Positions 1 through 39,703 of a DNA stretch of 39,703 bases are shown piece after piece. Source of the stretch: Candidatus Nealsoniibacteriota bacterium (GTDB lineage Bacteria > Patescibacteriota > Minisyncoccia > Minisyncoccales > GWA2-38-27); assembly GCA_030616085.1 (NCBI GenBank), contig JAUWYA010000005.1, positions 1 through 39,703 on the forward strand, written 5' to 3'. The translations under genes were made by a program, and so were the position numbers. Below the pieces are notes generated by a model. It saw only the letters and a program-made list of their open reading frames with translations, had not been told where the DNA came from and did no database searches. Positions within the stretch are counted from its first letter, which is position 1. Every line of letters starts with the position of its first letter.

Positions 1-4
1 TGTT

Positions 5-964
5 TTAGGTACACACTTTTGTCGGTTTAGTTAATTGATAATCTTTTGTAAATTCGTTGGGTGATTTTCCATTCAACCCGCAATGTTTTAAATTGTTGTA
101 GTACATATTCCATAATCTTACACGGTATCTTAAGTGTTCAACGTTAATGAAGGATTCTTTTGAATAAAGTCTCTGTTGATCACTCCCGTGACTTCTCTCA
201 ACCGTTCCATTTTGAGCAGGCTTCCCTTTATCTATCAAGTAATGAGTAATATCTATCTTGGCACAGAATTTATCAAGAGGATGAAGCCTAGGATTCATCG
301 GGTCAGATGATTTAAGATAACCGGTATATCTATTGGTAAAGACGCTGTGATTATCCGTCTTAATGGCTTTAATCTGAAAAGGAGCTCTTCTGATTACTTC
401 TTTAAGGAATTCGATAGAATGATAGTTAGATTGTTCTTCATATATCTCTAGATGTCTCCATCTTCCTGATACATCAGCTGCTGTAAATTGAAAATATCTC
501 TTGTTTTCAATCTTTCCTGGCACATATTTGACATCTATCTCAACTAATTCACCAGGGCTTAATTGAGCTTTGATGTATTTGTATTTTATCCTTCTAATCC
601 TGTATTTTCTAACTAATCTCTCTTTCTTCAATATCTTTCCAACTGTTCTTTCGTGTATATTAATATCTTCGTCTTCTAAATCCCACTTAATCTTTAAAGC
701 GCATTCTCCTTTTTCTTCTCTTAATTCCCTTATCCTTTCTTTAATCCTGATAGGTGTTTCTTTAGGATTAGTCTTAGGTCTTGTAGACTTAGGCTCTAAG
801 CCTAGTTCTCCATACTTCTTGTAAGCAGCTGCCCATCTCTCTAAGCTTCTTTTACTATAGGTGCATAGCTTAGCTGCATCTTTTAATTTAACCTCTTTAT
901 TGTAGATAGGCAATACCCATCTTAATCTTTCTTCTTTTACATTTTTAGGCATAGGTATACACAT
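5..964 (-). mobile_element. IS481-like DDE transposase (HTH + rve integrase core), complete copy
   Basis: 319-aa ORF with N-terminal HTH and DDE-type motifs VEIDVKYV, KTDNHSVF, NGTVERSHGSDQQ; the start of an identical ORF recurs inverted at 39632. Confidence 0.9.
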
Positions 965-965
965 A

Positions 966-990
966 TACCAGGATTATACTAATCCTGATA
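966..990. repeat. Palindrome immediately upstream of left transposase copy
   Basis: TACCAGGATTA-TAC-TAATCCTGATA; one mismatch in 11-bp arms. Confidence 0.85.
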
Positions 991-1027
991 AAAACCGCCA
1001 TATGTCTCTGCACATTACCTTTTGCTA

Positions 1028-1055
1028 TTGACAAATTATATCAGCATGCTATTAT
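1028..1055 (+). promoter_or_regulatory. Sigma70-type promoter for small membrane ORF
   Basis: TTGACA-16-TATTAT preceded by TGC; a TATAAT also occurs at 1053. Confidence 0.6.
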
Positions 1056-1110
1056 AATATCAGAAAATCAAGATAATTACAATCTAACTGTTCTTTCAAA
1101 GGAGAATAAA

Positions 1111-1311
1111 ATGAAAGGGATACTTTTAATTCTATTTCTAATTTCTATGGGGTTAACTGCTATTTGTCTAACGACAAATATAGATGAAACAGTTGGCTCC
1201 ACATTAAGCCTCAACCTGCTAAGCGGTTTTGTATGTTTTTCAACTTTCCTTTTCTTCAGCCTGATTATAGCGATAGTCGAGGAGAAAATAAACAAAAAAT
1301 CAGATTTTTAG
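1111..1311 (+). CDS. Small two-TM hypothetical membrane protein
   Basis: 66-aa ORF, AAAGGAG ribosome binding site, two hydrophobic segments, promoter upstream, terminator downstream. Confidence 0.6.
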   Translation: MKGILLILFLISMGLTAICLTTNIDETVGSTLSLNLLSGFVCFSTFLFFSLIIAIVEEKINKKSDF

Positions 1312-1340
1312 AAGTAGGAAACAGAAAGATCCAGCCCTCT

Positions 1341-1370
1341 AAAGTACTTGCTCAAGCAGGTACTTTTTTA
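1341..1370 (+). terminator. Rho-independent terminator
   Basis: AAGTACTTGCT-CA-AGCAGGTACTT followed by T-run. Confidence 0.7.
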
Positions 1371-1390
1371 TTTCAGAATTATACTCTAAC

Positions 1391-1451
1391 AATCTCCTCA
1401 AACCTTATAATCGGTATACTAGGTTTTACGACCCTCTTTGTGTAAAGTGTG
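1391..1451. repeat. 61-bp direct repeat R1 (second copy of rpmG 3' end)
   Basis: Matches 2194..2254 with one mismatch; includes codons for HTLHKEGRKT*. Confidence 0.9.
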
Positions 1452-1610
1452 TTGTAAATGACTATACTAGAAACAGATATTATTTCCATATCTTACGGAA
1501 TTACAACATCTAATACTACAACGCCAGTTTATTCAATTATTTACTATTTTTTCTCTTTCGTCAAGCCAACGCAATATATACGTTATCGTTTTTATTATAA
1601 GAACATAATA

Positions 1611-1638
1611 AAAAAGCCTGCTATAAACAACAGGCCTT
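1611..1638 (-). terminator. Rho-independent terminator for the 132-aa ORF
   Basis: AGGCCTG...CAGGCTTTTTT on minus strand. Confidence 0.65.
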
Positions 1639-1657
1639 GGATCACATCGATCCTTTT

Positions 1658-2056
1658 TCACCATCCAAATATCTCTTTGTTGCGATCATCAAATTTCTGA
1701 ACCATGTATTGAACAATATCTTTCGGCGGTTTCTTTTTGATTTTTTTCCTACGTTGAAGAAACCATGGAATAATCTTATTGAAACTTTTTTGCCGAGACG
1801 GACCAACTTCATCACGAATATGATGAACAAGTTGGCAAATGCCAATAATGGTATGAACAGAAACTCCTTCGCGGTCAATTCGGCCACACTCCATTTGACG
1901 GAAAACTTTCTCTGCTTCTTCCAAAAACGCTTTTCCATCTTTGATTTCTTTGAGAGCCGCGAACGCTGATCCGAGTCTTTGCATTGCTTCGTCTGGATGG
2001 ATCTCTTTCGGCTGATCTTTTTCAGCCATTGCCTTTAAATCCTCAAAACTCATCAT
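1658..2056 (-). CDS. Hypothetical protein, 132 aa
   Basis: ORF with GGAAAGGA upstream, own promoter (TTGACT-17-TATAAT, minus strand, about 2120-2150) and terminator. Confidence 0.7.
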   Translation of the reverse strand: MMSFEDLKAMAEKDQPKEIHPDEAMQRLGSAFAALKEIKDGKAFLEEAEKVFRQMECGRIDREGVSVHTIIGICQLVHHIRDEVGPSRQKSFNKIIPWFLQRRKKIKKKPPKDIVQYMVQKFDDRNKEIFGW

Positions 2057-2158
2057 CGGTTATCCTTTCCAAGAAATCCGTTGACAATATAAACACCACA
2101 TAAAGTGTACGATAATTTAATTATACATTATTCCTTAGAAAAAGTCAAGCCCGAAAAC

Positions 2159-2182
2159 AAAAAACAGCTAAAAAGCTGCTTT
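2159..2182 (-). terminator. Putative terminator downstream of rpmG
   Basis: CAGC-TTTTTA-GCTG-TTTTTT on minus strand. Confidence 0.55.
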
Positions 2183-2193
2183 TATACCTTAAT

Positions 2194-2254
2194 AATCTCT
2201 TCAAACCTTATAATCGGTATACTAGGTTTTACGACCCTCTTTGTGTAAAGTGTG
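2194..2254. repeat. 61-bp direct repeat R2 (native rpmG 3' end)
   Basis: Matches 1391..1451 with one mismatch. Confidence 0.9.
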
Positions 2255-2389
2255 CTTTCTGCACCACTTGCAGAATTTTTTCAATTCTAATTTCTCCTCA
2301 ACCATCATCTTGGGTTTATTCGTAAAATAATTTATTCTTTTGCAAACGCTGCATTGAAGTTTTATAAATGGTTTTTTCTTTTTTGCCAT
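2222..2389 (-). CDS. rpmG: 50S ribosomal protein L33
   Basis: MAKKKKPFIKLQCSVCKRINYFTNKPKM...FCKWCRKHTLHKEGRKT; paired CxxC motifs; the longer ORF start overlaps tRNA-Thr. Confidence 0.85.
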   Translation of the reverse strand: MAKKKKPFIKLQCSVCKRINYFTNKPKMMVEEKLELKKFCKWCRKHTLHKEGRKT

Positions 2390-2412
2390 AATTTTATTTT
2401 CTTTATCTTTTG

Positions 2413-2484
2413 AGCCGGAGGGGAGAATTGAACTCCCGGCCTTTTTCTTACCAAGAAAACGTTCTGCCACTGAACTACTCCGGC
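2413..2484 (-). tRNA. tRNA-Thr(GGT)
   Basis: Cloverleaf GCCGGAG...CTCCGGC, anticodon loop TTGGTAA, T-loop TTCAATT. Confidence 0.95.
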
Positions 2485-2488
2485 AAAA

Positions 2489-3082
2489 CTAATTATAGAT
2501 TTTTTTAATTTCTCCTAAAATTTGCTCTTTTAGTTTTTTATTGGTAAATGATATTGTCAGAACCCCGTATTCGCTTTTCTTTCTATAAGTTCCCTTGCCC
2601 TGCGGTGGTATGATAGTTATTTTCCCGAGTTGTTTTCTCTTAATTTCAAGGTGCTTTTTCCAAAAACTTACTGCTTTTGATTCTTTAATGTCGTTAAATA
2701 AAATTAACCCGTAGCAAAATTTCTCTTCTTTAGCTCGATATATCTTTCTTAAAAATTCTCTAAATTTTTTAATTAAAAATGGATCTGTATTCCCTAAACG
2801 AACCGATGTATTATAGGGACTTTTGTCTCCTTCTCCCCAATAAATACCAAGTCCCAATGCTTTAAGTTCACTTTCTTTTCTACTAAGCTTTGTTTTTATT
2901 TTAAATGGATCACCATTAGGATTTCGTTTTATATAAGTAGCTTCGCTTCTAGATCTTCTCGGAATATTATAATTAATCATCCAGTAAGTAACCGGATGAT
3001 AATTCCATCCTGTTTTATCAGAAATTTCTTTCATTGATAAGCCACTTCTATATAATCTTTCTAATTTATTTTTAGGTAGCAT
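2489..3082 (-). CDS. HTH + LAGLIDADG-like putative homing endonuclease
   Basis: HTH-like N-terminus (LSMKEISDKTGWNYHPVTYWM) and LAGLIDADG-like motif LKALGLGIYWGEGDKSP...RLGNTDP; start taken at MLPKNK because the longer ORF runs through tRNA-Tyr. Confidence 0.7.
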   Translation of the reverse strand: MLPKNKLERLYRSGLSMKEISDKTGWNYHPVTYWMINYNIPRRSRSEATYIKRNPNGDPFKIKTKLSRKESELKALGLGIYWGEGDKSPYNTSVRLGNTDPFLIKKFREFLRKIYRAKEEKFCYGLILFNDIKESKAVSFWKKHLEIKRKQLGKITIIPPQGKGTYRKKSEYGVLTISFTNKKLKEQILGEIKKIYN

Positions 3083-3083
3083 G

Positions 3084-3165
3084 TGGGTGCGGCAGGAATT
3101 GCACCTGCGAAGCCCTAAGGCGCCTCTTTTACAGAGAGGTGGAATAGCTACTCTCCCACGCACCC
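3084..3165 (-). tRNA. tRNA-Tyr(GTA), class II
   Basis: GGGTGCG...CGCACCC acceptor, loop CTGTAAA, 14-nt variable arm, T-loop TGCAATT. Confidence 0.95.
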
Positions 3166-3198
3166 TTTAATTATTTAATCATTCTACCACAAAAATAG

Positions 3199-3852
3199 CT
3201 ATTTTTCAATGGTCTTAGAATGTTTTTTTCTCCATTCCTCTATTTTTTTATGATTTCCAGAGATTAAAACTTTTGGAACACGCCATTTGTTAAATATTTC
3301 TGGTCTTGTATATTGAGCGTATTCAATAAATCCTTTTTCTTTAGTTATTCTCTCTTTTAACAGTTCCTTTTTACCCAAAACTCCAGGAATTAATCTTGAT
3401 ACTGATTCAACAACTATCATAGCTGGCAATTCTCCGCCCATTAAATCATAATCCCCTATTGATAATTCAATATCAGCAATATTTTTAGCCACTCTTTCAT
3501 CAACTCCTTCGTATCTGCCGCAGATTAAAATGATCTGATCCAACTTGCTAAACTGATAAGCCATTTTCTGATTAAACTTCTTACCCCGAGGAGTAAACAA
3601 AACAACTTTAGTTTTTTTCTTCTTTTTTAAATCTTTCACAGCTTTAAAGATTGGCTCAATCTTCATTACCATGCCAAGTCCTCCGCCAAAGGGCTTATCA
3701 TCAACTGTCTTATGCTTACCAGAAGTCCAGTCTCTTAAATTATGAATATTGACTTTTATGAGCTTCTTTCTCTGCCCACGATTAATTAAACTCTCTGAGA
3801 AATAAGAATTGAAAATCTCTGGGAAAATTGTAATAATATCAAATTTAAGCAT
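3199..3852 (-). CDS. trmD: tRNA (guanine37-N1)-methyltransferase
   Basis: MLKFDIITIFPEIF..., DKPFGGGLGMVMK, ICGRYEGVDERV, SIGDYDLMGGELPAM. Confidence 0.97.
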   Translation of the reverse strand: MLKFDIITIFPEIFNSYFSESLINRGQRKKLIKVNIHNLRDWTSGKHKTVDDKPFGGGLGMVMKIEPIFKAVKDLKKKKKTKVVLFTPRGKKFNQKMAYQFSKLDQIILICGRYEGVDERVAKNIADIELSIGDYDLMGGELPAMIVVESVSRLIPGVLGKKELLKERITKEKGFIEYAQYTRPEIFNKWRVPKVLISGNHKKIEEWRKKHSKTIEK

Positions 3853-3917
3853 AGAAAAGAAAACAGCCCTACGATTATAGTAGCACTGTTCTCCTAAATA
3901 GTAAACGCTAATGCGTG

Positions 3918-4235
3918 TTACAGTTTCAAATCCTCCAATCCTTCGGTTGGAGCTTTCTTATCTTGAGAAGGTACTCTGCCACCTTCTGGCTCTTCAATCT
4001 TTAAGTTCACTCTGGCTTGATTCTTCAAACCAACAATTCGAACTAAAGACCTGATAGACCTGGCAGTTGCACCGGCTCGACCAATAATTTGACCCATGTC
4101 TTCAGGATTTACTTTCAAAGAAAGTAAAACTCCCATTTCGTCAACTTTTCTGTCAACTTTAACATCTTCTGGGTGGTCAACCAATGCTTTAATAATGTAC
4201 TCAAGAAACTCCTGATCATTAGTTACTTTTGCCAT
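3918..4235 (-). CDS. khpA: KH-domain RNA-binding protein
   Basis: KH motif MGQIIGRAGATARSIRSLV; next to trmD. Confidence 0.85.
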   Translation of the reverse strand: MAKVTNDQEFLEYIIKALVDHPEDVKVDRKVDEMGVLLSLKVNPEDMGQIIGRAGATARSIRSLVRIVGLKNQARVNLKIEEPEGGRVPSQDKKAPTEGLEDLKL

Positions 4236-4362
4236 AAATCATTCGAGTTAATTTTCTTAATATTCTTAACAGTAGCCCGACCTTTTCTGTTAAAACAATC
4301 GCAACAAGCTACTATTTTCAATTATACTCTTTTAAAATAGTATGTCAAGTTTCTAAAAAATA

Positions 4363-4399
4363 AAAAGGGGGCATATCTTGAAATTTAGATATACCCTTT
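4363..4399 (-). terminator. Rho-independent terminator
   Basis: GGGTATATCT...AGATATGCCCCCTTTTT on minus strand. Confidence 0.7.
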
Positions 4400-4796
4400 A
4401 ATTTAGCTTTAAGTAAGGTTCTACAAAATGAGCCCAGTAGGTGCAATCATCTGCTAAAGTTTCGATTATTGGTGTAATTAAATCATGTTTATCTCCATCG
4501 TAAATTGTATTTATCTCCGGCCTAACTATCAAAACACCATCCTCTCTAACTATAGCTGCATGCAACAATATCCTAAAGATCATCTCAAAATTAAATCCTG
4601 GGTGACGGACGGGGAAATTTTCTCTTGTAAATTGTAAAGCTTTTTCTTCAGCTCCTTGGTCACCATCGTGTCCCCCAAAAATCCAACCCCATAAACAACA
4701 AAAAGTTAAAAAACCATTGTAGAGATCTATGACGACTTCATGAAATCCTTCGGTGCCCCACTTATTAATATTTCCCTGATTTATCTTCTCTTTCAT
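4398..4796 (-). CDS. Hypothetical protein (start at MKEKINQ)
   Basis: ORF with GAAAGGG upstream of an internal ATG; terminator downstream. Confidence 0.6.
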   Translation of the reverse strand: MKEKINQGNINKWGTEGFHEVVIDLYNGFLTFCCLWGWIFGGHDGDQGAEEKALQFTRENFPVRHPGFNFEMIFRILLHAAIVREDGVLIVRPEINTIYDGDKHDLITPIIETLADDCTYWAHFVEPYLKLN

Positions 4797-4896
4797 ATCA
4801 ATACCCTTTCTCTGCTTTTTCAATTCAAATTTTAAGGTGCGTTCTTACTAAAACGCTAACAGACTATAGAACTTCTCCTATAATACCCACATATTA

Positions 4897-5361
4897 TCAT
4901 AAATCTGTAGATTTGTCAAGAACCGTGGCGTCTTTGGATTCTTCTTCTGACTTCTCCTCTTTGATTTTTTCGTTCTTAGCCTCCTCGGTTTTCGTCTCCT
5001 TGGGTTTGGTTTCTTCTTTTTTCTCTTCTTTAACTTCTTTCTTTTCCTCGGCTTTTACTTTTGGAGCCTCGGATGTCTCTCCCTTCTTTTCTTTTTTCTT
5101 TTTATGGACTGGGGTCTTTTTGCCTTGACAAACTTTTTCTTCAATTAATAGATTATAAACGGAATCTGACGGCTTGGCCCCTTTTGATATCCAATACTTA
5201 ATTCGTTCTGCCTTTAATACTTTTTCTTTAGTTAAAGGATTCCAAAATCCTACTTCTTCCACAAAACGGCCACCCCTTGGAGGCCTTCTTTTGTCAGTAA
5301 CTACAATCTTGTAACAAGGCTGATGTTTTTTACCAATTCTTAGAAAACGAATACAAAGCAT
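4897..5361 (-). CDS. rpsP: 30S ribosomal protein S16 with long K/E-rich C-terminal tail
   Basis: MLCIRFLRIGKKHQPCYKIVVTDKRRPPRGGRFVEEVGFWNPL; tail from about residue 80 is Lys/Glu rich. Confidence 0.93.
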   Translation of the reverse strand: MLCIRFLRIGKKHQPCYKIVVTDKRRPPRGGRFVEEVGFWNPLTKEKVLKAERIKYWISKGAKPSDSVYNLLIEEKVCQGKKTPVHKKKKEKKGETSEAPKVKAEEKKEVKEEKKEETKPKETKTEEAKNEKIKEEKSEEESKDATVLDKSTDL

Positions 5362-5374
5362 AAAATTACATTAA

Positions 5375-6070
5375 TTACCAATTTTTAACTTTTAAGCCCT
5401 TTTTTGCTGCGCCTTCCTCTGCTTCTTGCTTAGAAGAACCCTCTCCTTCTGCCACTAAATCTTTATCAAGAAAAACACCAATTACAAAGTGCTTAGCATG
5501 ATCTGGACCCCATTCTTTCAAAACCTTATAATTCGGTGTAGTTCCTACTCTTTCCTGGGCTTCTTCTTGAAAAACAGATTTAGCATCTCTGAAAAGACCT
5601 TCTTTAATAATATGAGGCAATTCTTTTATTAAGTGTTTTTCAATAAAGTTTTTGCAAGCCTTTAATCCCTGGTCAAGATATAGAGCGCCGATAAAGGCCT
5701 CATGAGTATTAGCTAAAATATATTGACGGGCTTTACCAGTTTCCTTTATCTCTCCCTGAGAAAGCAAAAGGAAATCATTCAAACCTAAATCTTGAGCAGT
5801 TTTCGCCAACATCTTAGCATTTACTAAAGATGCGCGCAAACTGGTTAAATCGCCTTCTGATTTCTTTGGATATTTTTGAAATAAATATTCCGTTACCACC
5901 TGCTCTAATATAGCATCTCCTAAAAATTCCAATCTTTCATTATTGGAAAGTTCAAGCTTAGGATTTTCATTTAAAAAAGACCGATGAACAAATGCCTGAG
6001 CAAGCAAGTCTTTATCTTTAAATTCTATATTTAATTGTTTCTCTAATTTTGAAAAATCTTTTGTAATCAT
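5375..6070 (-). CDS. rnc: Ribonuclease III
   Basis: [14 protein letters not shown] motif and C-terminal dsRBD. Confidence 0.97.
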
Positions 6071-6492
6071 TTTTCCTCAATTTCTTTATAAACAGTGCCG
6101 AGCACGCCATTAATAAATTTTCCAGAACTTTCTCCGCCAAATGACTTGGCTAATTCAATCGCTTCGTTTATTGCAACTTTTGGCGGAACTTCTTCTTTAT
6201 TTCCGTATAAAAGCTCATAAAGCCCAATTCTCAAAACATTCCTGTCAATAATGGTTATTTGGTCAATAGGCCATTCTGGAGCTGCTTTTTCAATAATTTT
6301 ATCAATATTAGAAATATTAGAAACAACTCCCTTGATAAGCTGCCAGACAAAATCTTTGTCTTGAAGCCCAGGACCAAATTCTTTGATGTTTTTTTCAACA
6401 ATCTTTTCTAAGATATCTGACTTTTTGCCAGAAAAGTCCCATTCATATAAACTTTGCATTGCTATTGAACGTGATAGATGTCTTGATGCCAT
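6067..6492 (-). CDS. nusB: Transcription antitermination factor NusB
   Basis: [20 protein letters not shown]...[25 protein letters not shown]. Confidence 0.95.
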
Positions 6493-6622
6493 AAAAAGTA
6501 AATATCTAAATCCTAATAATTAATGTCAAATAAAATTTCAAAACTCAAATCCCCAATGTTCAATTTTGGTATTTGACATTTGTTATTAAGAATTTTATTA
6601 GAAATTAGAAATTTGTTATTTG

Positions 6623-6907
6623 TCATTTTCGAGAAAGTTCTTCCATACTTAATGACTTATCTTTTTTCTCTTCTCCGCCTTTGGCATCAATTTCTTTTTG
6701 TTTCTTCTTCTTTTCTTTCTTAGTCAGCTTTTTCATAACATCAATAACTTCTTCTCCTTTGTAGAAACCGCAGCTCTGACAAACGTTATGAGGTAAAACC
6801 GGCTTGCCGCATTTTGCGCAAAGCGTTAATTTAGGAGTCTCAAGAAAAATATGCATTCTTCTCTGATTCCTTCTTGATTTTGTCTTTCTCTGTTTTGGAA
6901 CAGCCAT
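6623..6907 (-). CDS. rpmF: 50S ribosomal protein L32 with charged C-terminal tail
   Basis: MAVPKQRKTKSRRNQRRMH...LCAKCGKPVLPHNVCQSCGFYKGEEVI. Confidence 0.95.
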   Translation of the reverse strand: MAVPKQRKTKSRRNQRRMHIFLETPKLTLCAKCGKPVLPHNVCQSCGFYKGEEVIDVMKKLTKKEKKKKQKEIDAKGGEEKKDKSLSMEELSRK

Positions 6908-6964
6908 AATAAATTATCATAGCAGAATAATCAAGATTATGCAATATTGAGATAGAATAAAAAG

Positions 6965-7057
6965 CGAAAAAAACAAGTTTTTCAAATCGTGGGGTTTGGG
7001 CGCGGTGAACTCCAAAGGAGTTCAAAGGGGGAAACGATTTGAAAAATTTCGTTTTCG
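6965..7057. repeat. Structured repeat, copy A (outer stem, conserved G-rich core, apical hairpin)
   Basis: TCGTGGGGTTTGGGCGCGGTGA + GAACTCC-AAA-GGAGTTC hairpin + TCAAAGGGGGAAACGA inside long inverted arms; same core at 29541..29629. Confidence 0.85.
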
Positions 7058-7061
7058 GAGC

Positions 7062-7679
7062 TTAACTCACTTTAAAGCTCTTTCTATGAATTTTACAAAA
7101 ACCACATTGTTTTATTATTTGCCTATGAAGTTTAGTTGGATATCCTTTATGTCTGTCAAAAGCATACTTGGGATATTTCTTATGATATCTTAGCATCATT
7201 CTATCCCTGGTAACCTTAGCCACAATTGAAGCTGCAGCGCAAGAAGAAACTTTTTCATCTGCTTTTATTATTGATTTCTGAGAAACATCTAAATTTATGC
7301 TAAAATTCCCATCAATAAGAAGAAAATCAGCATTTGAACACTTTCTCTCTAAATTCCTTACCGCCCTCCTCATTGCCAACTTTGTTGCTTCAAGAATGTT
7401 AATTCTGTCAATAACCTTTTCTGAAGCTCGTCCTATCCCCCACTCTACGTTTGGATTTTCTTTCAATATTTCATAAATCTCTTCTCGTCTCTTTGGTGTA
7501 AGCTTTTTGGAATCTTTAATTAAAATGGAAGAGAACTGTCCTCTTCCATTCTTAAAACAAACTGCGGCAGCAACTACAGAAGCCGCTAATGGTCCTCTTC
7601 CAACCTCATCAATTCCCACAACTATTTTATATCCCTTTTTCCATAATCTCTTCTCTTCTCTAAAATTAGGGTATTTCAT
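7062..7679 (-). CDS. rnhB: Ribonuclease HII
   Basis: VVGIDEVGRGPLAASVVAAAV; ADEKVSSCAAASIVAKVTRDRMM. Confidence 0.96.
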   Translation of the reverse strand: MKYPNFREEKRLWKKGYKIVVGIDEVGRGPLAASVVAAAVCFKNGRGQFSSILIKDSKKLTPKRREEIYEILKENPNVEWGIGRASEKVIDRINILEATKLAMRRAVRNLERKCSNADFLLIDGNFSINLDVSQKSIIKADEKVSSCAAASIVAKVTRDRMMLRYHKKYPKYAFDRHKGYPTKLHRQIIKQCGFCKIHRKSFKVS

Positions 7680-7699
7680 TCCTCTATTTTACCAAATTA

Positions 7700-7728
7700 T
7701 TGACAAATCCTCAACTCTATGCTAAATT
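7700..7728 (+). promoter_or_regulatory. Promoter 1 of the tandem locus
   Basis: TTGACA-17-TAAATT, followed by leader ACATCTATCGTA...AGAACCTTAA shared with promoters 2 and 3. Confidence 0.75.
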
Positions 7729-7783
7729 ACATCTATCGTAGAAATAGAACCTTAACAACATTTTAATTGGAAGGAAAACAAAG

Positions 7784-8689
7784 ATGAATAATCAAGAAGA
7801 AAAAAAGACAGAAAAAACAGATGAAACAAAAGATACAACAACAGAAGCAACATCCAAAGATAAAGCAGATGCGCTGGTAGAAAAAACGCTTGCTGAAGAA
7901 GAAGAAAGGAAAAGACAAACAAGATCTAAGATAAAAATAGCTCTTATAGCGATGGGACTATCTTTGCTTTCAATAGTCTGTCTCTATCTGATTGCTTACA
8001 ACAATGTGATAACCAACTTTAATGACATCGCTTGTATCATCCTTGGCAGCATCATTGGTGGCATCCTTGGTGGCATGATTGGTGTTATGATCTTTAATGC
8101 TGGCGCCGTTGGTAGCATCTTCTCTGGTGGCGTCATTGGTAGCGTCATTGGCGGCATCCTTGGTGGCACCAATGGTGCTATCACTGGTTTCATCATTGGT
8201 GGCATCTTTAGTGTCATCACCGATTGCATCATTCGGAATACTATGCATGACATCAAAAAAGAAATTCATCCTGAATTGATAGCTCTTCTAAGTATTGTTT
8301 TTCTCTTACCTTTTGTTACCATATTAGTTCCTCTTTCTAAGTATCACAACCAAAATCAGATAAAGAGAGATACAATAATCTCAGAAGCACACCTTCAAAT
8401 AAAAATTTTGGAAGATGAAATAGAAATTCTCTTGCCAAGCGAGTATGATTCAGATAATTCTTATTTGGAAAAGACTCTTTTTGTTAATTATAGTTGGGAT
8501 ATGGTTGAAGAAAAAGCATGGAAAGATATAGTAATTCCTTGCCGAGAAGGAAATAAATATTGGTATAAGATAAAATTACCATCCCCGGAAAAGAAAACTA
8601 ACACTGTTGATCTTTTTCTGGTCTTCAAGCATGTTTGGGAGAACTATGAAACAACCAAAAAAATCTCTTTTCCAGATCCAAATGAATAA
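7784..8689 (+). CDS. Glycine-zipper membrane protein, paralog 1
   Basis: Charged N-terminus, TM segment, Gly-rich GGILGGMIG...GGVIGSVIGGILGG region, TM, C-terminal domain shared with 8870..9718 (LSKYHNxNQ, LEDxIExLLP, WxDIVIPCREGxKYW, SFPDPNE); GGAAGG upstream. Confidence 0.85.
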   Translation: MNNQEEKKTEKTDETKDTTTEATSKDKADALVEKTLAEEEERKRQTRSKIKIALIAMGLSLLSIVCLYLIAYNNVITNFNDIACIILGSIIGGILGGMIGVMIFNAGAVGSIFSGGVIGSVIGGILGGTNGAITGFIIGGIFSVITDCIIRNTMHDIKKEIHPELIALLSIVFLLPFVTILVPLSKYHNQNQIKRDTIISEAHLQIKILEDEIEILLPSEYDSDNSYLEKTLFVNYSWDMVEEKAWKDIVIPCREGNKYWYKIKLPSPEKKTNTVDLFLVFKHVWENYETTKKISFPDPNE

Positions 8690-8700
8690 AAGAAAAGCAC

Positions 8701-8731
8701 AGCCCACGATATTCTCATCATGGGCTTTTTT
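8701..8731 (+). terminator. Rho-independent terminator (unit 1)
   Basis: AGCCCACGAT-ATTCTC-ATCATGGGCTTTTTT. Confidence 0.85.
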
Positions 8732-8746
8732 ATTTTGAGATGTAAA

Positions 8747-8775
8747 GTGCTGGCGGTATCGGATACCGCCAGCAC
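8747..8775. repeat. 29-bp palindrome (unit 1)
   Basis: GTGCTGGCGGTAT-CGG-ATACCGCCAGCAC. Confidence 0.9.
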
Positions 8776-8782
8776 CAAAAAC

Positions 8783-8810
8783 TTGACATTTAAAATGAAC
8801 ATGCTAAATT
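8783..8810 (+). promoter_or_regulatory. Promoter 2 of the tandem locus
   Basis: TTGACA-16-TAAATT and shared leader. Confidence 0.75.
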
Positions 8811-8869
8811 ACATTTATCGTAATCGTAAAAACAGAACCTTAAAATCTTAATCGGAAAGGAAAACAAAA

Positions 8870-9718
8870 ATGACAGAAAAAGAAGAAAAAACCAAACCAG
8901 AAGAAAAAAACAAAACAAAGGACACAAAAGAAACAACACATGAAGATGCTATGATAGAAGAAGCGCTTACTAAAGAAGAACCTAAAACAGAACAATCGAA
9001 TAAAGTTCTTCTTAAAGTAGCTATAAAAGAAAAAGGAATAAAAACTGAAACAAAAACCGCTCTGGGAGCAGTAATATTGCTATTGTTTTCACTGCTCTTT
9101 TTATGGATATCTGGCACTCGTAACGATTTAACAGAAAATTTTTCCTTTATTGGCTTTATCGTGGTTAATACTCTTGTCGGTGGTCTATCTTCTCTTCTAA
9201 TAGCTCGCTTTGCGGCCTGGGATAAAAATCAAAGAAGTTTTCTTTTAACTCCCCTGACCATTCTATGGTGTATTTTTTTACTACCTCCTCTTATTGGGAT
9301 AACCCCTCTTTCTAAATATCACAATTATAACCAACTGGAAAGAGATAAAAAGATCGTAGAGGTATTAGAGATAACGGTCTTAGAAGACTACATAGAGGTT
9401 CTCTTACCAAATGAACATGCTTCAGAAAGTTCTTACTTGAAAAAAGTTTTTTCTCTTGGTTTGACGAACGACACAAAAGAAATGTGGGAAGATATAGTAA
9501 TCCCATGCCGAGAAGGAGATAAATACTGGCACAAGGTAAAATTACCACTCCCGAACTGGTATAAATTGAAACTGGCTGGACGTCCGGTATCTTGGACACC
9601 AACACAAGAAAAGGATAAATATAAGAACAACACTGATAATATTTTCTTATTTTTTGATCATGCCTTTAAGGATTATGAAACAACCAAAGAAATTATTTTT
9701 CCAGATCCAAATGAATAA
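8870..9718 (+). CDS. Membrane protein, paralog 2 (no glycine zipper)
   Basis: Same C-terminal domain and N-terminal charged/TM architecture as 7784..8689; GGAAAGG upstream. Confidence 0.85.
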   Translation: MTEKEEKTKPEEKNKTKDTKETTHEDAMIEEALTKEEPKTEQSNKVLLKVAIKEKGIKTETKTALGAVILLLFSLLFLWISGTRNDLTENFSFIGFIVVNTLVGGLSSLLIARFAAWDKNQRSFLLTPLTILWCIFLLPPLIGITPLSKYHNYNQLERDKKIVEVLEITVLEDYIEVLLPNEHASESSYLKKVFSLGLTNDTKEMWEDIVIPCREGDKYWHKVKLPLPNWYKLKLAGRPVSWTPTQEKDKYKNNTDNIFLFFDHAFKDYETTKEIIFPDPNE

Positions 9719-9729
9719 AAGAAAAGCAC

Positions 9730-9760
9730 AGCCCACGATATTCTCATCGTGGGCTTTTTT
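9730..9760 (+). terminator. Rho-independent terminator (unit 2)
   Basis: AGCCCACGAT-ATTCTC-ATCGTGGGCTTTTTT. Confidence 0.87.
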
Positions 9761-9775
9761 ATTTTGAGATGTAAA

Positions 9776-9804
9776 GTGCTGGCGGTATCCGATACCGCCA
9801 GCAC
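9776..9804. repeat. 29-bp palindrome (unit 2)
   Basis: GTGCTGGCGGTAT-CCG-ATACCGCCAGCAC; exact reverse complement of the unit 1 palindrome. Confidence 0.9.
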
Positions 9805-9811
9805 CAAAAAC

Positions 9812-9839
9812 TTGACATTTAAAATGAACGTGCTAAACT
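9812..9839 (+). promoter_or_regulatory. Promoter 3 of the tandem locus
   Basis: TTGACA-16-TAAACT and shared leader. Confidence 0.75.
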
Positions 9840-9900
9840 ACATCTATCGTACGTAAAAACAGAACCTTAAAATTTTAATTAAATCAGAAGGGAGAAAGAA

Positions 9901-10269
9901 ATGACAAAAAAGAAAACTAAAGCAGTTCTTGAAAAAGAAAACAAAAATTTATCGAAGCAAAACCAAAAACTGGAGGAAACAGAAGAAAAGCTAAGAACAA
10001 CTCTTGCTGATCTTACTAGTAAAAATCAGGCCTTAACAAACTGTTACGAAGCATTGAAATCAAACAGAGGAGTACTCCAGAGAGATCGAGATCATCTTTT
10101 CACTCAAAAAGAAGAACTAAAACAAAATAATAGAACTCAACAAGAGGAAATAATAGCGCTGGCGAGAGAAGTACAAAACAAAGACAGCCAACTGGAAAAA
10201 AAAGTCGAAAGGGAAGAAACACTTATAGAAACCGTATCCAATCTTGCCTGTCACTTAGGACGACCATAA
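9901..10269 (+). CDS. Coiled-coil protein, 122 aa
   Basis: ORF with GAAGGGAG upstream; E/K/Q/L heptad-rich sequence; terminator follows. Confidence 0.8.
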   Translation: MTKKKTKAVLEKENKNLSKQNQKLEETEEKLRTTLADLTSKNQALTNCYEALKSNRGVLQRDRDHLFTQKEELKQNNRTQQEEIIALAREVQNKDSQLEKKVEREETLIETVSNLACHLGRP

Positions 10270-10300
10270 CAGGAAAAAACAAACATCCAAAAAAAATCTT

Positions 10301-10328
10301 GCCCTGTAGTTTAACTATAGGGCTTTTT
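10301..10328 (+). terminator. Rho-independent terminator
   Basis: GCCCTGTAG-TTTAA-CTATAGGGC-TTTTT. Confidence 0.8.
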
Positions 10329-10378
10329 ACTTGCATCATAATTTCTAACAAGGTAAAATAATATAATTATGAAGTTCA

Positions 10379-10409
10379 CCCTCACTACCAAATAAATTTG
10401 GTGTGAGGG
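10379..10409 (+). promoter_or_regulatory. Hairpin overlapping the likely dnaE ribosome binding site
   Basis: CCCTCACTACCAAA-TAAA-TTTGGTGTGAGGG (one bulge), 3' arm carries GAGGG upstream of ATG 10420. Confidence 0.6.
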
Positions 10410-10419
10410 CAAGCCCATT

Positions 10420-13400
10420 ATGCCAAAATTCACACATCTTCACGTCCATAGTCATTACTCCTTGCTTGACGGTCTGCCCAAGATTGATCAACTCTTAGAT
10501 CGGGTTAAAGAATTAGGAATGGATTCTGTTGCTTTGACTGACCATGGAGTTTTGTATGGAGCAGTAGAATTCTATAAAAAAGCAAAGCAAAGAGGAATCA
10601 AGCCGATTATTGGCTGCGAGGTCTATACTGCTTTTGAAAGAATGAACCAGAAAAGACCAAATGTAGATGATAAAAGATACCATCTGATCCTGCTGGCCAA
10701 AAACGAAGAAGGTTATAAAAACTTAGTTCAACTTGTTACTAAAGCCCACTTAGAGGGCTTTTATTATAAGCCAAGGGTAGATGACAAGCTCTTAGCAAAA
10801 CATTCAAAAGGCCTGATTGCTCTAAGCGGCTGTCTGGCTGGAAGAATCCCGCGATTAATCCAGTCAAAGAACTTTGAACAAGCTGAAATGTTAGCACAAA
10901 AATATCAGGATATCTTTGGCAAAGATAATTTTTATTTAGAAATACAACATCATCCAAAGATTCCACAACAAGAAACTACTAATAATCAACTAATTAATAT
11001 TTCCGAGAAATACGGTATTCCTTTGGTAGCAACTAACGATACTCATTATCTAAAACCAGAAGATGCTGAAGCCCAAGACATTCTAATGTTAATTAACACT
11101 GGCGCTAATCCTAATGACCCGGAACGGATAACTATTAAATCAGATGATTTCTCCTTGAGAAGCTCTGAAGAAATGGAACAAGTGTTTAAACGTGTTCCAG
11201 AAGCCATTGAAAATACTCAGAAAATTACACAGGCATGTAATTTTGAACTTAAGCTTGGAGAAACAAAACTGCCTTGTTTTGAAGTGCCTAATGGTAAAAC
11301 CCCTGACGAATATCTTGAAGAACTCTGCAAACAAGGATTAAAAAGACGCTTTAAAGATAACCTGAATAAAGAAATTACAGATAGATTAAATTATGAGATT
11401 TCTATTATTAAACAAACCGGTTTTGCATCCTACTTTTTAATTGTTCAGGACTTTGTTAACTGGGCTAAACAGCAAAGAATTGTTGTTGGTCCAGGAAGAG
11501 GCTCAGCGCCAGGTTCTTTAGTTTCCTATTTATTAAACATCACTAATGTTGACCCTATTAAAAACAATCTTTTGTTTGAAAGATTCTTAAATCCTGAAAG
11601 AATATCAATGCCTGATATTGATCTTGATTTTACTGACAGAAGAAGGGATGAAGTTATAAACTACGTTGCTCAAAAATACGGAAAAGACAAGGTTGCTCAA
11701 ATAATTACTTTTGGAACAATGGCTGCCAGGGCTGTAATTAGAGATGTTGGCCGCGCTTTAGGCTATGCTTATCCTTATTGCGACCAGATTGCAAAAATGA
11801 TTCCTCTTGGCTTCAACTTAGATGAAACCTTAAAAAAAATTGATGAATTCAAAAACATTTATCAAACTGACGAACAAGCTGAAAGATTAATTAATTTAGC
11901 GAAAAAACTGGAAGGAGTAGCCCGCCACGCTTCAACTCATGCTTGCGGAGTAGTAATATCTGATCAGCCGCTTTCTGATTTAATACCTCTCCAGCGTCCT
12001 ACGCAAAACGAGGAAAGCGTTGTTACCCAATACGAAATGCATTCAATTGAAGATTTAGGACTTTTAAAAATGGATCTTCTAGGCCTGAAGAACCTAACTA
12101 TTATAGAAGATACCTTGTCACGAATATATGTTCTTAGGAACGGACTTAAAGTGGATATTGACAACATTCCTTTAGATAACAAAGAAGTATTTAAAACTTT
12201 GCAAAAAGGCAATACAAAAGCTATATTTCAACTGGAAGGCGATAGCATGACAAGATATCTAAAACAATTAAAGCCCACTGAATTTGAAGACATCGTAGCT
12301 ATGGTTGCTCTTCATAGACCAGGCCCTATGCAATTCATCCCTGACTATATTGCCAGAAAACATAAAAAGCAAAGAATAGAATACCTGCATCCAAAACTAA
12401 AACCAATATTAGAAAAAACCCAGGGTATTTGCATATATCAGGAACAATTAATGCAAATTGCCAAAGATTTAGCCGGATTCAGTTTAGCTGAAGCTGATGT
12501 TTTAAGAAAGGCTGTTGGGAAAAAAATCATTAAGCTTCTTCATCAACAGGAAGAAAAATTCATCAAAGGAGTGATTAATAATGGAATTGACAAGAAGATT
12601 GCTATAAAATTATGGCAATGGATTCTTCCTTTTGCCCAATATGGCTTTAACCGCAGTCACTCTGCATCTTATGCAACAATTGCTTATCAGACAGCTTATT
12701 TAAAAACTCTTTATCCAGTTGAATTTATGGCTGCTGCTTTAACTTCTGAAAAAACAGATGTTGAAAGAATTGCTGCTTTAATTGACGAATGCAAGAAAAT
12801 GAAAATTGAAGTTTTGCCTCCAGATATTAATGAAAGCTTAAAAAACTTTACAGTAGTGTCTGAAGAGAGTAAGATAAGATTTGGGCTCCTGGCTATTAAA
12901 AATGTTGGTGAAAATATAATTGATGTAATTGTTGAAGAAGTAAAAAATAATGGCAGTTTTAAAAGTGTTGAAGATTTTGTTGAAAGGATTAATTCTAAAG
13001 ATTTAAATAGAAAGTCGTTAGAGAGTTTGATTAAAGCCGGCGCCCTTGATGAATTTGCCGAGAGGAACAAATTGTTGCATAATTTAGAAAGATTGCTAGA
13101 ATGGTCAAAAGAGACGCAAAAAAGCAGAATGAGCGGCCAAAAAGGTCTTTTTGATGGAGACAGCTTTAGCAATGATATAAAGTTGGAGCAAGCTGTTCCA
13201 GCTACAAACTTTGAAAAATTAAGCTGGGAAAAAGAACTCTTAGGCCTTTACGTTACATCTCATCCATTAGAAGATTTCAGAGAAATTTTAGAGAAAAAAA
13301 CCTTATCTCTTGTTAATATTGAAGATGGCTTGAAAAATACCAGTGTTAGGGTCGGAGGCATTATATCTGGAATTAAAAAAATCATTACCAGAAATGGAAA

Positions 13401-13593
13401 GCCAATGCTTTTTGTAAAATTAGAAGATTTAACTGATAAAGCCGAGGTTGTTGTTTTCCCAGGAGTCATTGAAAGAAATCCTACTGTTTTCCAGGAAAAT
13501 AAAATTGTCTTTATCACAGGAAGAATTGATAATAGAGATAATATACCAAAAGTAATAGCAAATGAAGTTGAAGAAATAATATATGAAACTTGA
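10420..13593 (+). CDS. dnaE: DNA polymerase III subunit alpha
   Basis: PHP domain HLHVHSHYSLLDG; VGPGRGSAPGSLVSY; PDIDLDFTDRRRDEVINYV; C-terminal OB fold. Confidence 0.98.
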   Translation: MPKFTHLHVHSHYSLLDGLPKIDQLLDRVKELGMDSVALTDHGVLYGAVEFYKKAKQRGIKPIIGCEVYTAFERMNQKRPNVDDKRYHLILLAKNEEGYKNLVQLVTKAHLEGFYYKPRVDDKLLAKHSKGLIALSGCLAGRIPRLIQSKNFEQAEMLAQKYQDIFGKDNFYLEIQHHPKIPQQETTNNQLINISEKYGIPLVATNDTHYLKPEDAEAQDILMLINTGANPNDPERITIKSDDFSLRSSEEMEQVFKRVPEAIENTQKITQACNFELKLGETKLPCFEVPNGKTPDEYLEELCKQGLKRRFKDNLNKEITDRLNYEISIIKQTGFASYFLIVQDFVNWAKQQRIVVGPGRGSAPGSLVSYLLNITNVDPIKNNLLFERFLNPERISMPDIDLDFTDRRRDEVINYVAQKYGKDKVAQIITFGTMAARAVIRDVGRALGYAYPYCDQIAKMIPLGFNLDETLKKIDEFKNIYQTDEQAERLINLAKKLEGVARHASTHACGVVISDQPLSDLIPLQRPTQNEESVVTQYEMHSIEDLGLLKMDLLGLKNLTIIEDTLSRIYVLRNGLKVDIDNIPLDNKEVFKTLQKGNTKAIFQLEGDSMTRYLKQLKPTEFEDIVAMVALHRPGPMQFIPDYIARKHKKQRIEYLHPKLKPILEKTQGICIYQEQLMQIAKDLAGFSLAEADVLRKAVGKKIIKLLHQQEEKFIKGVINNGIDKKIAIKLWQWILPFAQYGFNRSHSASYATIAYQTAYLKTLYPVEFMAAALTSEKTDVERIAALIDECKKMKIEVLPPDINESLKNFTVVSEESKIRFGLLAIKNVGENIIDVIVEEVKNNGSFKSVEDFVERINSKDLNRKSLESLIKAGALDEFAERNKLLHNLERLLEWSKETQKSRMSGQKGLFDGDSFSNDIKLEQAVPATNFEKLSWEKELLGLYVTSHPLEDFREILEKKTLSLVNIEDGLKNTSVRVGGIISGIKKIITRNGKPMLFVKLEDLTDKAEVVVFPGVIERNPTVFQENKIVFITGRIDNRDNIPKVIANEVEEIIYET

Positions 13594-15124
13594 TACCATT
13601 CGTCACTCATTAACCCATATATTAGCAGCTGCCGTTAAAGAGCTCTTTCCAAGAGTTAAGCTTGGCACAGGCTCTGTCATTGAAAACGGCTTTTATTGTG
13701 ATTTTGATAATCTCAAAATTTCAGATAAAGATTTATTAAAAATTGAAAAAAAGATGAAAGAATTAATTAAAAAAGAGATAAAGCCAGATACATTTAAATT
13801 AACTAAACTGGCTGGAGCTTATTTGAAAGGAGACGAGAAAAACAAAATGCTTACAAGAATTTACGGAATAGCTTTCAATACAAAAAAAGAACTAGACCAA
13901 TATCTTAAAATGCAGGAAGAAGCAGAAAAAAGAGACCATAGAAAATTAGGCCAAAAATTAGATTTATTTAGTATTAATGAAGACATTGGAGCTGGTCTTC
14001 CTCTTTGGCATGGCAAGGGAGCTATACTTCGTCATATTATTGAAAACTATTTATATGAAGAGTTAACCTCTCAAGGTTATGAATGGCTGACTACTCCTCA
14101 CATTGGCAAGCTTTCTCTTTGGAAAACTTCTGGACACTGGGATTTCTATAAAGAAAACATCTACTCCCCTATTAAAATTGATAAAGAAGAATATCTGCTA
14201 AAACCAATGAACTGTCCTTTCCATGTTAAAGTTTACCAATCAAAAATCAGAAGTTATAAGGATTTGCCTATAAAGTTTGCTGAATTAGGAACTGTTTATA
14301 GATATGAAAAATCAGGAGTTTTGCATGGATTAACAAGAGTTCGCGGCTTTACTCAAGATGATGCTCATATCTTTTGTACCCCTGATCAGATGGAAAAAGA
14401 ATTATTCTCAATATTAAAATATGGACTTGAAATTCTCAAAACATTTGGGTTTAAAGATTATGAGATCTATCTATCCACCCGGCCTAAGAAATTTATGGGT
14501 ACTAAAAAAATGTGGCAGAAAGCTACTGACTCTTTAAAACATGCCTGTGAAAAATTAAAACTAAAATATGAACTTGATCCAGAAGGAGGAGTTTTCTATT
14601 GTCCTAAAATTGATATAAAAATCAAAGATTCTATAGGAAGACCTTGGCAGTGCAGCACCTTCCAGATTGACTTTAATTTACCAAAAGCATTTAACATTTC
14701 ATATATTGACGAAAAAGGCAAAAAGAAAGAACCAATTATGATTCACCGCGCTTTGCTTGGTTCTTTGGAAAGATTTATTGGCGTTTTGCTTGAACACTAT
14801 GAAGGAGCTTTGCCTGTTTGGCTCTCCCCTGTTCAAGCTTGGATAATTCCAATTACTTCACGTCATGAAAAATATGCCGAGGAAATAAGCAAAAAACTTG
14901 GCTCTTTTAGGACAAAACTTAAAAATGAAAATGAAACAGTTTCTAAGAAAATCAGGCAAGGAGAAATTCAGAAAATCCCTTATCTCTTAGTTGTTGGCGA
15001 TAAAGAAATGAAAACAAAATCAGTTAGAGTCAGAGAAAGAAGCAAGGGCGACATCGGAGAAATGAAGATAGATAAATTTATTGATAAAATATGGCGCAAT
15101 TATCCGAACCTACGCAAAAACTAA
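13583..15124 (+). CDS. thrS: Threonyl-tRNA synthetase lacking the N-terminal TGS domain
   Basis: RHSLTHILAAAVKELFP start, MNCPFHVKVY, RVRGFTQDDAHIFC, PIMIHRALLGSLERF; overlaps dnaE by 11 nt. Confidence 0.96.
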   Translation: MKLDTIRHSLTHILAAAVKELFPRVKLGTGSVIENGFYCDFDNLKISDKDLLKIEKKMKELIKKEIKPDTFKLTKLAGAYLKGDEKNKMLTRIYGIAFNTKKELDQYLKMQEEAEKRDHRKLGQKLDLFSINEDIGAGLPLWHGKGAILRHIIENYLYEELTSQGYEWLTTPHIGKLSLWKTSGHWDFYKENIYSPIKIDKEEYLLKPMNCPFHVKVYQSKIRSYKDLPIKFAELGTVYRYEKSGVLHGLTRVRGFTQDDAHIFCTPDQMEKELFSILKYGLEILKTFGFKDYEIYLSTRPKKFMGTKKMWQKATDSLKHACEKLKLKYELDPEGGVFYCPKIDIKIKDSIGRPWQCSTFQIDFNLPKAFNISYIDEKGKKKEPIMIHRALLGSLERFIGVLLEHYEGALPVWLSPVQAWIIPITSRHEKYAEEISKKLGSFRTKLKNENETVSKKIRQGEIQKIPYLLVVGDKEMKTKSVRVRERSKGDIGEMKIDKFIDKIWRNYPNLRKN

Positions 15125-16707
15125 TAGCCAGATATCAACAATGGCACCAGTCCCTTCAACCCAAAGAAGGAACAACTACCATTCATGTTGATGAAGTCGC
15201 TTCAAAAGTGGCTGCTTTTTATGAAAAAATAAGAGGGGTCATTGATTGGAAAGAAGAACATCTTTTAAAGAGAAGAGCTATTGAAAGAATATTAAAAAGA
15301 CGTTTATTTTCCAAGTTGGATTTAAGCAACGGAAATATCTTTCAAGATCCGGATATTGCAGAACCATTAGTTTTAGAATTGATAAGAGGCGGCCATTTCC
15401 CAAACGACAAGATTGAAGAATCAAAAATCCAACAAGTTCAAAAAGCAATTAATAAATACGTTTTCATTCTTAATCAAGCCAAATCGGGTCCTAAAAAATC
15501 AAAGCTTCGGCTTTACAGTTGGATTTCCGAAATTGCTGCCTGTGAAATAGAAGAAATCCTTAGTCCTGCTATTAAAGAAAGAGCTCTTATCATCTATATG
15601 TTTGAAATAATAAATCAAAGAATTAAATTAAGCGAAAAAATGAAGCTTGATGAAAATGAAAAGAATACTCAAACATATATTGCTGTACAAAAAGCTCTTT
15701 TTAATTTAGATGCTCCGGTGATAAGTTATCATATTTTAAAATATAGATATCCAGAATGGAATAATCTTTCTGAAGATCAATTTAATGAATTTGCCGAGAA
15801 TATTCATTCTATTAAAGAAAACTTGGAAAAAGATTTAGATCATCCTTTTGGCGATAAATTTTACCGAATATGCGAAAAATATGACACACCCTTTCTGCTT
15901 TTAGGAGATCTTCTTTCTAAAAATCCAACAGAGGCTAAAGAAAAGCTTTCAGATCCAGAATTACTAGAAGCATTAATTACAGCTCATTACAACCAAAGGG
16001 TTAAAACATTAAAGAAAAGATTGGGACGAGCTGCTTTTTACGCAACCTTATCAATCTTTCTTACTAATATTGTTTCTCTTTTGCTTATAGAGATGCCCTT
16101 TAATAAATGGATTACTGGATATTTCTTTAATTACTGGGCTATTACAATAGATATTATAGGCCCTACTTTTTTAATGTTTTTATTGGTTATAACCATTAAA
16201 CCGCCAAAAAAAGAAAACCTTCCAAAGGTGTTAATGGAAGTTATGAAAAGTGTTTATGGAAAAGACAAGAAAGATGTTTATGAAATAAAGAGATTTAGAA
16301 AAAGAAACATTATATTTGAAGTCGTTATTAATCTCTTCTATCTTTTAGGATTTATTGCTATTCTTGCTTTAATAGTATGGGGTCTTTATCAAGTAAACTT
16401 CCCTCCTCTTTCTTACGTAATATTTGTTGTTTTCTTGTCGTTAATTGCTTTTGCTGGAGCAAAAATCAGACAAAGAGCAAAAGAACTGCAAGTAATTGAA
16501 GAGAAAGAAACTCTATTTCATCTCTTTATTGACCCTTTTGCTGTTCCGGTTATTCAATTAGGAAAATGGCTAACTAATAAATGGAAAAGATACAATGTTA
16601 TAGCCGTCTTCTTCTCTGCTCTAATTGATATGCCCTTTACTATATTTGTAGAATTCATTGAACAATGGCGCTATTTTCTTAAAGAAAAGAAGGAAAAGAT
16701 TCACTAA
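15091..16707 (+). CDS. Hypothetical multi-TM membrane protein
   Basis: 538-aa ORF overlapping thrS 3' end; hydrophobic segments in the C-terminal half. Confidence 0.75.
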   Translation: MAQLSEPTQKLIARYQQWHQSLQPKEGTTTIHVDEVASKVAAFYEKIRGVIDWKEEHLLKRRAIERILKRRLFSKLDLSNGNIFQDPDIAEPLVLELIRGGHFPNDKIEESKIQQVQKAINKYVFILNQAKSGPKKSKLRLYSWISEIAACEIEEILSPAIKERALIIYMFEIINQRIKLSEKMKLDENEKNTQTYIAVQKALFNLDAPVISYHILKYRYPEWNNLSEDQFNEFAENIHSIKENLEKDLDHPFGDKFYRICEKYDTPFLLLGDLLSKNPTEAKEKLSDPELLEALITAHYNQRVKTLKKRLGRAAFYATLSIFLTNIVSLLLIEMPFNKWITGYFFNYWAITIDIIGPTFLMFLLVITIKPPKKENLPKVLMEVMKSVYGKDKKDVYEIKRFRKRNIIFEVVINLFYLLGFIAILALIVWGLYQVNFPPLSYVIFVVFLSLIAFAGAKIRQRAKELQVIEEKETLFHLFIDPFAVPVIQLGKWLTNKWKRYNVIAVFFSALIDMPFTIFVEFIEQWRYFLKEKKEKIH

Positions 16708-18587
16708 TGAAATACCACATAATTACATTTGGCTGCCAGATGAATAAGGCAGATTCAGAGAAGATTACAGCGGTTTTAGAGAATAAAGGATATAAAGCAG
16801 CCTCAAAAATTAATGAGGCTGATTTGATTGTAGTGAATATGTGTTCTGTAAGACAATCAGCTGTTGATAGGGTTTATGGTTTGCTGCCGAAATTTAAAAA
16901 ATTCAAAATTCAAAATTCAAAATTCAAAATTCTACTGACTGGCTGTATATTAAAAAAAGACAAAAAGAAATTCGCAAAACTATTTGATGAAATCATTGAT
17001 GTAAAGGATTTAATTAAAAACATAAAATCAAAATATTCTAACAATTCCTCTGCATCAATTCCAATAATGACCGGGTGTAATAATTTCTGCTCTTATTGCG
17101 TTGTTCCCTATACTAGAGGCAAAGAAACCTCCAGACCATTAAAAGAAATTACTTGCGAAGTAGAAGGTTTAGTTAAAAGAGGAATTAAAGAAATCTGGCT
17201 CTTAGGCCAAAATGTAAACAGCTATAAATATGGTTTTTCTAAACTGCTCAGAGCAGTCAATAAAATTCCAGGAAAATTCTGTATCAGATTTACTTCTTCT
17301 CATCCTAAGGATTTTTCAGATGATTTGATTGAAGCAATGGCTGAATGCAAAAAAGTAGCAAAATACTTAAATTTGCCGGTTCAATCAGGAGACGATAAAA
17401 TTCTAAGAAAAATGAATCGGCCATATACTGTTAAACAATATAAGAACTTAGTTAAAAGGATTAGAAAAAAGATCCCAGATATTAATTTATCAACAGATGT
17501 AATTGTTGGCTTTCCCGGAGAAACAAAAAAGCAGTTTGAGAATACTGTAAAATTATTTAAAGAAATTAAATACGATATAGCTTATATAAACAAATATTCT
17601 CCCCGATCAGGCACAGCAGCGGCCGAACTAAAAGATAATGTTTCTCCCCAAGAAAAAAAACGCCGGGAGAAGATCTTAGAAAAAACCTTAAAACAGAAAT
17701 CTCAAAAAAAGAAACTAATCGTTATTTTAGGACTAACAGCTTCAGGAAAAACAGACCTATCAATTAAACTTGCCAAGAAATTCAATGGCGAAATTGTTTC
17801 TGCTGATTCAAGGCAAGTATATAAAGGAATGAATATTGGAAGCGGCAAAGTAACTAAAAAAGAAATGGAAGGTATCCCCCATTATCTTTTAGATGTTGTT
17901 TCTCCAAAAAGAAAATTCACTGTTGTCCAATATAAAAATCTGGCTCTAAAAGCTATTGAAAAGACCCAGAAGAAAAATAATCTGCCTATTTTAACAGGAG
18001 GAACCGCCTTTTATATCCAGGCAGTAGTTGATGGGATTGATATTCCAGAAGTAAAACCTGATTGGAAACTAAGAAAAGAACTTGAGAAAAAACATACTCA
18101 AGAACTCTTTAAAATGTTAAAAAAGCTTGATCCTCGTCGAGCTAAAACCATTGAAGGTAAAAATAAAAGAAGATTGATAAGAGCATTAGAAATTGTTATT
18201 AAAACTAAAAAACCAGTTCCCCTGCTCAAAAAGAAACAGCCTCAATTTGAAGTTTTAATATTAGGAATTAAAAAAAGCCCTAAAGAACTTAAAGAGCGAA
18301 TTAAGAAAAGATTATTAAAACGACTAAAGCAAGGAATGATAGCTGAAGTTAAAGGATTGAAAAAATCAGGTGTTTCTTGGAAACGTTTAGAAGAATTTGG
18401 TTTGGAATATAGATATATCGCTTTATATCTTCAAAACAAAATCACTAAAAAAGAAATGATGGATAGAATCCAAAAAGAAAGCGAACATTTTGCCAAACGC
18501 CAAATGACCTGGTTCAAGCGCGACAAACGAATCAAATGGGTTAAAGATTATAAAGAAGCTGAAAATTTATTAAAGAAGTTTCTTTAA
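16707..18587 (+). CDS. Fusion: tRNA methylthiotransferase MiaB (N-term) + tRNA dimethylallyltransferase MiaA (C-term)
   Basis: MiaB: FGCQMNKADSE, radical-SAM CNNFCSYCVVPYTRGKE, STDVIVGFPGE; MiaA: VILGLTASGKTDLSIKLA, SADSRQVYKGMNIGSGK, LTGGTAFYIQAVVDG; one uninterrupted frame. Confidence 0.95.
   Translation: MKYHIITFGCQMNKADSEKITAVLENKGYKAASKINEADLIVVNMCSVRQSAVDRVYGLLPKFKKFKIQNSKFKILLTGCILKKDKKKFAKLFDEIIDVKDLIKNIKSKYSNNSSASIPIMTGCNNFCSYCVVPYTRGKETSRPLKEITCEVEGLVKRGIKEIWLLGQNVNSYKYGFSKLLRAVNKIPGKFCIRFTSSHPKDFSDDLIEAMAECKKVAKYLNLPVQSGDDKILRKMNRPYTVKQYKNLVKRIRKKIPDINLSTDVIVGFPGETKKQFENTVKLFKEIKYDIAYINKYSPRSGTAAAELKDNVSPQEKKRREKILEKTLKQKSQKKKLIVILGLTASGKTDLSIKLAKKFNGEIVSADSRQVYKGMNIGSGKVTKKEMEGIPHYLLDVVSPKRKFTVVQYKNLALKAIEKTQKKNNLPILTGGTAFYIQAVVDGIDIPEVKPDWKLRKELEKKHTQELFKMLKKLDPRRAKTIEGKNKRRLIRALEIVIKTKKPVPLLKKKQPQFEVLILGIKKSPKELKERIKKRLLKRLKQGMIAEVKGLKKSGVSWKRLEEFGLEYRYIALYLQNKITKKEMMDRIQKESEHFAKRQMTWFKRDKRIKWVKDYKEAENLLKKFL
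16898..16932. repeat. Heptanucleotide repeat (AAAATTC)x5 inside miaB-miaA
   Basis: Five perfect consecutive units. Confidence 0.95.
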
Positions 18588-20024
18588 TAACTTCTGAACA
18601 GTGTCTGGTTTTGCGCGGCCGCGAGTGGCTGCCATTACCTGTCCTGCCAAAAACTGCAGGGCATTTTCTTTTCCTTTTCTATAATCTTCAACTGCTTTGG
18701 GATTTTTGGAAATTACCTGTTTAATAATATCCTCAATCTCACCTGTATCAGTTAGTTGAGTTAAGCCTTTTTCTTCAATAATATGAGAAGGATCAGCTTT
18801 GGTCTCAAACATCTCTTTCAAAACCTGCTTAGCAGTCTTGCTTGATATTTCCCCTTTATAAATTAAAGTTATCAATTCAGCAAAGTTTTCTGGAGTAATT
18901 TTGCTTTCTAATTCGGAAATTGAGGCCTTTCCAAATAATGACCAGAAATCAGTAATAATATAGCTTACAGCAAGCTTAACTAATTTTTGATAATCAGCCT
19001 GTTTAAGCCAATTGCTCAATTCTGACATTACTTTTTCAAAATATTTACCTAAATCTTTGTTAGAAATAAAAATCTCAATTGCCTTTTCATCTAAATTATA
19101 TTCGTAAGCTAACCTTATTCTCTTCGCCTGAAGAAGTTCTGGAATTTCTCCTTGAATATTTTGAATAAACTTTTTATCTAAATGAAGTGTTGGCAAATCC
19201 GGCTCTGGGAGATATCTATAATCATGGGCTTCTTCTTTTTCTCGCTGACTGATTGTTATTCCTTTTTTCTCATCCCAACCGCGAGTTTCCTGAACAATCT
19301 TTTTCCCTTCATCTAAAAGCTCTGTTTGTCTTTTAATTTCATAATCAATTGATTGTTCAACGCTTCTAAATGAATTCAAATTCTTAATCTCTACTTTTGT
19401 CCCCATATTCTTACCCTTGCCTAAACTAATATTCACTTCTACTCTCATCTGCCCTTTTTCCATGTCTGCGTCAGAAACTCCAAGATATTTTAGAATTAAT
19501 CTTAGTTCTTGGGCAAATTTCCTTGCCTGTTTTCCTGAAGTTAAATCCGGCTCAGTAACCATTTCCATCAAAGGAATCCCAGCCCTATTAAAATCAACTA
19601 AAGAGCTCTTTTCTTGGTGAATTAATCGCCCAGTATCTTCCTCAAGATGAACTCTTGTTATACGGACTTTTTTAACTTGTGCTGAGCCTGTTGAAGTATC
19701 AATCTCTAAATAGGCCTGTTTGCAAAACGGCTTATCATATTGAGATATTTGGTATCCTTTTGGTAAATCAGGATAAAAATAATTCTTCCTATCAAATTTA
19801 GAAGTCTCGGGAATATTACAATTTAAAGCTAAACCAGTTTTTATCGTTTTTCTTACTGCTTCTTTATTAATGACAGGGAGCGTTCCTGGTTGTGCAGTGC
19901 AAACAGGACAAATATTATAATTAGGCCTTTTCTCATCAGGATCATTCTTACAAGAACAAAACATTTTGCTCTTGGTTTTTAATTCAACATGAATTTCCAG
20001 GCCTACTATTAGCTTATATTCCAT
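18570..20024 (-). CDS. gatB: Asp/Glu-tRNA amidotransferase subunit B
   Basis: VGLEIHVELKTKSKMFCSC...CPVCTAQPGTLP; C-terminal YqeY-like region. Confidence 0.97.
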   Translation of the reverse strand: MEYKLIVGLEIHVELKTKSKMFCSCKNDPDEKRPNYNICPVCTAQPGTLPVINKEAVRKTIKTGLALNCNIPETSKFDRKNYFYPDLPKGYQISQYDKPFCKQAYLEIDTSTGSAQVKKVRITRVHLEEDTGRLIHQEKSSLVDFNRAGIPLMEMVTEPDLTSGKQARKFAQELRLILKYLGVSDADMEKGQMRVEVNISLGKGKNMGTKVEIKNLNSFRSVEQSIDYEIKRQTELLDEGKKIVQETRGWDEKKGITISQREKEEAHDYRYLPEPDLPTLHLDKKFIQNIQGEIPELLQAKRIRLAYEYNLDEKAIEIFISNKDLGKYFEKVMSELSNWLKQADYQKLVKLAVSYIITDFWSLFGKASISELESKITPENFAELITLIYKGEISSKTAKQVLKEMFETKADPSHIIEEKGLTQLTDTGEIEDIIKQVISKNPKAVEDYRKGKENALQFLAGQVMAATRGRAKPDTVQKLLKKLL

Positions 20025-20036
20025 AGAAAATTAAAC

Positions 20037-20525
20037 TTATTTTTTTCTCTCTAAAACGACAAAAGAATAAGGATAGATGTTTTTTTTATCTGGTTTATTA
20101 TCTATTCTTTTTATTTCTTTCCATTGATTAATATCAAACTTTGGAAAATATGTATCTCCTTTAAAATTATGGTGAACAAATGTTAAATACAATCTATCTG
20201 CTAGCGGCAAAAACTGCTTATAAACAGACGCTCCGCCCGCTATCATTACCTCTTCATCTTTCCCTGCCTCTTCTAAAGCCTTTTCTATTGAAGTTACTAC
20301 CACGCATCCCTTTGCCTTATAATCTTTGTCATGGCTTAAAATAATATTCTTTCTATTTGGTAAAGCTTTTCCAATTGATTCAAAAGTTTTAGCTCCCATA
20401 ATAATCGGCTTTCCAAGAGTAGTTTTTCTAAAATATTTCATATCAGCCGGTAAATTCCAGGGCAAAGAATTCTTATCTCCAATCACCATATTATCTGCCA
20501 TTGCGACTATTATTGAAATAATCAT
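20037..20525 (-). CDS. folA: Dihydrofolate reductase (start at MIISIIVAMADN)
   Basis: ADNMVIGDKNSLPWNLPADMKYFRKTTLGKPIIMGAKTFESIGKALPNR. Confidence 0.95.
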   Translation of the reverse strand: MIISIIVAMADNMVIGDKNSLPWNLPADMKYFRKTTLGKPIIMGAKTFESIGKALPNRKNIILSHDKDYKAKGCVVVTSIEKALEEAGKDEEVMIAGGASVYKQFLPLADRLYLTFVHHNFKGDTYFPKFDINQWKEIKRIDNKPDKKNIYPYSFVVLERKK

Positions 20526-20529
20526 AATA

Positions 20530-21354
20530 TTACACTGCCAGTTCGGCCTTAATAGATGGATGGCAATTATAATCAATTAATTTAATATCTTCCATTTTAA
20601 AGTCATCTATATTTTTTATCTCTGGATTAAGCCATAATTTAGGCAAAGTCATTGGCTCTCTGGTTAATTGTTCTTTTACTTGATCAAAATGATTTAAATA
20701 AATATGAGCGTCTCCTAAAGTATGGACGAATTCCCAGGGCTCCAAACCCACAACTTGAGCTATCATATGTAAAAGCAGAGAATAAGAAGCAATGTTAAAT
20801 GGCACGCCTAAGAAAGTATCACAACTGCGCTGGTACATATATAAAGAAAGCTTTCCTTTAACAGAGAAAAAATGAAAAAGAAGATGACAAGGAGGTAAAG
20901 CCATCATATCTATTTCTCCTGGGTTCCAAGCAGAAACTATTATTCTTCTATCATGAGGATTTTCTTTTAATTTTTTAATCACATTAGCAATTTGATCAAT
21001 TGGTTCTTCAGAATAAGGAGATTTCCATTTCCTCCATTGAACTCCATAAATACGACCTACATCTCCATCAAATTTAGCTTTTGGCTTCCAATAATCAGAA
21101 TAAGCATTACCATCCCAAATATGAGAGCCTAGCTCCTGAAGTTTTTTAACATCGTTGCTTCCGCTTAAAAACCATAAAAGTTCTGCTTTCATTGATTTAA
21201 AAGCCAACTTTTTAGTAGTAACTGCTGGAAAACCATCAGCCATATTAAATCTCATTTGAATTCCAAAATAAGCTCTGGAGCCAATGCCTGTTCTATCCGG
21301 CCTGTCAATCCCCTTCTCCATTATAAGTTTTAATGCATCAATATATTGTTTCAT
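20530..21354 (-). CDS. thyA: Thymidylate synthase (start at MKQYIDA)
   Basis: DRTGIGSRAYFGIQMRF; MALPPCHLLFHF; YQRSCDTFLGVPFNIASY. Confidence 0.97.
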   Translation of the reverse strand: MKQYIDALKLIMEKGIDRPDRTGIGSRAYFGIQMRFNMADGFPAVTTKKLAFKSMKAELLWFLSGSNDVKKLQELGSHIWDGNAYSDYWKPKAKFDGDVGRIYGVQWRKWKSPYSEEPIDQIANVIKKLKENPHDRRIIVSAWNPGEIDMMALPPCHLLFHFFSVKGKLSLYMYQRSCDTFLGVPFNIASYSLLLHMIAQVVGLEPWEFVHTLGDAHIYLNHFDQVKEQLTREPMTLPKLWLNPEIKNIDDFKMEDIKLIDYNCHPSIKAELAV

Positions 21355-22133
21355 AATATTCCTTCCACTAATTTCCAAACTTTCTCATGAATTACTTCTG
21401 GAGGCAATAATTTTTCATTCTTTATGCATTCTATAATCTTAAACTCTTTGGGAAATAACTCAGCTGCATGCAAATACGATTTCAAAGTATCTTCCAAGTG
21501 CTTTTTGTCCTTTTCGTGGATATCTTTTTTCTCGCTTCTTCCCAAATAAGCTTTTCTTCTTGCTTTTTTTTCTTTATCAGTTATTTTGTGAGCTAATTTT
21601 AAAGAAAAAGCAGGCGATGTTTTAAGAATAAGATTATAATTGGGCTTAGGAATTTTTAAGATTTTGTATTCTAAATGATAAAGCCAGTCAAAATATTTTT
21701 TTCTTTCTTTTCTATTTTTTATCTTACCTCCTTGATGACCAATATTTGAAGCAAGATATCTATCAGCAATAACTATTTTTCCATCCTTTAGCCATTTCCT
21801 TATCTTAAAACCAGCATCGTATCTATCGCAAGCATAAAAAATAGAACCCCTATAAGGTCCCACTTCTTCTGCAGTGCCGTATTTCCCTCTCAAATACTCA
21901 TCAACCAGCCAGGCTGGTTTTTCGCCATGTCGGGGAAAATCAATTATTTCTACTTTATATCCTTCGCGTCTTAAACGTTTGATTAATAACTTAGACTGAG
22001 TTGACTTGCCTGACCCATCAAGTCCTTCAAGAACTATAAATTTTCCCGCCCCGTTAGAAATTTTGTTGCTTTTAGAAATTTCTTTTTTAGCCTCGTTATT
22101 TCTAACGGGGCCCGGATAAAAATTCTTCATCAT
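21351..22133 (-). CDS. tmk: Thymidylate kinase with repeat-derived N-terminal extension
   Basis: FIVLEGLDGSGKSTQSKLL P-loop; IVIADRYLASN; first ~25 residues read through a palindromic repeat. Confidence 0.93.
   Translation of the reverse strand: MMKNFYPGPVRNNEAKKEISKSNKISNGAGKFIVLEGLDGSGKSTQSKLLIKRLRREGYKVEIIDFPRHGEKPAWLVDEYLRGKYGTAEEVGPYRGSIFYACDRYDAGFKIRKWLKDGKIVIADRYLASNIGHQGGKIKNRKERKKYFDWLYHLEYKILKIPKPNYNLILKTSPAFSLKLAHKITDKEKKARRKAYLGRSEKKDIHEKDKKHLEDTLKSYLHAAELFPKEFKIIECIKNEKLLPPEVIHEKVWKLVEGIL
22049..22110. repeat. Palindromic CCCCGTTAGAAA...TTTCTAACGGGG element inside tmk 5' end
   Basis: 12-nt inverted ends 22049..22060 / 22099..22110. Confidence 0.85.
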
Positions 22134-22208
22134 AATACTTTAATATATCACAACCAATTCAAAAATAAAAGAAGAATTACCGAAAATAGTAAAATGGTCA
22201 AAAAGGGT

Positions 22209-22237
22209 TGACAAGGTTTTTATAATATGCTAATATG
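22209..22237 (+). promoter_or_regulatory. Promoter of putative ncRNA
   Basis: TTGACA followed by TATAATATGCTAATAT region. Confidence 0.6.
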
Positions 22238-22239
22238 GA

Positions 22240-22530
22240 GATATCAGAAAAAAGTGTATTTTGCTCTTTTAACCAGGGCGTTTATTCGCCCACAACCCGC
22301 CGCTGAAACCGGCAGAAAGGAAGCGTGCTATATGCGAGCGCAAAATCATCCAACAAAAAGAACCCTATTAAGTAATTCGACGACAATTGCCCGGACGACC
22401 TACGAAGTAACCTGACCGGGTTGCGGCGACCCGCCGGTGAAAAGGCAACACCGGCGAAATAGGCGATATTACATCGCCTAAACTAAAAAGCCTCCTCGTA
22501 GTTTTTATATACAAGGAGGCTGTTTTTATT
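22240..22530 (+). ncRNA. GC-rich structured transcript of unknown class
   Basis: Promoter upstream, terminator at the end, multiple stable hairpins (GGGCG-TTTATT-CGCCC; CGCCGGTG-AAAAGGCAA-CACCGGCG; TAGGCGAT-ATTAC-ATCGCCTA), no convincing long ORF. Confidence 0.65.
22490..22530 (+). terminator. Rho-independent terminator
   Basis: AGCCTCCT...AGGAGGCT followed by GTTTTTATTT. Confidence 0.8.
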
Positions 22531-22554
22531 TATTTTTTACTGCTGGCTGTATTT

Positions 22555-23049
22555 TTACTCATATTTTCTTTTTATATCTAAAAAAGAAATTTTAGAAGAA
22601 GGTTTTTTGAGTACGTCTACTTTTATTCCTGCTTCTTTAAAAAGTTCTATAAAAGCGTCGTCGCTATATTCAGCAAAAGTAACATATCGTTTAATTTTGG
22701 CATTAACTAACATTTTAGCGCATATGATACAAGGAGTATGAGTGCAATAAACAATAGCTCCTTCAATGCTCACACCATGCAAAGAAGATTGAATAATAAT
22801 ATTTTGTTCAGCATGGATTGCCCGACATATTTCTTGATGAGTGCCAGAATCAATCTTTTGCTGATCCCTCAAGCAACCTAACTCAAGACAATCTTTTAAT
22901 CCAGAGGCTGCGCCATTATAGCCAGTTGCTAAAATATGCTTATCTCGAACAGCTATAGCGCCCATATGATGACGACGACAAGTTGAACGTTCTGCTACCA
23001 CTAAAGCTATTTTAAGAAAGTATTCATCTGGAGATATTCTTTTGTCCAT
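22555..23049 (-). CDS. dCMP deaminase family protein
   Basis: RAIHAEQNIIIQ and TPCIICAKMLVNAKIKR zinc motifs; GAIAVRDKHILATGYNGA. Confidence 0.92.
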   Translation of the reverse strand: MDKRISPDEYFLKIALVVAERSTCRRHHMGAIAVRDKHILATGYNGAASGLKDCLELGCLRDQQKIDSGTHQEICRAIHAEQNIIIQSSLHGVSIEGAIVYCTHTPCIICAKMLVNAKIKRYVTFAEYSDDAFIELFKEAGIKVDVLKKPSSKISFLDIKRKYE

Positions 23050-23058
23050 AATAAAATA

Positions 23059-23481
23059 TTACTCTACTTCAATGCCCATATTGCGGGCAGTGCCTTCAAT
23101 AATTTTCATTGCCTGCTCAATGTCAGTAGTGTTTAAATCGGGCATTTTCTTTTGCGCGATTTCTTTTAATTGCGCTTTGGTAATTTTAGCGACCTTATTT
23201 TTATTCGGCGTGCCAGAACCTTTCTCAATCGCAGCTGCTTTTTTCAAAAGTTCTGCAGCTGGAGGCTGTTTTGTCTTGAAATCATAAGTTCTATCTCCGT
23301 AAACTGTAATATCTACAGGAACAGTAAAACCTGTCTGGTTTTTTGTTGCATCATTAAATTTCTGGCAGAATTCTGCAATATTTAATCCGTGCTGAGCCAA
23401 AGCAGGCCCTACTGGAGGAGCAGGAGTTGCCTGTCCGGCTGGAATTTGAAGCTTTATAACAGCTATTACTTTCTTTGCCAT
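23059..23481 (-). CDS. rplK: 50S ribosomal protein L11
   Basis: [35 protein letters not shown]. Confidence 0.98.
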
Positions 23482-23483
23482 AA

Positions 23484-24029
23484 TTAAATCTTTTTTATTT
23501 GAAGAGAATCTAATTCAACGGGAGTATCTCTTCCAAACATATTAACCATTACCTTAACTTTTCCTCTTGCCTCATCAATTTCTGAAACTTTGCCATCAAA
23601 GTCCTTAAAAGGGCCGTCAACAATCTTGACTGAATCCCCTGGTTTGACCTCAATCTTATGCTGAGGAGTTTCTACGCCCATTCTTTGCTTTAAGGTTTCC
23701 ACTTCTTTCGACGAAACTGGCACCGGAGTAGTTCCTACTCCCACAAAACCAGTTACATTTGGGGTGTTTCTGACAACATACCAAGAATCATCAGTAACAA
23801 TCATTTCAACCAAAACATAACCTGGATAAATTTTTTCTTCAACTGTTTTCCTTTTGCCGCTTTTAATCTTAATCTTTTTTTCTTTTGGCACTAAAACATT
23901 AAAAATCTTATCCTCCATGCCCAAAGACTCAACCCTTTGTTTCAGGTTTTTAGCAACTGCATCTTCATAACCAGAATAAGTATGAATCACATACCAATTT
24001 TTTTGTTGTGGTAATTTCTGTTTAGGCAT
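23484..24029 (-). CDS. nusG: Transcription antitermination protein NusG
   Basis: [46 protein letters not shown]. Confidence 0.97.
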
Positions 24030-24229
24030 TACAGTATGAACTTATTTAACATTGTTGTAAATATATAATCGAGTCCGCCTAAAAATGCAGCTACAGCAAT
24101 TGAAACCGCAATAATAATTAAAGTATATTTTATAGTTTCCTTTCTGGTGGGCCAGTTAACTTTCTTCATCTCAAGTTTTACCTCTTTCAGGAAACTAACA
24201 ATTTTTTTAGGGAAATTACTAATTTTCAT
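24029..24229 (-). CDS. secE: Preprotein translocase SecE
   Basis: FLKEVKLEMKKVNWPTRKETIKYT plus one TM; next to nusG. Confidence 0.95.
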   Translation of the reverse strand: MKISNFPKKIVSFLKEVKLEMKKVNWPTRKETIKYTLIIIAVSIAVAAFLGGLDYIFTTMLNKFIL

Positions 24230-24279
24230 AATCTTAATAAGGCCTTCTCGGCCTCATTTTCATATTAGCCAAGAAAAAT

Positions 24280-27200
24280 CTAAATGTCAAGATTCTTTAC
24301 CTTTTTGGCGTAAGTTTGGATGAATTTCTTTCTTGGAGGAACTTCTTCTCCCATTAAAGTATCAAAAATCCTGTCTGCTTCTTTAGCATCTTCAATAGTA
24401 ACCTGCAATAAAGTCCTGTTTTTTGGGTCCATTGTTGTTTCCCATAATTCCATTGGATTCATTTCTCCAAGACCTTTATATCTTTGAATAGAAGGATTTG
24501 TTATTTTCTCTTTTTTAAAAGACGCTAAAATTTTCTCTTTTCCATCATCGGTATAGACATATTCTACTCTTTTCCCTGACTGAATCTTATAAAGTGGGGG
24601 TTGAGCGATATAGAGATAACCTTTTTCAATAATAGGTTTGAAGTGACGGAAAAAAAACGTTAAAAGCAGAGTTCGAATATGCGAACCATCCGAATCAGCA
24701 TCTAAAGTTAGGATAATCCGGTGATATCTTGCTTTCTCAATATCAAAGTCCTCGCCAATAGCAGTTCCTAGAGCAATAATTAAAGCTCTAATCTCTTTTG
24801 AAGACAAGATTTTATCTATTCTAGCTCTTTCAACATTTAAGATTTTCCCTCGCAATGGCAAAATTGCCTGAAATCTTCTATCTCTTCCTTGCTTTCCGCT
24901 ATTATGAACAAAAATACCACTAGATAAAGCAAAATTATGACTATCTTCTACTTCTAAATCATAAACATCTATTTTTTGAGATAATTTAACTATTTTCTTA
25001 ATTCTGTGATTATAATTCAATACAGCTTCCTTTAGCTTCTCTTCATCACTATTAAAAAATCTAGAACAAATTGTATCATATCTTAAAATATTTTTATCGT
25101 TTTTTCTGATTCTCTCTTTTGTAAATCTTTCTACGTCTATCTTATCGTATTGATTATAAATCTCTTTTAATAATTTTAAAGCTTTATTAAGATATGTTTG
25201 ATTATATGCTTTCTTCCGTTTTAATCTAAATTCTTGTGTCCATTGTTCCGATGTTTTCATTCTTCTCCAATCCAAAAGTTCTTTATCTTGCCATTGCAAT
25301 TTAGCTTTTTGAGAAAGCTCTCTTCTTTTTTTAGGATGTTTCTCGAAATATATCTTTACTCTTTCTGCACATTTTTCTCTATTCTTTTTATTTCTCCAAT
25401 ATCTTTTTTGATTATTAAATAATAACTTGTTATTTTTTTCTCTATAATCTGGGTTGTTATGATAAAACTCTAAAAACTTTTTAGTCATATATCCCTTATA
25501 TTCTTCATTTTCCCATTGCTTCTTGGCCCTATCGCTTAACATCTTTCTCATTTTATGAGTAGTCATAATTTGTCTAATTTTTTCTCTATATTCTTTAGAT
25601 TGATGAATTTTTTTACATCTTTCTTTTACTTTTTCTGTATGCAAACTATACTTTATCATTTCACGATGATATTGCATATGATCATCTTTTGACATTCTTT
25701 CTATATTATCTGGATTATTATTTAATTTGTTAAAATCAATATGGTGTCTGTGCGAACCATCTTCTTCCAAGTAAATATTATTTTTGAGATTATATTCGTC
25801 AGCTAAAAGATGTGTAAATATCCATCTATTATCTTTATTGTCGTAAACTAGTTCGTAGCCACTGATGGTTATTCTCTTTCCAATTCTTGAAAATTGACGT
25901 CTGATAGGCATCAAGGAATCAGAAATCGTTAAATCCTTAGCTTTTTTATAATTCCTGTCTCTCGTCATAAATAAGTGATCCGGCGTGCAAACTACTTCTT
26001 CATTATTATCCAAAATAACCTTAATTACTTCAACGTTTTGTTTTGTTTTTCTAGGATTTTTAATTAACTCAACACCTATAGAATTATCTTCTTTAATCGT
26101 GTAGCAATAATTTTTCTTTCCTTTTCTATCTTCTTTAATTAGATCTTTGAAAGTTAAATTTCTGCCATCCACTAAAGCAACTTTCGTGTCTTCAGAAAAA
26201 CAACCTCCGGCACTCTCGCCTTCGACTATAAACAGCTCTGATTCTTCAGGATTTCTTGAAGAACAATCAGCTAATTTGCCTGGCAAAGCAAGCCCTTCTA
26301 AAACTCCTTTCCTTAAGACAGTTTCCCTGGCTGCTCTGGCTGCTTTTCTGGCCCGAGAAGATAAAAGACATTTTTCAATAATGACTTTAGCATCCTGCGG
26401 GTTCCTTTCCAAAAAATCAGTCAGGTGTTCAGAAATCACTTGATCAACAATTGTCTTAGCTTCAACATTCCCTAATTTTGCCTTTGTTTGTCCTTCAAAC
26501 TGCGGTTCCTTTATTTTAATAGAAACAACTCCAGTTAATCCTTCCCTTATATCTTCGCCTGATAAATTGCCGTCTGTTTCTTTAAGAAAATCATTCTTTC
26601 TAGCCCAATCATTTAAAGTCCTTGTCAAAGCAGTCCTAAATCCAGTTAAATGAGTCCCTCCTTCTCCAGTATAGATGTTATTAGCAAAACTTTCTTCATG
26701 GCACTCATATTCTTCAGTATATTGAAATGCTGCCTCAACCAATATATCTTTTTTCTCGCCAGAACAATAAAAGACATTTATATTGCGAGAAGCAGAACCA
26801 TGAATCAGATACTTAACATAAGAAGCAAGTCCTCCTTCAAAGCAAAAACTATAGCTTGTTTTTTCTTTTTCCCTTTCGTCTCTAACAGTTATCCTTACGC
26901 CTCTAGTTAAATACGCTTGCTGACGCAAATGGTTTAAAATTCTCTTTTTATCAAACTTAATTTCTTTGAAAATCTCTAAATCTGGCTCAAAAATAACGGT
27001 TGTGCCGGTTTTTCTACAGGCTCCTACTTTCTTTAATTTCGTCTTAACTTTTCCTTTAGAATATTCCTGGCTATACTTACTGCCTCCTCTGCATACTTCA
27101 GCTTTTAAAAAGCTGGACAAAGCGCAGACAACAGAAACTCCTACGCCATGAAGACCTCCAGACACCTTATACGCCTCTCCTCCAAACTTGCCTCCGGCAT

Positions 27201-27528
27201 GCAAAGTTGTCATAACTGTTTCTAAGGCTGATTTTTTTGTCTGAGCATGTTTCTCTACTGGAATTCCTCTTCCATCATCGCTTGTTTCTACTCTATTCTC
27301 TGGCAATAAAATAACTTCAATGTTTTTAGCATAACCTGCCATTGCTTCATCAAGTCCATTGTCAACCACTTCCCAGATCAAATGATGCAAACCGTCAGGA
27401 CCAGTTGAACCAATATACATTCCAGGCCTTTTCCTAACAGGATCAAGACCCTCTAAAACATAGATGTCCTTTGCTGTGTAACTTGTTTCTTTATTTTTTG
27501 GTTTTTTAATTATTTTTTCCTTAGGCAT
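24280..27528 (-). CDS. gyrB: DNA gyrase subunit B containing an intein
   Basis: Extein GyrB motifs (YIGSTGPDGLHHLIWEVVDN, FIVEGESAGG, SGKQGRDRRFQAILPLRGKILNVERAR, RYKGLGEMNP) interrupted in frame. Confidence 0.97.
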   Translation of the reverse strand: MPKEKIIKKPKNKETSYTAKDIYVLEGLDPVRKRPGMYIGSTGPDGLHHLIWEVVDNGLDEAMAGYAKNIEVILLPENRVETSDDGRGIPVEKHAQTKKSALETVMTTLHAGGKFGGEAYKVSGGLHGVGVSVVCALSSFLKAEVCRGGSKYSQEYSKGKVKTKLKKVGACRKTGTTVIFEPDLEIFKEIKFDKKRILNHLRQQAYLTRGVRITVRDEREKEKTSYSFCFEGGLASYVKYLIHGSASRNINVFYCSGEKKDILVEAAFQYTEEYECHEESFANNIYTGEGGTHLTGFRTALTRTLNDWARKNDFLKETDGNLSGEDIREGLTGVVSIKIKEPQFEGQTKAKLGNVEAKTIVDQVISEHLTDFLERNPQDAKVIIEKCLLSSRARKAARAARETVLRKGVLEGLALPGKLADCSSRNPEESELFIVEGESAGGCFSEDTKVALVDGRNLTFKDLIKEDRKGKKNYCYTIKEDNSIGVELIKNPRKTKQNVEVIKVILDNNEEVVCTPDHLFMTRDRNYKKAKDLTISDSLMPIRRQFSRIGKRITISGYELVYDNKDNRWIFTHLLADEYNLKNNIYLEEDGSHRHHIDFNKLNNNPDNIERMSKDDHMQYHREMIKYSLHTEKVKERCKKIHQSKEYREKIRQIMTTHKMRKMLSDRAKKQWENEEYKGYMTKKFLEFYHNNPDYREKNNKLLFNNQKRYWRNKKNREKCAERVKIYFEKHPKKRRELSQKAKLQWQDKELLDWRRMKTSEQWTQEFRLKRKKAYNQTYLNKALKLLKEIYNQYDKIDVERFTKERIRKNDKNILRYDTICSRFFNSDEEKLKEAVLNYNHRIKKIVKLSQKIDVYDLEVEDSHNFALSSGIFVHNSGKQGRDRRFQAILPLRGKILNVERARIDKILSSKEIRALIIALGTAIGEDFDIEKARYHRIILTLDADSDGSHIRTLLLTFFFRHFKPIIEKGYLYIAQPPLYKIQSGKRVEYVYTDDGKEKILASFKKEKITNPSIQRYKGLGEMNPMELWETTMDPKNRTLLQVTIEDAKEADRIFDTLMGEEVPPRKKFIQTYAKKVKNLDI
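24901..26202 (-). other. GyrB intein, 434 aa, with HNH endonuclease-type domain
   Basis: Starts CFSEDTKVALVDG after GESAGG, block B-like EVVCTPDHLFMT, HNH-like HRHHIDFNKLNNNPDNI, C-terminal VYDLEVEDSHNF...GIFVHN followed by Ser. Confidence 0.95.
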
Positions 27529-27532
27529 AATT

Positions 27533-29533
27533 TTAACGCCTTACTTCCCAATCTGGGCTCCTTTCCAAAGTTTTAATTATTTTATTCTGAATTTTATCAA
27601 TTTCCTCTGACTTTAAAGTTTTATCCTCTGCCTGATAAACTATGTGAAATGCTAAATTCTTCTTTCCTTGAGGAATACCCTCTCCCTCATAAATATCAAA
27701 AAGGTCAACATCTCTGACTAAAACACCTCCAGCAGTATTAATTTCATTCAATACATCTACAACTTTAATATTTAATGGCACTAAAATTGCCAGATCACGA
27801 ACAGCTGCCGGATATTGAGAAATTGGCTGATACTCATGCTCTTCTGAACAAATCTTTGTTAATTTCTCAAAATCAATATCAAATACAACCACATTAATTT
27901 CTTTTAATACTTTTGAAGAAATCTCTCCTAAAAAACCAACCTCTTGTGAATCAACCTTAATCTCAGCGCTTTTCCCTTTTTGCCAAATAGAAATCTTACT
28001 CTGTTCAGGAGTTGGCTTATGCTCATCATACCAAACATTGCTTATTCCAAGCTTATTCATCAATAAATCAACTATTCCTTTTAATCTATAGAATTCATCC
28101 TTTCCTTTTTTCTGAGCAATTAACCCAGTAAGCATCTTTTTCTCTTCAGCTTCTCCAGCTTGTTTCTTAATAAATGTTTTCCCTGTCTCAAAGATCTTAA
28201 TTTCATCAAAATATCTAAAATTATCTTTTAGATTCTTTAACATATTGGGAATCAAACTTGGTCTTAAATATTTTTGCTCCGAGCTCATTGGATTCTCCAT
28301 TTCAATAGCTTCCTTAAAAGTCTCAACTTCTTTCTCACCAATAAAAGAGTAATTATATACTTCTGTAAACCCAGCTTCTTTTAAAATATCTTTGACACAA
28401 TTCTCCCAGAAAATCTCAAGGTTTCTTTTCGGAGGAATCAAAGAAACAACTGGAAAAGTAGAAGGTATTTTCTCATATCCATAAATCCTGCCAATCTCTT
28501 CAATCAAATCTTCTTGTGAAGAAACATCTAATCTGAAGGTAGGAACTTCTACGATATTCCCTTTATATTTAAATTCTAATCTCTCAAAGATATTTTTTAT
28601 TTCTTTTGTAGAAATCTTTATTCCTAATAATTTTTCAACATAGCTTAAATCTAATTTAATCTTTTTAGGTTGAACTTTTTTAGGATAAAGATCAATTATC
28701 TGAACTATTTTACCTCCACCAAGCTTGGTTAAAAGAAAATATGTTCTTTCTAGCGTAGAGATTGTTAAATTTGGATCTATTCCCTGAGAATATACATTTG
28801 ATGCTTCGGTTCGATGATTTAATTTTTTTACAGCTTTATAAATTGTCTGCCTATCGAAATTCCCTGCTTGCAACACAATGTTTTTTGTCTTTGAATCTAT
28901 TTCAGTTAACTTTCCACCCATAATACCAACTAAATCAATCAACCTGTTTTTGTCTTCAATAACAAGCATTCCCCTATCTAAAGTATGGCTGCTGTCATCC
29001 AAAGTAACTATTCTCTCTCCTTTTTTTGACTCTCGTAAATTCATCTGATGGCCTTGAATTTTATCATAATCAAAAGCATGTAAAGGTTGGCCTATTTCCA
29101 ACATTACATAGTTAGTCAAATCAACAATATTATTTATAGAACGAAGACCCACTGATTTTATCTTTTCTTTTAACCATTTTGGAGACGAACCTACCTTTAC
29201 TCCCTCTACTACTATTGCTGAATAACGAGGAACCAGCTTACGGCATTTAATTTTCAAGTTAATTAACCCGATTTCGCCTTTTTCTTTTTTTAATCTTTTT
29301 CTTTTCAATGGCTCTAAATCTTTATCCAATATAGCTGATATTTCTCTAGCCACTCCCCAATGAGACAAACAATCATGACCCCTATTTGACAATACATCAA
29401 TATCTAAAGTATGATCCCTGCCAACTTTTTTAACTTGCTCTACTTCAAAGCTATGCATAGTCAAAACCTCTGCCAGGTTTTCTGGCTTAGGCAATTTAAC
29501 ATATTCTTTTAGCCAATTATATGAAAATAACAT
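27533..29533 (-). CDS. pheT: Phenylalanyl-tRNA synthetase beta subunit
   Basis: SYNWLKEYVKLP; NIVDLTNYVMLEIGQPLHAFDYDKI; B5 and FDX-ACB regions. Confidence 0.97.
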   Translation of the reverse strand: MLFSYNWLKEYVKLPKPENLAEVLTMHSFEVEQVKKVGRDHTLDIDVLSNRGHDCLSHWGVAREISAILDKDLEPLKRKRLKKEKGEIGLINLKIKCRKLVPRYSAIVVEGVKVGSSPKWLKEKIKSVGLRSINNIVDLTNYVMLEIGQPLHAFDYDKIQGHQMNLRESKKGERIVTLDDSSHTLDRGMLVIEDKNRLIDLVGIMGGKLTEIDSKTKNIVLQAGNFDRQTIYKAVKKLNHRTEASNVYSQGIDPNLTISTLERTYFLLTKLGGGKIVQIIDLYPKKVQPKKIKLDLSYVEKLLGIKISTKEIKNIFERLEFKYKGNIVEVPTFRLDVSSQEDLIEEIGRIYGYEKIPSTFPVVSLIPPKRNLEIFWENCVKDILKEAGFTEVYNYSFIGEKEVETFKEAIEMENPMSSEQKYLRPSLIPNMLKNLKDNFRYFDEIKIFETGKTFIKKQAGEAEEKKMLTGLIAQKKGKDEFYRLKGIVDLLMNKLGISNVWYDEHKPTPEQSKISIWQKGKSAEIKVDSQEVGFLGEISSKVLKEINVVVFDIDFEKLTKICSEEHEYQPISQYPAAVRDLAILVPLNIKVVDVLNEINTAGGVLVRDVDLFDIYEGEGIPQGKKNLAFHIVYQAEDKTLKSEEIDKIQNKIIKTLERSPDWEVRR

Positions 29534-29540
29534 AACTGTA

Positions 29541-29629
29541 AGAAAACAAATTTTTAAATCGTGGGGTTTGGGCGCGGTGATTCCCGAAGGGAATCAAAGG
29601 GGGAAACGATTTTAAAAATTTCGTTTTCT
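29541..29629. repeat. Structured repeat, copy B
   Basis: Same core as copy A with a different but paired apical hairpin GATTCCC-GAA-GGGAATC. Confidence 0.85.
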
Positions 29630-29634
29630 GAAAG

Positions 29635-30513
29635 TTAAAATTGCTTAAGAAACCTTGAATCTCCTGAATAAAACAATCTAATATCATCTACCTTATACTT
29701 CATCATAGCTAATCTATCTAGTCCTACTCCAAAAGCAAACCCCTGCCAATTCTTAGGATTAATACCTCCTGCTTTTAAAACATTCGGGTGAACCATTCCT
29801 GCTCCAATTATCTCTACCCAACATCTTTTTGAACAAACACTGCATCCTTTTTCATTACAAACTAAACAAGTCATATCTACTTCAAAACTTGGTTCAGTAA
29901 ATGGAAAAAAGCTTGGCCTTAAACGGGCCTTAACTTTCTTTCCAAAAAACCTTGAAAGAAACTCTTCAATAATTGCTTTAAAATTAGCTGCTGAAATATC
30001 TTTTCCAACCATTAATCCTTCTACCTGATAAAAATTAATCTCGTGGCTGGCATCAGTCGCTTCATGCCTAAAAATCCTGCCTGGAACAATAATTCTAAAC
30101 GGCGGCTGATGTTTTTCCATATAACGAATTTGAACAGGCGAAGTATGAGTCCTTAATAACAATTTTGAATTTTGCTGGACGCGAAGCGGACTCCCCGGAG
30201 GATTGCTTTTGAATTTTGAATTTGTTTGTAATTTGTTATTTGTTATTTGGAATTTCTGGTTGTTTTTCAACCAGAATGTGTCCCACATATCTCTTGCAGG
30301 ATGATCTTTTGGAATATTTAAAGCATCAAAGTTATACCATTCGTTTTCAATCTCAGGACCATCAATCACTGAAAAACCCATTGCCTGAAAAATCTCTTCA
30401 ACTTCTCTCTTAACCAAAGTCAAAGGATGCAAATGCCCAATTTCATGCTTTTCTCCAGGCACTGTTACATCAAATGTATCCTTTTTTGTTTCAATTTTAA
30501 GAGGCTTTAGCAT
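29635..30513 (-). CDS. pheS: Phenylalanyl-tRNA synthetase alpha subunit with ~30-aa insertion
   Basis: [51 protein letters not shown]; insertion between them. Confidence 0.97.
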
Positions 30514-30574
30514 TCCTTCATTTTACCCTAAAATCATCTTAAAATCAACTGAAAACTGTGGATTAAAAAGCAAT

Positions 30575-30609
30575 AAAAAAAGCCGCTGAGATATTATATC
30601 CAACGGCTA
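30575..30609 (-). terminator. Rho-independent terminator
   Basis: AGCCGTTGGATATAATATCTCAGCGGCTTTTTTT on minus strand. Confidence 0.8.
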
Positions 30610-30626
30610 TGTTTCTCAATTCTCTT

Positions 30627-31058
30627 CTATTCTTCTATCTGAGATTGAACTTGCTGAGCCAGTTTTTTTCCTTTATCTGTTAGCTTAACTCCTCCTTTTT
30701 CGTCAACGCTAATAAGGCCTTCGGATTGCATAACTTCGGTCGGAGTTAAACAACTATCAATCTCGTTTAAACTGACCTCTATTTTGCATTCATTTGCTTT
30801 TTCACAAATTTCTCTAAGAAAATCATGGCCACGATTCAACATAGATTCATAAAGAGCATCAGTACAAACAGATGATAATCTTGAGTAGATCTGATCTCTT
30901 ATAGTTTCGGCAAATTCAAGAACAAATTCCCGGGTGAGTTGTGAATCTTTTATCTCTTGATATTTGTTCTCGGGCTCATCCTGCCATTCTTCAAGCCAAA
31001 TCTGACCTTTGATAATCTCTGTTTTGTTGAGCAAATCAATAAAATCAGCGATAATCAT
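30627..31058 (-). CDS. Hypothetical protein, 143 aa, possibly C-terminal winged helix
   Basis: ORF with GAAAGGAGAAG upstream; TPTEVMQSEGLISVDEKGGVKLTDKGKKLAQQ resembles a wHTH wing. Confidence 0.65.
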   Translation of the reverse strand: MIIADFIDLLNKTEIIKGQIWLEEWQDEPENKYQEIKDSQLTREFVLEFAETIRDQIYSRLSSVCTDALYESMLNRGHDFLREICEKANECKIEVSLNEIDSCLTPTEVMQSEGLISVDEKGGVKLTDKGKKLAQQVQSQIEE

Positions 31059-31165
31059 ATCTTCTTCTCCTTTCTTTTATCTTTAAACTTTTATTTAATT
31101 GTTAAGGGACGAATCTTAATAATCTTATCTTATAGTTTAATATTTTTAAAAGAATAGTCAACTCA

Positions 31166-31201
31166 ATAAAAAAAGCCGTTGACATGTTATATCCAACGGC
31201 T
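31166..31201 (-). terminator. Rho-independent terminator
   Basis: AGCCGTTGGATATAACATGTCAACGGCTTTTTTT on minus strand. Confidence 0.8.
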
Positions 31202-31215
31202 ATGTTTGTGTATTT

Positions 31216-31920
31216 TTAAGCTTTTCCAGTTAGCTCTTTCCAATGAGTTTTTGGACGAAGAGGTTTAGAGCCTTTAGCGCACAAAGGGCAATCTTCTGGC
31301 TCTACTGCCCAAATTTCTTTATGGACTAAAGCTATAACACTTATATCGCCATAATCTGCTGGCAGTTTCGGTGGACGATGAATGAGCGTGCCAACGGTTG
31401 AAAGCCAATTGACTGGCTCATAATTTCCTTGTTCTACCGCCCGACGAATCTCTCTAAACGTATCGCTGGTAGTGATAAGCTCTTCTGCTTGAAGAACAAC
31501 TGCGTCTTTTGGAATTTGCATCCTGCGCCAAATCATCTTTTTACCTTTACGATCAGAAGGATCTTTCTCAGTAAATGCGTGAACTGCATTAAACCCTTTA
31601 GCTACTTCATGAGAAAAGGTAATAGCAGCATAAGGAGAACCAATAACCCAGTCAACTTTTTCTATTCCAGCTTCTTTTAATTTTCTAACAAGCTGACGAG
31701 CCAAAATCTCACAGAGTTTTGGATTGCAAAGAACTCTCATGCAGTCAAAAAAACCATTGCTGCACTTACCAGAATGTAATTCAGCATGAGGAGCTTGCGG
31801 GTTATTAGCATCGTATACCCAGGCTGCATCGCAAAGTTCAAACCATCGAAGAATATCTTCTGCGTTTAAAATCTTATCATCGTAATATCTTGGATCAACA
31901 ATAACCTTCGTCGACGACAT
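31216..31920 (-). CDS. pyrE: Orotate phosphoribosyltransferase-like protein
   Basis: ELHSGKCSNGFFDC...DWVIGSPYAAITFSHEVA...AVVLQAEELITTSDTFREI; adjacent to pyrF; GGAGGTGA before ATG 31920. Confidence 0.85.
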   Translation of the reverse strand: MSSTKVIVDPRYYDDKILNAEDILRWFELCDAAWVYDANNPQAPHAELHSGKCSNGFFDCMRVLCNPKLCEILARQLVRKLKEAGIEKVDWVIGSPYAAITFSHEVAKGFNAVHAFTEKDPSDRKGKKMIWRRMQIPKDAVVLQAEELITTSDTFREIRRAVEQGNYEPVNWLSTVGTLIHRPPKLPADYGDISVIALVHKEIWAVEPEDCPLCAKGSKPLRPKTHWKELTGKA

Positions 31921-31921
31921 A

Positions 31922-32698
31922 TTACTCACCTCCCTTCTCTTCCAATGCCTGTTCGATTTCTCGCAAGGTTCGCTTTACTGCTTCTCTTGGATTTTGAGGA
32001 AGACCTTCATCATTAGCTTTAGCTTGCGTGATTGGTCGCCCCATTACGATTCTTTCTGCTCCATTCTGAATAGCTTTTTTGGGGGTTAAAATCCTGGCTT
32101 GATCGTCACCTTTAACAATTGCCCATTCAGGCCTTACGCCCGGCGTATTTAAGCTAAGCATTAGCTCAAATCTATCTTTAACAACTTCAACTTCCTTTGG
32201 CGAAAGAATAAGACCGCCGAGTCCAGCCAATTGTGCCATCCGGGCAAATCTGAGAACTCCAGCCCTTGTTGAACAAGTAAAAATTGCCTGGCATTCTTCT
32301 TCGTTAAGACTGGTAAGAATCGTTACTCCGAGAATTTCGGTTGCTGGCCCTATAGCCTTTTGAACAGCATTCATGCCGTCAATACCAGCACAACACATTA
32401 CTGTAAGAAGTTCTGGCTTTACTTCAGCCAACAATTCTCCGTCAGTTTTCATAGTGTTCGGAATGTCGATAAGCTTAAGATCAGCAAGAACCTTAAGTCC
32501 GAGGTCATGCAATATTGTAATCAGGTCATAACCAACTGCTCGCAAAATTGAGTTTACTTTGATATAAACTCCAAGTCCTTTCAGACTTTCTGCTAAGGTT
32601 ATAACCTTTTGTTTGACGCCTTGGATGCCTCCATGTTCTATTGGAGAATAATCCGCAGCCACTATCAACCGCTCTTCTGGTTTTAATTCTTTCTTCAT
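31922..32698 (-). CDS. pyrF: Orotidine 5'-phosphate decarboxylase
   Basis: LIVAADYSP; KVLADLKLIDIPNTM; LNTPGVRPEWA. Confidence 0.92.
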   Translation of the reverse strand: MKKELKPEERLIVAADYSPIEHGGIQGVKQKVITLAESLKGLGVYIKVNSILRAVGYDLITILHDLGLKVLADLKLIDIPNTMKTDGELLAEVKPELLTVMCCAGIDGMNAVQKAIGPATEILGVTILTSLNEEECQAIFTCSTRAGVLRFARMAQLAGLGGLILSPKEVEVVKDRFELMLSLNTPGVRPEWAIVKGDDQARILTPKKAIQNGAERIVMGRPITQAKANDEGLPQNPREAVKRTLREIEQALEEKGGE

Positions 32699-33621
32699 AG
32701 CATTTTTCCTTTCTTTAATTGTTCAATATTTGAGTAATTTTTCTCTTCCATATACTTTTTCAATCCATTAATCACCTCCATCATAACGTTTGGGTTAATA
32801 AAATTAGCTGTGCCAATTTGAACAGCATCAGCTCCACATTCAAGAAAATCTAAAACATCTGTTACAGTACTGATCCCCCCAATTCCAATAATCGGTACTC
32901 CTAACTTAGCTTGAGCTACTTCATGAACCAGTTTTAGAGCTATTGGTTTGATAGCTGAGCCAGAAAGACCTCCATTAAGCCATGATGTTTCATCTTTGCC
33001 TCTCACCTTGGCTCTTGCTCTAACTGTATTGATAAGAGCTATAGCATCTGCTCCAGCTAAAACTACTGCTCTAGCTATTGTTACAATGTTTGTCACATTT
33101 GGAGTAAGCTTAGCTATAACTACAGTATCCAAAGAAGCTGCTCTTTTTACTTTAGCTATTACATCAGAAGCAATTTCAGGATCTTGACCAAAAGCTATAC
33201 CTCCCTCTTCTGTATTTGGACAAGAGATATTTACTTCTATTCCGTTTACTAGCTCTGCCTTATTATTAATCTTCTCAGTTAACCAAACATATTCTTTTAT
33301 TGTTGCACCGCCGATACTGACAATAATAGGTACTTCAAATTTCAACAAAAAGGGAATTTTCTCACGGATAACCACATCTATTCCAGGATTTTGTAAACCA
33401 ATAAAATTAATTATTCCTGCATCAGTTTCACACATCCGAGGAGTAGGATTTCCTTGTCGTGGTTTAAGAGTTGTTGTCTTCATTACAAAAGCACCAAGTT
33501 TGGAAACATCAATAAAATCAGATATTTCTTCACCATAAGCAGCTGTTCCTGAAGCTGGCATAATTGGATTTTTCATCTTTATACCTGCTATCTCTACTGA
33601 AAAATTAGATTCAGATTCCAT
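32695..33621 (-). CDS. pyrD: Dihydroorotate dehydrogenase
   Basis: IAGIKMKNPIMPASGTAAYG; GIEVNISCPNTEEGG; GGLSGSAIKPIALKLV; PIIGIGGI. Confidence 0.95.
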   Translation of the reverse strand: MESESNFSVEIAGIKMKNPIMPASGTAAYGEEISDFIDVSKLGAFVMKTTTLKPRQGNPTPRMCETDAGIINFIGLQNPGIDVVIREKIPFLLKFEVPIIVSIGGATIKEYVWLTEKINNKAELVNGIEVNISCPNTEEGGIAFGQDPEIASDVIAKVKRAASLDTVVIAKLTPNVTNIVTIARAVVLAGADAIALINTVRARAKVRGKDETSWLNGGLSGSAIKPIALKLVHEVAQAKLGVPIIGIGGISTVTDVLDFLECGADAVQIGTANFINPNVMMEVINGLKKYMEEKNYSNIEQLKKGKML

Positions 33622-33634
33622 TTTTCTCCTCCTT

Positions 33635-34576
33635 TCATATTTTCAAACCAAAGGTTTTACAAATATTGTCATGTGTTAATTTTTTTATCTGTTCTTCGCT
33701 TATACCTATACTTGGTAAAAAGTTTCCTACAAAATCTTTGTAAAGGTATAAAGAAGGATATCCTGACGGCGGATCGCTTGAATGAAGTTTTTCTCCATAG
33801 GGATGTGGGGCATGATCTGTTTCAATCCAGTCTATTTGGCCTGCTTTCAAACACTCTATTAGATCCAATACATCTGGCCTGCTCCTTAATGGAGGATTCA
33901 TTTTATAAAGCAAACCATCTGATGTACTTAATTGTCTATTATCCCACATAATATGATGCGGGGTTACTCCGCAGGTAATCTTAATATCCCTTCTCGCGCT
34001 ATCTATCCATTCTACTGATCCCAAGCAGGAAACATGAACAATATGCAAAGTGCCTGGAAAGCCTGTGTTTCTAACAAACCTTATTTGGTCTTTTAGGGAC
34101 TCCGTTTCAGCTTGCTTAGGCCTTGCAAATGAATGAGAAATTGGATTTGAGGGATCCCAAAGCTCTGGCTTTAAAAAACTTTCTTTCTCGCAGTGAACAG
34201 CAATTACACCTTCATATCCTAAATCTGTAAGAACCTTATATATTCTTTTCTGTTGTTCTTCATCAATAACTGCCAAACTTCCTACTGATCTGCCAGCATA
34301 AAGCTTAAAACCGATAACCTGTTTATATTTGTTATAAATCGATACAGCTTCTACGAGCTGATCTTCATCAGTTGTTAAACCAAGATACAAGAAATAATTG
34401 TCTTCGTGTTCTCTTGGAACTAAGCTTAATCTTTCCAGAACATCTGCTTCTGTCAAAATAGGTGGATCTGTATTCGGCATATCAAAAATCTTTGTCACGC
34501 CTTGTGTTTTTGCAAGTTTGAAAACGCGGGCTATATCGCCTCTAGAATGCACATGTGGATCAATTCTTATATACAC
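33635..34576 (-). CDS. pyrC: Dihydroorotase-like amidohydrolase
   Basis: IDPHVHSRG; FDMPNTDPPILT; GFKLYAG; VHVSCLGSVEWI; WIETDHAPHPYGEK. Confidence 0.88.
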   Translation of the reverse strand: MYIRIDPHVHSRGDIARVFKLAKTQGVTKIFDMPNTDPPILTEADVLERLSLVPREHEDNYFLYLGLTTDEDQLVEAVSIYNKYKQVIGFKLYAGRSVGSLAVIDEEQQKRIYKVLTDLGYEGVIAVHCEKESFLKPELWDPSNPISHSFARPKQAETESLKDQIRFVRNTGFPGTLHIVHVSCLGSVEWIDSARRDIKITCGVTPHHIMWDNRQLSTSDGLLYKMNPPLRSRPDVLDLIECLKAGQIDWIETDHAPHPYGEKLHSSDPPSGYPSLYLYKDFVGNFLPSIGISEEQIKKLTHDNICKTFGLKI

Positions 34577-34744
34577 TTTTTCTCCTTTCAGTTTATTTCA
34601 ATCTTTTATTTACCCGTTAAATAGTGCCAAAGGCAATTTAACTGGGTTAAGTTTTCAATGAACAAATTGTAATACTATTTTTAGCAATATTCTATTCTCT
34701 TGTCAACAAAAAAAGCCCAAAAAGGACTTTCCTATGCGGGGACT

Positions 34745-34798
34745 ATTAAACAAAATCCGAACTTTTTTTCAAGAAAATAGGTTCGGATTTGGTTTAAT
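34745..34798. repeat. 18-bp inverted repeat with 18-nt loop
   Basis: ATTAAACAAAATCCGAAC ... GTTCGGATTTGGTTTAAT, one mismatch. Confidence 0.85.
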
Positions 34799-34845
34799 AA
34801 TCCTCGCAAGCAAGCAAAAAGCCCGAAAGGGCTTCTGTTTGTTTG

Positions 34846-34919
34846 CGGGAGCGACCGGACTCGAACCGGCAACCTTTTCCGTGACAGGGAAACGATCTAA
34901 CCAATTGATCTACGCCCCC
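34846..34919 (-). tRNA. tRNA-Asp(GTC)
   Basis: GGGGGCG...CGCTCCC acceptor, loop CTGTCAC, T-loop TTCGAGT. Confidence 0.95.
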
Positions 34920-35000
34920 ACTTCGCAAGCTTCGCTTGCTCAGTGTAAACTACTTTAGTCAATCATTCTTGTTTACCCTGAGGAGTGAAACAACGAAGGG

Positions 35001-35073
35001 TGCCGATGGCAGGGATCGAACCTACGACCTTGGCCTTATGAAGACCTCGCTCTAACCACTGAGCTACACCGGC
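35001..35073 (-). tRNA. tRNA-Met(CAT), elongator type or tRNA-Ile2
   Basis: GCCGGTG...CATCGGC acceptor, loop TTCATAA, T-loop TTCGATC. Confidence 0.9.
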
Positions 35074-35147
35074 TGGTCGCGGGGACAGGAATTGCACCTG
35101 TGTCTCGAGGTTATGGGCCTCGCAAGATACTACTTCTCCACCCCGCA
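35074..35147 (-). tRNA. Initiator-like tRNA-fMet(CAT) with encoded CCA
   Basis: TGCGGGG...CCCCGCG acceptor with non-Watson-Crick 1-72, CGAGG-CCCATAA-CCTCG anticodon arm, ACCA at 3' end. Confidence 0.88.
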
Positions 35148-35181
35148 GGCCCATTATATTACATTTTTATAAAAAAATCAA

Positions 35182-35249
35182 CCCCGTTAGAAACAGCCCG
35201 CCCAAAGGCCCTTCGGGCGCGCAAAGCGCGGGCGTGGTCTCTAACGGGG
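35182..35249 (-). repeat. Palindromic CCCCGTTAGA...TCTAACGGGG element, also terminator-like on minus strand
   Basis: Inverted ends with nested GC hairpins; T-run after the minus-strand 3' arm. Confidence 0.8.
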
Positions 35250-35257
35250 TCAAGCCC

Positions 35258-35758
35258 CTAAAACATCTCTAAGTCCCTGAAAGTTTTTTCGTAAATTCCC
35301 AGCACTTCTCTTGCTTGTTCCAATCTCAATTCATAATCAGGATCATGGACAACGTTATTGCGGATTTTATGAACTTTCCAAACCTGCTCTATATTAGGCA
35401 AGATAGTTGCATCTAATTGCTCTAATATCTTTGCCATTGTTTCCCCCTTATATCCCATTTTCTTTAAAACATCATTAAGCAGGCCGTCTGCCTCAATTAC
35501 TGCTAATTTATAATCTGCTTCTTTGCCAGTATCTAATCTTTTTAAAACCTTGCTCCATTGTTTAAAAGTTTTCTTCACTCCAAACGGCCGATAGATAAAA
35601 AACTCTGTCCAATCTTCAAAAAAACGTCGCTTAAGCCAAGAATTCTTTAAAAGGAGGAAAATAATGCCGAGTAAGAAAAGCGCGCCAATAATTATGAAAG
35701 CAATCTTTAGATAAAATAAAAATGTTGCAGATGTTATAATAGAAAATATATTATTCAT
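35258..35758 (-). CDS. Hypothetical protein with one N-terminal TM
   Basis: 166-aa ORF, hydrophobic N-terminus then soluble helical region. Confidence 0.75.
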   Translation of the reverse strand: MNNIFSIITSATFLFYLKIAFIIIGALFLLGIIFLLLKNSWLKRRFFEDWTEFFIYRPFGVKKTFKQWSKVLKRLDTGKEADYKLAVIEADGLLNDVLKKMGYKGETMAKILEQLDATILPNIEQVWKVHKIRNNVVHDPDYELRLEQAREVLGIYEKTFRDLEMF

Positions 35759-35759
35759 A

Positions 35760-35841
35760 CCCTGTAGAAGAATTTCGAATTAAAAATTTCTTCGAAATTT
35801 TTTATTATTGCCTCGTAAGAGTTCGAAATTTCTCTACGGGG
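35760..35841. repeat. Palindromic CCCTGTAG...CTACGGGG element overlapping the gatA stop codon
   Basis: Inverted ends plus internal TTCGAA palindromes. Confidence 0.75.
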
Positions 35842-37258
35842 CATAGATTTTGCTAATTTCTAATATTTTATTTTCTTCAAACGGCTTGCCAATAATTTGC
35901 AAACCAACAGGAAGCCCGCCTTGCTGCGAGGCAGGTTTTCCTTTAAAGCCAATCGGCACGGAAACAGCAGGCAGGCCCACTAAATTTACAGAAGCAGTAA
36001 AAATATCAGAAAGATACATTGAAAGAGGATCTTTAATCTTTTCTCCAAGCTTGAAAGCTGTAAATGGAGAAGTGGGAGTAAAAATAGCATCAACTTTGTT
36101 AAAGGCCTTATCAAAATCATGTCTAATCAAAGTTCTAACTTTTTGGGCTTTTAAATAATATGCGTCATAGTATCCTGCAGATAATGCATATGTGCCCAGC
36201 ATAATCCTTCTCTTTACCTCATCTCCAAACCCATCTGCTCTACTTTTTAGATAAACGCTCAATAAATCTTTGTTAGATTTTGATAAACCATATTTAATTC
36301 CATCGTATCTAGCTAAATTAGCTGAGGCCTCAGAAGGCATAATAATATAATAGATAGGCAAAGCGTATTCTGTATGAGGCAAGCTGATTTCCTCAATCTT
36401 AGCGCCCATTTTCTCTATTTTCTCAATTGCCTGCTTAACTATCTTCTCCACTTCTGGATCCATGCCTTTAATAAAATATTCTTTAGGAATCCCAATTTTT
36501 AAATTTGAAATTTGAAATTTGAAATTTGAAATTTTAGATTCGACAGAAGTCGAATCTTTTGGGTCTTTGCCGGAAATGGCATTAAATACAATCTGAGCGT
36601 CTTCAGCTGTCTTTGTAATAGGACCAATTTGATCTAAAGAAGAAGCAAAAGCAATTAAACCATAACGGGAAACTGCTCCATAAGTCGGTTTTAGTCCAAC
36701 TACTCCGCAAAAAGAAGCTGGCTGCCTAATAGAACCGCCGGTATCAGAACCAAGAGCATAACAGCATAAATCAGCAGCAACTGCAGCTGCTGACCCCCCA
36801 GAGCTCCCACCAGGCACTCTAGTTAAGTCATGAGGGTTTTTAGTTGGAGAAAAGGCAGAATGTTCGGTTGAAGAACCCATGGCAAACTCATCCAGATTGG
36901 TTTTTCCTAAAATTACTGCTCCAAGTTCTTTAAGCTTCTTAATACAGGTTGCATTATAAGGAGCAGCATATTTTCCAAGAATTTTAGAAGAGCAAGTTGC
37001 TTTTATTCCTTCAACTAAAATATTATCTTTAACAGCTACAGGAACTCCTGCCAAAATTGGAATTTTCTTGCCTTCTGAAATTAACTTATCAACTTCTTTT
37101 GCTTGAGAAAGAGCTAAATCGTCAGTAACTGTTATAAAAGCAGAAATCTTTCTATCTTGTTTTTTAATTTTATTTAAAAATAACTTAGTTAATTCTAATG
37201 CTGAAAATTTCTTTTCTAAAAATCCTTTATGAGCCTGGGTTATGGTCAAATTGTTCAT
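35834..37258 (-). CDS. gatA: Asp/Glu-tRNA amidotransferase subunit A
   Basis: [57 protein letters not shown]. Confidence 0.97.
36501..36535. repeat. Heptanucleotide repeat (AAATTTG)x4 plus partial unit inside gatA
   Basis: Four perfect consecutive units then AAATTTT. Confidence 0.95.
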
Positions 37259-37560
37259 TTAAACACTGCCTTTACTTTAATGTGTCTTTCCTTTTTATCA
37301 GGCGCAGCTGCAATTAGTTTATCAACCACTTGTTCCGGCTGGCTTTCTGCCCTATCCTGTCTCATTACGTCTAATCTCTGTTTGAAATAATGTTCAACTG
37401 GATGAAAGGTTGGCTCAACATTTGAAACGTCAACCTTTTTTAAAGAGTTAAAATAATCCAAAATTGAAGAAAGATCTTTCTGAAACTTCTTAATCTCGGT
37501 TTCTTTCAAACCTAATCTTGCAAGCTTGGCAATATGTTGAACATCTTGTTTAGATATCAT
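37255..37560 (-). CDS. gatC: Asp/Glu-tRNA amidotransferase subunit C
   Basis: [38 protein letters not shown]; overlaps gatA start. Confidence 0.94.
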
Positions 37561-37648
37561 AAAAATTAGAAATTAGAAATAAGAACCTGACTTCGTCAGA
37601 ACCTTGATTCGTTATTGTATAAATATATATTCTTGAATTTAAAAATTT

Positions 37649-38701
37649 TCACCTTGGTGGTTCTAATTCTTCGTTCTCAGCTAATATCTCATGTAATTGC
37701 TCAAGATCTTCTAAAACCATCCCTGCTCCCCTAACCATTACGGTCATTGGGTCTTCAATGATTTTAACAGGAATCTTTACCTCTTCTTGAATTAAAAAAG
37801 CTAATCCTTTAAGTAAACTGCCTCCACCTGCTAAATAAATCCCTTTTGCCATAATATCAGCTAAAAGCTCGGGAGGGGTTTCTTCTACTGTTGTCTTTAT
37901 AGCTGTAACAATCTGCTTTACTGATTTCGCTAAAGCCCTTCTGATATCTTCATCATTAACCAAAATTTCTTCTGGCAGCCCAGTAATTAAATTTCTTCCT
38001 CTTAAAGGAAGCTCTCTTTTTTCTTTTAAAGGATAAGCAGATCCAATTCCAATTTTAACCTCTTCAGCTCCCCTTTCTCCTATTAACAACTTATACTCTT
38101 CTTGAGCAAATTGAACTATGTCTTCATTAAGCTTATCTCCGGCAATACGCAAGCTCTTGGCAATAACTACCCCTCCAAGAGAAATTACTGCTACTTCAGT
38201 TGTTCCTCCTCCAATATCAACAATAAAATTACCGCCAGCTTCCTGAACTGCTAATCTTGCTCCAATAGCTGCTGCCATTGGCTCTTCTATTAAAAAGACA
38301 TCTCTTGCCCCAGCATTCCTAGTAGCATCACGAACTGCCTTCTTCTCAACTTCAGTAACTCCGTAAGGAATACCAACAATAATTCGAGGCCTTGGTCCTA
38401 AAATGAATTTCCTTTTATGAACCTTTTCAATAAAATACTTCAGCATCTGCTCTGTAACCTCAAAATCAGAAACCACTCCGTCAACCAAAGGCCTGGTAGC
38501 CACAATATGAGCTGGAGTCCGGCCAACCATTTTTTTAGCTTCTTCACCAATTGCCAAAATCTGGCCTGTTTTCTTATTTATTGCAACAACTGACGGCTCA
38601 TTAATAACTATTCCTTTGTCCTGAACATAAACCAAAGAATTGGCAGTTCCTAAGTCAATAGCTATATTATTTGAGATATATGAGAAAATTTTATTAAGCA
38701 T
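37649..38701 (-). CDS. mreB: Rod shape-determining protein MreB
   Basis: IAIDLGTANSLVYVQDKGIVINEPSVVAI; VDIGGGTTEVAVISLGGVV. Confidence 0.97.
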   Translation of the reverse strand: MLNKIFSYISNNIAIDLGTANSLVYVQDKGIVINEPSVVAINKKTGQILAIGEEAKKMVGRTPAHIVATRPLVDGVVSDFEVTEQMLKYFIEKVHKRKFILGPRPRIIVGIPYGVTEVEKKAVRDATRNAGARDVFLIEEPMAAAIGARLAVQEAGGNFIVDIGGGTTEVAVISLGGVVIAKSLRIAGDKLNEDIVQFAQEEYKLLIGERGAEEVKIGIGSAYPLKEKRELPLRGRNLITGLPEEILVNDEDIRRALAKSVKQIVTAIKTTVEETPPELLADIMAKGIYLAGGGSLLKGLAFLIQEEVKIPVKIIEDPMTVMVRGAGMVLEDLEQLHEILAENEELEPPR

Positions 38702-38758
38702 TTTCTTTCTTATTATTTATAATTTACCATAAGAATCCCATAAAAGCAAACATCATGC

Positions 38759-38764
38759 TATAAT
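38759..38764 (+). promoter_or_regulatory. Extended -10 box upstream of tRNA-like gene
   Basis: TGCTATAAT, predicted start near 38771; no good -35 seen. Confidence 0.5.
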
Positions 38765-38775
38765 AAAATTGCCGT

Positions 38776-38842
38776 GGGCCCGGAATGGTTCGAGCTCTGG
38801 CTTGACATCAGAGTCTCTGGGGTTCGATTCCCCACGGGTCCA
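38776..38842 (+). tRNA. tRNA-like gene with shortened D-arm; anticodon uncertain (GAC-Val or TGA)
   Basis: GGGCCCG/CGGGTCC acceptor, TGGGG-TTCGATT-CCCCA T-arm, anticodon arm TCTGG-CTTGACA-TCAGA; only 67 nt. Confidence 0.6.
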
Positions 38843-38854
38843 CGGCTTCAACTA

Positions 38855-38882
38855 TTGACAAAGGTCTTTGATTTGCTATAAT
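38855..38882 (+). promoter_or_regulatory. Promoter of putative small RNA
   Basis: TTGACA-16-TATAAT with TGC extension. Confidence 0.75.
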
Positions 38883-38888
38883 TAAGAT

Positions 38889-38956
38889 AGATGTCAAGCT
38901 AGAGTTAATCGAATCATTTCGGGATTCCGAAAAGTCCGTCTTTTGACGGATTTTTT
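38889..38956 (+). ncRNA. Putative ~68-nt small RNA
   Basis: Strong promoter, GAATC-ATTTCG-GGATTC hairpin, terminator TCCGTC-TTTT-GACGGA-TTTTTT, no ORF. Confidence 0.5.
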
Positions 38957-38965
38957 GTTTTAACA

Positions 38966-38996
38966 AAAGTGTGCAAAACCGAGTTTTGTACACTTT
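38966..38996. repeat. 14-bp palindrome
   Basis: AAAGTGTGCAAAAC-CGA-GTTTTGTACACTTT, one mismatch. Confidence 0.8.
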
Positions 38997-39024
38997 ACAC
39001 AACCAAACAAAATCAAATTAAAAT

Positions 39025-39052
39025 AAAAAAGCCCTGCGAGAGTTCACAGGGC
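39025..39052 (-). terminator. Rho-independent terminator
   Basis: GCCCTGTGAACTCTCGCAGGGCTTTTTT on minus strand. Confidence 0.7.
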
Positions 39053-39153
39053 CTAAAGGGCAGAATGAAAGAACAGTCTTTATTTGATCTTGTCCTTTTT
39101 GACGAAGATAGCGACGTCTTAGTTAGAAAACAACCGTTAAGATCGTCCTTTCC

Positions 39154-39447
39154 TCACTCCCCAACTTTCTGACAAAGAAGACCACCACTCATGCCTATAA
39201 TAAGCAAACCCGCCAAGAAAGCTATCACGCTCTGATGGACACTAAAGTGCTGTAGAACCCTGTCAGTAATGAACGAAATCACTCCTATCAACATCACAAG
39301 CATCCCGACCAAAAAAAGGTATCCTGTTATGACCAATTTCTGTGCGTAAGAGAGTTCGAGTAATGTACAAAGATTCTTCTTTTCTTCCATTTTGTCAGGT
39401 TTGACTTCTTCCGTTTCGCAATTTTCCTTTTTCTTTAGCGATTTCAT
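39154..39447 (-). CDS. Small two-TM hypothetical membrane protein
   Basis: 97-aa ORF, charged N-terminus, two hydrophobic segments, AAAGGAGT upstream. Confidence 0.7.
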   Translation of the reverse strand: MKSLKKKENCETEEVKPDKMEEKKNLCTLLELSYAQKLVITGYLFLVGMLVMLIGVISFITDRVLQHFSVHQSVIAFLAGLLIIGMSGGLLCQKVGE

Positions 39448-39540
39448 TGTTTTACTCCTTTCTATGAGTATCTTTCGTTTCAGTATTTTCTATAATCTTT
39501 CATTTTTTAAAGCAGAAAACGATTTCCACTTTCTTCCCAT

Positions 39541-39568
39541 ATTATAGTATACTGATATAATCTGTCAA
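39541..39568 (-). promoter_or_regulatory. Promoter for 39154..39447
   Basis: Minus strand TTGACA-16-TATAAT. Confidence 0.75.
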
Positions 39569-39605
39569 GAGGTATTGGTAATGTTCACACACATATGGCG
39601 GTTTT

Positions 39606-39630
39606 TACCAGGATTAGTATAATCCTGGTA
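39606..39630. repeat. Perfect 11-bp palindrome upstream of right transposase copy
   Basis: TACCAGGATTA-GTA-TAATCCTGGTA; contains TATAAT. Confidence 0.9.
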
Positions 39631-39631
39631 T

Positions 39632-39703
39632 ATGTGTATACCTATGCCTAAAAATGTAAAAGAAGAAAGATTAAGATGGGTATTGCCTATCTACAATAAA
39701 GAG
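39632..39703 (+). mobile_element. 5' end of a second, inverted copy of the same transposase (truncated by window end)
   Basis: ATGTGTATACCTATGCCTAAAAATG... encodes MCIPMPKNVKEERLRWVLPIYNKE, the same as the N-terminus of the 5..964 ORF. Confidence 0.9.

What the first reader, a model, noticed from the sequence alone, without database searches (positions are those of the whole stretch)
3084..3165. tRNA-Tyr shares the same coupled A18/G55 change as tRNA-fMet
tRNA-Tyr has D-loop AGTAGCTA and T-loop TGCAATT. The other clear tRNAs here (Thr, Asp, Met) keep TGG in the D-loop and TTC in the T-loop. The canonical elbow contact is G18-psi55; in two different tRNAs both partners change (G18 to A, U55 to G), as if compensatory. 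The loss of U55 also removes the TruB target.
Basis: partly seen in the sequence, partly recalled or inferred. Interest (0 to 1): 0.7.

Follow-up and report, generated by a model that had tools for sequence, protein, structure and literature searches.

The report
tRNA elbow pair swapped to A18–G55
Two tRNAs of this tiny uncultured bacterium have replaced one of the most conserved contacts in tRNA (G18 with pseudouridine-55) by an A18–G55 contact; the two bases change together almost without exception in hundreds of Patescibacteria and virus tRNAs, so the contact is a real, interchangeable alternative and not an error.

Summary
tRNA-Tyr (3083–3165, –) and tRNA-fMet (35074–35147, –) carry A18+G55. 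Of 37 tRNA genes in the genome, the other canonical ones keep G18 with U55; one Thr gene has C55 and one odd Ala-like gene has G55 with U18. Surveys show that the two positions co-switch.

Unselected samples from the order: initiator tRNA 67 A18/G55 and 13 G18/U55; tRNA-Tyr 43 and 45; no discordant gene. Nine of 30 families hold both states of tRNA-Tyr. Samples selected at one position: cellular initiators given G55, A18 in 78/79; elongators (Thr, Met, Phe, Val, Cys) given G55, A18 in 28/28; IMG/VR virus contigs, A18 given G55 in 62/63, G55 given A18 in 76/76, G18 given U55 in 78/79.

G19, C56 and A58 stay. Best reading: a replaced tertiary pair, in which A18 intercalates into a UGNRA-type T-loop and contacts G55, as intercalated A contacts residue 2 in the interdigitated T-loops of T-box riboswitches. 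The TruB half of the reading is moot here: no TruB gene was found in this genome, and only 49 of 247 genomes of the order have one. The pair geometry is inferred. I found no report of this pair in the papers searched.

The parts
3083..3165 (-). tRNA-Tyr(GUA) gene with A18/G55
   Evidence: ARAGORN; RF00005 52.4 bits in the whole-genome search; sequence
3145..3152 (-). D-loop of tRNA-Tyr, AGTAGCTA: A18 = base 3149, G19 = base 3148
   Evidence: read
3097..3103 (-). T-loop of tRNA-Tyr, TGCAATT: U54 = 3103, G55 = 3102, C56 = 3101, A57 = 3100, A58 = 3099
   Evidence: read
35074..35147 (-). initiator tRNA-fMet(CAU), second gene with A18/G55; also C33, U1 opposite G72, and A29-G30-G31:C39-C40-U41 in place of GGG:CCC
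   Evidence: ARAGORN; RF00005 50.6 bits; sequence
35128..35134 (-). D-loop of tRNA-fMet, AGTAGTA: A18 = base 35131, G19 = base 35130
   Evidence: read
35090..35096 (-). T-loop of tRNA-fMet, TGCAATT: G55 = base 35095, C56 = base 35094
   Evidence: read
2412..2484 (-). tRNA-Thr(GGU), canonical G18/U55, internal control
34845..34919 (-). tRNA-Asp(GUC), canonical G18/U55, internal control
34999..35073 (-). second CAU tRNA (elongator Met or Ile2), canonical G18/U55, adjoining tRNA-fMet, internal control

Best explanation
The invariant elbow pair G18-Psi55 has been replaced by A18-G55. In these tRNAs the T-loop is a UGNRA-type T-loop (U54-G55-C56-R57-A58). G55 takes over the turn that U55 normally makes, as G does at the start of GNRA-like turns. 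A18 enters the gap between bases 57 and 58 and contacts G55, and the G19-C56 face on which the ribosome, RNase P and other partners stack is kept. Either matched combination works and the mixed ones are selected against, so lineages flip between the two states as a coupled double change. This happens mostly in initiator and Tyr tRNAs and occasionally in Thr, Phe, Val, Cys and elongator CAU tRNAs. Shown: the sequences, the covariation, its recurrence across families and isotypes, and conserved G19/C56/A58. Inferred: the geometry of the A18-G55 contact, and that selection acts through elbow stability.
For: Unselected order-level samples: fMet 67 A/G and 13 G/U; Tyr 43 A/G and 45 G/U, with 9 of 30 families holding both states. 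This includes a second Tyr class with a different D-arm, in which one member has A18 and G55 together (L056). Selected samples: 78/79 G55 initiators from named genomes have A18; 28/28 G55 elongators of several isotypes have A18; no clear A18/U55 elongator was found; IMG/VR gives 62/63, 76/76 and 78/79. G19 and C56 hold in all of them. Structural precedent from papers: residue 18 sits in the gap between T-loop residues 4 and 5, and in the interdigitated T-loops the fifth residue fills that gap and contacts the partner's residue 2 (PMC4810234); the T-box consensuses are AGAGA and UGxRA, that is, an A filling the gap opposite a G at position 2 (PMC7583486).
Against: No 3D structure or chemical probing exists here, so the geometry is by analogy. 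A few exceptions exist: one MAG initiator copy with G18/G55, whose genome also has a U55 copy (L152); one viral tRNA that may be A18/U55 (L501); one unclear viral G55 tRNA (L295); U18/G55 in an odd Ala-like tRNA of this genome (L027); and G18/C55 in a few tRNAs (L006; Lys in G106 and G107). The count of independent switches rests on family and genus labels, not on a species tree. Some searches fixed one of the two bases and show only one conditional.
Confidence: 0.88

Rival explanations
1. Common descent only: one ancestral double change was inherited together with no physical coupling, so the association reflects shared ancestry.
For: A18/G55 is the majority state of the initiator tRNA in this order (67 of 80), so much of that sample is inherited.
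Against: tRNA-Tyr is split about half and half and both states occur within 9 of 30 families and within one genus. Initiators return to G18/U55 in several families with both bases changed. The same coupling appears in other isotypes, in Microgenomates, WWE3 and Uhrbacteria and in virus contigs.
Confidence: 0.04
2. Modification-driven: loss of the Psi55 synthase TruB removes the benefit of U55, so tRNAs drift or adapt to a modification-independent A18-G55 contact.
For: No TruB in this genome, only 49 of 247 genomes of the order have TruB, and RluA-family synthases were not found here either.
Against: Initiators are A18/G55 in TruB-bearing genomes too, for example G015, G036, G147, G217. For Tyr the association of G55 with TruB absence is not significant (Fisher p = 0.16 by genome, 0.44 by genus). 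Most tRNAs here keep U55 without TruB.
Confidence: 0.15
3. Horizontal spread or gene conversion: A18/G55 tRNAs come from phages or were copied between the Tyr and initiator genes, so the two bases travel as a block.
For: More than 100 virus contigs carry A18/G55 CAU tRNAs. In Euryhalocaulis the A18/G55 copy lies beside an integrase-like ORF while another copy in the genome has U55. The Tyr and fMet genes of this window share an identical T-arm core, CAGGTGCAATTCCTG.
Against: In the order the genes differ between families in D-stem, anticodon stem and T-stem, and each keeps its own isotype features. Block transfer of whole genes would not make position 18 match position 55 across different D-arm architectures (L056) and isotypes.
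Confidence: 0.08
4. The elbow contact is lost, not replaced: both positions simply degenerate in a reduced genome, or the sequences are assembly errors.
For: Small genome; the initiator is divergent in other positions too.
Against: Degeneration would give many combinations. Only two are seen in 168 unselected genes, and G19, C56 and A58 remain. The state recurs in independent assemblies and in virus contigs.
Confidence: 0.02

Closest known systems
Canonical tRNA elbow (G18-Psi55 plus G19-C56)
   Same: Same two loops and positions; G19, C56, U54 and A58 kept; loop lengths normal.
   Different: A18 and G55 in place of G18 and U/Psi55; no uridine at 55 to be isomerised and no G18 to be 2'-O-methylated.
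Interdigitated double T-loop motif of T-box stem I, RNase P and the L1 stalk
   Same: T-box T-loops have the consensuses AGAGA and UGxRA; the adenine that is the fifth residue of one loop fills the 4/5 gap of the other and contacts its residue 2, a G (PMC4810234, PMC7583486). UGCAA and UGCGA here fit UGxRA.
   Different: Here the inserted A comes from a D-loop within a tRNA, not from a second T-loop.
tRNA-Pyl and other noncanonical elbows
   Same: A tRNA lacking the G18-Psi55 pair.
   Different: tRNA-Pyl lacks both interloop pairs and has a small D-loop and altered core (PMC6337575). Here the D-loop is ordinary and G19-C56 is kept.
Unusual tertiary pairs of eukaryotic tRNA-Ala (15/48 and 54/58)
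   Same: Another case of coupled purine-purine replacement of conserved tRNA tertiary pairs (PMC7566577).
   Different: Different positions; reported there as absent from bacteria and archaea.

Membership tests
Canonical tRNA cloverleaf (RF00005) | Passes the curated RF00005 score and has the standard stems and loops | tested here: met
   Tyr 52.4 bits and fMet 50.6 bits in the genome search, cut-off 29; ARAGORN
Canonical tRNA elbow | G18 paired with U/Psi55 | tested here: not met
   A18 and G55 in both genes
Canonical tRNA elbow | G19 and C56, able to form the outer Watson-Crick pair | tested here: met
   G19 and C56 present in both genes and in the surveyed relatives
Canonical tRNA elbow | U54-A58 reverse Hoogsteen pair | tested here: met
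   U54 and A58 present by sequence; pairing itself not measured
UGNRA-type T-loop with intercalated A (as in the T-box double T-loop) | T-loop sequence U-G-N-R-A | tested here: met
   UGCAA in both genes; UGCAA or UGCGA in A18/G55 relatives and virus tRNAs
UGNRA-type T-loop with intercalated A (as in the T-box double T-loop) | Intercalated base is A when loop residue 2 is G | tested here: met
   By covariation: A18 with G55 in 78/79, 28/28 and 62/63 of G55-selected samples
UGNRA-type T-loop with intercalated A (as in the T-box double T-loop) | Geometry: A stacked between residues 4 and 5 and bonded to residue 2 | not testable with these tools
   Needs a crystal or cryo-EM structure
tRNA-Pyl type elbow | Loss of both interloop pairs, small D-loop, shortened 8-9 linker | tested here: not met
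   D-loops of 7-8 nt with A14, G19 and A21; two-base 8-9 linker; C56 kept
Bacterial initiator tRNA (35074-35147) | CAU anticodon, A11:U24, and absence of a Watson-Crick pair at 1:72 | tested here: met
   CAU; A11:U24; U1 opposite G72
Bacterial initiator tRNA (35074-35147) | Three G:C pairs 29-31:39-41 | tested here: not met
   A29-G30-G31:C39-C40-U41; it is the only gene with the initiator features found in this genome
TruB substrate | U55 in the T-loop and a TruB enzyme in the cell | tested here: not met
   G55; TruB_N not found in this genome while all 14 control genomes match

The most novel reading that the evidence does not exclude
A18-G55 is a second, previously unrecognised standard solution for the inner tRNA elbow pair, used by initiator and other tRNAs in much of Patescibacteria and in many phage tRNAs. 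It switches reversibly with G18-Psi55 as a two-base module and frees those tRNAs from Psi55 and Gm18 modification.
Probability: 0.65. Interest if true: 0.72.

Novelty: new variant of a known kind. Interest (0 to 1): 0.62.

Why it matters
G18 and U55 are described as conserved across life, and Psi55 as the most universally conserved tRNA modification (PMC7912444). A natural, recurrent replacement shows that what is conserved is the inserted-base architecture, not the particular bases. It gives a large covariation data set for testing tRNA elbow structure. It offers a modification-free elbow for engineered tRNAs. It marks phage and Patescibacteria tRNAs that TruB and TrmH cannot modify at these positions, and it means that tRNA finders and modification predictors that assume U55 will misjudge these genes.

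Tried and rejected
Gene conversion between the two genes of the window as a general cause: the T-arm similarity is local to this genome. TruB loss as the cause: not significant for Tyr, and A18/G55 initiators occur with TruB. A57 as an obligatory third member: nearly always A57 with G55 in the order (107 of 110), but G57 is commoner in viral A18/G55 tRNAs (45 of 63), so it is not required. Automatic D-loop calls were corrected by eye for L161 and L330 (A18 G19 G20) and for L451 and L505 (G18 G19); L162 is not a tRNA. Cellular A18/G55 outside Patescibacteria: the Euryhalocaulis copy lies beside integrase- and repressor-like ORFs and another copy in that genome is U55, so it is counted as probably prophage. 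The Prevotella MAG copy (L155) is on an 86-kb scaffold and is left open; the Actinomycetes contig (L141) is 4 kb and its assignment is uncertain. Literature: no paper in the library holds tRNA, A18, G55 and T-loop together; 'A18-G55' has no occurrence among the listed papers. Subscription journals are mostly not held; from memory, in vivo selections of suppressor tRNAs with randomised D/T loops (Steinberg group, about 2004-2007) may include related combinations. That was not checked.

Full report
Observation. tRNA-Tyr lies at 3083–3165 (–) and the initiator tRNA at 35074–35147 (–). Reading the strands gives A18 G19 in the D-loop and U54 G55 C56 A57 A58 in the T-loop of both. The genome (740 kb, 35 contigs, 98.4% complete) has 37 RF00005 hits. 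I fetched the ones outside the window and read all of them. The canonical remainder keep G18, G19, U55 and C56. The deviations are Thr(UGU), with C55 and G18, and one Ala-like gene with G55 and U18.

Does 55 follow 18? For the initiator tRNA I searched a pattern free at both positions in all 247 held genomes of the order. From the printed matches I tabulated 80 genes (most repeats of identical sequences within a genus left out): 67 are A18/G55, 13 are G18/U55, none is mixed. One of the 67 is an elongator CAU tRNA of G125, not an initiator. For tRNA-Tyr a pattern free at 55 and blind to the D-loop gave matches in 193 genomes. I took 90 loci, of which 88 could be read: 43 are A18/G55 and 45 are G18/U55, none mixed. 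Nine of 30 families, and one genus, contain both states. Eleven of these Tyr genes have a different D-arm, with a longer stem and the loop TACGGCG or TAGGGGG; ten have GG and U55, and the one with TAGAGGG has G55 (L056). The coupling therefore holds on a second D-arm scaffold.

Other isotypes and other lineages. Elongator-type genes selected for G55 and free at 18 number 28 in the order, all A18; their anticodons are those of Thr (UGU, CGU, GGU), Met, Phe, Val and Cys. The reverse selection gave no clear A18/U55 gene; its U55 matches are AGG, that is G18 G19. A phylum-wide search shows the same rule in the listed matches, with A18/G55 scattered among mostly G18/U55 initiators. A scan of named genomes for G55 initiators gave mostly Patescibacteria (Parcubacteria, Microgenomates groups, WWE3, Uhrbacteria and others); 78 of 79 tRNAs have A18, and the exception (L152) sits in a MAG that also has a U55 copy. 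In IMG/VR, G55-selected genes have A18 in 62 of 63 distinct sequences, A18-selected genes have G55 in 76 of 76, and U55-selected genes have G18 in 78 of 79 (ambiguous loops judged by eye).

Mechanism. In a normal elbow, residue 18 enters the gap between T-loop residues 57 and 58 and bonds to Psi55, while G19 pairs with C56 (PMC4810234; PMC7912444). In the interdigitated T-loops of T-box RNAs, RNase P and the ribosomal L1 stalk, the inserted residue is the fifth residue of the partner loop and contacts residue 2 of the host loop (PMC4810234); the T-box consensuses are AGAGA and UGxRA (PMC7583486), so an A sits opposite a G. A18/G55 turns the tRNA T-loop into UGCAA or UGCGA with an inserted A, the same combination. 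I infer that G55 keeps the turn and that A18 contacts it. The outer G19–C56 face is unchanged, so ribosome and RNase P contacts should be kept. The rarity of G18/G55 and A18/U55 says that the mixed states are disfavoured. The geometry itself is not shown here.

Modification. TruB was not found in this genome although all 14 control genomes match, and 49 of 247 genomes of the order have it. A18/G55 initiators occur with and without TruB. For Tyr, G55 is not significantly tied to TruB absence. The RluA-type family PF00849 was also not found here. The loss of the TruB target is therefore real by sequence but has no consequence in this genome.

Limits. The switch count uses taxonomic labels, not a tree. 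Several samples were selected on one base. The literature search covers open-licence papers only; A18–G55 was not found, but older work on selected suppressor tRNAs was not available.

Verdict. The finding is real and general: a coupled replacement of the inner elbow pair. It is a new variant of a known structure, with a strong sequence case and an untested geometry.

Noticed in passing
own genome, L564:2027-2126 (-), L563:2011-2118, L562:1266-1372; relatives L565, L566, L278, L279, L280, L283: Family of Ala-like tRNA genes (acceptor GGGCCYG/CGGGTCC with G3:U70, UGC T-loop in most) with what looks like a 9-base anticodon loop; ARAGORN reads the anticodon as UGG, UAG or UGA. A conserved upstream GTGGAYC can pair with the 3' end (GGTCCAC) instead of the acceptor strand. 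Three copies here; 5 of 14 family genomes match. One copy is near an alaS-like ORF. Function unknown; perhaps a non-decoding Ala-tRNA or a mobile or switch-like element.
   Followed up: partly
35074-35147 (-) and L028-L048: The initiator tRNA has C33 in place of U33, U1 opposite G72, and AGG:CCU where GGG:CCC is usual at 29-31:39-41; C33 and weakened GC pairs recur across the order.
   Followed up: partly
L059, L065, L066, L067, L078, L087, L089, L132, L133, L134, L056: A second class of tRNA-Tyr with an extended D-stem (e.g. TCCCG/CGGGG) and a 7-base D-loop TACGGCG or TAGGGGG lacking the usual A14 and A21; scattered in five families of the order (f1, f11, f17, f20, f22).
   Followed up: partly
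whole genome G000 and its order: TruB not found here and in about 80% of 247 genomes of the order; PF00849 pseudouridine synthases also not found here, although most tRNAs keep U55.
   Followed up: partly
L006; G106 and G107: tRNA-Thr(UGU) of this genome, and Lys tRNAs of one genus, have C55 with G18: another variant at position 55.
   Followed up: no
L026: The only tRNA-Ala(UGC) candidate found in this genome has mismatches in its acceptor stem (5:68, 6:67) and was missed by ARAGORN.
   Followed up: no
L193:71-4200: In Euryhalocaulis caribicus an A18/G55 CAU tRNA lies beside an integrase-like ORF and a repressor-like ORF, while another CATAA match in that genome has U55: probably a prophage tRNA.
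   Followed up: partly
window 2490-3082 (-): An ORF of about 196 aa (MLPKNKLERLYRSGLSMKEISDKTGW...) starts right after tRNA-Tyr and ends next to tRNA-Thr; it has a helix-turn-helix-like start and no Pfam match; perhaps a homing-endonuclease-like protein.
   Followed up: partly

Follow-up and report, generated by a model that had tools for sequence, protein, structure and literature searches.

Between rnhB and dnaE, the window (the whole 39,703-nt stretch of DNA analyzed here, one of the contigs of a 740-kb, 98%-complete genome that is probably patescibacterial (CPR), judging by its size and its relatives) carries three ORFs on the plus strand, encoding proteins of 301, 282 and 122 aa. They are arranged as three monocistronic units spanning positions 7700-10323, each made up of a promoter, a common leader, a Shine-Dalgarno sequence, a gene and a terminator (Table 1), and each gene is most likely transcribed alone. 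This layout confirms from the sequence the preliminary description of three genes, each with its own TTGACA-N16/17 promoter and a common leader. The spacers between the -35 and -10 hexamers are 17, 16 and 16 nt long in promoters 1, 2 and 3, and all three promoters carry TG one base 5' of the -10 hexamer (TGC-TAAATT or TGC-TAAACT) and are, therefore, of the extended -10 type. The only Rfam family detected in the window was tRNA. At the right border, the start of dnaE (10369-10434) has been changed in comparison with the sister species: ATGAAGTTCACC is followed by a hairpin insert (CCCTCACTACCAAATAAATTTGGTGTGAGGG) and then a re-created start ATGCCAAAATTCACA. The half of the genome that was read yielded no other clear copy of this hairpin.

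Table 1. Features of the rnhB-dnaE interval and its surroundings (positions in the window).
Feature	Position	Strand	Basis	Remark
nusB	6067..6492	-	Pfam PF01029, E 1.3e-35	candidate boxA reader
rnhB (RNase HII)	7062..7679	-	Pfam PF01351	left border of variable slot
Promoter 1, TTGACA-N17-TAAATT, extended -10 TGC	7700..7728	+	sequence	
boxA-like element AGAACCTTAACAA, unit 1 leader	7746..7758	+	score 13.1, rRNA-leader matrix from relatives	
Gene 1, 301 aa	7784..8689	+		paralogue of gene 2
Intrinsic terminator of gene 1 (AGCCCACGATATTCTCATCATGGGCTTTTTTATTTT)	8701..8735	+		one mismatch in stem; perfect counterpart at 9730
Dispersed palindrome, copy 1 (GTGCTGGCGGTATCGGATACCGCCAGCAC)	8747..8775	no strand	repeat search	
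Promoter 2, TTGACA-N16-TAAATT, extended -10	8783..8810	+	sequence	
boxA-like element AGAACCTTAAAAT, unit 2 leader	8834..8846	+	score 11.4, same rRNA-leader matrix	
Gene 2, 282 aa	8870..9718	+		paralogue of gene 1
Intrinsic terminator of gene 2	9730..9764	+	sequence	perfect stem
Dispersed palindrome, copy 2	9776..9804	no strand	repeat search	
Promoter 3, TTGACA-N16-TAAACT, extended -10	9812..9839	+	sequence	
Leader 3 stretch, 28 nt identical to sister-species slot leader	9852..9879	+	sequence comparison	
boxA-like element AGAACCTTAAAAT, unit 3 leader	9861..9873	+	score 11.4, rRNA-leader matrix	
Gene 3, 122 aa, coiled coil	9901..10269	+	ORF translation	coiled-coil background matches alone
Intrinsic terminator of gene 3	10301..10330	+	sequence	
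dnaE	10420..13593	+	Pfam PF07733, PF02811	right border of variable slot

Proteins 1 and 2 are paralogous, with 30% of positions identical across the full alignment and 58% within the C-terminal 138 aa, and both follow the same plan of a charged N-terminal tail, membrane spans and a C-terminal domain of ~110-135 aa. In protein 1, the tail is followed by a span, a glycine-zipper repeat region (encoded by 12-nt repeats), a last span and the C-terminal domain. Protein 2 has three membrane spans (60-85, 91-112 and 123-149), and from the positive charges at its N-terminal side and in the loop 113-122 the C-terminal domain is predicted to lie outside; both proteins would sit in the membrane with this domain outside the cell. 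Gene 3 is unrelated to genes 1 and 2 and has nothing in common with them beyond the leader and a few A-rich codons at its start. Matches of the locus proteins in Pfam, NCBIfam, PHROGs and PDB amounted to low-complexity, glycine-rich or coiled-coil background, which bears out the earlier observation that the C-terminal domain is unrecognised, with no confident family match in the databases searched. Our best guess, held with low confidence, is that proteins 1 and 2 form a lineage-specific surface or envelope pair.

The preliminary description went further and proposed that a dedicated regulon serves an envelope, defence or stress system not described before, a view for which the combination of membrane paralogues and a coiled-coil protein under similar promoters, along with the orphan C-terminal domain, could be taken to speak. 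Several observations stand against it. Relatives of proteins 1 and 2 were sought in the order (247 genomes), in viral contigs, phages and plasmids and in two genome-contig scans, and none was found, which argues that there is no conserved three-gene system; two sub-threshold matches within the order (E 0.003) cover short stretches only, and the genome search for gene 3 had its own genome as scope. The PADLOC defence search gave no credible match, only one weak partial match (E 0.003) in addition to coiled-coil background, and the leader core is a general element (see below), not specific to the window genes. A dedicated system of this kind is, thus, unsupported, and we regard it as very unlikely.

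A comparison with related genomes places the locus in a variable slot. In some ten genomes of the order, rnhB lies next to dnaE at a distance of no more than ~60 nt, and the slot is occupied by different genes in this genome (G000), in its sister species of the same genus (G001) and in G006, G007 and G015. A ~119-aa gene beside rnhB is common to G001, G006 and G007 and absent from this genome. The slot gene of G001 encodes a protein of 148-154 aa with a Biotin_lipoyl domain (PF00364), unrelated to the window genes; it is preceded by a leader with 28 consecutive nt identical to leader 3 and followed by a terminator resembling those of units 1 and 2, so that the setting has been kept and the gene differs. 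On these comparative grounds, we take the locus to be an accessory insertion, specific to its lineage, in the variable slot that separates the divergent core genes rnhB and dnaE, in agreement with its initial designation as accessory. The sister species, in which another gene stands between the conserved leader and a similar terminator, offers a clear example of cargo being exchanged at one fixed site. In G007, dnaE itself (L106) has an apparent intein-like insertion in the PHP region (CLPPGHLIYTSKGMKPIEKIQVGDLVLTHRG).

The history of the units can be read from their uneven divergence. The sequence TGCTAAAYTACATYTATCGTA is present in three copies in the window (vs. 0.01 expected from shuffles), and its core occurs three times genome-wide and not once in the reversed control. 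When unit 1 is aligned to unit 2, the block 8646-8825 is 93-98% identical (per 60-nt segment) to 9675-9852, as opposed to only 30-68% in most coding segments, which makes the block younger than the gene duplication. The near-identity of the terminator-palindrome-promoter block claimed at the outset (8672-8860 vs. 9701-9880) is correct in its coordinates. Promoter 1 and leader 1 are more diverged (69-79%) and have no upstream palindrome. Hence, of the "independent identical promoters" described initially, the separate promoter for each gene stands, but only promoters 2 and 3 are near-identical, promoter 1 being older and diverged. The terminator-palindrome-promoter block appears to have been copied recently, by conversion or segmental copying; its near-identity is best read in this way and not, as had been suggested, as a sign of co-regulation. 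Two steps would account for the growth of the locus: an old gene duplication that gave rise to the two membrane proteins, and a later, recent copying of the ~180-nt terminator-palindrome-promoter-leader block. Another account, which puts everything down to a single recent tandem duplication of promoter and gene and sees no regulatory meaning, would agree with the identity of the intergenic blocks; it is at odds with coding parts far more diverged than the block, with the older age of leader 1, and with the presence of the leader before unrelated genes, namely an orphan gene at C10:48067 (and its G001 orthologue) and the gene in the G001 slot. As the sole cause of the shared leader, tandem duplication fails, and we consider it the least probable of the explanations weighed here.

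The palindrome GTGCTGGCGGTATCSGATACCGCCAGCAC within the copied block is a dispersed repeat. The 385 kb read, approximately half of the genome, contains 20 copies when up to 4 mismatches are allowed, and 17 of these are exact; the copies are mostly intergenic and sometimes paired. An IS200-type Y1 transposase gene (PF01797, E 6.4e-9; L074:411-1169, equal to C1:40411-41169) has palindrome copies at L074:386, at 593 (within the gene) and at 1179 (region C1:40386-41197), and this region belongs to an 8.5-kb palindrome cluster. REP and TIR elements go with IS200-like tyrosine transposases, RAYT and TIRYT, respectively, and classical REPs carry a GTAG tag (PMC3733652). Short, multi-copy, mostly intergenic and located around and inside a Y1_Tnp gene, the palindrome resembles these elements and is classified, from its sequence features, as REP- or TIR-like; it differs from the REP/RAYT pairs in that the GTAG tag is absent from its ends, and its relationship with the transposase is putative.

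The common leader core, AGAACCTTNAAAA, is where the locus connects with ribosomal RNA operons. The 16S leaders of eleven relatives carry the pattern of AGAACCTTNAAAA between the promoter and 16S, among others as AGAACCTTGAAAA (G009, G015), AGCACTTTGAAAA (G016), AGTACTTTGAAAA (G002), AGTTCTTTGAAAA (G017), TGAACATTGAAAA (G004) and AGAACGTTGACAA (G006). The 16S gene is absent from the assemblies of this genome and of G001, and boxA was read in the leaders of the relatives instead. The gammaproteobacterial boxA consensus is GYTCTTTAANA (PMC5725501), and by both sequence and position the rRNA-leader element of the relatives is a predicted boxA. Against a matrix of the eleven relatives' rRNA leaders, the window elements score 13.1, 11.4 and 11.4, whereas 0.5% of random 75-nt stretches reach 11. 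They are located 17-23 nt downstream of the -10 hexamer, within the region predicted to be transcribed, and ~20-26 nt before the Shine-Dalgarno sequence. NusB is encoded 1.2 kb from the locus, a proximity that may be due to chance. Pairing between boxA and the Shine-Dalgarno sequence (CCTT with AAGG) was considered and rejected, as it comprises only 4 bp and is no better than in shuffles. In two contigs of G007 (C16 and C59; L163 and L165), a GC-rich hairpin is located just 5' of AGAACCTTGAAAA, an arrangement resembling the boxB-boxA order, and two such leaders precede radical-SAM-like genes.

Beyond the locus, a sequence model derived from five leaders gave strong matches at C10:48066-48067 and in the orthologous leader of G001 (C8:12501), in both cases before a 415/417-aa orphan membrane protein, and weaker matches in an orthologous pair before csrA in the same two genomes. 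The csrA leader is conserved with AACATTAACAA, which is boxA-like and has no G (G000 C26:5735, L153; G001 C1:13349, L159). A search for the leader, envisaged genome-wide as a way to define a dedicated regulon and made here by motif searches and in stretches covering about half of the genome, shows its core instead to be a general element, present in rRNA leaders and before varied genes. We quantified this by scanning the 75 nt after each extended -10 promoter of the form TTGAC[AT]-N-TGNTANNNT with a matrix of eleven rRNA elements, none of them from this genome or G001; the promoter sets so obtained are small, come from a simple pattern and include some promoters with no convincing gene downstream. 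A score of 9 was reached by 6 of 16 leaders in G000 with the window left out (0.32 expected, P about 2e-7 to 3.9e-7), by 6 of 41 in G001, whose set includes orthologues of G000 leaders (0.72 expected, P 7.8e-5), and by 4 of 18 in G006, from a third genus (0.46 expected, P 0.001; at threshold 8, 5 of 18 vs. 0.73 expected, P 6e-4). None of the eight promoters of G009, from a fourth genus, had a boxA-like leader. Upstream controls yielded 0 or 1 match and reversed controls were near zero. Since the test was devised after the motif had been seen in G000, G001 and G006 represent the cleaner replicates.

Such an enrichment might alternatively mean that the shared leader is simply the common strong-promoter and 5' UTR context of the lineage, its likeness to boxA being coincidental or stemming from initiation constraints shared with rRNA promoters. 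The motif is short and AT-rich, folding of the leader RNAs gave no significant structure, and weak matches to the leader model occur in 38 of 60 genomes, all of which is compatible with such an origin. The enrichment, however, holds against dinucleotide shuffles of the leaders as well as upstream and reversed sequence; in several relatives the element is found ~100 nt from the rRNA promoter, away from initiation; and the mRNA elements, which replace the CTTT of the classical core by CCTT or CATT, vary in the same way as the rRNA ones. We rate this alternative as rather unlikely.

In G018, a member of another family, rnhB is followed by three consecutive small orphan genes (L114, reverse strand, ~2110-3588); their promoters are near-identical, and each of their leaders carries a boxA-like AGTTCTTTGACAT, so that the same architecture recurs with another leader. 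The boxA-like element of these leaders can pair with a downstream TCAAAGAA.

Overall, we consider it probable that the locus is an accessory insertion of three self-contained promoter-boxA leader-gene-terminator units read by NusB/S10. The units, the slot, the copied block, the correspondence of the leader core to the boxA-like elements in relatives' rRNA leaders, and the association of the leader with a different gene in G001 come directly from the sequences; the reading by Nus factors would proceed as follows. The nascent leader would expose boxA, NusB and S10 (NusE) would bind it, and the Nus complex would then travel with RNA polymerase, which, being tied to Nus factors, would couple expression to ribosome supply. 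Alternatively, the bound leader may modify translation at the nearby Shine-Dalgarno sequence; the effect on expression could be repression or support.

Action of boxA in mRNA leaders through Nus factors has been demonstrated in other bacteria; in E. coli suhB, a boxA in the mRNA leader together with the Nus complex lowers translation (PMC5725501). With the boxA of rRNA operons, the binding site of NusB-NusE/S10, the window elements have in common a 13-nt pattern equal to the 16S-leader elements of relatives, a predicted location downstream of the promoter and a NusB encoded nearby; they differ in lying in short mRNA leaders, often with a CCTT or CATT core, and as binding sites they are putative. 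As in suhB and other gammaproteobacterial mRNAs, the boxA-like element is within ~50 nt of the start codon and 5' of the Shine-Dalgarno sequence (PMC5725501). With a strict consensus, between 0 and 7 sites were found in each gammaproteobacterial genome, and Nus factors repress the cases that were tested (PMC5725501); the window element, by comparison, belongs to very small genomes, where it recurs ahead of lineage-specific genes in one constant promoter-leader setting. A broader proposition is that, in a family of bacteria with very small genomes, strong promoters of lineage-specific single-gene units generally include an rRNA-type boxA mRNA leader as a portable part, and that Nus factors tie these units to ribosome supply; it is offered tentatively, as a possibility that falls short of probable.

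To our knowledge, little is known about gene regulation in these reduced bacteria. BoxA has been regarded as a signal of rRNA, with few targets among the mRNAs of any one genome, and a literature search, with incomplete full-text coverage, found no paper linking boxA to mRNAs of the candidate phyla radiation. The point of interest of the locus is a reusable expression module, as distinct from a proven new defence or stress system. If boxA is indeed standard in mRNA leaders of these organisms, this would imply a different link among transcription, ribosomes and the expression of newly gained genes, which would be plugged into a fixed promoter-boxA-terminator setting.

Follow-up and report, generated by a model that had tools for sequence, protein, structure and literature searches.

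A hairpin insertion between pheS and pheT belongs to a dispersed, probably mobile repeat family seen in Parcubacteria

Introduction

MITEs and the palindrome-associated IS derivatives are short non-autonomous insertions with inverted repeats. At integron attC sites it is the bottom strand that folds, behind the stop codon of a gene, and the structure is kept while the sequence varies. REP and REPIN sequences of the RAYT (TnpA_REP) type are small extragenic palindromes, several per genome, that form strand-specific imperfect hairpins and are non-autonomous and patchily distributed (PMC3116915, PMC8266576). Hairpins may also be reshaped in place: template switching between the arms of an inverted repeat, as in the minute inversions of chloroplasts and in inverted repeats of yeast (PMC8604942), homogenises the arms and inverts the spacer, and it can create "compensatory" changes in RNA stems (PMC8794818).

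Here we analyse a repeat of about 100 nt that lies between pheS and pheT in a window of 39,703 nt (contig JAUWYA010000005.1, Candidatus Nealsoniibacteriota; host genome G000, 740 kb; G, C and L numbers denote genomes, contigs and loci). It has the listed traits of REP and REPIN sequences; it is a short non-autonomous insertion with inverted repeats, cleanly inserted at all of the 11 loci compared with the relative G006, as a MITE would be; the strand that appears to fold is antisense, past a stop codon, and keeps its structure despite sequence change, as in attC; and its arms are homogenised and its spacer is inverted in place, as in hairpin-loop inversions. It differs from each of them as well. 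REPs measure 20-40 nt, whereas the element is some 100 nt long, carries no GTAG-like tag at the foot, has a conserved G-rich inner core and no linked RAYT, occurs in about ten copies per genome and shows core inversion at orthologous sites. Unlike in MITEs, the inner core and not the ends is most conserved, no target-site duplication has been established, and no cognate autonomous element was found. Unlike attC, it lies as single copies inside housekeeping operons, with no R boxes, integrase or cassette arrays, and, in contrast to the hairpin-loop inversions, the spacer here is the conserved multi-copy core of a dispersed bacterial repeat family. Our main reading, to which we assign a probability of roughly 0.65, is that the element is a dispersed mobile DNA hairpin, non-autonomous and similar to REPINs and MITEs, which is recognised in its folded, single-stranded DNA form.

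Results

Anatomy of the element

The pheS-pheT copy scored 106.3 bits with the covariance model R1, built from 8 copies of G000, and 98.5 bits with the model R2, built from 32 copies. Its limits are approximately 29532-29638 if the AACT/AGTT foot is counted, which is slightly wider than the 29541-29629 given in the earlier note. On the + strand, from the outside inwards, there are a short foot, which reads AGC..GCT in most copies and AACT..AGTT at pheS-pheT, a 3x3 purine loop, commonly GAA/GGA, in which sheared G.A pairs may form, a stem of some 22 bp in which one C is bulged, the core, and an apical hairpin (Table 1). The fixed core is GGGGTTTGGGCGCGG ... AAGGGGGAA; the letters of its 5' side are identical in nearly all G000 copies, and the order of its G tracts is the same in relatives. 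The apical hairpin has the triloop GAA or AAA, the latter in the second window copy (TGAACTCC-AAA-GGAGTTCA). The general anatomy of the family is one of self-complementary arms of about 28 bp flanking a fixed, one-sided G-rich core, usually with a further hairpin inside. The pheS-pheT copy is far more stable than its shuffles (DNA z = -5.7 on the + strand and -5.3 on the - strand; RNA z = -6.0 on the - strand), with 0 of 200 shuffles being as stable.

Both copies noted earlier in the window are real, with the letters as quoted, and TCGTGGGGTTTGGGCGCGGTGA occurs there exactly twice, against zero occurrences expected from shuffles, but the count of two was too low, as the genome has 11. It is also true that no Shine-Dalgarno sequence separates the element from the pheT ATG, yet the short pheS-pheT gap of the element-free relatives is equally devoid of one.

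Table 1. Features of the window and orthologous element-bearing sites
Feature	Position or loci	Strand	Evidence and remarks
Element copy between pheS and pheT	~29536-29634	+ (G-rich, apparently folded strand)	Covariance model matches, fold z-scores, syntenic empty site
5' arm of outer stem, AGAAAACAAATTTTTAAATCG	29542..29562	+	Pairs with 3' arm; covariation in alignment A5
G-rich core, 5' side, GGGGTTTGGGCGCGG, preceded by T	29563..29577	+	Sequence comparison of copies
Variable apical hairpin TGATTCCC-GAA-GGGAATCA within core	29578..29596	+	Sequence, fold
G-rich core, 3' side, AAGGGGGAA	29597..29605	+	Sequence comparison
3' arm of outer stem, CGATTTTAAAAATTTCGTTTTCT, one bulged C	29607..29629	+	Pairing with 5' arm; covariation
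pheS, upstream gene	29635..30513	-	PF01409; stop codon abuts element
pheT, downstream gene	27533..29533	-	PF03483, PF03484, PF17759, PF03147
Second element copy, between rnhB and rpmF	6963..7062	+	R1, 119.9 bits; neighbours RNase HII and L32
Orthologous pairs with inverted core	L068/L083, L131/L085, L072/L221, L074/L205, L202/L212		Flank comparison
Orthologous pair with same orientation, more distant	L079/L213		Flank comparison

Family size and distribution

More than 100 copies were collected and, among the genomes searched, the family was seen only in Parcubacteria. By covariance model search, it is present in 13 of the 247 genomes of the order and in 18 of the 387 genomes of the class sample, while the phylum sample (n = 384, E 1e-4) yielded no copies outside the class. 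An exact search for one core type through 85,462 species returned 29 contigs, all of them titled Parcubacteria (Nomurabacteria, Tagabacteria, Azambacteria and others) or unnamed bacteria. About ten copies each were found in G000, G057, G062 and G484, some of the G484-search matches being a single copy matched on both strands. The covariance model search found no copy in G001, a relative of the same genus. The distribution of the family is patchy.

The comparison with Rfam proposed in the earlier note matched no element at the gathering threshold in the window, and the Rfam 15 covariance models gave only sub-threshold matches (E of 0.7 or more) that overlap or adjoin elements outside it. There was no meaningful match to the element in phage and plasmid collections, no match to the one core type searched in viral contigs, and no relevant description of the family in the literature on palindromes or repeats of Parcubacteria. 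The repeat family apparently was undescribed before.

Reduced and altered copies also occur. L012 (G007) is a truncated half element and L041 (G151) a stem without the core, both likely deletion relics. An autonomous long version with an internal gene was considered for L012 and rejected, as the half-copy is a truncation beside a response-regulator gene, and the 3-kb locus holds no second half. In L035, L056, L058 and L054 (G157, G227) the G.A foot and the AT-rich stem are shared, and a nested ordinary stem replaces the G-rich core.

Comparison with known single-stranded DNA systems

The element could in principle be a member of a known system acting on single-stranded DNA, as a REP of RAYT, as a derivative of IS200/IS605 or as an integron attC site. 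In agreement with this, its hairpins are extragenic and strand-specific, contain mismatches and a bulge, and lie past stop codons, the strand that folds being antisense to the gene, which is also the case in attC. We regard such membership as very improbable, however, given the missing hallmarks. There is no conserved tetranucleotide of the REP type (GTAG/CGTC) 5' of the foot, where the triplets vary (AGC, AAC, TGC, CGC, GGC and others); the attC R boxes RYYYAAC / GTTRRRY are absent from the ends, the terminal bases of which vary and are most often AGC/GCT. No TnpA is linked to the copies: no R2 match lies around the 18 Y1_Tnp genes, no relatives of the three Y1 proteins of G000 lie near the element copies examined, and 3 of the 12 bearing genomes, which are incomplete, have no Y1_Tnp match at all. 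RAYT/IS200 as the mobiliser was rejected on this lack of linkage. The integron integrase (TIGR02249) scored over the cut-off in 0 of 14 genomes, sub-threshold matches being found in all 14 control genomes too, and there are no cassette arrays.

G000 contains other repeats and insertions. The palindrome CTGGCGGTATCGGATACCGCCAG (window positions 8747-8775 and 9776-9804; L015) also surrounds a RAYT-like Y1 transposase gene on G000:C1, and the two apparently constitute a separate REP/RAYT system of this genome. At L001 and L014 (the end of C8 and the start of C10), one element copy is separated by a few bases from the end of an IS200-like insertion sequence. Within the window, the two contig ends (893-1056 and 39540-39703) form a 164-nt inverted repeat, 92% complementary; an intergenic 73-nt direct repeat, 95% identical, is located at 1379-1451 and 2182-2254; and the neighbouring ORFs at 7784-8689 and 8870-9718 are related, the first having a 12-nt periodic repeat at 8011-8244.

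Insertion sites and orientation

For all 11 G000 loci, the copy at 6963..7062 included, G006 has a syntenic counterpart without the element. The pheS homologues of G006, G001, G009 and G008 are 67-78% identical, and in element-free relatives the pheS-pheT junction reads TAATATG (G006), TAAGTATG or TAAATCAGATTATG. The element is an insertion into the pheS-pheT gap, and the suggestion that a repeat had split pheST is borne out. In several G000 copies the stop codon is completed by the terminal AGCT of the element (T|AG, TG|A, TA|A). No consistent target-site duplication was seen, the flanks being too diverged from G006 for certainty. In G001, the same pheS-pheT gap contains an inserted gene of about 800 nt (L102), with a prepilin-like start and a LamG-like body as judged by eye.

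The copies are dispersed, mostly just past the stop codons of unrelated genes, with the G strand antisense. In 64 of 82 copies the right-hand gene is on the opposite strand and ends towards the element, at a median distance of 7.5 nt, and in tandem gene pairs the orientation is biased 49 to 8 (23 to 0 in G000, G057 and G062), the gene calls behind these orientation counts being home-made ORF picks, a few of them doubtful. As two G062 copies only 8.5 kb apart point in opposite directions, each following its own genes, the replication strand is an unlikely cause of the bias. That copies follow the gene direction in some genomes would be compatible with transcription-coupled insertion as well as with selection acting against the G strand in mRNA.

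Hairpins of E. coli REPs can protect or end the upstream transcript, and the element might similarly be a functional intercistronic or 3'-UTR RNA hairpin, kept by structural selection. The position past stop codons, the orientation bias and the persistence at orthologous sites speak for this alternative, as does the strong covariation described below. On the other hand, it is the antisense strand whose fold is conserved, a search for an intrinsic terminator (a GC-rich hairpin with a U tract) at 29300-29900 gave none, most relatives lack the element at the same operons, and 2 of the 11 G000 copies (C10, C28) are upstream of genes rather than downstream.

Covariation and the folded strand

When 32 copies were aligned to R1, standard pairs occupied 94.5% of the pair cells, compared to 79.0 +/- 0.7% in shuffled and 27-58% in slid alignments, both partners had changed in 26 of the 33 pairs, and the covariation score was 0.348 versus 0.113; as the alignment was fitted to the R1 model, the pairing and covariation figures are favoured by it. 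These values agree with the earlier description of a structure whose core is fixed and whose stems covary. In Nomurabacteria the search pattern fixed the core as TAGGTGTGGGCGCGC..AGGGATAAG, and the arms are about 28 bp long; their outer 16 bases are only 37% alike between copies, yet pairing is nearly full. The arms thus co-evolve.

The pairs carry a strand-specific folding signal. Outside the foot loop, G.U pairs on the + strand outnumber A.C pairs 56 to 15 among 82 copies and 17 to 5 among the Nomurabacteria copies, A.C being G.U on the other strand; the p-values are approximate, since the copies are related, and strand-biased mutation could contribute. Because of this excess of G.U, the G-rich (+) strand appears, judging from the sequences, to be the one whose folding matters.

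Core types include GGGGTTTGGGCGCGG..AAGGGGG and AGGTGTGGGCGCGC..AGGGATAAG. The variable hairpin follows GGGCGCGG in most genomes and precedes it in several G057 copies, the order of the G tracts being unchanged, and L133 and L135 (650-780) have an extra hairpin in the first core loop besides the usual one.

Inverted cores at orthologous sites

Comparison of the flanks of 106 copies revealed six orthologous element-bearing sites. The core is inverted relative to the flanks at five of them and has the same orientation at one (Table 1). In the pair L202/L212, identity is 74% and 86% in the aligned flanks and 97% over 71 nt in the core plus inner arms; the outer sequence differs in both arms, mostly by transitions. 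At orthologous sites of other species the arms have changed with pairing kept, while the cores at sites common to species are 75-97% alike. Flipped cores between changed but still paired arms fit template switching between inverted-repeat arms.

These pairs bear on the RNA alternative introduced above. The reversal of an asymmetric core is not easily tolerated by an mRNA element, hence the inversion relative to the flanking genes at five orthologous sites disfavours an mRNA function, and altogether we consider an RNA hairpin serving the upstream transcript rather unlikely. The narrower proposal of an RNA element acting on pheT is not supported, the 11 loci having unrelated neighbour genes, the conserved fold being antisense to pheST, and the core being flipped in orthologues. 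The further homologues with compensatory changes that the earlier note called for do exist; they do not prove an RNA function, since template switching yields them too (PMC8604942, PMC8794818). For the same reason, covariation alone is no argument for an RNA function, and we read it as partly mutational and partly due to selection for folding of the G strand.

G tracts and a possible quadruplex

The + strand could also act as a G-quadruplex signal, with a hairpin-capped quadruplex on the template strand that would stall polymerases or bind a protein. This would account for the order of the G tracts being kept while the hairpins shift between loops, and four GG tracts are found in 81 of the 105 cores, as well as in all the inspected hairpin-less cores (L037, which has GGGTGGTGGGTGGG, L053, L057, L062 and L079). 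Conversely, 24 of the 105 cores lack four GG tracts, so a universal quadruplex was rejected; in the G157/G227 variants a plain nested stem occurs instead, and the AGGTGTGGGCGNGC core type reaches four G tracts only if an interrupted one is counted. A quadruplex-prone + strand, as suggested earlier, is possible, but a large subtype has only three tracts plus an interrupted GNG, and as an explanation of the family we find the quadruplex improbable.

Discussion

The mobile DNA hairpin remains our preferred explanation. It is supported by 11 near-identical copies at unrelated loci of G000, by the patchy distribution, by the element-free counterparts of all 11 loci in G006, by the excess of G.U over A.C on the + strand, by the five orthologous sites with an inverted core against one without, and by the Nomurabacteria arms that differ between copies and still pair; no linked transposase or recombinase and no established target-site duplication count against it. 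The long persistence at orthologous sites could also mean a host function, and the strong orientation bias of some genomes is not explained by mobility alone.

We suggest that the folded G-rich single strand would be recognised by a putative strand-specific DNA enzyme acting in trans, with the purine-rich G.A foot of many copies, the G-rich core and the small hairpin as candidate recognition features. Copies would persist mainly just past stop codons, where they presumably do least harm. After insertion, template switching between the arms during replication would maintain their complementarity and sometimes flip the core. The pheST copy would then be a passive spacer of about 100 nt rather than a dedicated regulator, although, as a side effect, the coupling of pheS and pheT may be weakened.

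A more specific version is possible, though we hold it only tentatively: Parcubacteria may have an undescribed system, mobile or host-domesticated, with an enzyme whose substrate is a G-rich single-stranded DNA hairpin in its folded state, possibly capped by a quadruplex. This enzyme would place the hairpin behind stop codons, oriented with transcription, and would be able to turn the core around at the site. If so, the DNA hairpin would be invertible, its core being conserved and its arms renewable.

Most likely, the role of the element at pheST is the ordinary one of an insertion, and the interest lies in the family and not in pheT regulation. Mobile DNA has been charted poorly in the small-genome Candidate Phyla Radiation. 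Should a strand-specific enzyme exist, it could be searched for through the genomes that have about ten copies each. The family also provides a clear warning from bacteria. When a repeated hairpin shows compensatory changes, these need not point to a functional RNA, since template switching from arm to arm can make them, and here it is the flipped cores that betray it.

Follow-up and report, generated by a model that had tools for sequence, protein, structure and literature searches.

A bacterial initiator tRNA with A18 and G55 at the elbow: a putative alternative tertiary pair in Paceibacteria

Introduction

Bacterial initiator tRNAs are marked by A11-U24, usually have a C1/A72 mismatch (a weak or mismatched 1-72 pair serves formylation) and typically carry three consecutive G-C pairs in the anticodon stem, at 29-41, 30-40 and 31-39; natural exceptions exist, and the three pairs are not strictly defining. 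Ayyub is said to have described, in 2018, Mycoplasma initiators in which these G-C pairs are altered and the central pair matters most, and we know of no elbow swap in Mycoplasma initiators. The metazoan cytosolic initiator tRNAi-Met has C33 instead of U33 within a tRNA set that otherwise conserves U33 (PMC9023262). In the standard elbow, residues 57 and 58 have G18 intercalated between them, and a single hydrogen bond links G18 with a 'universally conserved' pseudouridine 55 (Psi55); in the E site this elbow is contacted by the L1 stalk of the ribosome (PMC4810234).

Here we describe an initiator tRNA gene in the window (the whole stretch of DNA that we analyzed, 39,703 nt). The host genome is a Paceibacteria (Parcubacteria) assembly of 740 kb in 35 contigs, 98.4% complete, with 37 tRNA matches; of its 16S only a 347-nt fragment, at a contig end, was seen, and the genome rRNA search returned none. 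Like the canonical fMet tRNA (e.g. that of E. coli), the tRNA has the CAU anticodon, AUAA on the 3' side of the anticodon loop, A11-U24, A73, a weak 1-72 pair, G30-C40 and G31-C39, and a formyltransferase is encoded in the genome. It differs in having C33 for U33, A29-U41 for G29-C41, A18/G55 for G18/U55, U1-G72 for C1/A72, and a 4-nt variable loop. With metazoan tRNAi-Met it shares C33 and an altered elbow in an initiator, a resemblance that we regard as convergent. In eukaryotes the elbow change is A54 (A54-A58), and the initiator works with eIF2 and lacks formylation. As in the initiators of Mycoplasma, the run of three G-C pairs is relaxed, the central pair being the most important. Compared with the standard elbow (PMC4810234), it keeps G19-C56, U54-A58, purine 57 and 15-48, whereas A and G occupy 18-55, and the genome search did not find TruB, the Psi55 synthase.

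Our preferred reading, to which we give a probability of roughly 0.8, is that the gene, present in one copy, encodes a functional bacterial initiator whose elbow would be formed by an alternative tertiary pair, A18-G55, with the initiator marks retained and with C33 and A29-U41 as independent variations. The literature that we searched, the coverage of which was incomplete and does not prove novelty, contained no earlier account of either an A18-G55 elbow or a CPR clade poor in TruB.

Results

The initiator gene is intact and single copy

ARAGORN calls a tRNA-Met(CAT) on the minus strand, and the Rfam tRNA match (gathering score 29) covers 35077-35147 of it (Table 1). The preliminary description, which gave that same span, had located the gene correctly and left it 3 nt short, since the CCA is encoded. 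Read 5' to 3', the gene is TGCGGGG TG GAGA AGTAGTA TCTT G CGAGG CCCATAA CCTCG AGAC ACAGG TGCAATT CCTGT CCCCGCG A CCA, an intact cloverleaf in all its stems, with A73, the CCA end and the CAU anticodon. The unusual bases first pointed out there (C33, A18, G55 and AGG at 29-31) are all present in the sequence; U1-G72, A11-U24 and the 4-nt variable loop are further traits that it did not mention. At the elbow, G19, C56, U54, A58, G15 and C48 provide for G19-C56, U54-A58 and the 15-48 Levitt pair, and A18 and G55 stand where G18 and U55 are canonical. Two of the three consecutive G-C pairs, 30-40 and 31-39, are G-C, and 29-41 is A-U; A11-U24 and the weak 1-72 pair, a U1-G72 wobble, are those of a bacterial initiator. 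Minimum-energy RNA folding did not recover the cloverleaf of the initiator, a result that we set aside; such folding commonly misses the cloverleaf of an unmodified tRNA.

Table 1. Coordinates of the features discussed (window positions, unless a contig of the named genome is given).
Feature	Position	Strand	Basis
Whole initiator gene, tRNA-fMet(CAU), CCA included	35074..35147	-	ARAGORN, Rfam 50.6 bits, initiator model 94.5 bits
D-loop AGTAGTA (A14 G15 U16 A18 G19 U20 A21); A18 = 35131	35128..35134	-	sequence
T-loop UGCAAUU; G55 = 35095, C56 = 35094, A58 = 35092	35090..35096	-	sequence
Anticodon loop CCCAUAA; C33 = 35116; anticodon CAU = 35113-35115	35111..35117	-	sequence
Anticodon stem 5' side CGAGG; A29 = 35120, G30 = 35119, G31 = 35118; partner strand 35106-35110 (U41 = 35108)	35118..35122	-	sequence
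Variable loop AGAC, 4 nt, without residue 47; C48 pairs with G15	35102..35105	-	sequence; 15-48 covariation in class
Acceptor 5' strand UGCGGGG; U1 opposite G72 (35078)	35141..35147	-	sequence
Elongator tRNA-Met(CAU), canonical G18/U55, D-loop AGTGGTTA, T-loop TTCGATC; directly downstream of initiator	34999..35073	-	ARAGORN
tRNA-Tyr(GUA) with A18/G55 elbow, D-loop AGTAGCTA, T-loop TGCAATT	3083..3165	-	ARAGORN, sequence
Odd second tRNA-Pro(UGG)	own genome C1:26843-26915 (L035:544-616)	-	
tRNA-like gene	own genome C28:12214-12287 (L034:515-588)	-	Rfam 44.6 bits
Locus with altered initiator 5'-half copies (L348)	G025 C11:6450-7000		
MiaB-MiaA fusion-like ORF, 626 aa	16707-18587	+	by eye
GyrB ORF with apparent intein, 1082 aa	24280-27528	-	
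Small LAGLIDADG-type endonuclease-like ORF	2489-3163	-	

We built an initiator covariance model, which we use both for scoring and for the class search below. It gives this gene 94.5 bits, the next score at the surrounding locus being 48.5 bits for the elongator Met, the other CAU tRNA, which has a standard elongator body. A DNA search of the genome with the gene returns the gene alone, and neither this search nor the model found a second initiator-grade match in the 98.4% complete assembly, a degree of completeness that leaves some chance of an unassembled second gene. The methionyl-tRNA formyltransferase gene (fmt) is present, above cut-off. That the gene is an initiator, as the preliminary description proposed, is thus borne out by A11-U24, the weak 1-72 pair, CAU, A73, the model score and fmt, and no second canonical initiator, which that description had named as a finding that could overturn it, came to light in the genome.

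Could the unusual bases be an assembly or sequencing error, or the marks of a pseudogene? The Rfam score is low: 50.6 bits, where the other tRNAs of the window above the gathering score have 63-70. A tRNA finder that is tuned to G18/U55 will give A18/G55 genes scores that are too low. Against an error or a pseudogene stand the intact stems, the encoded CCA and the position of the gene as sole initiator in a 98%-complete genome, and also the relatives, a comparison that had been suggested at the outset: the initiator exons of a same-genus genome (G001, L331), between which a group I intron sits after the anticodon, match this gene at every base, and dozens of independent MAGs keep the unusual bases. 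Sequencing error is ruled out by these identical exons and by this conservation. When about 85,000 species genomes were scanned for initiators with A18 and G55, at least 115 loci came up; among the matches listed, all are full tRNAs except two non-CPR ones (L113 and L150) that lack a cloverleaf and are due to chance, and where a title gives a lineage, it is that of a Parcubacteria-type MAG (Nealson-, Portnoy-, Staskawicz-, Giovannoni-, Gribaldo-, Wildermuth-, Kaiser-, Nomura-, Campbell-, Taylor- and Lloydbacteria). With the same bases in more than 100 independent MAGs, we give an artifact or a pseudogene practically no chance. The initiator D-loop AGTAGTA is near-invariant among relatives, and the UGCAAUU T-loop is strongly conserved within clades.

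Positions 18 and 55 switch together

To count the two elbow states free of pattern selection, we drew 209 genomes evenly from Paceibacteria, searched them with the initiator model and fetched the best matches. This class sample yielded 146 parsed initiators, five of them parsed by eye since they lack U8; intron-split and lower-scoring initiators lie outside it. A18/G55 occurs in 58 initiators and G18/U55 in 88, and mixed states occur in none (one of the 88, from G653, is elongator-like and is dropped from later counts). Across the 140 machine-parsed initiators, the normalized mutual information between 18 and 55 is 1.00, a value that helix pairs also reach (13-22 and 29-41 among them); for the established tertiary pair 15-48 it is 0.82, and no non-contact pair exceeds 0.24. 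This pattern is the signature that a direct tertiary pair switching as a unit would leave, and A18 plus G55 is, judged from this covariation, a single coupled change. Covariation shows the dependence between 18 and 55, not hydrogen-bond geometry; the geometry, folding and functional effect of an A18-G55 pair we infer. G18-Psi55 is a textbook tRNA tertiary contact, and its clean, repeated switch to A18-G55 is natural covariation evidence for that contact.

The same coupling could reflect shared ancestry alone, if A18 and G55 had each arisen once on one branch, and most families in the class sample are indeed fixed for one state. Nevertheless, both states are found inside each of six families, without mixed intermediates (a count of independent switches that is based on GTDB family labels and not on a species tree). 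Within one family, G506 and G582 have close sequences with six differing sites, both 18 and 55 among them. Beyond the class but in the same phylum, five further families have A18/G55 initiators, there with a five-base variable loop, and the coupling recurs in the unrelated isoacceptors described next. We therefore hold ancestry alone to be very unlikely. A coupled swap made repeatedly in the group, and in several tRNAs, points to a working variant and not to an error.

The swap is also found in elongator tRNAs

The tRNA-Tyr(GUA) of the window has the A18/G55 elbow too (Table 1), and with six genes in relatives it makes seven distinct A18/G55 tRNA-Tyr genes, against one near-identical gene with G18/U55 (L336). 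A18/G55 is also found in tRNA-Thr (L337) and in elongator Met (L105, L149); a third elongator Met call (L180) is less clear-cut. Neither A18/U55 nor G18/G55 occurs in any of the distinct tRNAs of the loci surveyed. A third state, G18/C55, is found in 16 distinct elongator tRNAs (Met, Asp and Thr), including this genome's own tRNA-Thr(UGU) in L008. Because this set includes pattern-selected initiators, we put weight only on the absent mixed states and on the elongators. Since the swap occurs in elongators Tyr, Met and Thr it is not initiator-specific, and we reject the elbow change as an initiator-only mark: A18-G55 is, in our reading of these genes, a putative alternative tRNA elbow pair and not a change of initiator identity.

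An odd tRNA-Pro(UGG), the second in this genome, has G55 in its T-loop, TGCGAGT; its D-loop is ATATATGTA, and it is the sole tRNA in the survey without an assignable residue 18.

C33 and the anticodon stem vary independently of the elbow

The preliminary description held that several initiator identity features are changed together. The bases are real, as we have seen; it is the single package that does not survive, given the elbow pair in elongators, a C33 unlinked to the elbow and a variable 29-41 pair. C33 occurs in 33 of 141 class initiators, in 23/85 of those with G18/U55 and 10/56 of those with A18/G55, so that no coupling with the elbow state is seen. The 29-41 pair is A-U in 84, G-C in 39 and U-A in 18 of the 141; G30-C40 is invariant (141/141), 31-39 is G-C or U-G, and all three pairs are G-C in only 21/141. 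This agrees with the published primacy of the central pair (work cited in PMC7005279). A11-U24 is A-U in 133/141, and 1-72 is almost always mismatched or weak, mostly C/A or A/A. The initiator described here keeps, by the bases present, the chief elements of bacterial initiator identity (A11-U24, a weak 1-72 pair, A73 and G30-C40), and C33 and A29-U41 appear to be tolerated variations independent of the elbow.

A different view would be that initiator identity has been rewritten, the altered elbow and C33 directing the tRNA to initiation and keeping it out of elongation, which is the role of A54/A60 in the initiators of eukaryotes. Altered T-loops and C33 are found in eukaryotic initiators as well (PMC9023262, PMC7912444), C33 is confined to the initiator among the clearly called tRNAs of this genome, and A18/G55 is much commoner in initiators (58/146) than among the other distinct tRNAs (11/365, a set that includes a targeted tRNA-Tyr search). 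Such a rewriting is nonetheless unlikely in light of the A18/G55 elongators of the same clade, the standard elbow in 88/146 class initiators and the lack of a link between C33 and elbow state.

TruB and uL1 across the class

As in the genome described here, TruB_N is missing from 155/209 class genomes and is detected in 54/209; this scarcity in Paceibacteria contrasts with the description of the enzyme's product as the most universally conserved tRNA modification. Loss of TruB as the cause or trigger of G55 can be rejected, for A18/G55 is found with and without TruB, in 21/36 of the TruB-bearing genomes. The protein uL1 belongs to the stalk that grips the elbow of the E-site tRNA. Its loss in Paceibacteria is already known (PMC12641178), and uL1 was not detected in this genome and is absent from 174/209 of the class. 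A18/G55 is found in 0/31 uL1-bearing and 58/114 uL1-lacking genomes (Fisher p about 1e-8), an association that is uncorrected for phylogeny and hence a lead only.

These numbers bear on a further explanation, in which loss of uL1, and often of TruB, weakened selection on the elbow and let 18-55 drift between near-equivalent states with immediate compensation. It draws on how widespread both absences are, on the uL1 association, on the existence of G18-C55 as a further state and on the L1 stalk sitting on the elbow of the E-site tRNA (PMC4810234). Against it, the uL1 association carries no phylogenetic correction, TruB presence does not predict G18/U55, and the strong conservation of the UGCAAUU loop within clades is unlike drift. 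We regard relaxed constraint as less likely than not, and it is compatible with the A18-G55 pair being real.

Discussion

If A18-G55 is an alternative tertiary pair, A18 would replace G18, with the intercalation between R57 and A58 presumably retained, and would contact G55 in place of U or pseudouridine 55, while G19-C56, U54-A58 and G15-C48 could still form. Both residues of the 18-55 contact would then switch together, from G18-U55 to A18-G55 or back, elongators adding G18-C55 as a further state, and the L-shape and the flat G19-C56 face would be kept without pseudouridine 55. With that face intact, the ribosome and RNase P should still recognize the elbow. Initiator function would rest on A11-U24, the weak 1-72 pair, A73, G30-C40 and CAU, together with the formyltransferase. 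C33 is plausibly tolerated because the initiator enters the P site directly, bypassing EF-Tu-dependent A-site decoding.

The A18-G55 clade suggests that an elbow can be built without Psi55, and genomes with and without uL1, and with and without TruB, offer a natural experiment on what the ribosome needs of the elbow. More broadly, and as a tentative proposal, CPR bacteria may have a second, interchangeable elbow, A18-G55, that evolved many times in initiators and elongators, is independent of Psi55 and is permitted by ribosomes lacking uL1, the elbow and the E-site stalk having co-evolved.

Introns and other loci

In four relatives (L331 in G001, L332 in G031, L345 in G016 and L346 in G048) a group I intron (Rfam RF00028, 84-90 bits) of about 190-260 nt interrupts the initiator immediately 3' of U36 in the anticodon. 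As we read it, the internal guide of the intron has a base that matches nucleotide 33: G opposite C33 in L331 and L332, A opposite U33 in L346. We considered whether such introns select for C33; with four introns only and many intronless C33 genes, this cause finds no support. In a further genome (G025, L348), two altered copies of the initiator 5' half, ending in a hairpin, lie upstream of the intact gene.

ARAGORN finds no tRNAs for Ile, Phe and Asn in the loci examined, and these may be intron-split or unassembled. A further tRNA-like gene of this genome (in L034), which has no ARAGORN call and whose loop contains TTTTGCACC, is perhaps a tRNA-Ala(UGC) with a short anticodon stem. MiaB and MiaA are the two enzymes that make ms2i6A37, and one ORF of the window resembles, by eye, a fusion of MiaB (radical SAM methylthiotransferase) and MiaA (isopentenyl transferase). 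The small LAGLIDADG endonuclease-like ORF lies between tRNA-Tyr and tRNA-Thr(GGT). In the GyrB ORF, '..GESAGG' and '..VHNSGKQGRD' flank an apparent intein that includes an endonuclease-like domain.
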